From a virus, in IMG/VR virus record IMGVR_UViG_3300047319_000152, positions 1-32,260 of that record: a stretch of 32,260 nucleotides of DNA. One strand, given 5' to 3'. Below, in pieces: positions 1-32,260 of this stretch. The translations under genes were made by a program, and so were the position numbers. Within the stretch, counting starts at the first letter, position 1; each line of letters starts with the position of its first letter. The notes beneath the pieces were generated by a model, which had not been told where the DNA came from, did no database searches, and worked only from the letters and a program-made list of their open reading frames with translations.

Positions 1-217
1 CTTTTAGGGTATTGAAGATTTCAATACCCATGCCAATACCGAAGCCTTCTTTTACAGATTCACCGAGCTTCTTACCGGCTCCTTCGGTCTTCTCAAATTC
101 TTCCTTCAACTGATTCGAAATCTGGGACACAGACTGTGCAATCTGCTGCATTGCAGGAGTTAGTTCGTCCCGCAACTTCAGATAAGCTGTCAGTGTACCA
201 ACGTCGATATCAGCCAT
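1..217 (-). CDS. Tape measure protein, N-terminal part (runs off the window)
   Basis: Open frame of 72 codons from an ATG at 217, continuing beyond position 1. It starts MADIDVGTLTAYLKLRDELT, followed by a Gln/Glu/Lys-rich amphipathic stretch typical of the helical start of phage tape measure proteins. Tape measure proteins set tail length and serve as scaffold for tail tube assembly. The start overlaps the stop of the frameshifted chaperone frame by 8 bases, and tape measure genes normally sit directly after the chaperone pair. The identification rests mostly on this gene order, since only the first 72 residues are visible. Confidence 0.72.
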   Translation of the reverse strand, partial: MADIDVGTLTAYLKLRDELTPAMQQIAQSVSQISNQLKEEFEKTEGAGKKLGESVKEGFGIGMGIEIFNTLK

Positions 218-1024
218 TTGAGTTCGCTTCCTCTTCCTGTTGAGCAGCGAATTTCATCGCTAGTTCCATGTCAGTCTCTTGAACCCGACGCATAAGATCC
301 GAGTTCTTCCATGCTTCGATGACTCCTGGGTTGTCGGTATCAAACGCTGCTTTGGCCTCGGCATACTTCAAAAGCCCAAGACAGAGTAACGAAGTCTGAT
401 CCGGGTCATCTTCAAGTTCCTCTAACACCGTTTTAGGCGAAAGGTGAAACTCTTTAGCGATTAACGCTGCTGACCAAAGTCTGAGAACTAACGAATTGGG
501 CTCTTCATCCCCGTCAAGAATTAGATGGAGGGCCCGGAGTCTTTTGACTCTTCTTCCTTCACCTGTACCTTCTTGGGAATAGACATATTCATGATTTCCA
601 TGAAGATGTCGTCCGCACGATCAGAAGTGAGTTCGTCCACTCCGGTTTCGGGCGCAGGCAAGGGATACGAAGGGTTGTTACACGACCAGCTCGCGATCCC
701 CATGCGAAGGATAGTGGGCCGATCGTAGGTCGCGTAAAACGCGGTCTTGCGCTCGTCGTCATCGAAGTCTTCGAACTTCTTGACCTTCGGCTTCTTCTCG
801 GCTTCCTGATCGACCTTGTTGCCTTCCGCCTTGAACACCTTGAGAAGTTCGGCTCCTGTGTTCTTCATCGACTTGATGTTCGTCTCCTGACGAATTTCCG
901 CGGCTTTCGTCAGGCTCTTGTGAGATAGCTTGCGGAGATTGACCGTGATGATGAATTCAACTCCGTCCGTAACTTCCACGTAATCGACCGTCTTCGTTTC
1001 TCGAAATGCGAACATGGCACCCAT
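210..1024 (-). CDS. Tail assembly chaperone, long form made by -1 frameshift (gpG-T type)
   Basis: The frame ending at 210 has no credible start of its own. Its only late candidate is a GTG at 428 without a ribosome binding site. The frame is open far upstream and overlaps the end of the 167-residue chaperone gene in the -1 frame. If the ribosome slips at the AAA codon at 544-542, the product is 161 residues of the short form plus 110 new ones, 271 in total. The new part includes DGDEEPNSL and a helical tail. In lambda-like siphoviruses the short and long chaperones load on the tape measure protein and help polymerise the tail tube. Position just before the tape measure gene fits. The slip itself is inferred. 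Confidence 0.7.
521..1024 (-). CDS. Tail assembly chaperone, short form (gpG type)
   Basis: 167 residues from an ATG at 1024, preceded by AAGGAG about six bases upstream. A second ATG three codons in is possible. The N-terminal part is beta-rich (KTVDYVEVTDGVEFIITVNL) and is followed by a Lys-rich helical segment. No catalytic motif is seen. It lies between the tail-tube genes and the tape measure gene, where siphoviruses keep their assembly chaperone. The protein is expected in the cytoplasm during assembly and not in the virion. The final six codons (DSGPSI) are replaced in the frameshifted long form. Confidence 0.72.
   Translation of the reverse strand: MGAMFAFRETKTVDYVEVTDGVEFIITVNLRKLSHKSLTKAAEIRQETNIKSMKNTGAELLKVFKAEGNKVDQEAEKKPKVKKFEDFDDDERKTAFYATYDRPTILRMGIASWSCNNPSYPLPAPETGVDELTSDRADDIFMEIMNMSIPKKVQVKEEESKDSGPSI
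540..560 (-). promoter_or_regulatory. Probable -1 programmed ribosomal frameshift site
   Basis: On the minus strand the zero-frame codons are TCA AAA GAC at 547-539. The lysine tRNA on AAA (544-542) can re-pair perfectly on AAA at 545-543, putting the ribosome in the frame that reads AGA next and ends at 210. A Shine-Dalgarno-like AAGGAAG at 559-553 lies about 9 bases upstream of the A run, the spacing that stimulates -1 slippage in bacterial dnaX. It is not a full X XXY YYZ heptamer, so efficiency may be modest. Confidence 0.55.
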
Positions 1025-1110
1025 GTAAGTCTCCTTATCCTAGTATTGAAGACCGTAGATGAGTCCGATGACTAGGACACCTGACCCATCTACGGGCACG
1101 ACCCGACATC

Positions 1111-1536
1111 TTACGTCCAGGCCACCGAGCCGGTGAACACGAGGGTCGCTTCGAACTTCGTGATCTTGCCGGCCACCGCGAGGACAGCGTAATCCTGCAC
1201 GAAGACGGTGCCTGTGAACGTTTTGGAGTTTCCGAACACCATGATAAACGCGCGAGGCGCCGTCTGAGGCGTCGGATCGGGCGTTCCAAGCACAACGTGA
1301 GTGCCCGTGGTTGCGGTATCGTCGAAGAACCCCGTGAGTTTCGCGGGATCAACCTTCTGGACACCGCTCGGAAGGTTCTTGTCCCAACTGTCGCCGAGTG
1401 CCGTGGCGAGTTCCAATGGGGACGTGATCTTCATTCCGCCGATGGTGAGAACGCCGGAAGTGATGACCCGGTTTACACCGCCACTATCCGCGATGGTAAC
1501 GGTGACTTCGGATGAACTGTGTTTTCCTGCCGCCAT
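1111..1536 (-). CDS. Tail tube-like structural protein, short paralogue
   Basis: 141 residues from an ATG at 1536 with AGGAGG upstream. Residues 48-85 closely match the next gene upstream: both carry LPSGVQKV followed by FFDDTA and a T/I-TG-H-LG stretch. The two genes are therefore paralogues. The short copy ends in a beta-rich segment (VAGKITKFEATLVFTGSVAW) similar to the end of the tube domain of the long copy. The position after the tail terminator and before the chaperone is that of major tail proteins. Which of the two forms the tube is not clear. Confidence 0.6.
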   Translation of the reverse strand: MAAGKHSSSEVTVTIADSGGVNRVITSGVLTIGGMKITSPLELATALGDSWDKNLPSGVQKVDPAKLTGFFDDTATTGTHVVLGTPDPTPQTAPRAFIMVFGNSKTFTGTVFVQDYAVLAVAGKITKFEATLVFTGSVAWT

Positions 1537-1555
1537 GAGGCGCCTCCTATGCTAC

Positions 1556-2566
1556 TTAGTAGCGAGCAAAACCGGCCATGTACTGAAGAGACGGACCCGA
1601 TCCAGCCCCGTTAAGAGCATGACTGGCGGCTAGATAACGCCGAACGGCTCCGGCCACGGACACGAGCTGAGCTGTTTGTGCAGCCGTGATGTTTGCGAAC
1701 GTTGCGAGTGTGACGAAAGTAGAGTTGTCGGTACTGTGAAGAAGAAGAACAGTCCAACTCGTGTAGCCACCGAGAGTAACGGCAACCACCTGGAGATAGG
1801 CACTACCTCCAAGGTTGGACATTGCCTGGAGAGCCGTTCCTCCCGTTCCACCAGCAACCGAGCAGTTCACAGGAACGCTGAAGGTTGTGGGAGAAATCAC
1901 GGTGACCGTTTGCACGCCGTTGATCGCGGCGTTACTGCCTGTGTTGCCGGCGATGAGAACGGTATCGTTCGTTGTCAGCTTGTGCGGGACTGACGTCGTG
2001 ATTACGGTCGGGTTTGCCTGCGTGTTCGACACGATCGGAATGGAGAAAGCATCGAACTGCGTGGTGTGGTCGATCGAGGAAGCCTTCGTATCTCCCGCTG
2101 CCGATTCGGCCGTGTTGGCGTGGACGATGAACCCCTGATCTGCCTGCCCCGAAACAGTGTGAGTAACGTTCTCTTTCGTGATCTTGCCGACCACCGAAAG
2201 CGCCTCGGAAACCGACAGAAAGTCACCCTGAATCCCCGTGAATGGCTTCCCGATGGTATTTCCCGCGTACTGCAAACAAACGATAGCGGGAACCGACTGA
2301 GGTGTCAGACCACCAGACTGCTGAGGACCAATCAACCCGAGAGCCGTGTGCATTCCGGTGATGGCCGTGTCGTCAAAGAAAGCCCCACCCTGTGTGAGTT
2401 CAACTTTCTGAACACCAGAAGGGAGCGTCTTCTCCCAAGCGTCGCCAACTCCGAATGCAGGCTCAGTTGCAGACGTTACCTTATGAGAAAGGTTCTGAAT
2501 GACGGCCGCGGTGAAGGGATACCCGTTGACCAGGAATCCGACCGACGCGCTGCTATACTTCCCCAT
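1556..2566 (-). CDS. Major tail protein, long paralogue with extra C-terminal domains
   Basis: 336 residues from an ATG at 2566 with GAGGTGACCG upstream. Residues about 1-160 form a tube-like domain shared with the shorter downstream gene (LPSGVQKV, FFDDTAITG). After it comes a segment around 183-245 with PTVITTSVPHKLTTNDTVLI, resembling the small beta domain common in phage tail and fibre proteins. A Ser/Ala/Gly-rich beta-type C-terminal domain follows. Likely a virion tail protein whose extra domains decorate the tube surface. Function is inferred from order and paralogy. Confidence 0.6.
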   Translation of the reverse strand: MGKYSSASVGFLVNGYPFTAAVIQNLSHKVTSATEPAFGVGDAWEKTLPSGVQKVELTQGGAFFDDTAITGMHTALGLIGPQQSGGLTPQSVPAIVCLQYAGNTIGKPFTGIQGDFLSVSEALSVVGKITKENVTHTVSGQADQGFIVHANTAESAAGDTKASSIDHTTQFDAFSIPIVSNTQANPTVITTSVPHKLTTNDTVLIAGNTGSNAAINGVQTVTVISPTTFSVPVNCSVAGGTGGTALQAMSNLGGSAYLQVVAVTLGGYTSWTVLLLHSTDNSTFVTLATFANITAAQTAQLVSVAGAVRRYLAASHALNGAGSGPSLQYMAGFARY

Positions 2567-2855
2567 CGGTCACCTCTTTATCTTCCAGAACAGCTTCCGG
2601 AGCAACTTCCTCAGGAGCCGTATCCACGACGGGCCCCACATCGATAACTTCGGGAAGAGTCATGACGACAGGATTTGGCCTCGGGACATAGTGCTTTTTG
2701 AGCACGATATCACCATTCGCCAAACAGTCTTCGAGAGAAGAAGGATCGACCCGCTCGCAAGTCTGTCCTTCTTGTGCTTTGATTTCCAGTTGGTCTGGAT
2801 TGCTGTCCAGCCGACCGAAGATCGTTGTGGTCGCGATGTAGTGTTTACCGTTCAT
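2553..2855 (-). CDS. Small acidic protein of the tail region, unknown function
   Basis: 100 residues from an ATG at 2855. It overlaps the stop of the zinc-ribbon gene upstream by 11 bases and the start of the tail protein gene downstream by 14 bases, so translation is probably coupled. The first half (MNGKHYIATTTIFGRLDSN) is beta-like. The second half is Pro/Val/Glu-rich and acidic, probably disordered. No family is recognised. Genes of this sort between terminator and tube genes may be minor virion or assembly proteins, but nothing here proves it. Confidence 0.6.
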   Translation of the reverse strand: MNGKHYIATTTIFGRLDSNPDQLEIKAQEGQTCERVDPSSLEDCLANGDIVLKKHYVPRPNPVVMTLPEVIDVGPVVDTAPEEVAPEAVLEDKEVTDGEV

Positions 2856-3015
2856 CGTTCACCTCAATGTGTGTGCCACAAAGACCGCAAATCCATACCG
2901 GAGGACCGAAACCGGCGGCATTTTCGCGATCTTTCTTGAGGCCCTTGCACCGAGGATTTGGGCACTTATCTTCGGTCTTTCTGGAGAGCCGCTGTCCGTC
3001 AGGTCCTATGATCAT
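2845..3015 (-). CDS. Small zinc-ribbon protein
   Basis: 56 residues from an ATG at 3015 that overlaps the stop of the tail terminator gene by 4 bases (ATGA). It has two cysteine pairs, CPNPRC near residues 18-23 and CGLC near 43-46, the usual knuckles of a zinc ribbon, with KGLKKDREN and Pro-rich sequence between. The frame fills an otherwise empty 155-base gap and keeps the overlapping gene style of the region, which supports it. Role unknown. Confidence 0.65.
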   Translation of the reverse strand: MIIGPDGQRLSRKTEDKCPNPRCKGLKKDRENAAGFGPPVWICGLCGTHIEVNDER

Positions 3016-3443
3016 GACGTCGCCTTGGTGATAATGTAATTGCTCGCAATGACGATGCGGTTGTTGTCGTCTTTCCCACCGAGAGGAAAAGGGTTCTGAA
3101 CAGGGTCGATCATGAGGTATTCATGACCGCTCGTGAATGTTATGCCCAACCCTCTCTGTCCGAGTGCCAGAAAAATTGTCCTTGCATCCGATTCCGGAGT
3201 GGCATAGTCGTAGGCAACTCCACGACATATAACCTGTATTCCAGGATATTCCCATTTGAGTCCAGGAACTCCCAGTTGCCCTTCCGGAGGTCGTCCTCCA
3301 TATCCTCGAACAACAGCACAGTGATCGGGGGCATCAGGAATCTCGTTTCGGAAAACACCCGCACCAGCCGCCCCATCCAACACGGTCAACCCAGAAATCC
3401 CCAAGGTTGTAATATACGTGGCGATATCGGTTACCGCACTCAT
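3012..3443 (-). CDS. Tail terminator / minor capsid-like neck protein
   Basis: 143 residues. The start codon overlaps the stop of the upstream gene (ATGA). The sequence resembles the small alpha/beta tail terminators of siphoviruses: an N-terminal helix (ATYITTLGI), a beta strand with GLTVLDG, a strand near WEYPGIQVICRG, then DYATPESDARTIFLAL and a C-terminal strand (NRIVIASNYII). Such proteins cap the finished tail tube and join it to the head. The order adaptor, stopper, gp10-like, terminator, tube is the canonical siphovirus order and supports the call. Confidence 0.68.
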   Translation of the reverse strand: MSAVTDIATYITTLGISGLTVLDGAAGAGVFRNEIPDAPDHCAVVRGYGGRPPEGQLGVPGLKWEYPGIQVICRGVAYDYATPESDARTIFLALGQRGLGITFTSGHEYLMIDPVQNPFPLGGKDDNNRIVIASNYIITKATS

Positions 3444-3853
3444 TCGGATTCCCCAAGACCCTGCTCGCCACCTGATGTCGCTTGTCCACTTGCTCGATTA
3501 CCGATACGTTCTGCCATGAACGGAGAACTCTCCAAAAGGGTAGACTCCAAAAACTTAGCCTGACCCCCATTGGGATGGTTCAACTCAAGACTTTCATGTT
3601 GAATGATAGGGTAAACTCCTAACCCTTCACCAACAATGATATGAACTGAAATTGTACCGTCGAGAATTTCAGGTTCACTCAAACGGTGGGAATCTCGAAG
3701 GTCACCAGTGTCTACAGGAGTCCGAGCCATGCTTTCCTGCATCTCAATGGTCATCTCAGCTACCATTGCTTGAGTATAAGCAAGTTCAGATTTCTTAGCG
3801 TATTCGCTGAGACTTCCAACAAATTCAACCGTACCTTCGAGACCTTCACTCAT
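3440..3853 (-). CDS. HK97 gp10-like head-tail junction protein
   Basis: 137 residues. It overlaps the neighbouring genes by 4 bases on each side. It has the typical features of the HK97 gp10-like family: an N-terminal helix, then MARTPVDTGDLRDSHRL, the (T/P)V(D)TG(x)L(R)-S motif seen in many such proteins, then beta strands (ISVHIIVGEG) and a Tyr-x-x-x-x-His segment (YPIIQHESL). These proteins sit at the neck or tail-completion region. The C-terminus is Gly/Ser-rich and probably flexible. Confidence 0.7.
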   Translation of the reverse strand: MSEGLEGTVEFVGSLSEYAKKSELAYTQAMVAEMTIEMQESMARTPVDTGDLRDSHRLSEPEILDGTISVHIIVGEGLGVYPIIQHESLELNHPNGGQAKFLESTLLESSPFMAERIGNRASGQATSGGEQGLGESE

Positions 3854-4239
3854 CCCATTACCACGTCGAGAACGTAAGGGCGTGACGTCGTAGGATTGGT
3901 GACCCCTTCGATGGAAAGGAGTTGGCCCGTTCGACCACTCGGCAAAGTCAGCTTGTCTCTCGGGTCGATCGGTTCCTTGCGATTGGCACCACCAGTGTCG
4001 GGGATTAGTGCAAGAAAAGTGATTTTGGCTTGCTGAGTAACCACTTCACCCGTCGGCATTCTGAAGTCTCTGACCGCCTCTTCTACGACGGCATACCGTG
4101 TCACCGGAGAAGCGAATAGAGGCTTAGCGTAGGGTCCATCATTCGAGAGCCACGCTTCGTGAATTACAGGAACCTGAAGAGTAGCCGTAATACTATTGGC
4201 CGTGGCAACCCCAGAGGCAAGAATGTCATTCAATCCCAC
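3850..4239 (-). CDS. Head closure (stopper-like) protein
   Basis: 129 residues. The stop overlaps the gp10-like start by 4 bases. The C-terminal part, PRDKLTLPSGRTGQLLSIEG followed by PTTSRPYVLDVVMG, is the beta-barrel signature common to small phage head-closure proteins, where a strand with a Leu-Pro-x-Gly turn is followed by a Pro-Tyr strand near the end. It likely plugs the connector after packaging and offers the site for tail binding. The family call is from this pattern and the gene order. Confidence 0.6.
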   Translation of the reverse strand: MGLNDILASGVATANSITATLQVPVIHEAWLSNDGPYAKPLFASPVTRYAVVEEAVRDFRMPTGEVVTQQAKITFLALIPDTGGANRKEPIDPRDKLTLPSGRTGQLLSIEGVTNPTTSRPYVLDVVMG

Positions 4240-4240
4240 G

Positions 4241-4768
4241 TTAACCTCGTACCAGAGGTCGCATCATGGACTGACCAAGGAGATAGCCCCAAATATATGG
4301 GATTAGTGCTGACACACCAACAGGGATGATTGGCGGTCCACTATTGACATCTTTAAACGAAAGAGCTACTGACCCCGCCTTGATGCTGGTAATGCCTTGC
4401 ACTCCTACGTCGAATTCTGCTGTCCGATCCGTCGTACAAAGTTGTCTCGCCAGTTCTGCATTAGCCCATTGGATTTCATTCGGAATCACGTTGTAAGGTA
4501 GAGCAAAACCCTTTGTCGTGAGAAGTCCAATCCTGGGCCATTGCAGAGCTTGCGTTACACTGACTGCTGATCCGTACCAGACATACTGAGAATCAAGAAG
4601 TTTAGTCGCGTAGAGAATTGCCGACGTCTTCTGATCCGGAGTGAGAAGCGCCCAAACCTGCCCGTTCAGCGTTGGATGATCAAGGTGGTACTGATCAGCC
4701 ACCGCTATACTCACGTAGGCGTTCGATGTCGGACCGCCTACCGCAATGTCGAGAGGAGTGGGCGCCAT
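4241..4768 (-). CDS. Head-tail adaptor (connector) protein, DnaT-like/gp6-like
   Basis: 175 residues from an ATG at 4768 with AAGGTGG upstream. It begins with a segment ending NAYVSIAVADQYHLDHP, followed by KTSAILYATKLLDSQYVWYG and LQWPR. This pattern (Y-V-S, a-A--Y, LI-AT--LD----W-G, Q-L-WPR) is typical of the phage family often labelled putative DnaT-like ssDNA-binding protein, which in head gene clusters acts as the adaptor under the portal. The position right after the coat module supports the adaptor role. Confidence 0.68.
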   Translation of the reverse strand: MAPTPLDIAVGGPTSNAYVSIAVADQYHLDHPTLNGQVWALLTPDQKTSAILYATKLLDSQYVWYGSAVSVTQALQWPRIGLLTTKGFALPYNVIPNEIQWANAELARQLCTTDRTAEFDVGVQGITSIKAGSVALSFKDVNSGPPIIPVGVSALIPYIWGYLLGQSMMRPLVRG

Positions 4769-4779
4769 CTCAAACCACC

Positions 4780-5106
4780 TTACTGCTGAGGTTCCAGAAC
4801 CGAACGTCGTTCTGCGATCGCGGCGAGAACCTTTGCACGAGCCTTGCTGTTGTTCTCCTGGTCTTCAAAAACCTGCAAGACAACCAGAGATTCGGCCTGT
4901 TCCACCAGGAGAATGGCATCCTTGGCGGCGTACTCCGAAATGTCCGGAGAATTTTGCTCTTCCACCGACTTCTCGTCTTCCTGGGCAGGGTCGCCGTGGT
5001 CAACAACGATACGGTGAACGTTGACATCGTAGTCCCGTTCGGCGATGTGATACACCAGATCGCCTTGGGGCGTCCCGTCTTTGTGGATGAATTGAACACG
5101 ATACAT
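4780..5106 (-). CDS. Small acidic head-region protein, unknown function
   Basis: 108 residues from an ATG at 5106, chosen because AAAGGAGA lies just upstream. A longer frame to 5151 would invade the preceding gene. The start (MYRVQFIHKDGTPQGDLVYH) looks like beta strands. The rest is a Glu/Gln-rich helical segment with ARAKVLAAIAERR near the end, possibly coiled coil. Many siphoviruses have a small gene of unknown function here, between coat and adaptor. No domain is recognised. An overlapping frame on the same strand is a shadow. Confidence 0.62.
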   Translation of the reverse strand: MYRVQFIHKDGTPQGDLVYHIAERDYDVNVHRIVVDHGDPAQEDEKSVEEQNSPDISEYAAKDAILLVEQAESLVVLQVFEDQENNSKARAKVLAAIAERRSVLEPQQ

Positions 5107-5116
5107 GGTGTCTCCT

Positions 5117-5659
5117 TTAAGCCTTCGCCCAAGTACCGATCTTGGCATCAACGATCCACTGTGTACCGTTGTTGTAGAAGCGGATCATGTCGCCGACCGC
5201 CTCCGTTCCCTGTGTGTTGATTGCTGACTGACTGACCGTGGATGTCAGACCGGCACCGCCGATTGCTTCACCCGTTTGAGGAGTGACCTTGACGCCGGCC
5301 GCTCCGCCCGTTCCACTGCCCTCGACTTCATACCACGTACCCGTCGGGCACGAGGCAATGGCCGGGAGAGTGAAAATGGCGTCGGCCGCTCCGACGAACT
5401 TCTGACCGCACTGCTGAGCAGTCAAGGAAGCCGATGCTGCCGCAAGGTTGATCTTGCGAACACCGGTGATGACACGCTTCCATGCCGGAGTGAGCTTCGT
5501 GCCACAGTTGATGTACTGATCACCCGTGGACGTATCCGTATAGAAAGCGCCAGTGTTGCATTCTCCGGCACCCGTGCCGGCAGTTCCATCCGTCGGGACA
5601 CCGGCGTTGTAGTATTCGATGTCCCGTCCTGCGTTTACGATGATACGCTCGAGAGCCAT
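5117..5659 (-). CDS. Putative capsid decoration or minor structural protein
   Basis: 180 residues from an ATG at 5659, with AAGGAGG upstream. Composition is Gly/Ala/Thr-rich with many short beta-like segments and no charged coiled coil, as in head decoration proteins and fibre modules. It contains AFYTDTSTGDQYINCGT and later a beta-rich end with MIRFYNNGTQWIVDAKIG, a pattern also seen in phage structural proteins. It follows the coat gene directly after a strong hairpin. Decoration of the capsid is a guess from position and composition. Confidence 0.45.
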   Translation of the reverse strand: MALERIIVNAGRDIEYYNAGVPTDGTAGTGAGECNTGAFYTDTSTGDQYINCGTKLTPAWKRVITGVRKINLAAASASLTAQQCGQKFVGAADAIFTLPAIASCPTGTWYEVEGSGTGGAAGVKVTPQTGEAIGGAGLTSTVSQSAINTQGTEAVGDMIRFYNNGTQWIVDAKIGTWAKA

Positions 5660-5681
5660 TTGTTCGCCTCCTTATGAGAAG

Positions 5682-5711
5682 GCCTCCGACACCTTAATTG
5701 GTGCCGGAGGC
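5682..5711 (-). terminator. Strong hairpin after the coat gene
   Basis: A 12-base-pair stem (5682-5693 with 5700-5711) closed by a 6-base loop. In minus-strand RNA the one imperfect position is a G-U pair, so the stem is unbroken, whereas the plus-strand copy would have an A-C mismatch. This favours function in the minus-strand transcript. There is no long U run after it, so it may act as a partial terminator or as a 3' stabiliser of the coat mRNA. Confidence 0.6.
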
Positions 5712-5725
5712 GCCGCCGACGAAAC

Positions 5726-6907
5726 TTACGCGCCGAGAACGCGCGTTGCGAGGTTTCCGTTCAGCGTCAGGACTCCCCAAAGGGCGTCCAGGGAGACGAA
5801 CATTTTGCTGTTGTTCCCGTCGTAGAAGAGGCGGGCACGAACCGACAGCCCCGTGATCGGGTCCTGAGCGACGAAGATTTCCGCTCCGCGACCGTTGCCC
5901 ATCATGGACAGTGGCGCCATCGCCAAGGCGAAGGCGTTGCGATTGAATGCGAGTGTCTGGAACTTCGTGGCGCCCGAACCACCGGAAAGGGTGATGGTCA
6001 CAACCTGCGTGTTGATGACCGCGGATTCCAGCCCACCTCCCTGAACGCCAGGGTTGAAGCTGTCGATCGCGAGAGTGCCTGCACCCGAGCCGTCCAGTGT
6101 GACACCAGCCGTGAGAACGTACTGCTGAGTGTGACCCGTGATCACCACGACATCGCCCGCCGTGAGCACTGCCGCAGCAGCAAACCCGGTCACGAGAATT
6201 GACTTGGTTCCTGCCACGTAGCCAGGACCGTTGTTGATGGAACCGGCGAGGTCGGCGACCGTGGCCGAGGTCTTGCTCGCAACGTTCTGGTTGGCGAAGA
6301 ACTCGATACCATAACGAGTTCCCAGGGAACCCGTGATCTGCGTCTCGGCACCGAGAGGGCCGGAACCCTGGAACTGCGAGAAGGCCGTAAGGCCGAGCAG
6401 CTCAGCTTCGCGCTTGCCGTCCACCATGAAGTGGAGGTCGTTCATCGGGACCGCGTTGTCGAAGAGCTTCTGACGTGCGGTCAAGATGTCGGCAACCGTG
6501 GAAGTCGAGGTCCACGTATTGCTGATCCACGGAACCTGAGACCACAGCGCGCAAAGCGACTGGTCGATGGCGTCGGCCAGAGCATATGCGGCAGGGCGGA
6601 TGTGTTCCGCCACGATGCGCTCACCCGTGTAGGTGAGTTCCTGGTCAGTGAGGCCGAACTTGACCTCTTTCCACTTGTTGAGCAGAACCGACGCGCTACC
6701 GGCCGTCAAGTCCTGAGCCGTGGTCGGCGCGTTGAGCGCCGTGAAAACCGAAGGCCGACGAATGGTGATGGTATCGCCGGGTTCACGTCCCTTGTCCTGG
6801 TCGAGTTTGCGGTAAACTCGATTGGCCATCCCCAACGCCTTTTCGAGCGCGATCAGCGCCTCGGAAGCGTAGAAAATGGGATTGTATGCCGAGAGAGTGT
6901 TGCTCAC
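5726..6907 (-). CDS. Major capsid protein, P22 coat-like
   Basis: 393 residues. The start is a GTG at 6907, chosen because AGGAGG lies 8 bases upstream. The start MSNTLSAYNPIFYASEALIA and the following DKGREPGDTITIRRPSVFTA, then KEVKFGLTDQELTYTGERIV, match the N-terminal pattern of P22 gene 5-like coat proteins. A Gly/Thr-rich beta domain around residues 215-315 (VLTAGDVVVITG) corresponds to the inserted domain of that family. It sits directly after a scaffold gene. It would form the icosahedral shell. The family call is moderate and the coat role is firm from context. Confidence 0.8.
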   Translation of the reverse strand: MSNTLSAYNPIFYASEALIALEKALGMANRVYRKLDQDKGREPGDTITIRRPSVFTALNAPTTAQDLTAGSASVLLNKWKEVKFGLTDQELTYTGERIVAEHIRPAAYALADAIDQSLCALWSQVPWISNTWTSTSTVADILTARQKLFDNAVPMNDLHFMVDGKREAELLGLTAFSQFQGSGPLGAETQITGSLGTRYGIEFFANQNVASKTSATVADLAGSINNGPGYVAGTKSILVTGFAAAAVLTAGDVVVITGHTQQYVLTAGVTLDGSGAGTLAIDSFNPGVQGGGLESAVINTQVVTITLSGGSGATKFQTLAFNRNAFALAMAPLSMMGNGRGAEIFVAQDPITGLSVRARLFYDGNNSKMFVSLDALWGVLTLNGNLATRVLGA

Positions 6908-7020
6908 TGTGCCTGCCTCCTAAATGAAACTGGTTAACGGTTTCACCTTGGAGCAGCCGTCTCGGCTTGCAGGCACCTTGCATCACGCTATTGCTTGGCA
7001 CCAAGGTACGAATACGAGAA
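6908..7020 (-). other. Structured leader between scaffold and coat genes
   Basis: This 113-base gap, rare in a packed region, carries three small inverted repeats: TGAAAC/GTTTCA (6925-6930 with 6940-6945), AGCCG/CGGCT (6955-6959 with 6963-6967), and ACCTTG/CAAGGT (6975-6980 with 7002-7007). No convincing -35/-10 pair is seen. It may be a structured 5' region that sets coat expression or mRNA stability relative to scaffold. Confidence 0.4.
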
Positions 7021-7824
7021 CTACCCGGCCAGGATTTGAACTGTCGCCCCATCCTTCGCCGCGGCTTCTTTCGCCGCTTTGTAGATGTTCAAGTCCGCCG
7101 CCTGCTCACGAGTGAGCACATGCTTACTGGTGGGACGATTTCCGGAACCCGGAGCCGCACCACCAGTGTTCGATTCGAAGAAGTCCGGAGCCTTCGTCTT
7201 CACGACTTCGAGATATTCCTCAGGAGTCATGGGTTGAGACGGGTCCTTCCCGTACTTCACGGTATCACCGACGAGCGGAACAGGCTTCCCGTCCCGCAAC
7301 TCCCAGCGAATACCGTCGATGTCACCTGACTTGGCCGAGCGAATGAAGGAAGGGAGCAGCGTTCGCTTGACGCTCGTTGCGACCGAACGAAGAGCACCGT
7401 CCACGATCAATTCGCTGAGCTGATTTTCGTTGGCGGCAACCTTGTCCCGAGCTTCCTTGAGTTCCTTCTGGAACGCCGTCTCCTTGGCGGTCCAATCGTC
7501 ACGCATACGCTCGGTACGTGCCAGGATGACTTCTTCGATCTTGCCTTCGTCGAGGAGCTTCTTGTCTTCCAGCTCCTGAACCTTCGCCAAGGCTTCACGA
7601 GCCTTGGCAGGATCGAGGTCACCCATCGAACGCTTCAGTTCGGCAAGCGACCGTTCGAGTTCCTTCGCACGCTCACGTTCCTTTGAGAGTGCACCCTTGA
7701 TCTTACCAAGGTCGTCACCCTCGCCGTCCACGGTGAGCTTGAACCCGTCACCATCCTTCACGTAATGCTCACGTATTGCTTCGGGCACTTCGTCGAGCGA
7801 CTTGAGCAACTGTTTGAGAGCCAT
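7021..7824 (-). CDS. Capsid scaffolding protein
   Basis: 267 residues from an ATG at 7824 with GGAG upstream. Residues about 40-135 are very rich in Glu, Lys, Arg and Ala in heptad-like order (KERERAKELERSLAELKR), a long coiled coil typical of scaffolds. A Gly/Pro/Asn-rich hinge (GGAAPGSGNRP) precedes a C-terminal helix with Lys and Ala that could bind the coat. Scaffold proteins guide shell assembly and then leave or are degraded. It lies between portal and coat genes, the expected place. Confidence 0.82.
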   Translation of the reverse strand: MALKQLLKSLDEVPEAIREHYVKDGDGFKLTVDGEGDDLGKIKGALSKERERAKELERSLAELKRSMGDLDPAKAREALAKVQELEDKKLLDEGKIEEVILARTERMRDDWTAKETAFQKELKEARDKVAANENQLSELIVDGALRSVATSVKRTLLPSFIRSAKSGDIDGIRWELRDGKPVPLVGDTVKYGKDPSQPMTPEEYLEVVKTKAPDFFESNTGGAAPGSGNRPTSKHVLTREQAADLNIYKAAKEAAAKDGATVQILAG

Positions 7825-7877
7825 TTTATCTCCAGAGGAACCTAGTAAACGCTTCCGGGCGCACTATAAGCACATTA

Positions 7878-8063
7878 TCAAGGCTTTTGCAAGGCTTTTT
7901 CGCTACCCTTTGGTTTTGGGTAACCGAAAACCCCAAATCTGAACAGTTCCGCTAACGAGATAGCTTGACCACTTGATAAGCGGTAAGCCACGTCGTATTC
8001 GTCAATGTCGAGACTTACTTTCACAGTGTAGATACGTCGTTTCTCTTTGCGTGGACGACTCAT
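7878..8063 (-). CDS. Small basic protein between portal and scaffold genes
   Basis: 61 residues from an ATG at 8063 with GGAGA upstream. A longer frame overlapping the portal gene is a shadow. The sequence starts MSRPRKEKRRIYTVKVSLD and continues with a strand-helix arrangement (AISLAELFRFGV) that recalls a ribbon-helix-helix fold, but the match is too loose for a call. It could be a small DNA-binding protein or an assembly factor. Confidence 0.5.
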   Translation of the reverse strand: MSRPRKEKRRIYTVKVSLDIDEYDVAYRLSSGQAISLAELFRFGVFGYPKPKGSEKALQKP

Positions 8064-8073
8064 TGAGTCTCCG

Positions 8074-9648
8074 TTATTTCGTTGCCTTAAGAGCAACAAC
8101 CTTGGCGTCAGGTGTTTGATTTGAAGCGGGAGGGATAGTTCCCATTGTGGGTTGAACAGGGAGCATTGGAGGGTTAGCGGCCAACTCCTTAGCTTTCTTC
8201 GCGTCCTCTTCCTTCTGTTCCTTTTCGATTTGCTTCTTTTCCTCGTCAGCGTCCACATCTTCGCGCGTCCAGTCGCCGGTCTGGAGGCCATTGTAGAAGG
8301 TAAGGAACGAAATGTCACCAGCCTGATAGTTGGCCATCTGCGTCTTGACTTCTTCCGGAGTGGCCTTCATATCGAAGAACTGCTTGTTCAGTTCGATATT
8401 GACCTTGGAGTCTAGTGGATCTTTCAGCGTGGTGGGGAGAACCATCCACCAGTCGATCCACTTCGCCACCAAGGTGATACATTCCTCCACAGACTGCGTT
8501 GCTGTGCGCAGCGAGGCGTGGTCCGTGACGTGATCCGCGAAGACCTCGGTCGCTGTCTTCCTGACTTCGATCATGCCTTCGAGCATTCGGTATCCCTGGA
8601 CCGCCATCTGGGACTTCTTCTCGTCCATTGCAACTTTAATGGCACCGAGACCTTGTCCTCCGAATTCCAACATCCCCGCTTTCCCTGAACCACTGAGTTG
8701 CCAGACATTGGATGGTCCAATACGAAGAGGGGCGTCCGATTTCTGAGCACCGTCGTCTGCAATCCAAGGCGTCGGAAGTGCTACGAGATGCAGCCCATAC
8801 TCGTAGTCAGCGGAATTCTTGTAGAACCCAATACTGAGATCGGCCATATCGAGTAGCATGCTGTCCTCGATGGTCATGTTCATCCCCGTGGGGCCGACAC
8901 ATGCGAATGGGATGAAGTCCAAGGAGTCTTTCCCTCGCTTGGGGATAACAGGACCGTAGATAGACCACGTATCCTGTACCTTCGTGTAGATCGTTTGCTG
9001 ATATTGCCCATTGACAATTTCACAAACTCTGTACTGTGGGACGCAAACACTCTTGAACTTGTCCTTGGGGTCGATTGTTTGAATGTACTCGCGAAGAACG
9101 ACCATTTCGAGCTTCTTGTCTCGGCCCTTGTCAGAATAACGCCAGTTCGTGATGTCTTCTGTGTGGTAGATGGCTACGAATGGACGATCGTCGGTAATGG
9201 AGGATTGTTCGTCAACCTCCGTTACGTCTACGAGGATACCAACTCGGCCCATGTGGACGACTTCTTGGAGGACCTTGGCTCCGAACTGGTCAACGTTCAT
9301 CTGACCACGGGCCGAAATGTCCTTGAGAACTTCGTCCAAAGCAGGACTTGAATCTTCGACGACCGCGGGTTTCTGATAGACCAACCCAACGAGTCCGCTG
9401 ACCGTTCGACGAGTGGCGTTGAAGTAGCTCGGTCTCAGCAGGTATTCGTCGGAAGTGGGATAGTTGCCGTATTCCAACCCTGTGCTGAGTTCGTGGTTTG
9501 TTTGCACAGAGGGCGTGGTGCTCGGTAAGGGTTGTAGATACCGTGACCCTCGCAACATGATGGCATCGCGACCGTTGTAACAGTCCCGGAGCCGATCCCA
9601 CTTTAAGATATTGGCCTTGTACTCGTCACAGACGTCATCAACAGGCAT
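8074..9648 (-). CDS. Portal protein (DUF4055-like)
   Basis: 524 residues. The ATG at 9648 was chosen because GGAGAAACC precedes it and a longer frame would run into the large terminase gene. It has hallmarks of the DUF4055 portal group: RPSYFNATRRTVSGLVGLVY near the start, a conserved GRVGILVDV strand, HTEDITNWRY, and a segment with LDMADLSIGFYKNSADYEYG forming the stem/crown transition. The C-terminus is Glu/Lys-rich and helical. The portal forms the ring through which DNA enters. The gene follows the large terminase and precedes the scaffold, as expected. Confidence 0.85.
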   Translation of the reverse strand: MPVDDVCDEYKANILKWDRLRDCYNGRDAIMLRGSRYLQPLPSTTPSVQTNHELSTGLEYGNYPTSDEYLLRPSYFNATRRTVSGLVGLVYQKPAVVEDSSPALDEVLKDISARGQMNVDQFGAKVLQEVVHMGRVGILVDVTEVDEQSSITDDRPFVAIYHTEDITNWRYSDKGRDKKLEMVVLREYIQTIDPKDKFKSVCVPQYRVCEIVNGQYQQTIYTKVQDTWSIYGPVIPKRGKDSLDFIPFACVGPTGMNMTIEDSMLLDMADLSIGFYKNSADYEYGLHLVALPTPWIADDGAQKSDAPLRIGPSNVWQLSGSGKAGMLEFGGQGLGAIKVAMDEKKSQMAVQGYRMLEGMIEVRKTATEVFADHVTDHASLRTATQSVEECITLVAKWIDWWMVLPTTLKDPLDSKVNIELNKQFFDMKATPEEVKTQMANYQAGDISFLTFYNGLQTGDWTREDVDADEEKKQIEKEQKEEDAKKAKELAANPPMLPVQPTMGTIPPASNQTPDAKVVALKATK

Positions 9649-9659
9649 TGGTTTCTCCG

Positions 9660-11084
9660 TTAGCCCCACACGGTGGGCCGAGTACGCACCCCGCGAGACA
9701 TGATACACAGTTCATTGAAAGCGCAACTCGTGGCGTCTACTTGGTCATCGTGTCGACCGCGATCGAATTTTTCGAGTTCGTCTAGGTATGCCTGATTCCA
9801 CGGACCTTGTACGATATAAACGTTTCCTGCTTCGCATTGAGCACGAAAAGGACGAGAACGTGTCACCTTGTCCGAGTCTACTTGAACACCCTTGTACTCA
9901 AACCCTGCAAGAAGGCGAGTACGTGCAAGGATCACTGACTTGCCACTCGACCCTGGTTCCTTCTCTTCACGGACACTGCATCTCCTACTGTCAGCCTGTG
10001 CCGTTTGGAGCATTACCGTGTCAACGTCGGACGGAGACCACTGCCCTCGCACAGCATGCATGATATAGAATTTGCCGTCGCGAGTACGCTTGATCTTAAC
10101 TCCTACGGTATAGTCACCCTGCCCAGCAGATGCGGCAGTATCCCAACCACGCAATTCGTCACCGCCGATAGGTGCCTCGGCAACAGGCTGAAACCATGTA
10201 CGTTGAAAGAGCACGCCTCCCTTTGGTGTTGGATCCTGTTGTAACTGACCAGAAGCGAGGTCTTGCATGTCGATCTCCATTTGCCGAACAATCGGTTCAG
10301 GAAATAGAGAAGGCCAAAAGAGTTCGCCATCTTCCTTACGTGGATCTATGGGGTCAGCCTTATCCGAAACGAAACGCATTGGGAGAATGATCCATCTGAA
10401 CGTTCCAGGCTCCCATTTAGACGTTACATGCCCAGTGAGGTCCAACTCGTGAAGACGCTGCATGATAATGATTAGCACAACACCGCGAGAAAGACCGCGA
10501 GAGCTAATGGTCCCATCGAACCATTCGTTCGCGGTCGTTCTCTCGGTGTCGGACCGAGCCTGTTCAGAACTGATTGCGTCGTCAATGATAATGCGGTCTG
10601 GGTGGAGGCCCGTTCCAGGACCACCAACGGAGGTCATTACTCGCCAACCACCTTTCTGAGTAGTAATGGTTTCGTGAGTGTCACCTTTAATTTCCAGTGA
10701 TCTAAAGTGCTTCTTATACCAAGGTGATCTCACAACATTAAAGAAATCCTTGGCGTGCTTCCCCGAGAGCTTATAGCCGTAGGAGGCTGTCAGGTAACGG
10801 TATTCAGGATGCTTAATCCATTCCCAGGCAGGCCACATCACGTTGACTAGGATCGACTTCATTGAACCTGGAGGAACGTTAATGACGAGGCGAGTAATTT
10901 CTCCGCGGCTTACAGCTTCGAGTTCGGCACACAGCCCACGGATATGCCAGTTATCCTTAAACGACGTCTCCGGTTCTATAATCTTCCATGCGGTCATCAC
11001 AAACGTGTGAAGCGACCGTCGGCAGAGTTCAGCCTCAAGGAATTCGATTTCGTCTTGTAGCTGTTCCCTAGAGAGGCTACTCAT
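9660..11084 (-). CDS. terL: Terminase large subunit (ATPase-nuclease)
   Basis: 474 residues. Walker A is at about 70-77 (VPPGSMKS) and Walker B at 164-169 (RIIIDD). The coupling motif follows around ILPMRF. The RNase H-like nuclease domain shows D315 in GWDTAAS, an acidic EEKEPGSSGKS stretch near 373, and HDDQVDA near 445-451. It pumps DNA into the prohead and cuts concatemers. The start codon overlaps the upstream stop by one base (TAATG). It overlaps neither portal nor other functional genes. The large subunit is unusually far from the small subunit (about 4.3 kb). Confidence 0.93.
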   Translation of the reverse strand: MSSLSREQLQDEIEFLEAELCRRSLHTFVMTAWKIIEPETSFKDNWHIRGLCAELEAVSRGEITRLVINVPPGSMKSILVNVMWPAWEWIKHPEYRYLTASYGYKLSGKHAKDFFNVVRSPWYKKHFRSLEIKGDTHETITTQKGGWRVMTSVGGPGTGLHPDRIIIDDAISSEQARSDTERTTANEWFDGTISSRGLSRGVVLIIIMQRLHELDLTGHVTSKWEPGTFRWIILPMRFVSDKADPIDPRKEDGELFWPSLFPEPIVRQMEIDMQDLASGQLQQDPTPKGGVLFQRTWFQPVAEAPIGGDELRGWDTAASAGQGDYTVGVKIKRTRDGKFYIMHAVRGQWSPSDVDTVMLQTAQADSRRCSVREEKEPGSSGKSVILARTRLLAGFEYKGVQVDSDKVTRSRPFRAQCEAGNVYIVQGPWNQAYLDELEKFDRGRHDDQVDATSCAFNELCIMSRGVRTRPTVWG

Positions 11085-11269
11085 TACGTTGTGACTTCTC
11101 CTTCAACGTCCACGCTGGCTTCTCTAATTATTAGAGTAACGTGGGCAAGGTCGTTGCGAGTTGCGTGCCAGTGGATTTCCAGTACGTCACGAGTTAGGTC
11201 TTCTCCCGTGTCCATGTCGATTACCTTAATCGTAGCAGGACCAGGACCACCTGTGATCTTAACTCTCAC
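11084..11269 (-). CDS. Small phage protein, unknown function
   Basis: 61 residues from a GTG at 11269, selected because GGAGGAG precedes it by about six bases and the start forms a GTGA overlap with the previous stop. A GTG five codons earlier is less likely. The sequence (GPATIKVIDMDTGEDLTR, then HVTLIIREASVDVEGEV) is all beta-like and resembles small conserved hypothetical proteins found near head genes of many phages. No function is known to me. Confidence 0.6.
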   Translation of the reverse strand: MRVKITGGPGPATIKVIDMDTGEDLTRDVLEIHWHATRNDLAHVTLIIREASVDVEGEVTT

Positions 11270-11490
11270 CGTATTCTCCTCCACTTAACGTGACCCCTGA
11301 GTTCCTGTTTCTTGAGTTCGCCCTTCTCGCAGTCGTGAATGAATTTCCCGTTCTCGTCAGTGACAAATTCCCGGATGACACCACGTCGGCCATCGGCGTA
11401 ATAAGCCCTAGGGTGATGCACACCGTCAAAGAGAACTATGTAACGGGATGCCCACTTCCTATCACGCCGACGGTGCGCGTGGAGAGTCAT
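11266..11490 (-). CDS. Small basic protein, unknown function
   Basis: 74 residues from an ATG at 11490. It begins with a basic segment (MTLHAHRRRDRKWASRY) followed by strand-like VLFDGVHHPRAYYADG and ends KKQELRGHVKWRRIR. No family is recognised. It lies between a small membrane protein gene and the gene before the large terminase, with a 4-base overlap downstream. The ribosome binding site is poor, so coupling to the preceding gene is likely. Confidence 0.58.
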   Translation of the reverse strand: MTLHAHRRRDRKWASRYIVLFDGVHHPRAYYADGRRGVIREFVTDENGKFIHDCEKGELKKQELRGHVKWRRIR

Positions 11491-11493
11491 GTG

Positions 11494-11637
11494 TTAACGG
11501 AGTGGAATGTACGACAGCAGATGGGCGATCGCCATCAACAGCACGGGCACCCACAGATTTGGGCGACCCCATCCGGCATGTGCAATCACCATGATGGTTG
11601 CTGCTAGAAACAGGATTCCTGTTACAGAACTGAGCAT
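11494..11637 (-). CDS. 47-residue two-helix membrane protein, holin candidate
   Basis: From an ATG at 11637, with AAAGGA upstream and only one base after the previous stop. Two hydrophobic segments are visible: residues about 3-20 (SVTGILFLAATIMVIAHA) and 27-45 (LWVPVLLMAIAHLLSYI), joined by a short GWGRPN turn. A tiny double-spanning protein near an endolysin fits a small holin, although in this cluster several other membrane proteins compete for that role. It is missed by length cut-offs. Confidence 0.5.
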   Translation of the reverse strand: MLSSVTGILFLAATIMVIAHAGWGRPNLWVPVLLMAIAHLLSYIPLR

Positions 11638-11638
11638 T

Positions 11639-12073
11639 CTATGGATCCTTTCTACGTTCCATCAAGATCACGTCCACCTTACCTTCAATGCGAGCCGAAT
11701 CGCCACGCATTGCAGATAGAGTAGTTTGAATGATCTGGGTGGAAGACTGTAAGCCACCGATGTCAGTGGCAATGTCGATGTGGCGTGAATTGTCCTCGGC
11801 AATGTGTTCGTCGAGGCGTTTGTGAATCTCGGCGTTACGCTGATCGATACGTTCGAACGCTGCTCGTGAAGTCCTCAGCGCTTCGGTCGCATCCACTGCA
11901 ACGATCTGAAGACCATTTTGGAGTACAGGCAAGGCGTCAAAAGATGCTGTTACTTTCTTCATGACCTTCCATACGATCCCTATCGTAGCCACAGTAACCG
12001 CGATGACTATCGCAACAACTGTGGCAACCGCCTGATAGAGAGTTAGGTGAGATGGGTCCATTGGATCCGTCAC
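11639..12073 (-). CDS. Membrane-anchored coiled-coil protein
   Basis: 144 residues. One transmembrane segment lies at about 13-37 (AVATVVAIVIAVTVATIGIV), followed by a long helical, charged region to the end (RIDQRNAEIHKRLDEHIAED and similar). The architecture equals that of the gene just upstream, with which it overlaps by 4 bases (ATGA). It may be a holin-like or inner-membrane spanin-like component, since the neighbourhood also holds an endolysin and lipoproteins. No sequence motif decides between these. Confidence 0.55.
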   Translation of the reverse strand: MTDPMDPSHLTLYQAVATVVAIVIAVTVATIGIVWKVMKKVTASFDALPVLQNGLQIVAVDATEALRTSRAAFERIDQRNAEIHKRLDEHIAEDNSRHIDIATDIGGLQSSTQIIQTTLSAMRGDSARIEGKVDVILMERRKDP

Positions 12074-12537
12074 TTCACCGCCCGAAGAGCCTTCATCGAT
12101 TCCTCGACAAACTGACTCTTGGTTCGTGCGGCCTCATTGACGACGTTCTTAACTCGAAGAGCTTCAGAAGCGGCGTCACTTTCTGCGATGTTGGACGGCG
12201 TAGGCTCGAGCTGAGCAACACGTGTCGTGAGTCGGTCGATACGTGCTAACTTCTCGGTGTCAGCGGCATTGACCAGAGCATGAACCTGTTCGACCTTTGC
12301 TCCCATGTCGGTTGCAACTGCGAGTGCATCTTCCTTCGCAACCTTCATACTCCGCCACATATTCCAAACGAGTGTGGCGAGAGTAGTTATTGAGCCCACC
12401 AGAACGACCAACGTTCCGAGGACCATGTTCACAGCCCCAGGAGTCCAACCGCTTGATTCTGCCGCGGTTTCTGCGATCTTTGCTACCGTTTGCGGATCCG
12501 TAATTGGCTGAACAACTGTGAGCAAGGTCAAAAACAT
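12070..12537 (-). CDS. Membrane-anchored coiled-coil protein, second of a pair
   Basis: 155 residues from an ATG at 12537 with GGAGGATAAG upstream. A short hydrophobic start is followed by a transmembrane segment at about 36-60 (VNMVLGTLVVLVGSITTLA) and a long Ala/Glu/Lys-rich helix that is probably coiled coil. It is similar in layout to the downstream 144-residue protein, though clear identity is not visible. Possible holin or inner spanin subunit of the lysis module. Confidence 0.55.
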   Translation of the reverse strand: MFLTLLTVVQPITDPQTVAKIAETAAESSGWTPGAVNMVLGTLVVLVGSITTLATLVWNMWRSMKVAKEDALAVATDMGAKVEQVHALVNAADTEKLARIDRLTTRVAQLEPTPSNIAESDAASEALRVKNVVNEAARTKSQFVEESMKALRAVK

Positions 12538-12591
12538 GGACTTATCCTCCCTGCGCCACGAAGCGCGATTGTACCCGGTGATACGTCTACC

Positions 12592-13785
12592 TCAAAACCG
12601 TCCTGTGAGAATTGTGGGTTTGAACCCCGGAACCTTCTTGATGATGTCGCCCTTCTGATTCTTGGCTCCTTCTTCGAGGTCCACGCTCAAGGCATAAGGG
12701 GCCTTGGCGATTCCGCAAAATGCAACCTTTGAACCGCGATAAACGTTTGCGGGATCCGTGGGTTTGTGAATCGTCTGCCATGTATCTTTGACACTGCCGC
12801 TTGCAGTGATAAGCACGTCACGGCTGCCATCTTCAACGTCGCACGTTGATTCGCAGTACTCGTGGTGTTCCTTATTGCATGGGCATCCGTCAGTGTTATT
12901 ACGAGGACAGCCGGGATTAATGAATCGTGCCGTTGGACTGAACCACTGACAAGTGAGAGCACCGACCTTGAATGAGTTGCCTAGTTTTGAGATACCCACC
13001 TTAACGAGTGGGCCGCACAGCTTCGGTGCAGGAGTCGCGCTCGTTGCACTTGGACGCGGAGTTATACTCGTTCGTGTGGCAGTGGCCGTAGGGGTACGAG
13101 TTGCGATCGGGGTTCGCGTGGCAATCGCCGTCCGAGTTGCTGTCGCAGATGCCGTGTCCGTCGGAGTCGGCTTCGAGGTTCGGGTTGGAACGGGTGTCCT
13201 CGTCGAAGTCGGGGACGGCATCGTTGTAGGGACCGGCGTCGGAGTTGCGGCCCCTAGAATCGGCCAGCAGCGCGGCTCACAACGTGCGCGGAAGCCATCC
13301 ATGTTCGGTGGGCGCAAATTACCATTGCTGATGAGTAATGCGTACTCTTCATAATAGGTAGTCGTACCACGCGGGGTGATTTCGATAGTGTCGCAATTGC
13401 ATGCGTCCACGATGGCATCCCACGTCCCATAGGCCGTCTGCGTGCGAATCTCGTCAGCCATTGCGAAATCATATTGCTGACGAAAAGGAGGCAGGACTTG
13501 TGTCTTCTCATGATTGTACCATTCGGGATGCTGTACCTTGATCACCTCGACAGCGGCCATCACCACATTGGCGTGCCATGGATTTGCGTCGGGCCATCCC
13601 GGTGTACATGTCTGCGGAATCTCAGGTGGGCAGTCCGGAGGTACCAGTGTGGGAGAAGCGTTCGCAGGAGCGGGGCTTGGCGAGGCTGTTGGTGTTGGGC
13701 TCGAATTGGTGTTTGGAGGATTCCGAACACACGATACGATGCCAAGCAACACAAGCACTGACAGATACGAGCCTAGTCTCTTCAT
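12592..13785 (-). CDS. Large two-domain Cys-rich lipoprotein with Pro/Thr linker
   Basis: 397 residues from an ATG at 13785 with GAGGAAGTA upstream. A signal peptide ends in GIVSC, so C19 is the likely lipidated residue. Then come a Pro/Ser-rich tether (22-50), domain 1 (about 51-178, six Cys, with WDAIVDACNCDTIEI), a Thr/Arg/Pro repeat linker (179-254), and domain 2 (255-397, eight Cys, with CPCNKEHHEYCESTC). The even cysteine counts suggest disulfides outside the cytoplasm. Its location among lysis genes permits an outer spanin-like or surface-exclusion role. Neither domain is recognised. Confidence 0.75.
   Translation of the reverse strand: MKRLGSYLSVLVLLGIVSCVRNPPNTNSSPTPTASPSPAPANASPTLVPPDCPPEIPQTCTPGWPDANPWHANVVMAAVEVIKVQHPEWYNHEKTQVLPPFRQQYDFAMADEIRTQTAYGTWDAIVDACNCDTIEITPRGTTTYYEEYALLISNGNLRPPNMDGFRARCEPRCWPILGAATPTPVPTTMPSPTSTRTPVPTRTSKPTPTDTASATATRTAIATRTPIATRTPTATATRTSITPRPSATSATPAPKLCGPLVKVGISKLGNSFKVGALTCQWFSPTARFINPGCPRNNTDGCPCNKEHHEYCESTCDVEDGSRDVLITASGSVKDTWQTIHKPTDPANVYRGSKVAFCGIAKAPYALSVDLEEGAKNQKGDIIKKVPGFKPTILTGRF
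13024..13251 (-). repeat. Degenerate repeat coding a Thr-Arg-Pro linker
   Basis: The DNA for residues about 179-254 of the large lipoprotein repeats units of the type TRTPxAT, for example TRTPIATRTPTATATRT. Copies differ at codon level, so it is a diverged and not a fresh tandem repeat. It would make an extended, protease-resistant spacer between two folded extracytoplasmic domains. Confidence 0.7.
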
Positions 13786-13793
13786 TACTTCCT

Positions 13794-13961
13794 CTATTTC
13801 TTCGGTTTGTGAGTTGCGTGCAACATGGCCGGCATCCGAACTGTGCCTGTCTCAGCTGCTACTCGGTACAGCATGTGAGTTGAAAGAAGAACGATGAATA
13901 GGAAAGCAAAGAATGAGAAACCGCTTCTCATGTAGTACCTTGTTCTCCTGTCCATACGCAT
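13794..13961 (-). CDS. Small single-span membrane protein
   Basis: 55 residues from the ATG at 13961, which overlaps the previous stop by one base (TAATG). An ATG ten codons later, with AAGG before it, would give 45 residues. A basic N-terminus (RMDRRTRYYMR) is followed by a hydrophobic helix (FSFFAFLFIVLLSTHML) and a short polar tail ending HKPKK. The type N-in/C-out topology is that of small holins, antiholins or lysis regulators. The frame fits exactly between two genes. Confidence 0.55.
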   Translation of the reverse strand: MRMDRRTRYYMRSGFSFFAFLFIVLLSTHMLYRVAAETGTVRMPAMLHATHKPKK

Positions 13962-14161
13962 TACTCGGTCGCCGTCTCTTCAGCCTTTGCTCGTGCGGCA
14001 CGAAGCTCCAGGTCAGCAAGGGCTTCGTCGATGGCGGCGGTGTCGACCTCGTAACCGTTGTCCTTGAGAACGTCCTTGATCTGGTTGAACATCGGAATGC
14101 CAGCACTCATGACAGTGTTGGCGATGTTGACCCATTCGAGGATAAGGGCAATCCCGGGCAT
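13961..14161 (-). CDS. Small protein of the lysis region
   Basis: 66 residues from an ATG at 14161 with GGAGGACGTTA upstream. The start is mildly hydrophobic (MPGIALILEWVNIANTVMSA), perhaps a membrane-associated amphipathic helix, followed by a charged Ala/Glu helix (AIDEALADLELRAARAKAEE). It overlaps both neighbours by one base. Function unknown. Confidence 0.6.
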   Translation of the reverse strand: MPGIALILEWVNIANTVMSAGIPMFNQIKDVLKDNGYEVDTAAIDEALADLELRAARAKAEETATE

Positions 14162-14574
14162 TAACGTCCTCCTAAGTTCTGTTGGAGTGTGACGACTTGA
14201 GGTGCCTTGCTCGGCAAGTCATTCACGATCGACTGAATCAACTTGCCAATTTTCATGAGTAGGTCGCCCACTTCGGCCGGCTGAGGGGCGCCTTGAGGTA
14301 TGGCCCGCACGATCTGGCCTACCTGGATTTCGTAACCAATCGCTTCACCGAACATCTTACTGAATTGGTGATGTTGGTCAATGGAGATACAATTCGGTGC
14401 CGATGGTGCGTGCAATCGGCCGCATACGACTTGTTCCTCGACGTCTTGCACTGCACTGATGGTGGCCTTTGAACTGATGAAGGTCACAGCGCCGATACGT
14501 CGTGCGCCACCACTACTCGCACAGCTAAGACCGAGACACGCTGCCAAGAGTACGGCAATCAACTTGAACTTCAT
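14161..14574 (-). CDS. Lipoprotein of the lysis region
   Basis: 137 residues from an ATG at 14574 with GGGAGAAA upstream. The signal peptide (MKFKLIAVLLAAC) has a perfect LAAC lipobox, making C13 the lipidated residue. A second possible cleavage at LGLSC is weaker. The mature part is small and globular with two more Cys (VVCGRL, PNCISI). It would be in the outer membrane of a Gram-negative host. An outer spanin or a superinfection-exclusion lipoprotein are both possible. Confidence 0.68.
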   Translation of the reverse strand: MKFKLIAVLLAACLGLSCASSGGARRIGAVTFISSKATISAVQDVEEQVVCGRLHAPSAPNCISIDQHHQFSKMFGEAIGYEIQVGQIVRAIPQGAPQPAEVGDLLMKIGKLIQSIVNDLPSKAPQVVTLQQNLGGR

Positions 14575-14729
14575 TTTCTCCCTTTCTTGCGCCGAACCTT
14601 GGGAGTCAGGCGCTTGACCATCCCACCTTCTTGCGTAACGTACATCCTATTGTCAGTGGTCTTGAGTAACGTACCAGGAGGAAGGTTAGACGTGATGCCA
14701 CGTTTGCCGATAGGCTTATTTGGACGCAC
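14571..14729 (-). CDS. Very basic small protein
   Basis: 52 residues. The GTG at 14729 is preferred because AAGGAGA precedes it. The ATG at 14768 has no ribosome binding site and would overlap the endolysin gene by 53 bases. The sequence is rich in Lys and Arg (VKRLTPKVRRKKGRK at the end) and may bind nucleic acid or the membrane surface. It overlaps the endolysin by 14 bases and the lipoprotein gene by 4. Function unknown. Confidence 0.5.
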   Translation of the reverse strand: MRPNKPIGKRGITSNLPPGTLLKTTDNRMYVTQEGGMVKRLTPKVRRKKGRK

Positions 14730-15105
14730 TGAGTGGCGTCTCCTTGCTGCCTTCTCCAAAGGACACATGATTGGCGTCTGACCATCTGATACCTGACGTG
14801 CAAAGAGGGTGCATCCCTTCCCAACGAATTGCGATCTGCATCCACAAAGGGTCTTTTCCGTTGCTGATGTACGTGCCCTCTTGCGTATACACGAGAAGGT
14901 CCATTGCGAGACCTTGATGATGGAAGCTCTCCTTTACGTGAACAGCGTCCTCGACTTCAAGGAGTACGTTGGTCTTTGTTCGCCCCTTACGCGGAGAATG
15001 GACCGTGCCCTCGTCAAAGGCTACATCATAGCCCAAAGACTCAATCCACCCGACCAACTCACACAGTAATGACGTGAAGAGTACACGTTGCTCGCGTAGG
15101 GTCAT
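14716..15105 (-). CDS. Endolysin, M15-family (VanY-like) peptidase
   Basis: 129 residues from an ATG at 15105, giving the familiar start MTLREQRVLFTSLLCELVGW. An ATG at 15144 would add 13 residues, and neither start has a strong ribosome site. The zinc motif SFHHQGLAMD (60-69) matches the M15 pattern S-x-H-x2-G-x-A-x-D, giving ligands H62 and D69. GIRWSDANH (105-113) supplies D110 and the third ligand H113. It should cut the L-alanyl-D-glutamate or D-Ala peptide bond of peptidoglycan. No signal peptide is present, so a holin is needed. Confidence 0.88.
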   Translation of the reverse strand: MTLREQRVLFTSLLCELVGWIESLGYDVAFDEGTVHSPRKGRTKTNVLLEVEDAVHVKESFHHQGLAMDLLVYTQEGTYISNGKDPLWMQIAIRWEGMHPLCTSGIRWSDANHVSFGEGSKETPLSASK

Positions 15106-15124
15106 AAGTTCGCCAGGAGGTTGA

Positions 15125-15406
15125 TTACTTCGTCCAGCGCCCATGCTCGTCACGAGGCTGATCGTCTGCGCCACCTCCGCCGCCGTCTTTCTGATCCCCG
15201 TTTGTCGAAGTTGTCCCGACATGATCTGCCGCCGTTGATGCGATGCTTTTGGCGTCATGATACTGCCCCTTGGAGATGGCCTTTTCTTTCGCACCAGGAG
15301 TGCGATCGTAATAGGCTGCCAACTCCTTGTCCAAAGCAGTGTCTGATTGAGGTTTGAAGGTCTCTTCACTACGAGTCCCTCGGACTGTTACCTTATAGTT
15401 CACCAT
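15125..15406 (-). CDS. Small protein ending in an RDEHGRW motif
   Basis: 93 residues from an ATG at 15406 with AAGGAGAATCT upstream. The N-terminal part is beta-like (MVNYKVTVRG), then helical, then a poly-Gly/Asp low-complexity linker and the C-terminal motif QPRDEHGRWTK. That last motif recurs at the ends or joints of phage head proteins and prohead proteases, and may be a docking peptide. No function is known. It lies between small terminase and endolysin. Confidence 0.6.
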   Translation of the reverse strand: MVNYKVTVRGTRSEETFKPQSDTALDKELAAYYDRTPGAKEKAISKGQYHDAKSIASTAADHVGTTSTNGDQKDGGGGGADDQPRDEHGRWTK

Positions 15407-15415
15407 AGATTCTCC

Positions 15416-15943
15416 TTAGTCTTCACGAACAACCTCCGCTTCGACAGTCTCAGGCATTTCCGAGATAGTGTTCTTGAGGAGTTCCAACCGCGCCACCAAT
15501 TGAGACTTGGTTTCGTGAGTGAGGTTTGTCATGGAAGGAACGTCAACCTCAACCTTGGAGCTGGGACCAAACCCCGTGCGATCCAGAATCGCGAACGCAG
15601 CGCGAACGGCGAGTGAGGGATCGTCAAATCGTCCACAGACCTTACACGCAGGTTCGATGGTCAGGACTTTCTCGATGACGTTCATGGCAGGAGTCGCCAT
15701 CGCGGTGAGTCGCATCCTGGCATTCGTCAAACCGAGATGACCGGTGCCGCCATGGAGATGGCAGAGGGATGTGCCGTTTGTGGCGGCTCTTGAACAGCGG
15801 TCTCCGTTTGACACACGAGCTATACATTTCGGCCCTTGACGATAGGTGCCATCACTGTTTGTCAGGGAAGTCTCTGCGTCGCGGCTTGGTTGAGGGAAGG
15901 AATCGTTGAACTGCGTCTCGTCGGGAGGTGTTTGTGAGGCCAT
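15416..15943 (-). CDS. terS: Terminase small subunit-like zinc protein
   Basis: 175 residues from an ATG at 15943. A zinc module lies at about 40-66: C40 in GPKCIARVSNGDRC, then SLCHLHGG, the C-x-A-G-x-x-C...C-x-x-HGG signature of many phage small terminase and packaging proteins. A helical centre follows with CKVCGRFDDPSLAVRAAFAI, then a C-terminal helix. It would recognise the packaging site and load the large subunit. The gene stands at the head of the late operon, right behind a good promoter and a repeat-rich gap. Confidence 0.65.
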   Translation of the reverse strand: MASQTPPDETQFNDSFPQPSRDAETSLTNSDGTYRQGPKCIARVSNGDRCSRAATNGTSLCHLHGGTGHLGLTNARMRLTAMATPAMNVIEKVLTIEPACKVCGRFDDPSLAVRAAFAILDRTGFGPSSKVEVDVPSMTNLTHETKSQLVARLELLKNTISEMPETVEAEVVRED

Positions 15944-15952
15944 ACTGGTTGG

Positions 15953-15980
15953 ACTATAGCACGGTCCCTGAAGCCGTCAA
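15953..15980 (-). promoter_or_regulatory. Sigma70-type promoter of the packaging/late operon
   Basis: On the minus strand TTGACG (15980-15975) is followed after 16 bases by TATAGT (15958-15953). Transcription should begin near 15946, only about 3 bases before the ATG at 15943. The mRNA would therefore be leaderless or nearly so, and indeed no ribosome binding site precedes that ATG. It differs from the other three promoters in the window in lacking the AGTTTNAAA spacer motif. Confidence 0.72.
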
Positions 15981-16129
15981 GCATCTTCGGTGATGTTATA
16001 ATGTAGGTTCCGTGTGGTTTCTCCACCATTAAAATTCAGGAATTATTGCCATTAGGGGGTTTGTTGGTTTCAGTGGGTTCTCTACGGCCCTACCGTATGA
16101 AAAACCATTTTCTTTCGCGCGTGGGTTAT
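15981..16129 (-). other. Repeat-rich noncoding gap between replication and late genes
   Basis: No gene is visible here. The stretch contains GTGGGTTCTCTA (16073-16084) and GTGGGTTATCTA (16121-16132), a 12-base direct repeat with one change, and clusters of GGGTT/AACCC in both orientations. It overlaps a perfect stem GTGGGTT/AACCCAC (16121-16127 with 16134-16140). It is a candidate for a pac or cos site, a replication origin, or an operator, since it precedes the small terminase gene. Confidence 0.45.
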
Positions 16130-16140
16130 CTAAAACCCAC
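16121..16140. repeat. 7-bp perfect inverted repeat with 6-base loop
   Basis: GTGGGTT, a 6-base spacer, and AACCCAC. It lies at the end of a possible 39-codon gene and could be a terminator stem for the replication operon, although no T run follows, or a protein binding site in the gap. Confidence 0.55.
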
Positions 16141-16249
16141 CATAACCCGTAAAACCCAACATACTGAATCTAAAGGACTTAGTTCTTAAAGGTCCCATCA
16201 GAACTTTCCAAAGAGCCGGCTCATGGAACTTTCTGACAGGATTATTCAT
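16130..16249 (-). CDS. Possible 39-residue basic peptide
   Basis: From an ATG at 16249 with GAGGTAAAGT upstream and an 8-base overlap with the helicase stop, which mimics genuine junctions in this genome. The sequence is MNNPVRKFHEPALWKV followed by basic and aromatic residues ending TGYGGF. There is no similarity that I recognise. It may be translated simply because of coupling, and the call is weak. Confidence 0.35.
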   Translation of the reverse strand: MNNPVRKFHEPALWKVLMGPLRTKSFRFSMLGFTGYGGF

Positions 16250-17789
16250 ACTTTACCTCTTGTTGTGTTGCTTCAAGTCTCCAAAGTTGTACTTTGTGAT
16301 CACCTACTTCACTTGTAAATCGCTTTCCATCGACTATTTTATGTCTGTTCCCTCGCAACCACCAACCTACAGACTTCGAGGACCACTGACCAGCTCGACA
16401 AGCTACCTCAATAAATTTCTTATGAAGATCAGATATCTCATTAGTAATGGTGTTGGATATGTCTGAAGTTGATTTAGGCTCAAATTTAAACGCTCGTTCC
16501 CACATCATCATGATGGTTCGAAGTTCATCCTTCTTAGGGTCACTATCGAAGATCTGATCCCGCATACTTGCTGGATCTGGCAACCCTGCCCATACCAAAG
16601 CACCACGTACGAGTTCCCAATCATCGAAGGAACCCATCGGCGTAAGTGCCTCCTGACCAGGCCGACCGGCGTTAACGTACCCACGAATCAGTGTAAGACA
16701 TGCAATAACGATTTGTGCTCTATTTCGCAGCACTTCTTCGTGCATATCAAAGTCAAAACGTCTTGTATCCGGTCGTTCAGTGTGAGCATCTAAATGACAG
16801 ATCACAATACGCCGTGACATGTCTCCCGCAATGGCGAGGTTGTTCCCTGACGCCATGATAAATGTGTTCGTCGGGAGCACCCTACGTTCTGACTGCCCGA
16901 GGATCCGAGCCTGCACAACCTCCTGTGTCAAAATGCTACAGAGGAAGTCTCCCGAAATGGCACGATCGCAGTTGTCAATGTGCAGCACCCTATCACCACT
17001 GTGCAACACTACTGATAACTGCTTCTGGTCTTCCTCTTCCGACTTACCTTGTGACATGGCCGGAGGTTTCGTGCCAGTGGCGAGCAGCCCCGCAGCCTCG
17101 GCCAACAGACTCTTTCCTGTGCCGGCCACCGGGGCATCGAACCCGTGCATGGGAGCGGTGCGCAGCGCGGGACGCATCAACGCTGTCAACATCGCACTTG
17201 CAGCAATCGCCCTTGCCGTTTCATCTACGAACGGGAAACCACGTAGAGGACGCAATACAATCGACAATGCTCGAACCCTGTCATCCTCATTCGGGGTTAT
17301 CGGTACGCTAGGGAACGCGCCCTCTTCAATGTCCACGAGCAATTGCGATTCCGCATCATAACCCGACTTCTCAAGAATGCGACCATCCGTCATTACGATC
17401 GGCGTAGTGATAATGCCCTTAAGGATTGGGAATGCCCACTCACCCTTTTCCAAGAGGGTCTGTGCATAGACAGTCTTAGGGTCGCTCTGTTTCCATTTCT
17501 TCGTACCCTTAATGAAGGAGTACCAACGCATGTGTTGAGAGAAATGGTAAATCAACCAAACAGGGTTCACGCTAATCAGGACAATGGCCGACGGCTGACG
17601 ACGTATTCCTTTCTCTTCCAACTTCGATAGGCGAATAGGTCTGACAAGTTCGCCCCCTCGATTATAGATCCCACCAATTCCCACCAAGATACGTTCAATA
17701 TCCTGTACGGTTTCCAGGATATGACCCGCCCGCATCTTGATGAATGGTAGAGTGACATTGGTCTCCGGGTTCACTTCAGTCACTACCAA
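16242..17789 (-). CDS. AAA+ helicase of the phage replication module
   Basis: 515 residues as given. Walker A at about 219-227 (APVAGTGKS), Walker B at 268-275 (VLHIDNCD), sensor-1 SGNN at 314-317, and a probable arginine finger in DMSRR at 323-327. A C-terminal DNA-binding-like region follows. It resembles replicative helicases encoded next to prim-pol proteins. The start is odd: the frame opens at a TTG (17789), while the only good AGGAGA lies before an out-of-frame ATG at 17799 that stops after seven codons. A GTG at 17783 is another option. Confidence 0.78.
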   Translation of the reverse strand: MVVTEVNPETNVTLPFIKMRAGHILETVQDIERILVGIGGIYNRGGELVRPIRLSKLEEKGIRRQPSAIVLISVNPVWLIYHFSQHMRWYSFIKGTKKWKQSDPKTVYAQTLLEKGEWAFPILKGIITTPIVMTDGRILEKSGYDAESQLLVDIEEGAFPSVPITPNEDDRVRALSIVLRPLRGFPFVDETARAIAASAMLTALMRPALRTAPMHGFDAPVAGTGKSLLAEAAGLLATGTKPPAMSQGKSEEEDQKQLSVVLHSGDRVLHIDNCDRAISGDFLCSILTQEVVQARILGQSERRVLPTNTFIMASGNNLAIAGDMSRRIVICHLDAHTERPDTRRFDFDMHEEVLRNRAQIVIACLTLIRGYVNAGRPGQEALTPMGSFDDWELVRGALVWAGLPDPASMRDQIFDSDPKKDELRTIMMMWERAFKFEPKSTSDISNTITNEISDLHKKFIEVACRAGQWSSKSVGWWLRGNRHKIVDGKRFTSEVGDHKVQLWRLEATQQEVKYE

Positions 17790-17812
17790 CTCGTTTCATA
17801 AGTCTCCTGAAG

Positions 17813-18874
17813 TTAATCAATTATGTCTTCTTCCGGTGGAGGTTCGTCTAACGTGTCGCCGTCGTCCAGTTCAGTATCAAGGTCCTCTGGCGTGGGCGCC
17901 AGTTCCTGTAACTCCTGAAGAGTGTGGAATTCTTCGGCCGTGGGGTCGATGCCTTCTTCCTGCGCGAGTTCTTCGTCAGTGGCTGCGAGTTCACGGTCTT
18001 CTCGTAGCCAGTGCCAACCTTCGTCGCCCAGAGGCACCCACGAGGGCCGCGGTACTGACTCATGAAACCGTAGCTTTTCACCACGGCCTCCGGTCGCACT
18101 TCTCAACGCGCTACGAATCTTCTGCCGTAAGTCTGCTTCTGACCAAGGAGGAATGCACGCAGCATTCCACTCCCGCATTGCATCGAAGGCTTCGTCTTCC
18201 GCGAGGTCGTGGTCGTAAGCCACGCAGGCAGCCGTGATGTACGTCCTATTATCACCATGCTGGCCTTGAATGGCGGGAGGTCTTGTTATGAGCCAAGCCT
18301 TCGCCATCACAATACGCTGCTCGACAGTTAAGCCGTGGCTGACTGCTCCGGTTCGCTGCTTTGTCGAGGCGCCCGTTAGTAGCTCGCGCCATGCTTGTGG
18401 GAGAGGTCCAGGGATTTTGGCACCCTCGCACCAACTGTAAGCGTTACCGTTCGGGTGGATACTTGGTGGCATCACTACGTGTTGGAGCTGAGCATCGTTG
18501 ATGCTAACAGGGCCGCGCTGAACATCACCAACACGCTTGCCCTTCCACTCGATTTTTGCCTTTAGCCCAGGCTCCCACTTGACATAGCAGTGATACTTGC
18601 CGCTGCCTGTTTCGACAGTCAATGGGAGCGGACCAATAGACCCGAACATCTCCCCCATAGCTGTCAAGTCGTCAAAGTCGAGGACGGCCACGCCACTATC
18701 GGGGCCGCACACTAGGCCGACATTGCCGCCCGCGTCCAAGTGTTCCTTGACCGTATCACTGTTCGTGGTGACCGTCCACGTCGTTCCAGAGGGCCGTTTG
18801 CTTCGCGGCGCTAGCAGGACCACGCGCCAGTGCTGATAGTCAATGGCTCGTAGTGTTCGGTCAAGGTCTACCAT
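17813..18874 (-). CDS. Bifunctional primase-polymerase (Prim-Pol)
   Basis: 353 residues from an ATG at 18874. Prim-Pol motifs: GVAVLDFDD (61-69) supplies metal-binding Asp, SGKYHCYVKW (91-100) holds the conserved His, and VVMPPSIHPNGNAYSW (133-148) is the P-P-S-x-H-x-x-G-x-x-Y-x-W signature of the archaeo-eukaryotic primase fold. A PriCT-like helical domain spans about 190-275 (NRTYITAACVAYDHDLAE). The C-terminal 40 residues are strongly acidic, possibly to contact the SSB or helicase. It primes phage DNA synthesis with the AAA+ helicase directly downstream. Confidence 0.9.
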   Translation of the reverse strand: MVDLDRTLRAIDYQHWRVVLLAPRSKRPSGTTWTVTTNSDTVKEHLDAGGNVGLVCGPDSGVAVLDFDDLTAMGEMFGSIGPLPLTVETGSGKYHCYVKWEPGLKAKIEWKGKRVGDVQRGPVSINDAQLQHVVMPPSIHPNGNAYSWCEGAKIPGPLPQAWRELLTGASTKQRTGAVSHGLTVEQRIVMAKAWLITRPPAIQGQHGDNRTYITAACVAYDHDLAEDEAFDAMREWNAACIPPWSEADLRQKIRSALRSATGGRGEKLRFHESVPRPSWVPLGDEGWHWLREDRELAATDEELAQEEGIDPTAEEFHTLQELQELAPTPEDLDTELDDGDTLDEPPPEEDIID

Positions 18875-19101
18875 AGATCCCCTTGCTTCGGAGTTCTAAC
18901 CTTGACCTTCTTTCCTCCAACAAACGCAGCAACTATCTTTGCGTCAGGGACTCCAACATTGTAAACCCTGCGATCCCAATTCCAAAGTACACGAGCACAG
19001 ACAGTACAAGTGCTACGGTCTGAAATGAGAAAGCCGTCCTTGTAGCTCAGTTCTATGTCGGCTTCAACGAGTCGATTGCACGTTGGACAGAACTGAGTCA
19101 T
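18868..19101 (-). CDS. Zinc-finger protein at the head of the primase operon
   Basis: 77 residues from the ATG at 19101, preferred over 19134 because the consensus promoter would start transcription near 19119, downstream of that first ATG. GGTGA lies 8 bases ahead. Two CxxC pairs (FCPTCNRLV and STCTVCARVL) form a zinc ribbon, followed by basic VGGKKVKVRTPKQG. It overlaps the primase start by 7 bases. It might be a regulator, a transcription factor or a DNA-binding primase helper. Function unknown. Confidence 0.68.
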   Translation of the reverse strand: MTQFCPTCNRLVEADIELSYKDGFLISDRSTCTVCARVLWNWDRRVYNVGVPDAKIVAAFVGGKKVKVRTPKQGDLW

Positions 19102-19125
19102 TGTGGGGTCACCGAAAGGGCGCGC

Positions 19126-19154
19126 ATTATACATGTTTTGAAACTAGATGTCAA
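19126..19154 (-). promoter_or_regulatory. Consensus sigma70 promoter of the primase operon
   Basis: TTGACA (19154-19149), 17-base spacer, TATAAT (19131-19126): a perfect match to consensus on the minus strand. The spacer contains AGTTTCAAA three bases after the -35, a motif shared with two other promoters here. Transcription should begin near 19119. Confidence 0.9.
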
Positions 19155-19160
19155 CATGTA
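19130..19160. promoter_or_regulatory. Operator-like inverted repeat around the primase promoter
   Basis: TACATGTT (19130-19137) and AACATGTA (19153-19160) are exact reverse complements, 15 bases apart. They touch the -10 and the -35 hexamer respectively. Each half contains the palindrome ACATGT. Arms two helical turns apart that cover both hexamers are as expected for a repressor binding site. Confidence 0.6.
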
Positions 19161-19355
19161 TTAGAATCGGTGGAATAGAAATGCTGCTATCGCAACAGCA
19201 ATGCCACCAGAAAATGCTCCTATGAGAAAGATAATGATAAGGGCGGACTTATGCCCGTTCTCCATATTCAGTCTATCCTCATGGGCCAATTCTTCCCTGC
19301 GCTTGGCGATTGCTGCGTCTTGTTTGGCCTTGTAGATTTTGCTTGAACCACTCAT
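19161..19355 (-). CDS. Small tail-anchored membrane protein
   Basis: 64 residues from the ATG at 19355, chosen because GAGGTGAAAG precedes it. The first 35 residues are charged and helical (KAKQDAAIAKRREELAHEDR). Residues about 37-61 form a hydrophobic anchor (ALIIIFLIGAFSGGIAVAIA), ending FHRF. It is probably in the inner membrane with the bulk in the cytoplasm. It lies between exonuclease and primase operons. Function unknown. Confidence 0.6.
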   Translation of the reverse strand: MSGSSKIYKAKQDAAIAKRREELAHEDRLNMENGHKSALIIIFLIGAFSGGIAVAIAAFLFHRF

Positions 19356-19359
19356 TCTT

Positions 19360-20127
19360 TCACCTCTTATAGAACTTGCCATCTAGAGCGTCTTGGCAGT
19401 ACACTTTCACCTGACGCGAGAAGTCCCCAGCTATCACCCACTTGAGATACTTCTTTTCGACCAATCGTAATGGCCGACCGGGAGTCTTGCCAAAGTTCAG
19501 GCAGATTTCACCGTTTCTCCAAACTAGCTTCCCCTCCGCGTCCACCTTATTCCCTGACGGGGCTTCAAGGAGAGCATTAAGCTCACCAACAGACTTCGGC
19601 AGTTCAGGATATAGTTCAAGCTGAGCAGCCAGGACACGCAAGCTGTACTCTGCATCCACCAGCGCGTCATGCGCGCCAATCATGTCTTCGTTGAGATACA
19701 GCTTAACGGCGTTCTTGAGTTTGCGCTTGTGATACTTGCGGTAAATCTTTTGAACGTCGATGACACGGCAGGCTTCCAGCCCAGGGATCAACACGTTTGC
19801 CCTACGAAACTCTGCCTTCAACATTGAGATATCGAAGTAGACATTGAACCCTGTGATGTCCACCATTGTCAGAGCCTTCGCCAAACGCCCAGCGATATTC
19901 TTGAAGGGTGGAGCATCCTTCACCATCTCGTCAGTAATGCCGTGAATCTCTGTCGATTCTGGTGGAATCGGTTCTTCTGGGTTGATGTAGGTCTGCCACT
20001 TCTTGACTTCTCCGTCAGGGCTCAGTTTCACAACGCCGATCTGGATTACCCGGTCAATCTGTCGGTTAACTCCAGTCGTTTCGGTGTCTATACTGACAAG
20101 TGGGATTTCAAGCGCGATGTTTAGCAT
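19360..20127 (-). CDS. DnaQ-like 3'-5' exonuclease
   Basis: 255 residues. The DEDDh motifs are all present: D14 and E16 in DTETTG, D99 in GFNVYFDISML, H153 and D158 in GAHDALVDA. The C-terminal part from about 205 (EICLNFGKTPGRPLRLVEKK followed by YLKWV) resembles the small FGKxKGxPL module often fused to phage and bacterial exonucleases. It likely proofreads or degrades DNA 3' ends in replication. It overlaps the upstream small gene by 20 bases. Confidence 0.88.
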   Translation of the reverse strand: MLNIALEIPLVSIDTETTGVNRQIDRVIQIGVVKLSPDGEVKKWQTYINPEEPIPPESTEIHGITDEMVKDAPPFKNIAGRLAKALTMVDITGFNVYFDISMLKAEFRRANVLIPGLEACRVIDVQKIYRKYHKRKLKNAVKLYLNEDMIGAHDALVDAEYSLRVLAAQLELYPELPKSVGELNALLEAPSGNKVDAEGKLVWRNGEICLNFGKTPGRPLRLVEKKYLKWVIAGDFSRQVKVYCQDALDGKFYKR

Positions 20128-20329
20128 GTGCCTCTAGGTTGCAGTCACATTCGATGACTTCGGTTGATAGGGCAACAAGCTCAGTGTGGAGTCGCGGCAA
20201 AGCCTCTTTGTTTACTCGAAAGTAGTAGCGGCTTTGGGACAGCATCAGTGCGTGATGTTCCTTCAGATCAACTACGACCGCGAAGATGTCGCAGCCGTTT
20301 GTGAGGTAAATAGCGTCCCCGAGTTTCAA
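20108..20329 (-). CDS. Small protein with a TTG start behind a hairpin
   Basis: 73 residues if it begins at the TTG at 20329, which has GGGAGA upstream. A TTG at 20374 would lengthen it but lies within an inverted repeat and lacks a ribosome site. The sequence (KLGDAIYLTNGCDIFAVVVD) suggests a small beta-barrel, with a helix at the C-terminus and two close Cys (ECDCNL). Function unknown. The start is overlapped by the 3' arm of the hairpin described at 20330-20388. Confidence 0.55.
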   Translation of the reverse strand: MKLGDAIYLTNGCDIFAVVVDLKEHHALMLSQSRYYFRVNKEALPRLHTELVALSTEVIECDCNLEAHAKHRA

Positions 20330-20388
20330 GTTGTAATCTCCCAGGTGCCGGCAACTATGCGAGCCTGCCGGCAATTACAGATTACAAC
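20330..20388 (-). promoter_or_regulatory. Two-tier hairpin that may mask a ribosome site
   Basis: Outer arms GTTGTAATCT (20330-20339) and AGATTACAAC (20379-20388) pair perfectly over 10 bases. Inside, TGCCGGCA occurs twice and, being self-complementary, can pair over 8 bases around a 12-base loop. In the minus-strand RNA the 3' outer arm ends next to the TTG start at 20329 and carries part of its GGGAGA. Folding would block initiation of the small gene. It could also slow polymerase after the SSB-like gene. Confidence 0.6.
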
Positions 20389-21134
20389 TAGATTTCGCTT
20401 TCGGCGCCCGGATCGTCGGGGCCAATCACGTCGTCGCCTTCGCCCTTGATGTTCTTCCCCTTGATGGAGTCGAACACGGACTTGATGGCCTTCATCTGGT
20501 CTTCGGACTCGGGCCAGCCAGCGTTGACGAAATCGTAGGCGTAGAACGTGCCCAACGAGTTCTTCTCCAGAACGGTTCTCAGTTCGTAGACGCCGGTCCA
20601 GATGGGTGTGTTACGCATCTGAATGAACGTGTTGAGGTCACGCATGTGCTTGAGGTTGCTCCCCTTGCACGACATCATGACCATGCCGGACATCGGTGCT
20701 TCCATGCTGAGCGGGTGCATGAGAATGATGTAGTTGTACATCATGGTGGCGACCGGCCGCTCACCGTTGACCGACTTGGTACGAGGGTCACTTTCGGGGA
20801 TGTTGAATTCCTTCACGCCCCCGATTTCGCGTGGGTTGAACTCCAACCACGTCGGCGGAACACCCTGGACGATGCTGAACTTGATGGGACCGCGGCCAAG
20901 GTTCTCCTTGGTCAGGGAATTCCAGACGTCTCCGGCGCGAAGACCGTCGATGTACTTCGGATCGCCGTCCAGTGCCTGCGGAGACTGGGCTTGCGCGATC
21001 TGAATGCGTGGAATGGTGATGTCACGCTTCTCGATGTGTTCACGCCCCTCGGTACCAGAAGGGATGAACGCCGGACGGGCCATCAAAGCAGCCGTTTCCG
21101 TCTTTGCGATTTCCGTCTTCTCTGCTTTCGCCAT
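20388..21134 (-). CDS. Putative single-stranded DNA-binding protein
   Basis: 248 residues from an ATG at 21134 with AGGAGAAGC upstream. The start is Lys/Glu/Ala-rich. The centre has RDITIPRIQIAQAQSPQALD, seen in phage proteins placed near replication genes, then beta-rich sequence (GPIKFSIVQGVPPTWLEFNP). The C-terminus is flexible and acidic (GEGDDVIGPDDPGAESEI), as in SSBs of the gp2.5 type. The placement with exonuclease and primase fits. The SSB call is an inference. Confidence 0.5.
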   Translation of the reverse strand: MAKAEKTEIAKTETAALMARPAFIPSGTEGREHIEKRDITIPRIQIAQAQSPQALDGDPKYIDGLRAGDVWNSLTKENLGRGPIKFSIVQGVPPTWLEFNPREIGGVKEFNIPESDPRTKSVNGERPVATMMYNYIILMHPLSMEAPMSGMVMMSCKGSNLKHMRDLNTFIQMRNTPIWTGVYELRTVLEKNSLGTFYAYDFVNAGWPESEDQMKAIKSVFDSIKGKNIKGEGDDVIGPDDPGAESEI

Positions 21135-21161
21135 TTGCTTCTCCTATTTCAGTTATTTGTG

Positions 21162-21175
21162 GTCGGTCTCCCGAC
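21162..21175 (-). terminator. Short hairpin with GNRA-type loop
   Basis: GTCGG/CCGAC (21162-21166 with 21171-21175). In minus-strand RNA the 4-base loop is GAGA, a GNRA tetraloop. It lies in a 49-base gap between the 161-residue gene and the SSB-like gene. It has no T run and may be only a processing or stability element. Confidence 0.35.
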
Positions 21176-21183
21176 AACGCCTC

Positions 21184-21669
21184 TTAGCTGTTGCGCTTGA
21201 CTTGCCATCCGATATACAGTGTGATACCGGGCGGTGGTGCAAGTCCATCTTCGAGTCGCTTCTTTACGAGCGCCGACGTTGTGCTAGGGTGGAGCTTCAA
21301 CGACTTCTCCAACCCTTCTTCAAGACACCAGAGACGAAACTCTTCTGGGTCCTTGACCTTAGGATACGGCGAAGGTTGTGTGCTGACGTCGATGCCGTCG
21401 GCCAACACAATTCTGTGATGTCCTGTTCGTTGAAACTTGTCAACGATCAGCTGCTCGTAAGCGTCAACGAGCATGTTGACGCCTGAACGCTGAAGGTCGA
21501 TTAAGTCCAACTCAGCACGCTTCTCGTGGTAGCGTCTGACCAGCCCCTCAGGTGTTTCGTCTTCGAGGAGAATGGCTTCTTTCAGTTTGTTGATTTTCTC
21601 TTGTCGGTTGGAATCTTCGTCTTCCATCAGCGTGGGATACGTTCCAACGAGATGGTCCCATTTTCCCAT
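21184..21669 (-). CDS. Early phage protein, unknown function
   Basis: 161 residues from the ATG at 21669, with AAGGAGAAAGC upstream. An in-frame GTG or TTG further up would lie inside the promoter. Charged and helical (RQEKINKLKEAILLEDETPE, EGLVRRYHEKRAELDLIDL), then SGVNMLVDAYEQLIVDKFQR, and a C-terminal part with a Pro-rich turn (LEDGLAPPPGITLYIGWQVK). First gene after a promoter and just before the SSB-like gene, so probably linked to replication or recombination. No domain recognised. Confidence 0.62.
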   Translation of the reverse strand: MGKWDHLVGTYPTLMEDEDSNRQEKINKLKEAILLEDETPEGLVRRYHEKRAELDLIDLQRSGVNMLVDAYEQLIVDKFQRTGHHRIVLADGIDVSTQPSPYPKVKDPEEFRLWCLEEGLEKSLKLHPSTTSALVKKRLEDGLAPPPGITLYIGWQVKRNS

Positions 21670-21690
21670 GCTTTCTCCTTGCAAACGTCC

Positions 21691-21719
21691 AGTGTAACAC
21701 AGTTTCAAACTAAAGTCAA
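21691..21719 (-). promoter_or_regulatory. Sigma70-type promoter of the SSB/exonuclease operon
   Basis: TTGACT (21719-21714), 17-base spacer, TACACT (21696-21691) on the minus strand. Transcription should begin near 21684, leaving a leader of about 15 bases that just holds the AAGGAG of the gene at 21669. The spacer begins TTAGTTTGAAACT, containing a perfect palindrome AGTTTGAAACT. Confidence 0.7.
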
Positions 21720-21727
21720 GAGAAACG

Positions 21728-21791
21728 CTTGGGGAGTTGCGCCATTCGGTCTACCCGATCAGGCTTCTAGTCGCCCGGCGAGCTCCCCAAG
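21728..21791 (-). ncRNA. Structured branched element ahead of a promoter
   Basis: A perfect 9-base closing stem CTTGGGGAG/CTCCCCAAG (21728-21736 with 21783-21791) encloses two small hairpins: TCGG/CCGA (21746-21749 with 21755-21758) and TCGC/GCGA (21771-21774 with 21778-21781). The junction looks like a three-way branch. It is not a tRNA. It sits at the end of the helicase operon, just before the promoter at 21719, so it may be a terminator of unusual shape or a small structured RNA. Confidence 0.45.
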
Positions 21792-21828
21792 TACTACGTT
21801 GTGCCGATTCCGTTGCTATCTTATCAAA

Positions 21829-22089
21829 TCATTGGTCCTCCTTCGCGATTACTTCCTGCATCATTGGAGCAAAGTGGGAACCGAATGTGAGAAACGTGAG
21901 CCTGATCTTTCCACCGTTCATCAAGATCGCAAGTTCTTCCGCTGTCGGCTGCCACTCGGTAGTCACACGAGGGCTGTCCCAATGTTCGTCCCTCCGAACA
22001 CGTGCAGGGATAACTTCGTAGTATTTCTCTTGGCCTCTTCCAATAAAGAACTCGTCCCCATGTTCAGGGCTAGGCATTACAGGATTCAT
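21829..22089 (-). CDS. Small acidic protein after the helicase
   Basis: 86 residues from the ATG at 22089, which overlaps the helicase stop (ATGA) and has GAGGGAAGA before it. The longer reading frame within the helicase gene is a shadow. The pattern FIGRGQEKYYEVIPARVRRD, then WQPTAEELAILMNGGKIRL, and FAPMMQEV resembles a small, widely spread phage family of unknown function. Probably coupled to helicase translation. Confidence 0.62.
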   Translation of the reverse strand: MNPVMPSPEHGDEFFIGRGQEKYYEVIPARVRRDEHWDSPRVTTEWQPTAEELAILMNGGKIRLTFLTFGSHFAPMMQEVIAKEDQ

Positions 22090-23726
22090 TCTTCCCTCAA
22101 TGCGGATACCCAAGCGGAGGTAGTCCACTTGGCAATGTCATCCTTGTTCTTCACAGCTTTGAGCACCACATGGTCTATCGTCTTCTGACCATCAGGCCCG
22201 ATAGCCATGCAATCCCACTGTGACACAGGGTATGTCTGACCGGGGCGATGAACACGGTCGATAGACTGAAGCCACAGGAACAAAGAGTAATTGAAGCTGA
22301 GATAGAAGACATCGTGCGCCGCAGTCAGGTTTATCCCAGTCGCGCCAGTTTGCGTGATACCGAGAACAACGACAGGACCCTCGGGCGCCGTGTTAGGATG
22401 AAGCAGGCTTAATGATCGCTGTCTGTCATCCGCCTTCTGCCCACCGATGATAGAACCTACCTGAACGTGAGGAAACCTGGCTTCGATGGCGCGCACTGAT
22501 CGCTGAAGTTCGACACGAAATCGGCACCAAACCATCAGCTTAAAGTTGGGTTCGTTTTCGAGACGTTCACCAATCCAGTCGAGAAGTGTTTCCAGTTTTT
22601 CGGAGCCAATTTCCCGCGTGGGGCCGTCCAAACCGGCCGGCAGGGGTGAAGGGTCGGCCGGGTTCCCGTTTGGCCTCCCAGGGCCGTTTACCGACGCCAG
22701 GACGGGCACCCACGGCGGCCGGCTAGCGTCAGTTTCGGTCGGTCCGGTCGGGGTCGGCTCTGGCAAGTCAACGTCCTCAATTCCACCAAGAAACCCGCTC
22801 GTAATTTGTGCGAGGCGCATGGCCTTGACGGCAGCTTGAGATGAGATTGCTACAGTCTGCGTATCCAGCCACGCTAGCATGTCATCGCGCATGTCTTTGT
22901 AGATCTTCCACGTTGGAGGAGTCAACGTTGTCTGCACAATCACCGGATCTAGCTTCGGTGGAAGGTCGAGACAGTCCATCTTCAGCCGTCTTAGGCAGTA
23001 TGGGGCGATGCGACGTTGCAAGTCTTCAACGTCTCGCCAACCGACAATCTGCTTTGCCTTGAACCCACCCAAGATCCCATATCGCGAACGGAAGTAGAAC
23101 CAGTTCTTCTGGTCTATGATCTTCGGGTCGAGTATGTACATCTGGGCAAACAGATCACCAGGGTTGTTAGCGATAGGTGTACCGTTAAGGATTATAACGC
23201 GCTTACAGAGCCGCCTCAGTTTCAGGCAAGCCTTGAATTGCTGAGTCGTTGGGTTCTTAATCGCTGTTGATTCGTCCAACACGAGCATGGTCTTAGGGCC
23301 AGCAAACTGGAGCAAGTATTCCAGCCGCTCGTGCTTACGAATGAAATCGTAGTTCGTCACGATCCAATCAAGGCGTCGGTCAGCCTTCGGCCCTCGCCCC
23401 CAGGATCGAGTTTTCTGACGATATTCGGTCCAAGCAACTGGGAGATCTTCCCAAGAATGCTTTTCCAGTTCTCCAAAGTCGGGATCGACCCAGACTGGTC
23501 GAACGGTGTTAGGAGTGATGACAATTACAAGGTCAATTTCTCCTATTTCAAATAGGATTTGTGCTGCATCAATGACTTGCTTTGTTTTGCCCGCTCCCAT
23601 TTCGTCGAACAAAGCAAAGCATCCACCGTGAATGCGGCCGACGCTGGGCTCGTTCCACATAACGAGTTTGTCAACGCCGACCCTCTGGTGGTCGAACGGC
23701 GGGATTCGTGAACGTGACAGATCCAT
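22086..23726 (-). CDS. SNF2-type DEAD/DEAH-like helicase
   Basis: 546 residues. Motif I at 41-49 (DEMGAGKTK), motif II DEST at 151-154, motif III NGTP at 181-184, and in the second RecA domain GATGINLT and SIDRVHRPGQ (motifs V and VI) as in SNF2 and phage-type helicases. Between the two domains a Pro/Gly-rich insert of about 60 residues (from about 312 to 370) has higher GC than the surroundings and is probably disordered. It likely translocates on duplex DNA during replication or repair. Confidence 0.88.
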   Translation of the reverse strand: MDLSRSRIPPFDHQRVGVDKLVMWNEPSVGRIHGGCFALFDEMGAGKTKQVIDAAQILFEIGEIDLVIVITPNTVRPVWVDPDFGELEKHSWEDLPVAWTEYRQKTRSWGRGPKADRRLDWIVTNYDFIRKHERLEYLLQFAGPKTMLVLDESTAIKNPTTQQFKACLKLRRLCKRVIILNGTPIANNPGDLFAQMYILDPKIIDQKNWFYFRSRYGILGGFKAKQIVGWRDVEDLQRRIAPYCLRRLKMDCLDLPPKLDPVIVQTTLTPPTWKIYKDMRDDMLAWLDTQTVAISSQAAVKAMRLAQITSGFLGGIEDVDLPEPTPTGPTETDASRPPWVPVLASVNGPGRPNGNPADPSPLPAGLDGPTREIGSEKLETLLDWIGERLENEPNFKLMVWCRFRVELQRSVRAIEARFPHVQVGSIIGGQKADDRQRSLSLLHPNTAPEGPVVVLGITQTGATGINLTAAHDVFYLSFNYSLFLWLQSIDRVHRPGQTYPVSQWDCMAIGPDGQKTIDHVVLKAVKNKDDIAKWTTSAWVSALREE

Positions 23727-23727
23727 A

Positions 23728-23970
23728 TTACTTTAACTTTCTCGCATTCGCTGCTTTCAGTTCAAGGGATTTGTCGACTCGAACCTTCTCCGCCCGTGGT
23801 CCCTTTTCACAGATATCTGATATGAACTCAACAGCCATTCCTTCACGCATGATGTCGAAGGCAAAAGTAGGGATGACTTCTCGTGCGTGAAAGAAGTAGG
23901 CGACTCCATTGTCGCCTCGAATGAACCCGAAACCACGGTTCAATACGAGTTTGAAGATAACTCCCTTCAT
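23728..23970 (-). CDS. Cold-shock domain protein
   Basis: 80 residues from an ATG at 23970 that overlaps the previous stop. It has the OB-fold signatures: RGFGFIRGD (RNP1-like) and VAYFFHAREV (RNP2-like), followed by FISDICEKGPRAEKVRV, the usual end of the fold, and a basic tail. It binds single-stranded nucleic acids and may help phage transcription or replication. It is translated directly before the SNF2 helicase. Confidence 0.85.
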   Translation of the reverse strand: MKGVIFKLVLNRGFGFIRGDNGVAYFFHAREVIPTFAFDIMREGMAVEFISDICEKGPRAEKVRVDKSLELKAANARKLK

Positions 23971-24143
23971 TTATGGTTCCAGATCCAGGCTCCGACAAAC
24001 ACTATCAGCGCAAGTAGAACAGGAATCCAGAGAGGTGTCATCACGTACCACCAGGACCAGGAGATTACCTTGCAGAGTTTGAGTGTAACGAATACGACCA
24101 GCAAGAGTTCAAGAAAGGTGATTCCACCTTTGGATTCGGTCAT
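23967..24143 (-). CDS. Two-helix small membrane protein
   Basis: 58 residues from an ATG at 24143, found by reading the gap. Segments FLELLLVVFVTLKLCKVI and TPLWIPVLLALIVFVGAWIW span the membrane, separated by SWSWWYVM. The pattern with ITFLELL, VISWSWWYV and PLWIP matches small proteins often annotated as transmembrane Fragile-X-F type. They are common in phages and bacteria, with unknown role. It overlaps the cold-shock gene by 4 bases. Confidence 0.7.
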   Translation of the reverse strand: MTESKGGITFLELLLVVFVTLKLCKVISWSWWYVMTPLWIPVLLALIVFVGAWIWNHK

Positions 24144-24144
24144 G

Positions 24145-24540
24145 TCACTTCTCGAGTCTGCTGACCCTGCGCTGGAGATAGAACAGGGCCTTCTTGAGTT
24201 CCTGAATCACAGGCTGGGCGTCTTTCAGATTTGTGATCTTGCCGTCTTTGAATTCGAGACGCCAAATGTAGCGCGTCAGGTTGTAGATGTAGGCGTCTCC
24301 GTCCCAACCCTTTGCCTCGGCGACCTTGATGTGCTCGAACTTGTCGTTCTTTCCGCCGTAGTGCGACGGGTGATTGACGGAGGCAGAAACCACCCGCTTA
24401 TCAACTTCATCGAGCATCTCTTTTACGACGGTATTCCTGACTTCTTCAGGGTCACCGATAATTTCGACATGCTCGTCGAAACTCTTCCCGTTGAGAACTT
24501 CCGAAAACTTACGGCCAAGGTGCTTCTTTGTCTTTCTCAT
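24145..24540 (-). CDS. DUF3310-like protein
   Basis: 131 residues from an ATG at 24540 with AAGGAGAAAG upstream. The core is VNHPSHYGG at 55-63, followed by EHIKVAEAKGWDG, AYIYNLTRYIWRLEFKDG and a C-terminal LKKALFYLQRRV helix: the DUF3310 pattern. Such proteins are often labelled nucleotide kinase, but no P-loop is visible and the label is unproved. The N-terminal 50 residues are basic and helical and may be an extra regulatory part. It lies behind the NDK gene. Confidence 0.78.
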   Translation of the reverse strand: MRKTKKHLGRKFSEVLNGKSFDEHVEIIGDPEEVRNTVVKEMLDEVDKRVVSASVNHPSHYGGKNDKFEHIKVAEAKGWDGDAYIYNLTRYIWRLEFKDGKITNLKDAQPVIQELKKALFYLQRRVSRLEK

Positions 24541-24557
24541 ACTTTCTCCTTAATGGA

Positions 24558-25115
24558 TTACTTCCTGACCAACTCTCCTGCGACGAAGTGTAGACACCCA
24601 CATTGAGCACATCGTTCCGTGCGGGTGTTTTCGATTCCTTCTTGCAACTCATTCGTCAGTAAGTGAAAATGGTTGCAAACGCACCGTGATACGTCTCCCA
24701 GTTTGACAGGCTGCCCGAAGAGAACGTTGTATTCGTAAGCATAGCTCTCCAGACTGTCAGAACCGTGGACGAGGTTCTCCATTGGACGGGCATCCTTCAA
24801 CATGAAGTCCCCGCGGATGGTCCCTTCAGCACGAGTGTTGAAGGAACCCATCTTATCCCGCCACGTCATGATAGCGTCCGTTCCTGACAAGACGAGACCG
24901 AAGCTATCTCCTGCAAGCATGAACGTGCAAAGATCGCGGTAATACGGCTTTCCGAAGTGCTGCCGAGAATAGAACGCTTTGGCGTTCCATCCGCTGCTGT
25001 GAAGCATCTTCATTGCGACAATGCCGAGTCCCGTTTCTTCAACCCTGGAGATGATTAAGCCAACCAATCTCCGTTGAACTGCGTCAGGCTTGATGAGTGC
25101 GATTGTGTAGCTCAT
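24558..25115 (-). CDS. ndk: Nucleoside diphosphate kinase with Cys-rich tail
   Basis: 185 residues from the ATG at 25115 (GGGAGACAAA upstream; the longer start adds eight weak codons). The NDK core shows MSYTIALIKPDAVQRR, LGIVAMKML, GTIRGDF and NLVHGSDS, with H117 as the phosphorylated residue. Residues 140-185 add a Cys-rich module (CVCNHFHLL, then CAQCGC) absent from usual NDKs, which end near 140. It would convert dNDPs, possibly including modified ones, to dNTPs. Location beside thymidylate synthase and a kinase fits that role. Confidence 0.88.
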   Translation of the reverse strand: MSYTIALIKPDAVQRRLVGLIISRVEETGLGIVAMKMLHSSGWNAKAFYSRQHFGKPYYRDLCTFMLAGDSFGLVLSGTDAIMTWRDKMGSFNTRAEGTIRGDFMLKDARPMENLVHGSDSLESYAYEYNVLFGQPVKLGDVSRCVCNHFHLLTNELQEGIENTRTERCAQCGCLHFVAGELVRK

Positions 25116-25378
25116 GATTTTGTCTCCCACATAGTGCATCCAAAATCGGAACGTGTTTCCAATTCACCAGGAGATTCACAAGCGGCCAGTGTACCGTCTT
25201 TGATATCTTGCCAATGAATTTTCTTACAATTTCCTATTGGGAATCCTTTCTGATTTTGAATCGTGCCTTTACTCCAATACTTACAAGATCCACATGCAGG
25301 CATTGTCTGTCGTGAAATTCGTTCCATTGCTTCCGGGCCGATTGTAGCAAGGTTTAGATCCGAAAGGAGGATAGCCAT
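25112..25378 (-). CDS. Cys-rich small protein
   Basis: 88 residues from the ATG at 25378, which overlaps the stop of the thymidylate synthase gene by one base and has GGAGAG upstream. Longer starts would lie inside that gene. Five Cys: CGSCKYW, GNCKK, AACESPG and FGCTMWE, a pattern common in small phage proteins that bind metal. Coupled to both neighbours by overlaps. Function unknown. Confidence 0.65.
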   Translation of the reverse strand: MAILLSDLNLATIGPEAMERISRQTMPACGSCKYWSKGTIQNQKGFPIGNCKKIHWQDIKDGTLAACESPGELETRSDFGCTMWETKS

Positions 25379-26373
25379 TAGTGGTCTCTCCAGGTCCGAT
25401 AACGTCGTTCGAGCCATTGTGTTGCCCCAACGATCCAATCGTTGGTGACGTGAACCGACTTAGCGAGGGCGTTCAACGAAAATTCAAACCGATACGGTGG
25501 TGGATAAAGACGGTAACGTTGATGGGCCAACATGACTCGCCACACGGTGTCCATCCAAGGGGTATTGAATAGGTCTTCCCGTTGATCCTGTTCGTCCACG
25601 TTTTTCAGCAGGTCTAAGAGGCACCTGTCAGTGTTCTCGAAAGGAATTGGAATGGTGTCCAGATTGTCGTAGGGTTGAATGTCGAGCGACGTATCGTACT
25701 TCAACTTGTCGAGAGTCGAGATGTAGGCGTGCCAATTCACACTGACTTGAGAATACGTCCCCATCGGCACACCAATTCTCACCGCCATGTATTCCAGCAG
25801 AAAAGAGAAGTGAACCGCGTTCGCCCCGTAGCACCCAAGAACGATATCGTTGCTACGGCAAAAGACCACGAGATTTAGCTTACCGTCGTGACCGATTTGA
25901 AACGTAGCGGTATCGTTGCAAGGTATGTCACGAGAGTTAATGTCGAGGTCGTGAATGGCACTCCACATTTGGAGAACACAGCGTCGGTCTTCCGGATTCT
26001 TTTTGAGACGTTCGACGATCACGTCGAGCTGGTCGGTTCCGAACATCTTTCGCCAACGATACCCGTAGGCTCCGTGAAGAGTGGAAGTGTCGTCGCTGAA
26101 CTGGGAGAAGTTCTTGACGTAACGAAGAAGAGGATCAAGATCTCGTCTACCTGCCAGCATCCACATGGATTCGTATAGGTGAAAGAACGGATTTGCGTCT
26201 CGTTTTTCACCAAACAGCACACGCTCCCAGGGCCGGAGATAAACGGTAGTGACGGGATATGGAGAGACAAGTACTGGACCGTTACGGCTCCCACGTTCGA
26301 CTCCAATTTTGTTGATGACATTGTACGCGTGCTGAGCAGCGTCGTTTACGTTTCTGGCTTCGATGACGTACAT
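25378..26373 (-). CDS. Thymidylate synthase-fold enzyme, candidate dUMP hydroxymethylase
   Basis: 331 residues from the ATG at 26373 (TAATG overlap, GGAGG 12 bases upstream). Thymidylate synthase features: HLYESMWMLAGRRDLDPLL, YGYRWR at 103-108, catalytic C152 in RDIPCNDT, and CRSNDIVLGCYGANAVHFSF where N185 occupies the pyrimidine-recognition position, which favours dUMP over dCMP. Phage homologues with this GAN-V-H variant instead of P-F-N occur in modification clusters, so it may add a hydroxymethyl instead of a methyl group. The two activities cannot be separated by reading. Confidence 0.85.
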   Translation of the reverse strand: MYVIEARNVNDAAQHAYNVINKIGVERGSRNGPVLVSPYPVTTVYLRPWERVLFGEKRDANPFFHLYESMWMLAGRRDLDPLLRYVKNFSQFSDDTSTLHGAYGYRWRKMFGTDQLDVIVERLKKNPEDRRCVLQMWSAIHDLDINSRDIPCNDTATFQIGHDGKLNLVVFCRSNDIVLGCYGANAVHFSFLLEYMAVRIGVPMGTYSQVSVNWHAYISTLDKLKYDTSLDIQPYDNLDTIPIPFENTDRCLLDLLKNVDEQDQREDLFNTPWMDTVWRVMLAHQRYRLYPPPYRFEFSLNALAKSVHVTNDWIVGATQWLERRYRTWRDH

Positions 26374-27224
26374 TAGTACGAGTACCTCCGCTTTTGTGAC
26401 TGACCGTGGTTTGAGCGCTCCCATTTGTCGTATTCGCAGAGCCAGTGCTCAACTTCACGCATCTCCCAAGAACGCCACTCCTTAGGCCAATACGCAGAAT
26501 CTCCAGCCCTTGCAAGGAGTTCCTGCATCGACGGTTGAACATCGTCTTGGTCGATTTTGATTGTGTTGTCGTCGTGCGTGAGCCAGCTCAGCCCACGTTG
26601 GGCACCAGGACCCGGATTGGCCCACGTCATGATGTCAGGTGCCTTGTCCAGAAGGGGAGTCCAGCGAAGGTCGGAGACCAGCTCGTAGGCCATGAATCCG
26701 CCCATGTAGGGTAGGGTCTTGAGATGCTTCCACCAACCCTTGAGTCCTTCAAATCCGTAAATGGCAGTTCCCCAATTTCCGAGAAAGCCTTCCAGCATTG
26801 GGAGTGAAGTGTCAATGCACCACAAGATGCCATCCAGCTTGTTGCACCCTGCGGGAGAACTGACCATAAACGCACCAGTGACGAGTGGGCTCCACCCTTC
26901 GAGTCGCCGTCTCGCTTCTTCGGTGTTCCATTCACCACGAAGAAGATCAAGAATCATATCGTTGGTTTCAATTCGGTTGAACCAACGATAAATGAACGCC
27001 GACCGAAGCTGATGAAACAGTGGAGCCATCTTTAGTGGGTTGCGAACGTTCTCGCGAAAGTGAACGGTGGTCTTGTCGTCTTCGCGATGAACGTTGCAGA
27101 ATCGCCACGTCTTGAAGTGAGGGTCGAATGTCCACGGCGGAGGTTCTCCAGCTTCCCGTCGAAGTTTGATGTTGTAACGTTCCCGAGCCGTAGCGAAGAA
27201 CTGATTGACGTTTTCTTCTAACAT
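26373..27224 (-). CDS. aGPT-Pplase / 5-hmdU DNA kinase helical-domain protein
   Basis: 283 residues from an ATG at 27224. It bears the features of the thymine-hypermodification family: REAGEPPPWTFDPHFKTWRF, then NVHREDDKTTVHFREN, later GFMAYELVSDLRWTPLL, DIMTWANPGPGAQRGL. These match proteins annotated as alpha-glutamyl/putrescinyl-thymine pyrophosphorylase or HMUDK helical domain, a DNA-glycosylase-like helical fold acting on phosphorylated 5-hydroxymethyl-dU in DNA. It follows the P-loop kinase with a 7-base overlap and precedes the thymidylate synthase homologue, a conserved trio. Confidence 0.85.
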   Translation of the reverse strand: MLEENVNQFFATARERYNIKLRREAGEPPPWTFDPHFKTWRFCNVHREDDKTTVHFRENVRNPLKMAPLFHQLRSAFIYRWFNRIETNDMILDLLRGEWNTEEARRRLEGWSPLVTGAFMVSSPAGCNKLDGILWCIDTSLPMLEGFLGNWGTAIYGFEGLKGWWKHLKTLPYMGGFMAYELVSDLRWTPLLDKAPDIMTWANPGPGAQRGLSWLTHDDNTIKIDQDDVQPSMQELLARAGDSAYWPKEWRSWEMREVEHWLCEYDKWERSNHGQSQKRRYSY

Positions 27225-27838
27225 CCGAAGATCCCCGCAATTCGTTTGATGGCGTCGGCCACGTCCATGTGCTCGACGTGGACACCGTTAGACTTCAGTT
27301 TGGCGAGGGCGTTCTTTACGGAGCGTTCTTCACGGATCAGGTTGCTCGGGTCGAGAACTAGCTCTTTCTTGTACCCTTGTCCCTCGGCGCGGCGAATTTT
27401 CACCCGTTCGATGCAAATCTCGACAGGGGTCGTAAGCCCAATGACGAGAACGTCCAGCTTGGCTCTGTGAAGATCCAGGAGCTTTCCTGTGCAGTGCTGC
27501 GCGACGATCCCTTCGAAGAGAACGTGGTAACCTTCCCGCGCACGTTCCTCGATGATCGAAAAGTAGCCGGGGGTGATGACGGTCATGCCGTCATCATCCA
27601 TGATGTGTGAAGGGTTCTTGATGAGGTCGCATCCGCCGGTCTGGCAAGTGTCGAGGTAAGGCCCCATCAACCAAAGGTTGAAAGTGTCGTCATCGTGCAG
27701 GCCGCACAAATGACCGATGGGGGTTCGTCGGGCGCTGTTGGGGAGTTCGACATTCTTGATGGCTTTGTAACGCTTCATCAATTCGCGCACGACTGTTGTC
27801 TTACCCGATCCGTTCGTTCCTCTTACGTTGACTATCAT
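27218..27838 (-). CDS. P-loop kinase, candidate 5-hydroxymethyl-dU DNA kinase
   Basis: 206 residues from an ATG at 27838 with GAGGAAAG upstream. Walker A is GTNGSGKTT (7-15). The central GPYLDTCQTGGCDLIKNP resembles the Y-x3-C-x-x-G-G-C-D-x-I motif of phage 5-hmdU DNA kinases. LFEGIVA near 107 is the second acidic strand, and TTPVEICIERVKIRR is the lid region. It would phosphorylate the 5-hydroxymethyl group of uracil in DNA, creating the substrate for the pyrophosphorylase-like neighbour. Other nucleotide kinases are possible but the neighbourhood argues for this. Confidence 0.78.
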   Translation of the reverse strand: MIVNVRGTNGSGKTTVVRELMKRYKAIKNVELPNSARRTPIGHLCGLHDDDTFNLWLMGPYLDTCQTGGCDLIKNPSHIMDDDGMTVITPGYFSIIEERAREGYHVLFEGIVAQHCTGKLLDLHRAKLDVLVIGLTTPVEICIERVKIRRAEGQGYKKELVLDPSNLIREERSVKNALAKLKSNGVHVEHMDVADAIKRIAGIFGC

Positions 27839-27989
27839 TCTTTCTTTCCTCTCGTTGACGGGCTAACCTAACTAGAATCTTAGTCAGGGCATAGGCACCT
27901 TCAGAGTTACCGGCTCGGATTTCCAGCAAAACAGAGTGTCTCACTGCTGCCAACCCACCACGTCTCGGTAACTGACCAAAGGATTTCAC
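27801..27989 (-). CDS. Small basic protein ahead of the modification kinase
   Basis: 62 residues from a GTG at 27989. It begins MKSFGQLPRRGGLAAVRH, then LTKILVRLARQREERK, and is helical and basic. It overlaps the kinase start by 38 bases, unusual here. No ribosome binding site precedes the GTG, and the promoter at 28027-27999 would begin RNA about 3 bases before it. It may be leaderless or start internally. Function unknown. Confidence 0.45.
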   Translation of the reverse strand: MKSFGQLPRRGGLAAVRHSVLLEIRAGNSEGAYALTKILVRLARQREERKNDSQRKRNERIG

Positions 27990-27998
27990 AAGTACCCA

Positions 27999-28027
27999 AC
28001 CCTACCATATTTAAACTCAAATGTCAA
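27999..28027 (-). promoter_or_regulatory. Sigma70-type promoter of the modification kinase operon
   Basis: TTGACA (28027-28022), 17-base spacer and a weak TAGGGT (28004-27999) on the minus strand. The -35 overlaps the stop codon of the last glycosyltransferase gene. The spacer contains AGTTTAAAT four bases after the -35, the motif also present in the promoters at 19154 and 21719. The poor -10 suggests that an activator may be required. Confidence 0.55.
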
Positions 28028-28758
28028 GTGATTCTTTTAAATTTCATCGTAACTACTGAACCATCTCCACCGTGTTTAAGGTCCATACGGGTGACCATCT
28101 CCGGGAACAATTCGACTATTCTCAGCAACGCTTCGTTACTGGCTTTAACACTGTTTTCGATGACGGTAGGAACATTTTTAATGAGACTGTACTTTGCGTA
28201 GATATGCTTCACTACGCCCATCAACTTCTTGTCATGCCTACGGTGAGCGCAAACCCTGTACTCGATTTCACGCTTCTGTAGAGTAGTGTCCACGAACAAT
28301 TCAGGATGGTTTGTGCTTCTCGCGAAATTCACAAATCCATAAGTGTTCCTATCACTGTGTTCATAGTCTAAACACATATCGGAATGCTTAAGATTAAGCC
28401 CAACAAGAGTAACCCCTAATGTCTCCGCACAAGTCAGACATTCTTGGAGAATTTCATCCAAGGTAGCAGGGCTCTCGTCATAGTGTCGAAAGATGTTAGG
28501 TGGACAGTCATCATCTAAACGTAAGAACCAATCGTGCCCATGGGAGTAAGCCCAACTGTAGCATTCAGCGATTTGCGCACACATTCCAGGGACACCGGGG
28601 AGAACGTAATACTCCGAGCGAGAATAGTACGATCGGTGATCCGTGTACACAGAAGGGTCGGCGATGATATATGTTTTGACTTCTCTTGGAACCTTGTAAT
28701 TTTTCAGAGTGTCTAGTGGTGGCTTCCGTTTAGTGGGGATGCAGATACACACGCTCAA
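28024..28758 (-). CDS. GT-A-like glycosyltransferase, paralogue 1 (divergent)
   Basis: 244 residues from a TTG at 28758, with GGAGATACC upstream and a coupled overlap with the previous stop. N-terminal CICIPTKRKPPLDTL, then IIADPSVYTDHRSYY, GVPGMCAQIAECY and RLDDD at 80-84, the DxD-type nucleotide-sugar/metal site. YRVCAHRRHD is retained, but the C-terminal GRVNFIG and SQEE motifs of the sister genes are missing and the H-SGG segment is replaced. It is the most diverged copy and may have changed acceptor. A role in DNA-base glycosylation is inferred from the cluster. Confidence 0.65.
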   Translation of the reverse strand: MSVCICIPTKRKPPLDTLKNYKVPREVKTYIIADPSVYTDHRSYYSRSEYYVLPGVPGMCAQIAECYSWAYSHGHDWFLRLDDDCPPNIFRHYDESPATLDEILQECLTCAETLGVTLVGLNLKHSDMCLDYEHSDRNTYGFVNFARSTNHPELFVDTTLQKREIEYRVCAHRRHDKKLMGVVKHIYAKYSLIKNVPTVIENSVKASNEALLRIVELFPEMVTRMDLKHGGDGSVVTMKFKRIT

Positions 28759-29525
28759 GGAAGGTATCTCCGCTTTCTTATGGTGAGTCCACGCTCATCC
28801 AGCAATGTCTCCGGGCCGTAGGTCAGCATGTCAGGGAAGCATCTCGAAACCGTGTCCTCAGACGCAGTGAGTTCTTCCTGACTACAGAGGATTGACGTGT
28901 TCTTCCCGTAGCACTTACTCCAAGAAACCCCGATGTGGGTTACTCTGCCGTTCTTCTGGTTGAGAGCACGCTTACGGTGGAAGCAGGTTCGATAAGAATC
29001 TTCATTTCTTTGTAGTGTCTTGAGGACCTTATCGTCAAGCATGCCGGGGATGACCACGGCTAAATTTGCGCCACCCGAGATGTGGGTAAAGGTTTCTCTG
29101 CACTTACCACTCCCAGAAGATAAGGCGGCAGCTCCTATTTTATTCTGAAATCCTACCAAGGTTACTGGTAGAGTTTTAAGACAAAAATTCGCACAATGGA
29201 TAATAATATCTAATGACGGTTCATAGATTGCATCAGTCATTAGATCACACGCGCGAAACATCCCCGGAACATGATCGTCATCCATGCGAAAGAATTTATC
29301 GAAACCCAATTCATGAGCCGTGACGTAGCAAAGGTGGGATTGAGCCCCCATCCCAACTGCGCCAGGAATTACCTTTGCGAGAGAAAAGCGGTAGTACTCT
29401 TGATGTTCCTCATAAACTGAAGGATCAGCAAGAATCACTATTGGATATTTGACTGGTTGATAAGTTTCCAACGTTTTAACTGGAGGCTTTCTTTTCGTTG
29501 GAATAATGATTAGCAGATTTTCCAC
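28755..29525 (-). CDS. GT-A-like glycosyltransferase, paralogue 2
   Basis: 256 residues from a GTG at 29525 with AGGAGA upstream. It carries LIIIPTKRKPPVKTL, ILADPSVYEEHQEYY, GAVGMGAQSHLCY, RMDDDHVPGMF (80-90), HISGGANLAVV, YRTCFHRKR, GRVTHIGVSW and GKNTSILCSQEE. The DDD triplet at 82-84 should bind a metal and a nucleotide sugar. All motifs of the family are intact. It probably acts in the cytoplasm on 5-hydroxymethylpyrimidine in DNA, as TET/JBP-associated glycosyltransferases are thought to, but the acceptor is not shown. Confidence 0.68.
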   Translation of the reverse strand: MENLLIIIPTKRKPPVKTLETYQPVKYPIVILADPSVYEEHQEYYRFSLAKVIPGAVGMGAQSHLCYVTAHELGFDKFFRMDDDHVPGMFRACDLMTDAIYEPSLDIIIHCANFCLKTLPVTLVGFQNKIGAAALSSGSGKCRETFTHISGGANLAVVIPGMLDDKVLKTLQRNEDSYRTCFHRKRALNQKNGRVTHIGVSWSKCYGKNTSILCSQEELTASEDTVSRCFPDMLTYGPETLLDERGLTIRKRRYLP

Positions 29526-29533
29526 AACGTCTC

Positions 29534-30337
29534 CTAGTTTGGTTTGTACCTTAGATACTTCTTCTTGTAATTCCGGTACTTACCTCCATTGTCATAGTCT
29601 CCAAGTCTGCCGAATTCTATCAGATGTGAAAAGTGTTCTTCAATCAAACGCTTGTCACTCTCAATGTCTTCCTGATTAGAATCAATAATCGACTTATTGC
29701 CCTTGTTCCCTTGGCTCCATTCCATGCAACCAGAGAAGTTGAATCCGATAAAATTCACTCTCCCATTCAACCCCTTGCCACCACGATCAATGTCATATTG
29801 ACGATGGGAACAAGTTCTCCAAGTATCCTCACTATGTCTCAGAAGTGGGTGAACAAAGACCGTCGGGTCAAGAGAACTTTTAACCAGACTTACCCCACCG
29901 GAGATATGAGAATACGCTCGACCGTAAGGCTGATCATTGTTGTCCAACCAATACCGATTAGACGTCATTTGAAGCCCTACGAGAGTAATATCGAAATGCT
30001 CCATACAGTCCTGCATCTCGTTGATGAGTTCTTCAAGACCGACACTATACCCATCTACGTGAATGAACGAGTCGGGTTGAAGGTCGTCATCAAGGCGCAG
30101 GAAAGTGTCGTATCCGTGCAATGCCGCCAAGCGATAACATTCTGACGCCTGACGAGCCATACCTCGAACCCCAAGAACAACCATGATTTTAGGGTCGTTC
30201 TCGTATTTTTCTTTGTGTTCCTGATAGACTTCGGGGTCACAAATGAGCAGGACTTTCCTGTCATCTGGAATACTGAAACTTTCCAGAGTTAGAACTGGGG
30301 TTTTTCGTTTGGTTGGGATACAGATACAAGTGTTCAT
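29534..30337 (-). CDS. GT-A-like glycosyltransferase, paralogue 3
   Basis: 267 residues. The ATG at 30337 is preferred over a GTG at 30343 that overlaps the upstream stop. Motifs: CICIPTKRKTPVLTL, LICDPEVYQEHKEKY, GVRGMARQASECY, RLDDDLQPDSF, HISGGVSLVKSS, WRTCSHRQYD, GRVNFIGFNFSGC. In place of GKNTSI it has GNKSI with an inserted Gln/Gly-rich loop, so acceptor contacts may differ. Conserved core suggests an active enzyme. Target is inferred only. Confidence 0.68.
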   Translation of the reverse strand: MNTCICIPTKRKTPVLTLESFSIPDDRKVLLICDPEVYQEHKEKYENDPKIMVVLGVRGMARQASECYRLAALHGYDTFLRLDDDLQPDSFIHVDGYSVGLEELINEMQDCMEHFDITLVGLQMTSNRYWLDNNDQPYGRAYSHISGGVSLVKSSLDPTVFVHPLLRHSEDTWRTCSHRQYDIDRGGKGLNGRVNFIGFNFSGCMEWSQGNKGNKSIIDSNQEDIESDKRLIEEHFSHLIEFGRLGDYDNGGKYRNYKKKYLRYKPN

Positions 30338-30339
30338 AA

Positions 30340-31131
30340 TCACCAAGACTTGAGATAACGTTTCTTTCGTTTCTCGAAACCCAGAACGTTCACGTACTCA
30401 CTACCATCAATGAAGGTTATCATGTCAGGGAACTCTTGTGAAAGGAAATTTTCGGATCTGTAAATCCCTTCCTGCGTAGATACGATCGACGTGTTCTTTC
30501 CGAAGCATCCGGCCCACGTAGCCCCGATAAAGTTAACTCTCCCGTTTTCCCCTCGCCCACCAAGAACGTCGCGCTCGTACCTTCTGTGAGCACATGTTCT
30601 GTAGAGGTCTTCGTGAACCCCTGCAAGATCAGGGTCAAGGCTCATGAAAGTTTCCGGGGTCTTGGTTGAGATAGCCATGACGGCGGCACCGGCGAGATGA
30701 CCGTGAGTTTTGGAAAATGAAGGTCTCAGTTCCCTAGGATTCTTGGTATTCATGAACCCAACGTAAGAGACATTCAGTTCAAGCAGACATCGGTGTGCTT
30801 GTTCGATGATGTCATTGATGTCGACATCTAATTGCTTCTCCAGTTGGTAAAAGACACCAGGGATGTAGTCGTCATCCATTCTAAAGAAATGCTGATACCC
30901 GCGGTCAGCGGCTTCGGAGTAGCATCTCATGGTCTGCCGTTTGACACCGTGTTCTCCACGTATTACGTCTATCTTGGACCCATCATAGAATTGTCTGTGA
31001 ATCTCGAAAACGTCTGGGTCCGAGATAAGGAGAATAGGGTAACGTAGCCGTTCAAGGTGAAGCTCAAGACTTGTTAACGGAGGAAGTCTCTTCGAAGGTA
31101 TACAGACCAGAATCTCACTTTTATCTCTCAT
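30340..31131 (-). CDS. GT-A-like glycosyltransferase, paralogue 4
   Basis: 263 residues from an ATG at 31131 overlapping the upstream stop by 4 bases. ILVCIPSKRLPPLTSL, LISDPDVFEIHRQFY, HGVKRQTMRCY, RMDDDYIPGVF with DDD at 86-88, HLAGAAVMAIS, YRTCAHRRYERD, GRVNFIGATWAGC and GKNTSIVSTQE are all present. The A-G-A instead of S-G-G in the pocket segment is a natural variant among the copies. Function as above; the order in a possible sugar chain is unknown. Confidence 0.68.
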   Translation of the reverse strand: MRDKSEILVCIPSKRLPPLTSLELHLERLRYPILLISDPDVFEIHRQFYDGSKIDVIRGEHGVKRQTMRCYSEAADRGYQHFFRMDDDYIPGVFYQLEKQLDVDINDIIEQAHRCLLELNVSYVGFMNTKNPRELRPSFSKTHGHLAGAAVMAISTKTPETFMSLDPDLAGVHEDLYRTCAHRRYERDVLGGRGENGRVNFIGATWAGCFGKNTSIVSTQEGIYRSENFLSQEFPDMITFIDGSEYVNVLGFEKRKKRYLKSW

Positions 31132-31910
31132 TTGAGATACTTAACCTTTGGAATGTTGTGAGGAACGGCGTTAGTCCAAGTTGATGGGTCAGTGAACATG
31201 ACGAGATCGGAGAAGGCCGTTAGAATGATGTTCTGGGACTTGTCCATATCTTCCTGTGATATGTCGCAAGATGTCATGTTCCCCCAGAGCCGCTTGTAGT
31301 CGAGCCCGATGAAATTGACCTTGCCGTTTCTCCCTGCCCCTCCGTTAGCAAGGTCGTAACGTCGGTGAGCGCAGACTCTGTAGACCCACTCCATGCGCTT
31401 TAGTTCAGGATCCATGAACGGTGTGGGGCTCGCTATTGACAGATTGCAACAGCCAGGAAGATCACCGTATGTCTTCGAGTACCCTGCTCTCATCCAGTGG
31501 GCATTCCCATTGGAATTGATGCCGGCATACGACAATCCTGTATGCTCAAGACATTCGATCAACTTGTCAATAACGTAAAGAAGAGATGGACGACGAACCT
31601 CGAAGTCCGCATCTTTGTCAGTGTCCTCCGGGTCTTCCTGAGCACGTTCAACAAAAACCCCAGGTTCGAGGTCATCGTCCAGCCTGACGAAGTGATCATA
31701 GCCATGAGCCGCAGCTTGTGTATAACACTCTGCAACTTGGGCTCCAATCCCCTTCTTCCCCATTTCGACGAGGTTATCTGAATATGCAACGTGCTCGTCG
31801 TATACTTCAGGATCAGCAATTACGATGACCGGAAAGCCTCCTGTCGGATGGTTCATCAACGTTCGAAGAGGAGGGTGGCGTTTGGTGGGAATACAAATGC
31901 AGATGTTCAC
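31128..31910 (-). CDS. GT-A-like glycosyltransferase, paralogue 5 (first in the operon)
   Basis: 260 residues from a GTG at 31910 that overlaps the upstream stop. ICICIPTKRHPPLRTL, VIADPEVYDEHVAYS, GIGAQVAECY, RLDDDLEPGVF (DDD at 78-80), DLPGCCNLSIA, YRVCAHRRYD, GKVNFIGLDY. After the DDD site it has an acidic insert (EDPEDTDKDADFEVRR) not found in the others. The GKNTS motif is changed to GNMTS. It is probably the first translated copy, and likely a functional glycosyltransferase of unproved target. Confidence 0.66.
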   Translation of the reverse strand: MNICICIPTKRHPPLRTLMNHPTGGFPVIVIADPEVYDEHVAYSDNLVEMGKKGIGAQVAECYTQAAAHGYDHFVRLDDDLEPGVFVERAQEDPEDTDKDADFEVRRPSLLYVIDKLIECLEHTGLSYAGINSNGNAHWMRAGYSKTYGDLPGCCNLSIASPTPFMDPELKRMEWVYRVCAHRRYDLANGGAGRNGKVNFIGLDYKRLWGNMTSCDISQEDMDKSQNIILTAFSDLVMFTDPSTWTNAVPHNIPKVKYLK

Positions 31911-32077
31911 CGCGTCCAGCCGGTCTTCTTTTCCTCCTCTGTTTTAGGAGATTCGTCTGGGTAGAGCTGGACGGCGCCGCAATCCATACACCCTGCCGGA
32001 GCGCACTGCTGTTCTCCCACACCAATGTTAACGGTAGGGTAATCGACGTTTTCAGATTGACAGTAGGGACACTTCAT
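31907..32077 (-). CDS. Small zinc-ribbon protein upstream of the glycosyltransferases
   Basis: 56 residues from an ATG at 32077 with AAGGAG upstream. CPYC at the N-terminus and CMDC near residue 30 form the two zinc knuckles, followed by an acidic, Lys/Glu-rich tail ending KKTGWTR. The stop overlaps the GTG of the first glycosyltransferase (GTGA), so their translation is coupled. Function unknown; it could be a metal-binding accessory protein of the modification cluster. Confidence 0.68.
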   Translation of the reverse strand: MKCPYCQSENVDYPTVNIGVGEQQCAPAGCMDCGAVQLYPDESPKTEEEKKTGWTR

Positions 32078-32086
32078 GATTTCTCC

Positions 32087-32260
32087 TTAGTCACCATACA
32101 TCTCTTCGAATTCGATTTCTTCTTGCGTCTTGGTCGAGTTACCGCAAACTTGTAGAGTAAAATTGATTGCGTCAAAATCCCTCAGGTATTTCAACCCAAT
32201 AGAAAGAGGTCCATCTCTATGAATATATTCTGATCCATCAATAAAGGGGGGAGTATGAAG
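32087..32260 (-). CDS. C-terminal end of an unknown protein (runs off the window)
   Basis: 57 residues to a stop at 32087, frame open to the window edge. Visible sequence includes PFIDGSEYIHRDGPLSIG, LKYLRDFDAINFTLQVCG and an acidic end (TQEEIEFEEMYGD). No family is recognised from this fragment. It is followed after 9 bases by the zinc-ribbon gene and may belong to the same operon. Confidence 0.6.
   Translation of the reverse strand, partial: LHTPPFIDGSEYIHRDGPLSIGLKYLRDFDAINFTLQVCGNSTKTQEEIEFEEMYGD

What the first reader, a model, noticed from the sequence alone, without database searches (positions are those of the whole stretch)
210..1024. -1 frameshift fuses two tail-chaperone frames
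The downstream frame has no good start, is open across the end of the first gene, and ends 8 bases into the tape measure gene. A tetranucleotide AAAA with an upstream AAGGAAG gives a plausible slip site at 545-541.
Basis: partly seen in the sequence, partly recalled or inferred. Interest (0 to 1): 0.6.

Follow-up and report, generated by a model that had tools for sequence, protein, structure and literature searches.

The report
Phage tail-chaperone frameshift, worn slip site
This phage almost certainly makes its long tail-assembly chaperone by letting some ribosomes slip back one letter, as many tailed phages do, but here the usual seven-letter slippery sequence has worn down to a run of four A's.

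Summary
On the minus strand, gene G (1024-521) is followed by a -1 frame (open 620-210) that ends 8 bases inside the tape-measure gene. The first AUG/GUG/UUG in that frame (GTG 428) lies 38 codons into a conserved helical domain, so initiation there cannot make the full product. I found 29 relatives of this G/T pair in IMG/VR, and six phages of a second chaperone family (four IMG/VR contigs, two named phages). T lies in the -1 frame in all but one relative where this could be scored. 26 of 29 carry a canonical X_XXY_YYZ heptamer, mostly A_AAA_AAC, at the homologous spot. The window does not: its homologous site is G_TCA_AAA_G, nested in a clade with canonical sites. Only the A-site lysine codon can re-pair perfectly (A_AAA). 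A Shine-Dalgarno-like AGGTGA lies 10 nt upstream and a positionally conserved but weak hairpin 6 nt downstream. The predicted G fold best matches the HK97 tail assembly chaperone. This is a lambda G/GT-type system in a new sequence family with an eroded slip site. No protein evidence exists, and no second assembly covers the site.

The parts
521..1024 (-). Gene G, short tail assembly chaperone (167 aa)
   Evidence: ORF. AlphaFold model pLDDT 72; best PDB match 2ob9_B, HK97 tail assembly chaperone, Z 4.8, next row 3.0. Sits between tail tube and tape measure.
210..620 (-). T frame, open in -1; the conserved T domain starts at 542
   Evidence: Open frame. T domain 542-213 aligns to relatives at 35-45% identity; model pLDDT 92.
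542..548 (-). Slip site G_TCA_AAA (tetramer A_AAA 545-542), followed by G
   Evidence: Homologous by ungapped alignment to A_AAA_AAC, G_GGA_AAA and C_CCA_AAA of relatives. Only perfect A-site re-pairing in the overlap.
559..564 (-). SD-like AGGTGA ending 10 nt before the heptamer
   Evidence: 6-nt contiguous complement of the 16S 3' end; 1.5% of this genome's codons have such an element at 8-14 nt.
553..559 (-).
   Evidence: Sequence; AAGGA is a 5-nt complement.
498..535 (-). Weak hairpin starting 6 nt after the heptamer (-12.2 kcal/mol)
   Evidence: Same start position in L005, L019, L061 and L066 with different sequences. In the window alone the downstream region folds no better than shuffles (z +0.8).
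521..523 (-). Zero-frame stop TAA, six codons after the slip site
   Evidence: Relatives mostly stop one codon after the heptamer.
426..428 (-). GTG, the first start-like codon in the T frame, judged not used
   Evidence: Lies 38 codons inside the conserved T domain, with no SD.
2..217 (-). Start of the tape-measure gene (runs off the window)
   Evidence: ATG 217; N-terminus similar by eye to that of the long ORF in L005 (MADIDVGTL.. / VADVNVGTI..).
1111..1536 (-). Small tail-tube-like protein (141 aa)
   Evidence: phrog_10528 major tail protein, weak E 0.005; paralogue of the next gene, 44% over 112 aa.
1556..2566 (-). Large tail-tube protein (336 aa)
   Evidence: phrog_9522 major tail protein, E 3e-10.

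Best explanation
This is a programmed -1 ribosomal frameshift that makes a minority GT fusion (about 271 aa) alongside the majority G protein (167 aa), as in lambda G/GT. Ribosomes reading ...GAG TCA AAA GAC... pause over an upstream SD-like purine stretch (AGGTGA/AAGGA) and possibly before a hairpin 6 nt downstream. The lysyl-tRNA on AAA (544-542) then slips one base onto the identical AAA (545-543), and translation continues AGA CTC CGG... (E-S-K|R-L-R-A-L-H...) through T to 212-210. The preceding seryl-tRNA on TCA cannot re-pair well, so this is mainly a single-tRNA Z_ZZN slip, a worn form of the tandem X_XXY_YYZ slip of its relatives. G would coat the tape measure and T would recruit tail-tube subunits. 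Shown: the reading frames, homology across the junction, conservation of T before any start, conserved -1 phase in relatives, loss of the X triplet. Inferred: that slippage occurs, its rate, the stimulators' roles, and protein function.
For: Fused W and L005 products align over 247 columns with no gap at the junction (32% identity, E 9e-40). T is in the -1 frame in all scorable relatives but one. A canonical heptamer sits at the homologous position in 26 of 29 family members and in all six of a sister chaperone family, against a background of 0.0012 per codon. A_AAA lies exactly there in the window, expected 0.04 in the whole overlap. T residues 1-38, before GTG 428, are conserved (z 9.9-14) and form two predicted helices. 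The G model's best PDB match is the HK97 tail assembly chaperone, Z 4.8 against 3.0 for the next row. Sister-family G proteins in the same gene position hit phrog_313, Tail assembly chaperone. Z_ZZN is the accepted minimal -1 site, and tRNA-Lys can slip singly (PMC5009743). A_AAA is the weakest of six active tetramers (0.26 to 5.6% with a pseudoknot in E. coli) but is well represented in IS elements (PMC4066793).
Against: The window has no X_XXY_YYZ heptamer with A or T as Y anywhere in G. A_AAA is the weakest of the six active tetramers in E. coli, and tetramers without a stimulator were barely shifty, whereas lambda's G:GT ratio is 30:1 (PMC5009743). The window's downstream region folds no better than shuffles (z +0.8). 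G and T have no family hit of their own. The window's terminal branch is long (1.09 against a median of 0.55). No second assembly covers the site.
Confidence: 0.88

Rival explanations
1. T is a separate protein started within its own frame (GTG 428, or a near-cognate such as ATT 521 at the G stop) by translational coupling.
For: GTG 428 exists in frame. AUU initiation coexists with frameshifting in IS911 (title in the reference list of PMC4066793).
Against: GTG 428 has no SD and would delete 38 conserved residues forming two helices. No ATG/GTG/TTG lies between the -1 stop at 621 and 428. Homology continues back to the slip codons. Relatives keep a slippery heptamer at this spot.
Confidence: 0.05
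2. The site is really a canonical heptamer and the GTC is an assembly or sequencing error, so this is an entirely ordinary tandem slip.
For: It is the only member of its clade without a canonical heptamer. No second assembly covers it.
Against: At least two substitutions would be needed (GTC against GGG or CCC). The zero frame also continues six codons, TCC where L019 has TGA, as L063 does with TCA. An indel is excluded because the -1 phase agrees with the relatives.
Confidence: 0.08
3. Tandem slippage still occurs at G_TCA_AAA, with the seryl-tRNA tolerating mismatches in the P site.
For: The tRNA reading UCA is a wide-wobble type (own knowledge). In NNA_AAG sites, 5' codons read by wobble-prone tRNAs raise frameshifting (PMC5009743). 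It gives the same protein.
Against: TCA to GTC re-pairs poorly (score 0.75 of 3).
Confidence: 0.25
4. The frameshift is being lost: the site has decayed and the GT fusion is made at too low a level to matter.
For: X triplet lost, weak hairpin, long branch.
Against: T remains open, is 35-45% identical to relatives with its core residues kept, and folds confidently in prediction.
Confidence: 0.07

Closest known systems
Phage lambda G/GT tail assembly chaperones (-1 frameshift; Xu, Hendrix and Duda 2004, cited in PMC5009743)
   Same: Gene order tail tube - G - T - tape measure, T in the -1 frame, slip near the end of G, T without its own start.
   Different: No recognisable sequence similarity to a described family. 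The lambda-type tandem heptamer (G_GGA_AAG, from own knowledge) is replaced by G_TCA_AAA.
Dinoroseobacter phage R5C and Pseudanabaena phage Pan1 (Nanhaivirus), G_GGA_AAC site
   Same: Related capsid (41-44%), same gene order, G then T in -1.
   Different: G and T belong to another sequence family (phrog_313; no profile similarity to the window family). Canonical heptamer. The shift is not annotated in either record.
IS1222 transposase (G_CGA_AAG) and other Z_ZZN tetramer sites of IS elements
   Same: Single A-site lysyl-tRNA slip on an A_AAR tetramer after a P-site codon that cannot re-pair (PMC5009743, PMC4066793).
   Different: Mobile-element transposase rather than a tail chaperone; AAG rather than the weaker AAA.
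HK97 tail assembly chaperone structure 2ob9
   Same: Best PDB match to the G model, Z 4.8, 84 of 104 residues.
   Different: 14% identity, and Z below 5, so a shared fold is likely but not proven.

Membership tests
Lambda-type G/GT tail assembly chaperone pair | Located between major tail (tube) gene and tape measure gene | tested here: met
   phrog_9522 tail protein upstream. The downstream gene at 217 is tape-measure-like by position and by its N-terminus, which resembles that of the long ORF in L005. Same order in R5C and Pan1 with annotated tape measures.
Lambda-type G/GT tail assembly chaperone pair | Second frame overlaps the end of G in a frameshift phase and lacks its own start | tested here: met
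   Open 620-210 in -1; first start GTG 428 is inside the conserved domain.
Lambda-type G/GT tail assembly chaperone pair | Frameshift phase conserved in homologues | tested here: met
   -1 in every scorable relative except L033, which is +1 or -2.
Lambda-type G/GT tail assembly chaperone pair | G has tail assembly chaperone fold | tested here: inconclusive
   Best match HK97 chaperone 2ob9_B Z 4.8, standing 1.8 above the next row; tail assembly chaperones also among weak viral matches.
Lambda-type G/GT tail assembly chaperone pair | Fusion protein made at a low fixed ratio | not testable with these tools
   Needs expression or mass spectrometry.
Tandem X_XXY_YYZ -1 frameshift site | Seven-base slippery heptamer in phase in the overlap | tested here: not met
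   None in the window's G and none among the scored overlap positions; homologous site is GTCAAAA.
Z_ZZN single-tRNA -1 frameshift site | In-phase Z_ZZN allowing perfect A-site re-pairing | tested here: met
   A_AAA at 545-542, the only such site in the overlap.
Z_ZZN single-tRNA -1 frameshift site | Stimulator (SD-like or RNA structure) | tested here: inconclusive
   AGGTGA at 10 nt (1.5% of codons by chance); hairpin at +6 conserved in position but weak in the window.
PHROG / Pfam tail assembly chaperone families | HMM match of G or T | tested here: not met
   G and T: no PHROG hit, no significant Pfam hit; two stray PHROG matches at E about 0.03-0.06 among six homologous G proteins. Sister-family G proteins match phrog_313.

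The most novel reading that the evidence does not exclude
A tail-chaperone -1 frameshift that has lost the tandem heptamer and runs on a single lysyl-tRNA slip at A_AAA, with the loss compensated by SD-like and structural stimulators; a natural intermediate showing how slip sites turn over.
Probability: 0.5. Interest if true: 0.42.

Novelty: new member of a known kind. Interest (0 to 1): 0.34.

Why it matters
The fusion sets the ratio of two chaperones that control tail assembly, and gene finders miss it: in the annotated relatives R5C and Pan1 the shift is not recorded. [quoted passage not shown] That makes it testable how far a programmed site can drift while the frameshift is kept, and whether a lysine A-site codon is what permits loss of the first triplet.

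Tried and rejected
Direct searches with G or T alone found nothing in viral contigs, phages or genome contigs. Relatives were reached through the capsid, T alignments and the small tail-tube protein. A second assembly of the slip site was sought and not found. Other slip points in the overlap were scored and rejected: GAAGGAA at 560, TATTCCC at 581 and CGGGCCC at 536 re-pair imperfectly. Transcriptional slippage was rejected because A4 is far too short (own knowledge). The T model has no trustworthy fold match. Profile comparison of the window G family with the phrog_313 family gave nothing, so their relation rests on position, phase and fold only. Rows L062 and L075 lack a detected G, so their phase is not verified. 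Whether lysine A-site variants form one clade was tested and is not supported (4 changes needed), although W lies inside the clade that holds all of them.

Full report
WHAT IS THERE. The window is a 32,260-base virus record. The structural genes run on the minus strand: terminase, portal-like protein, scaffold, P22-type capsid, connector and tail terminator proteins, two tail-tube proteins, then G, T and the start of the tape measure. G runs from ATG 1024 to TAA 523-521. The -1 frame is open from 620 to its stop at 212-210 and ends 8 bases inside the tape-measure gene, whose ATG is at 217.

WHY T MUST BE REACHED FROM G. Between the -1 stop at 621 and GTG 428 there is no ATG, GTG or TTG. GTG 428 has no Shine-Dalgarno sequence and lies 38 codons inside the T domain. 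Those 38 residues (RLRALHLILDGDEEPNSLVLRLWSAALIAKEFHLSPKT) are conserved in four relatives at z 9.9 to 14 against shuffles. They include 8 of the 18 invariant residues of the five-member alignment. In a confident model (pLDDT 92) they form the first two helices of the domain.

HOMOLOGUES. Direct searches with G or T found nothing, so I went through neighbours. The capsid gave L005 and others in IMG/VR, plus Dinoroseobacter phage R5C and Pseudanabaena phage Pan1. T alignments gave L019, L020 and L032. The small tail-tube protein gave L033 to L078. Profile searches of these loci give 29 relatives of the G/T pair, counting L027, which is cut off inside T, and L062 and L075, where only T was detected. 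The fused product of the window aligns to that of L005 over 247 columns with no gap at the junction: KEEESK|RLRALHLILD against QDVEKN|RLRALHQLLD. Where the phase can be scored, T is in -1 relative to G in every relative except L033. A second chaperone family (L007, L010, L011, L014, R5C, Pan1) has the same order and phase with canonical sites. Its G proteins match phrog_313, Tail assembly chaperone.

THE SLIP SITE. At the homologous position, 26 of 29 relatives carry an X_XXY_YYZ heptamer: mostly A_AAA_AAC, also A_AAA_AAA, G_GGA_AAA, G_GGA_AAC, C_CCA_AAA and C_CCT_TTG. One more (L043, near-identical to L044) has GGGGGAA, a motif that a published survey describes across the thousand 'fivetwo' sites of its phage set (PMC10274946). 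L053 has no motif, and L033 is in another phase. Such heptamers (with A or T as Y) occur elsewhere in these genomes at 0.0012 per codon. The window alone has G_TCA_AAA: L019 reads GAG GGA AAA GAC TGA GGG and the window reads GAG TCA AAA GAC TCC GGG. In a tree of fused G-T proteins the window sits inside a 100/99-supported clade of nine, all the others canonical, so the degenerate site is a derived loss. What is left is the A-site lysine codon on A_AAA, the only perfect re-pairing in the overlap. In-frame A_AAA is rare here, 10 in 8129 codons.

MECHANISM. The review PMC5009743 gives Z_ZZN as the minimal -1 site, with G_CGA_AAG of IS1222 as a working example. [quoted passage not shown] PMC4066793 ranks A_AAA last of six active tetramers in E. 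coli (the six ranged from 0.26 to 5.6% with a pseudoknot), but found it well represented in IS elements. A lysine codon in the A site, as in the window, could therefore tolerate loss of the X triplet where the asparagine codon of most relatives could not; this is inference. Possible helpers are AGGTGA, a 6-nt complement of the 16S tail ending 10 nt upstream (1.5% of codons by chance), and a hairpin starting 6 nt downstream. The hairpin starts at the same place in L005, L019, L061 and L066 with different sequences, but in the window the region folds no better than shuffles (z +0.8). The expected rate is probably below lambda's, unless the unknown host is more permissive.

FUNCTION. The G model (pLDDT 72) has the HK97 tail assembly chaperone 2ob9_B as its best PDB match: Z 4.8, 84 residues, rmsd 3.6, next row 3.0. 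Z is low in absolute terms, so this is support rather than proof. Neither G nor T has its own Pfam or PHROG family. Together with position and phase this makes the pair a lambda-type G/GT chaperone system in a sequence family that the libraries used here do not hold.

WHAT IS NOT SHOWN. No protein data exist. The host is unknown. No second assembly covers the slip site, so a two-base error at 547-546 cannot be excluded, although the extended zero-frame tail (TCC for TGA, as TCA in L063) argues that the region has genuinely drifted.

VERDICT. A programmed frameshift in tail-chaperone genes is textbook. The fresh points are the new sequence family, the unannotated relatives, and the worn slip site as a possible single-tRNA variant.

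Noticed in passing
window 1111-1536 and 1556-2566 (-): Two paralogous tail-tube proteins in tandem (44% identity over 112 aa). The pair is also present in L005 and L027 by BLAST, and apparently in L019, L020 and L032 by gene order and start sequences, suggesting tails built from or capped by two tube-like subunits.
   Followed up: partly
L033 2452-3209: In this relative T lies in the +1 (or -2) frame relative to G, at GTC CAA AAA GAG ACT with five A's: a different shift direction or a metagenome indel.
   Followed up: partly
L053, L054, L055 (T at L053 2393-3053): G and T are in the usual -1 arrangement but the overlap end (AAG GAT CAG CAG CGG GAC TGA) holds no slippery heptamer or suitable tetramer; how T is reached is unexplained.
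   Followed up: partly
window 25378-27224 (-): 5-hmdU DNA kinase helical-domain protein (PF18723) next to a thymidylate-synthase-like protein: the phage probably carries hypermodified thymine DNA.
   Followed up: no
L005 15068-15556: A protein with a GIY-YIG-like start (MIYALVHPDTLEIRYVGKTG...), possibly a homing endonuclease, is inserted between the tail tube and G genes.
   Followed up: no
L016 19108-19880 and L017 18581-19386 (phages R5C and Pan1): Public records do not annotate the G-T frameshift: R5C lists two separate proteins, and Pan1 lists only the first plus a tape measure whose start overlaps T.
   Followed up: yes

Follow-up and report, generated by a model that had tools for sequence, protein, structure and literature searches.

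The closest described systems are those of the Pseudomonas phages PaMx11/Ab18 and M6 (Mesyanzhinovviridae), which have in common with the phage studied here an amino acid:DNA transferase (ADDT), a 5-hmdU DNA kinase, an HMUDK_hel protein, a thymidylate-synthase (TS) homologue, an HD protein, and a DNA polymerase in one block. The core of this block is the same in all of them, and the slot between ADDT and the kinase is exchangeable: it holds an FAD enzyme and an acetyltransferase in PaMx11, and PALP plus a radical-SAM-like protein annotated as "DNA repair photolyase," with a CxxxCxxC motif, in M6. Two other phages offer chemical parallels. According to the available text of PMC5977210, Bacillus phage SP-15 carries glucosyl and phosphoglucuronolactone groups on dihydroxypentyl-uracil, a precedent for a sugar borne on a hypermodified thymine side chain, although by the description there its 10-gene carbohydrate cluster is likened to teichoic/teichuronic acid synthesis. 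In Synechococcus phage S-B43, CmoX/CmoY amidate carboxymethyl-cytosine with glycine, so that an ATP-dependent ligase forms an amide on a DNA-base carboxylate; here, however, the base is cytosine, the ligase is asparagine-synthetase-like, and the available text nowhere mentions a glycosyltransferase (PMC12783734).

We analyzed IMG/VR virus record IMGVR_UViG_3300047319_000152, which comes from environmental DNA, the sole source for this phage; by "the window" we mean this whole stretch of 32,260 nt. On its minus strand, five tandem GT-A-type glycosyltransferase paralogues (GT1 to GT5) are followed by a 5-hmdU-DNA-kinase-like P-loop protein, an HMUDK_hel protein, the TS homologue, and a nucleoside diphosphate kinase (NDK), with all genes from GT1 through TS co-directional (Table 1). 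An earlier note on this DNA had reported five RxDDD GT-A-like genes, a TS homologue, HMUDK_hel, a GGCD kinase, and an NDK, and every one of them is present where it had put them. It had also described the TS, helical, and kinase genes as overlapping or nearly abutting, and indeed HMUDK_hel and TS share 1 nt and the kinase and HMUDK_hel share 7 nt. Among the transferases, GT1/GT2 and GT4/GT5 each overlap by 4 nt and GT2/GT3 by 7 nt, while GT3 and GT4 are spaced by 8 nt; the single larger gap is the 185 nt from GT5 to the kinase. The genes do occupy the extent given in the note, 25378 to 31910, but the operon is truncated by the window end and runs on past it, and the TS start is most likely 26373 rather than 26424, because the phrog_5131 alignment begins at residue 18.

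Table 1. Genes of the modification locus within the window, with the basis of each call
Feature	Coordinates	Strand	Basis
GT1, GT-A-like glycosyltransferase, 260 aa, GTG start	31128..31910	-	paralogue alignment; phrog_842 E=0.0018; TAGT PF20691 18.9 bits, under cut-off
GT2, GT-A-like glycosyltransferase, 263 aa	30340..31131	-	paralogue alignment; without Pfam or PHROG match of its own
GT3, GT-A-like glycosyltransferase, 270 aa, TTG start	29534..30346	-	phrog_842 E=6e-11; TAGT 16.6 bits, under cut-off; AlphaFold model; GT-A matches
GT4, GT-A-like glycosyltransferase, 256 aa, GTG start	28755..29525	-	paralogue alignment; TAGT 15.2 bits, under cut-off; phrog_842 E=0.015
GT5, GT-A-like glycosyltransferase, 244 aa, TTG start	28024..28758	-	paralogue alignment; phrog_842 E=6.6e-5; without TAGT match
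5-hmdU DNA kinase-like P-loop protein, 206 aa, GGCD motif	27218..27838	-	PF18748 32.8 bits vs cut-off 27
HMUDK_hel protein (HhH DNA-glycosylase-like fold), 283 aa	26373..27224	-	PF18723 E=9e-37, positions 3-280 of 281
TS homologue, 331 aa from ATG at 26373	25378..26373	-	PF00303 E=1e-22; phrog_5131 E=2e-103
Cys-rich small ORF, 108 aa, between TS and NDK	25112..25438	-	ORF only; without Pfam match
NDK, Cys-rich C-terminal extension	24558..25139	-	PF00334 E=4e-35, residues 12-142 of 193

The kinase aligns with those of PaMx11, M6, and phage Simon, and PF18748 matched in none of 14 control genomes; its whole-record match (E=8e-72) was to alignment A8, which contains the same protein. The HMUDK_hel protein is 44% identical to PaMx11_50, and its model (pLDDT 93.9) gave best but weak structure matches that were mostly DNA glycosylases. 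The TS homologue, probably a dUMP hydroxymethylase, keeps the Cys and an Asn that aligns with the thymidylate synthase Asn, where CMP 5-hydroxymethylase has Asp. Since phrog_5131 also matches in 9 of the 14 control genomes, that is, ordinary thymidylate synthases, it is a weak test for this gene.

A second IMG/VR contig (G001/L007) overlaps the window, with which it shares an identical stretch of 9,913 bases at the window end, and in its upstream part encodes ADDT, a glutamine amidotransferase of class II, an amidoligase-like protein, a small phosphatase, an HD nucleotidase, and a DNA polymerase. ADDT, the amidotransferase, and the amidoligase come from this contig and are absent from the window record itself; the earlier note missed them, and the phosphatase, because the window ends there. 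The side chain is defined by ADDT and the tailoring genes and not by the TS-kinase-helical trio alone. ADDT scored 52.6 bits against PF18724 (cut-off, 26.2; controls, 0/14). Its PaMx11 counterpart matches the solved structure 8z2m ("Glycinyltransferase") end to end (E=4e-206), which was also found by an ADDT profile built from proteins that included our phage's and PaMx11's own. The amidoligase-like protein (L007:7438-8376) reached only 13.1 bits (E=0.09) against Amidoligase_2, PF12224, for which the cut-off is 22. Among its homologues, those of L066 (30.1) and L027 (25.3) pass, those of L005 and L030 fail, and those of L037 and L038 gave no PF12224 match; we keep the name amidoligase-like on the basis of the L066 homologue, to which our protein is 38% identical.

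In our phage, the slot between ADDT and the kinase contains the amidoligase, the phosphatase, a gene of no assigned function, and the five transferases. With the amidotransferase, these replace the tailoring genes of PaMx11 and M6, none of which local profiles picked up in either the window or the overlapping contig. Phage Simon (PQ683277) and L027, L030, L037, and L038 (records W01 and G008-G011) likewise have ADDT, amidoligase, LMW phosphatase, kinase, HMUDK_hel, and TS, but they differ in carrying the FAD gene and lacking the GT family. Judged by its gene content, the locus is an M6/PaMx11-type thymidine hypermodification operon.

The five paralogues share 29-39% pairwise identity and 38 invariant alignment columns, RxDDD among them; the DDD motif is kept in all five copies and is invariant across 10 sequences. 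In a tree, where GT5 has the longest branch of the five, a 98/97 branch leaves them all on the same side, which suggests an old expansion inside this lineage. The earlier GT-A call is supported by an AlphaFold model of GT3 (pLDDT 89.4) whose structure matches are GT-A, and among the top 20 viral models near GT3, 7 are named TAGT-domain proteins and 1 is a T-even-type DNA transferase. The TAGT family (PF20691), which includes the T6 beta-glucosyl-HMC-alpha-glucosyltransferase, resembles our transferases in its GT-A fold, DDD motif, and DNA-modification setting. The profile similarity is weak. None of the five reached the TAGT cut-off of 27.5 bits (best, 18.9; whole-record search, 19.0), and Pfam profile searches with GT2 and GT5 gave no TAGT match whatsoever. 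Against phrog_842, the T6-type profile, T6 Ggt scored 5e-78 and GT3 6e-11, while direct profile alignment (hhalign) of the GT family to T6 Ggt yielded no match.

We found the GT family in 8 records representing six distinct viruses that share no DNA-level match. HMUDK_hel and the TS homologue accompany it in 8/8 records, and kinase plus ADDT in five of the six viruses, each with a GT within 3 kb of ADDT. True TAGT, by contrast, occurs in nine HMUDK_hel records that all lack both kinase and ADDT (5/6 versus 0/9; Fisher p=0.002). ADDT itself was present in 18 of 39 records, always with the kinase. In L035 and L096 the ADDT stop and the GT start share a single base, and in L066, ADDT, GT, and amidoligase all lie inside 3.4 kb. 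The sixth virus (L098/L099) has the GT family alongside HMUDK_hel, TAGT, and TS, and kinase and ADDT are absent from its record; to judge from this case, the family can probably work without amino-acid loading.

Taken together, we consider it quite probable that thymine derivatives in the phage DNA are what the transferases glycosylate, and we favor, with somewhat less confidence, an amino-acid-transfer operon of the M6/PaMx11 type in which glycosylation serves as the tailoring step. While the gene families come from sequence, we infer the step order, acceptor, and donor sugars. The TS homologue would make 5-hydroxymethyl-dUMP, which NDK and host kinases would convert to the triphosphate for incorporation of 5-hmdU into DNA, with the HD nucleotidase trimming the competing nucleotide pool. 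The 5-hmdU DNA kinase would then activate part of the 5-hmdU bases with participation of the HMUDK_hel protein, which has a fold like that of base-flipping glycosylases. ADDT would let an amino acid amine displace the phosphate, as the name of the PaMx11 glycinyltransferase suggests, and the amidoligase would amidate or extend the free carboxylate, drawing ammonia from the class II amidotransferase. Finally, the five GT-A enzymes would load sugars, most likely more than one, onto the side chain. Against this proposal, no sugar-nucleotide genes were seen among the approximately 30 scanned proteins of the window and overlapping contig. The fullest form of this proposal, an amino-acid-bearing thymine with an amidated or extended carboxylate carrying a short oligosaccharide from five successive transferases, hence a glycoconjugate on DNA, is tentative and rather doubtful. 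Its product would be a nucleobase bearing a glycan through an amino acid, and the responsible GT family falls below the TAGT cut-off and has so far been met only in records with HMUDK_hel and a TS homologue.

Whether the sugars go onto the ADDT/amidoligase side chain or onto bare 5-hmdU is, in our estimation, an even call. It is possible, if rather unlikely, that two modifications run in parallel, with kinase, ADDT, and amidoligase acting on a subset of 5-hmdU and the GTs acting directly on the remaining hydroxyls, in which case it would be sugar, linkage, or sequence context that distinguishes the five copies. Direct hydroxyl glycosylation occurs in base J synthesis and T4 cytosine glucosylation. 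The gene content of L098/L099 fits such an arrangement, as do the nine further HMUDK_hel and TAGT records, which make sugar on 5-hmdU plausible as a wider theme; thymidine in M6, moreover, is only partly substituted, at roughly 30% according to the available text of PMC11946847. Yet kinase and ADDT are retained in most viruses with the GT family, and the start/stop overlap of ADDT and GT in two of them suggests a joint pathway.

Could the GTs instead modify virion proteins or host surface glycans, their operon position reflecting chance or co-expression? Protein O-glycosyltransferases and transferases for wall teichoic acid are among the PDB fold neighbors of GT3, a SASA carbohydrate esterase (E=9e-32, with tail-protein similarity) lies approximately 8.6 kb upstream of GT1 on the overlapping contig, and jumbo cyanophages have paralogous GTs in gene clusters predicted to be for surface polysaccharides, as stated in the available text of PMC7824862. 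We nevertheless regard this as highly improbable given the constant company of HMUDK_hel and TS, the proximity to ADDT, and the nearest viral models, which are often TAGT-domain proteins. Somewhat unlikely, too, is that the expansion answers modification-dependent restriction or DNA-glycosylase defenses by placing alternative sugars side by side, with no single oligosaccharide. The age and divergence of the paralogues, all with an intact DDD motif, agree with this, and T4 has two transferases whose products are stereoisomers, which helps it against a DNA glycosylase defense specific for one stereoisomer (available text of PMC13216743); the same evidence, however, fits stepwise addition, and the idea is compatible with either acceptor.

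The earlier note saw a possible new DNA modification system; the 5-hmdU-type operon including its transferases stands, but "new system" is too strong and "variant" more apt, and SP-15 is a chemical precedent for sugar on hypermodified thymine. If glycosylation within the amino-acid-transfer route is correct, it would extend thymidine hypermodification in this direction in at least five distinct viruses. There would then be two classes of likely thymine glycosylation, HMUDK_hel with TAGT and no kinase versus HMUDK_hel with kinase, ADDT, and the GT family, with a bearing on which sugars block restriction and DNA-glycosylase defenses. The GT family, amidoligase, and amidotransferase are named here as candidate DNA-modifying enzymes. 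The Cys-rich ORF downstream of TS may or may not be a gene.

Pfam and PHROGs assignments bear out, far beyond chance, the arrangement that the earlier note had read from the window, namely five glycosyltransferase genes (GT1 to GT5), a P-loop kinase, an HMUDK_hel protein (HEL), a thymidylate synthase homologue (TS) and an NDK, in that order. The TS matched Thymidylat_synt (E=1e-22) and phrog_5131 (E=2e-103), HEL matched nearly the full length of the HMUDK_hel profile (E=9e-37), the kinase scored 32.8 bits against HMUDK_HMUD1, for which the cut-off is 27, and the NDK matched its family at E=4e-35. Gene families, order and linkage are established, with junctions that overlap by 1, 7, 4, 7 and 4 nt or leave a gap, once of 8 nt and once of 185 nt. 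The five GT paralogues are 29-39% identical in pairs and share 38 invariant alignment columns, RxDDD included. Past its NDK domain, the NDK carries a Cys-rich, zinc-ribbon-like extension of about 50 residues, and the adjoining 108-aa ORF is also Cys-rich. The best PHROG of the kinase is phrog_800, named "terminase small subunit," a label that its counterparts in the public Ab18 and M6 records also bear, and which is probably a misannotation of a 5-hmdU DNA kinase.

The operon continues past the end of the window, an IMG/VR virus record of 32,260 bases, which cuts it. Searching viral contigs with the GTs, we recovered IMGVR_UViG_3300046517_000320 (locus L007, whole record G001; 35,578 bases), which is identical to the window across 9,913 bases (window 22348-32260), the overlap reaching the end of each contig. 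We kept the two as separate contigs, and the genes upstream of GT1 are known from L007. They include an amino acid:DNA transferase (ADDT), a class II glutamine amidotransferase, for which we found no match among PDB sequences, and a protein that we call amidoligase-like because its homologue in another GT-carrying virus (L066), 38% identical, exceeds the Pfam cut-off (E=6e-7). The earlier note had pointed to the trio of TS, kinase and helical protein as one that makes 5-hmdU-based hypermodified thymidine in several phages; these genes are present, but we rejected the idea that the trio alone is sufficient, since the ADDT and the genes between it and the kinase are also needed and lie outside the window.

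Features of the operon and of the related loci, with the evidence for each
Feature	Location	Strand	Evidence or remark
Five GT genes, P-loop kinase, HMUDK_hel, TS homologue, in series	window 31910 down to 25378	minus	sequence, Pfam, PHROGs
Cys-rich ORF, then NDK	window, downstream of TS; NDK at 24558-25139	minus	ORF reading; NDK also by Pfam
Major capsid protein	window 5726-6907		
DNA polymerase A	L007, upstream of GT1	same as GTs	
Small endonuclease/helicase-like ORF	L007, upstream of GT1	same as GTs	
HD nucleotidase	L007, upstream of GT1	same as GTs	phrog_318 E=1.5e-39
Stand-alone class II glutamine amidotransferase	L007, upstream of GT1	same as GTs	GATase_6 E=9e-12; begins MCGVIGY
ADDT	L007, upstream of GT1	same as GTs	PF18724 E=7e-14
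Amidoligase-like protein	L007, upstream of GT1	same as GTs	own Pfam match weak, E=0.09
Low-molecular-weight phosphatase	L007, upstream of GT1	same as GTs	E=7e-12
222-aa protein without assigned function	L007, upstream of GT1	same as GTs	
SASA-type carbohydrate esterase	L007 564-1412, upstream of polymerase		tail-protein similarity
Kinase labelled "terminase small subunit"	L003 6429-6998; L004 6426-6989		public records (Ab18 and M6)
Amidoligase and phosphatase pair	L005 7986-9399 (phage Simon); L027, L030, L037, L038		ADDT/FAD/kinase operons
Amidoligase homologue	L103 10035-11147 (Vibrio phage 2.275.O)		local profile; Pfam 21.9 bits, just below cut-off of 22
GATase_6-like protein	L103 13681-14295 (Vibrio phage 2.275.O)		19 bits against cut-off of 27
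Two ADDT-like genes, then a Gfo/Idh/MocA oxidoreductase before the GT	L095 5993-8677 and 8797-9798		ADDT-like genes split by GIY-YIG-endonuclease-like ORF (by eye)
Two differing 5-hmdU-kinase-like genes	L096 10031-11154		tandem, same operon
HMUDK_hel, TS and true TAGT, no kinase or ADDT	L015, L021, L026, L028, L033, L034, L036, L040, L057		whole records G015, G017, G037, G019, G022-G025, G029

Relatives of HEL occur in 89 phage records; the closest (42-45% identity) come from phage Simon and PaMx11-like Pseudomonas phages, while the HMUDK_hel of M6 is 31.5% identical. Small ORFs aside, annotations and local profiles (with Pfam for PaMx11) give PaMx11 and Ab18 the order ADDT, FAD enzyme, acetyltransferase, kinase, HMUDK_hel, TS, HD and polymerase, whereas annotations, Pfam and local profiles give M6 the order ADDT, PALP, "DNA repair photolyase," kinase, HMUDK_hel, Nmad5, TS, HD and polymerase. 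We take the M6 "photolyase" to be a radical SAM protein; it and its L066 homologue both contain CxxxCxxC. The PaMx11 ADDT aligned over all 292 residues with a solved "Glycinyltransferase," 8z2m (E=4e-206), which the ADDT profile, including PaMx11's own protein, also found (E=2e-85). M6 carries 5-(2-aminoethyl)dU, as described in excerpts of PMC6449724. Given this M6 base, the PaMx11 match and the differing contents of the slot between ADDT and kinase, it appears from the gene content that the slot sets the final side chain. In PaMx11 the slot holds the FAD enzyme and acetyltransferase and in M6 the PALP and radical-SAM-like proteins, whereas in the window phage it holds the amidoligase, the phosphatase, a gene of no assigned function and the five GTs. 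Local profiles for FAD, acetyltransferase (GNAT), PALP and radical SAM homologues, each begun from one seed, had no hits in either the window or G001.

Five other ADDT operons, all with an FAD gene, also pair the amidoligase with a low-molecular-weight phosphatase, and there the pair occupies the slot of the PaMx11 acetyltransferase. Among the 7-deazaguanine genes of Vibrio phage 2.275.O are an amidoligase homologue and a GATase_6-like protein, a setting that hints at a role for the amidoligase in DNA modification beyond the window-type operon and suggests that the Vibrio pair amidates a modified guanine. The displayed relatives of the window's major capsid protein, the nearest being Dinoroseobacter R5C-type phages and Pseudanabaena phage Pan1 (41-44%), include no Pseudomonas phage among the organism names (two names were not displayed), and the modification genes may therefore have moved between phage lineages.

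We then asked where else the GT family occurs. A wider search of viral contigs with the GT alignment (A3) gave seven loci from six distinct viruses, L098 and L099 being identical over 20,678 bases, and there were no DNA-level matches among the six. Searches of 50,697 phage records with GT3, the L096 GT and GT1 returned no relatives at E thresholds of 1e-5, 0.1 or 1, and none were found in genome contigs. HMUDK_hel and the phrog_5131 TS were each present in 8/8 whole records with the family, although phrog_5131 also matches 9/14 control genomes, so that the TS half of this record test is weak. The kinase (alignment A8) was found in six and the ADDT (alignment A6) in five of these eight, the window record itself being cut, or each in 5/6 when counted by distinct virus; A6 and A8 themselves include proteins from several GT-family records. 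In those five viruses, no more than 3 kb separates the GT from the ADDT. L066 holds HMUDK_hel, kinase, radical-SAM-like, ADDT, PALP, GT, amidoligase, nucleotidase, TS. In L035 the ADDT-like gene and the GT share one base, the last of the former and the first of the latter's start codon, an overlap also seen in L096; the L035 call rests on A6, which contains the L035 protein, and plain Pfam gave no match. The GT is remote from HMUDK_hel in two records, by about 8 kb in L035 and in L095 with HMUDK_hel, kinase and TS at the far end of a 161-kb record.

In the records examined, the true TAGT family (PF20691, T6 type) keeps different company. Among 39 whole records, 20 had the kinase and 18 the ADDT, all 18 among the 20, while TAGT exceeded its cut-off in nine, of which none had kinase or ADDT. 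Kinase plus ADDT thus accompanied the window GT family in 5/6 viruses versus TAGT in 0/9 (Fisher p=0.002), a pattern rather than a survey, as the 39 records were picked from loci already retrieved, most possibly fragments, with the TAGT records reached through the HMUDK_hel search and the GT viruses through the GT search. Of 14 control genomes, none matched PF18748 or PF18724 and one matched TAGT. We rejected PF18748 as the sole kinase test, since it missed kinases in three records (G002, G003, G007) that A8 finds, A8 itself containing the G002 and G003 proteins. The HMUDK_hel census covered the best 80 of at least 517 confirmed relatives in viral contigs, and the local census its 91 sources, which are redundant (the window shares sequence with L007, and the pairs L002/L017, L028/L078 and L098/L099 match exactly in their overlaps). 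The nine kinase-less TAGT records, among which no DNA match exceeds 500 bases, are a sign that HMUDK_hel needs no kinase, and this class may glycosylate 5-hmdU directly.

Could the window GTs nevertheless be TAGTs? We rejected filing them as such, as they fall short of the curated cut-off. T6 Ggt matches both phrog_842 (E=5e-78) and TAGT (E=1e-8), and GT3 matches phrog_842 (6e-11), but direct comparison of the GT profile with Ggt by hhalign gave no match (probability 0.3%). Judging from these profiles and from the fold matches given below, the window GT probably works like a DNA transferase of the TAGT kind, as a distant relative outside the cut-off. TAGT itself is known to act on glucosylated cytosine. 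Excerpts of PMC13216743 place the T6 TAGT in GT-A beside GT2, name it as the enzyme that attaches the second glucose in T2/T6, and count solitary TAGTs in 288/753 genomes. The GT-A-like character proposed in the earlier note agrees with our GT3 model (10-row alignment; pLDDT 89.4, pTM 0.88), whose PDB structure matches were GT-A enzymes, namely TarS (E=2e-6), chondroitin polymerase and TarP. A second comparison scored ppGalNAc-T2 at Z 14.9 (225 residues, rmsd 4.1); numerous further GT-A enzymes reached Z 13-14, and the fold therefore does not point to a particular acceptor. Against predicted viral proteins, the first row was a glycosyltransferase of unspecified type from Synechococcus phage S-CBWM1; seven of the top 20 were named TAGT-domain proteins and seven had no name, and another of the 20 was the beta-glucosyl-HMC-alpha-glucosyltransferase of Klebsiella phage PKO111 (TM 0.61). 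Against PDB sequences, GT3 had one irrelevant match and HEL none.

The HEL model (pLDDT 93.9) matched mostly DNA glycosylases, weakly for a helical protein; its best Z in the VIA list, where a queuine-salvage enzyme came second, was 9.6, which is too low to be trusted for a helical protein, and Foldseek gave no match under 0.001. Against ADDT profiles HEL was weak (E=0.003, probability 10%, 58 columns). Among PDB proteins the TS was closest to CMP 5-hydroxymethylase (E=9e-16) and next to thymidylate synthases, and NCBIfam TS models matched only below their cut-offs. The TS keeps the Cys, and it has Asn at the position that the "PFN" Asn occupies in thymidylate synthases and Asp in the CMP enzyme; this position is known to sort uracil from cytosine enzymes.

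From this gene content, we propose a pathway in which the TS would make 5-hmdUMP, which would be incorporated into DNA, and the kinase would activate 5-hmdU there, as excerpts of PMC6449724 describe for M6, ViI and phi W-14. The ADDT would then attach an amino acid to the activated base, the amidotransferase and amidoligase would act on its carboxylate, and the GTs would add sugar. An acceptor that is strictly the amino acid is argued against by L098, a 68.7-kb record with HMUDK_hel, GT, true TAGT (seen by hmmscan, missed by the whole-record search) and TS, on which neither kinase nor ADDT was found. Each ingredient is known separately: amino-acid-derived hypermodified thymidine from M6 and PaMx11, and a sugar-bearing hypermodified thymine from SP-15, as excerpts of PMC5977210 describe. 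Their combination, an ADDT/kinase operon with glycosyltransferases, was not described in the literature that we searched, although figures of papers outside it may already depict the combination.

As for the number of GTs, the five copies may equally serve stepwise oligosaccharide synthesis, alternative sugars or different sites. The GT tree leaves four forks open, and its branches to GT5, L035 and L066 are long; a 98/97 branch sets the five window copies together on the same side, the other forks being weak. Because the copies are also old and all keep the DDD motif, expansion within the lineage seems likely from the sequences. L096 carries two different kinase-like genes and L095 two ADDT-like genes. 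In L095, a Gfo/Idh/MocA oxidoreductase adjoins and precedes the GT, and is possibly a sugar-modifying enzyme.
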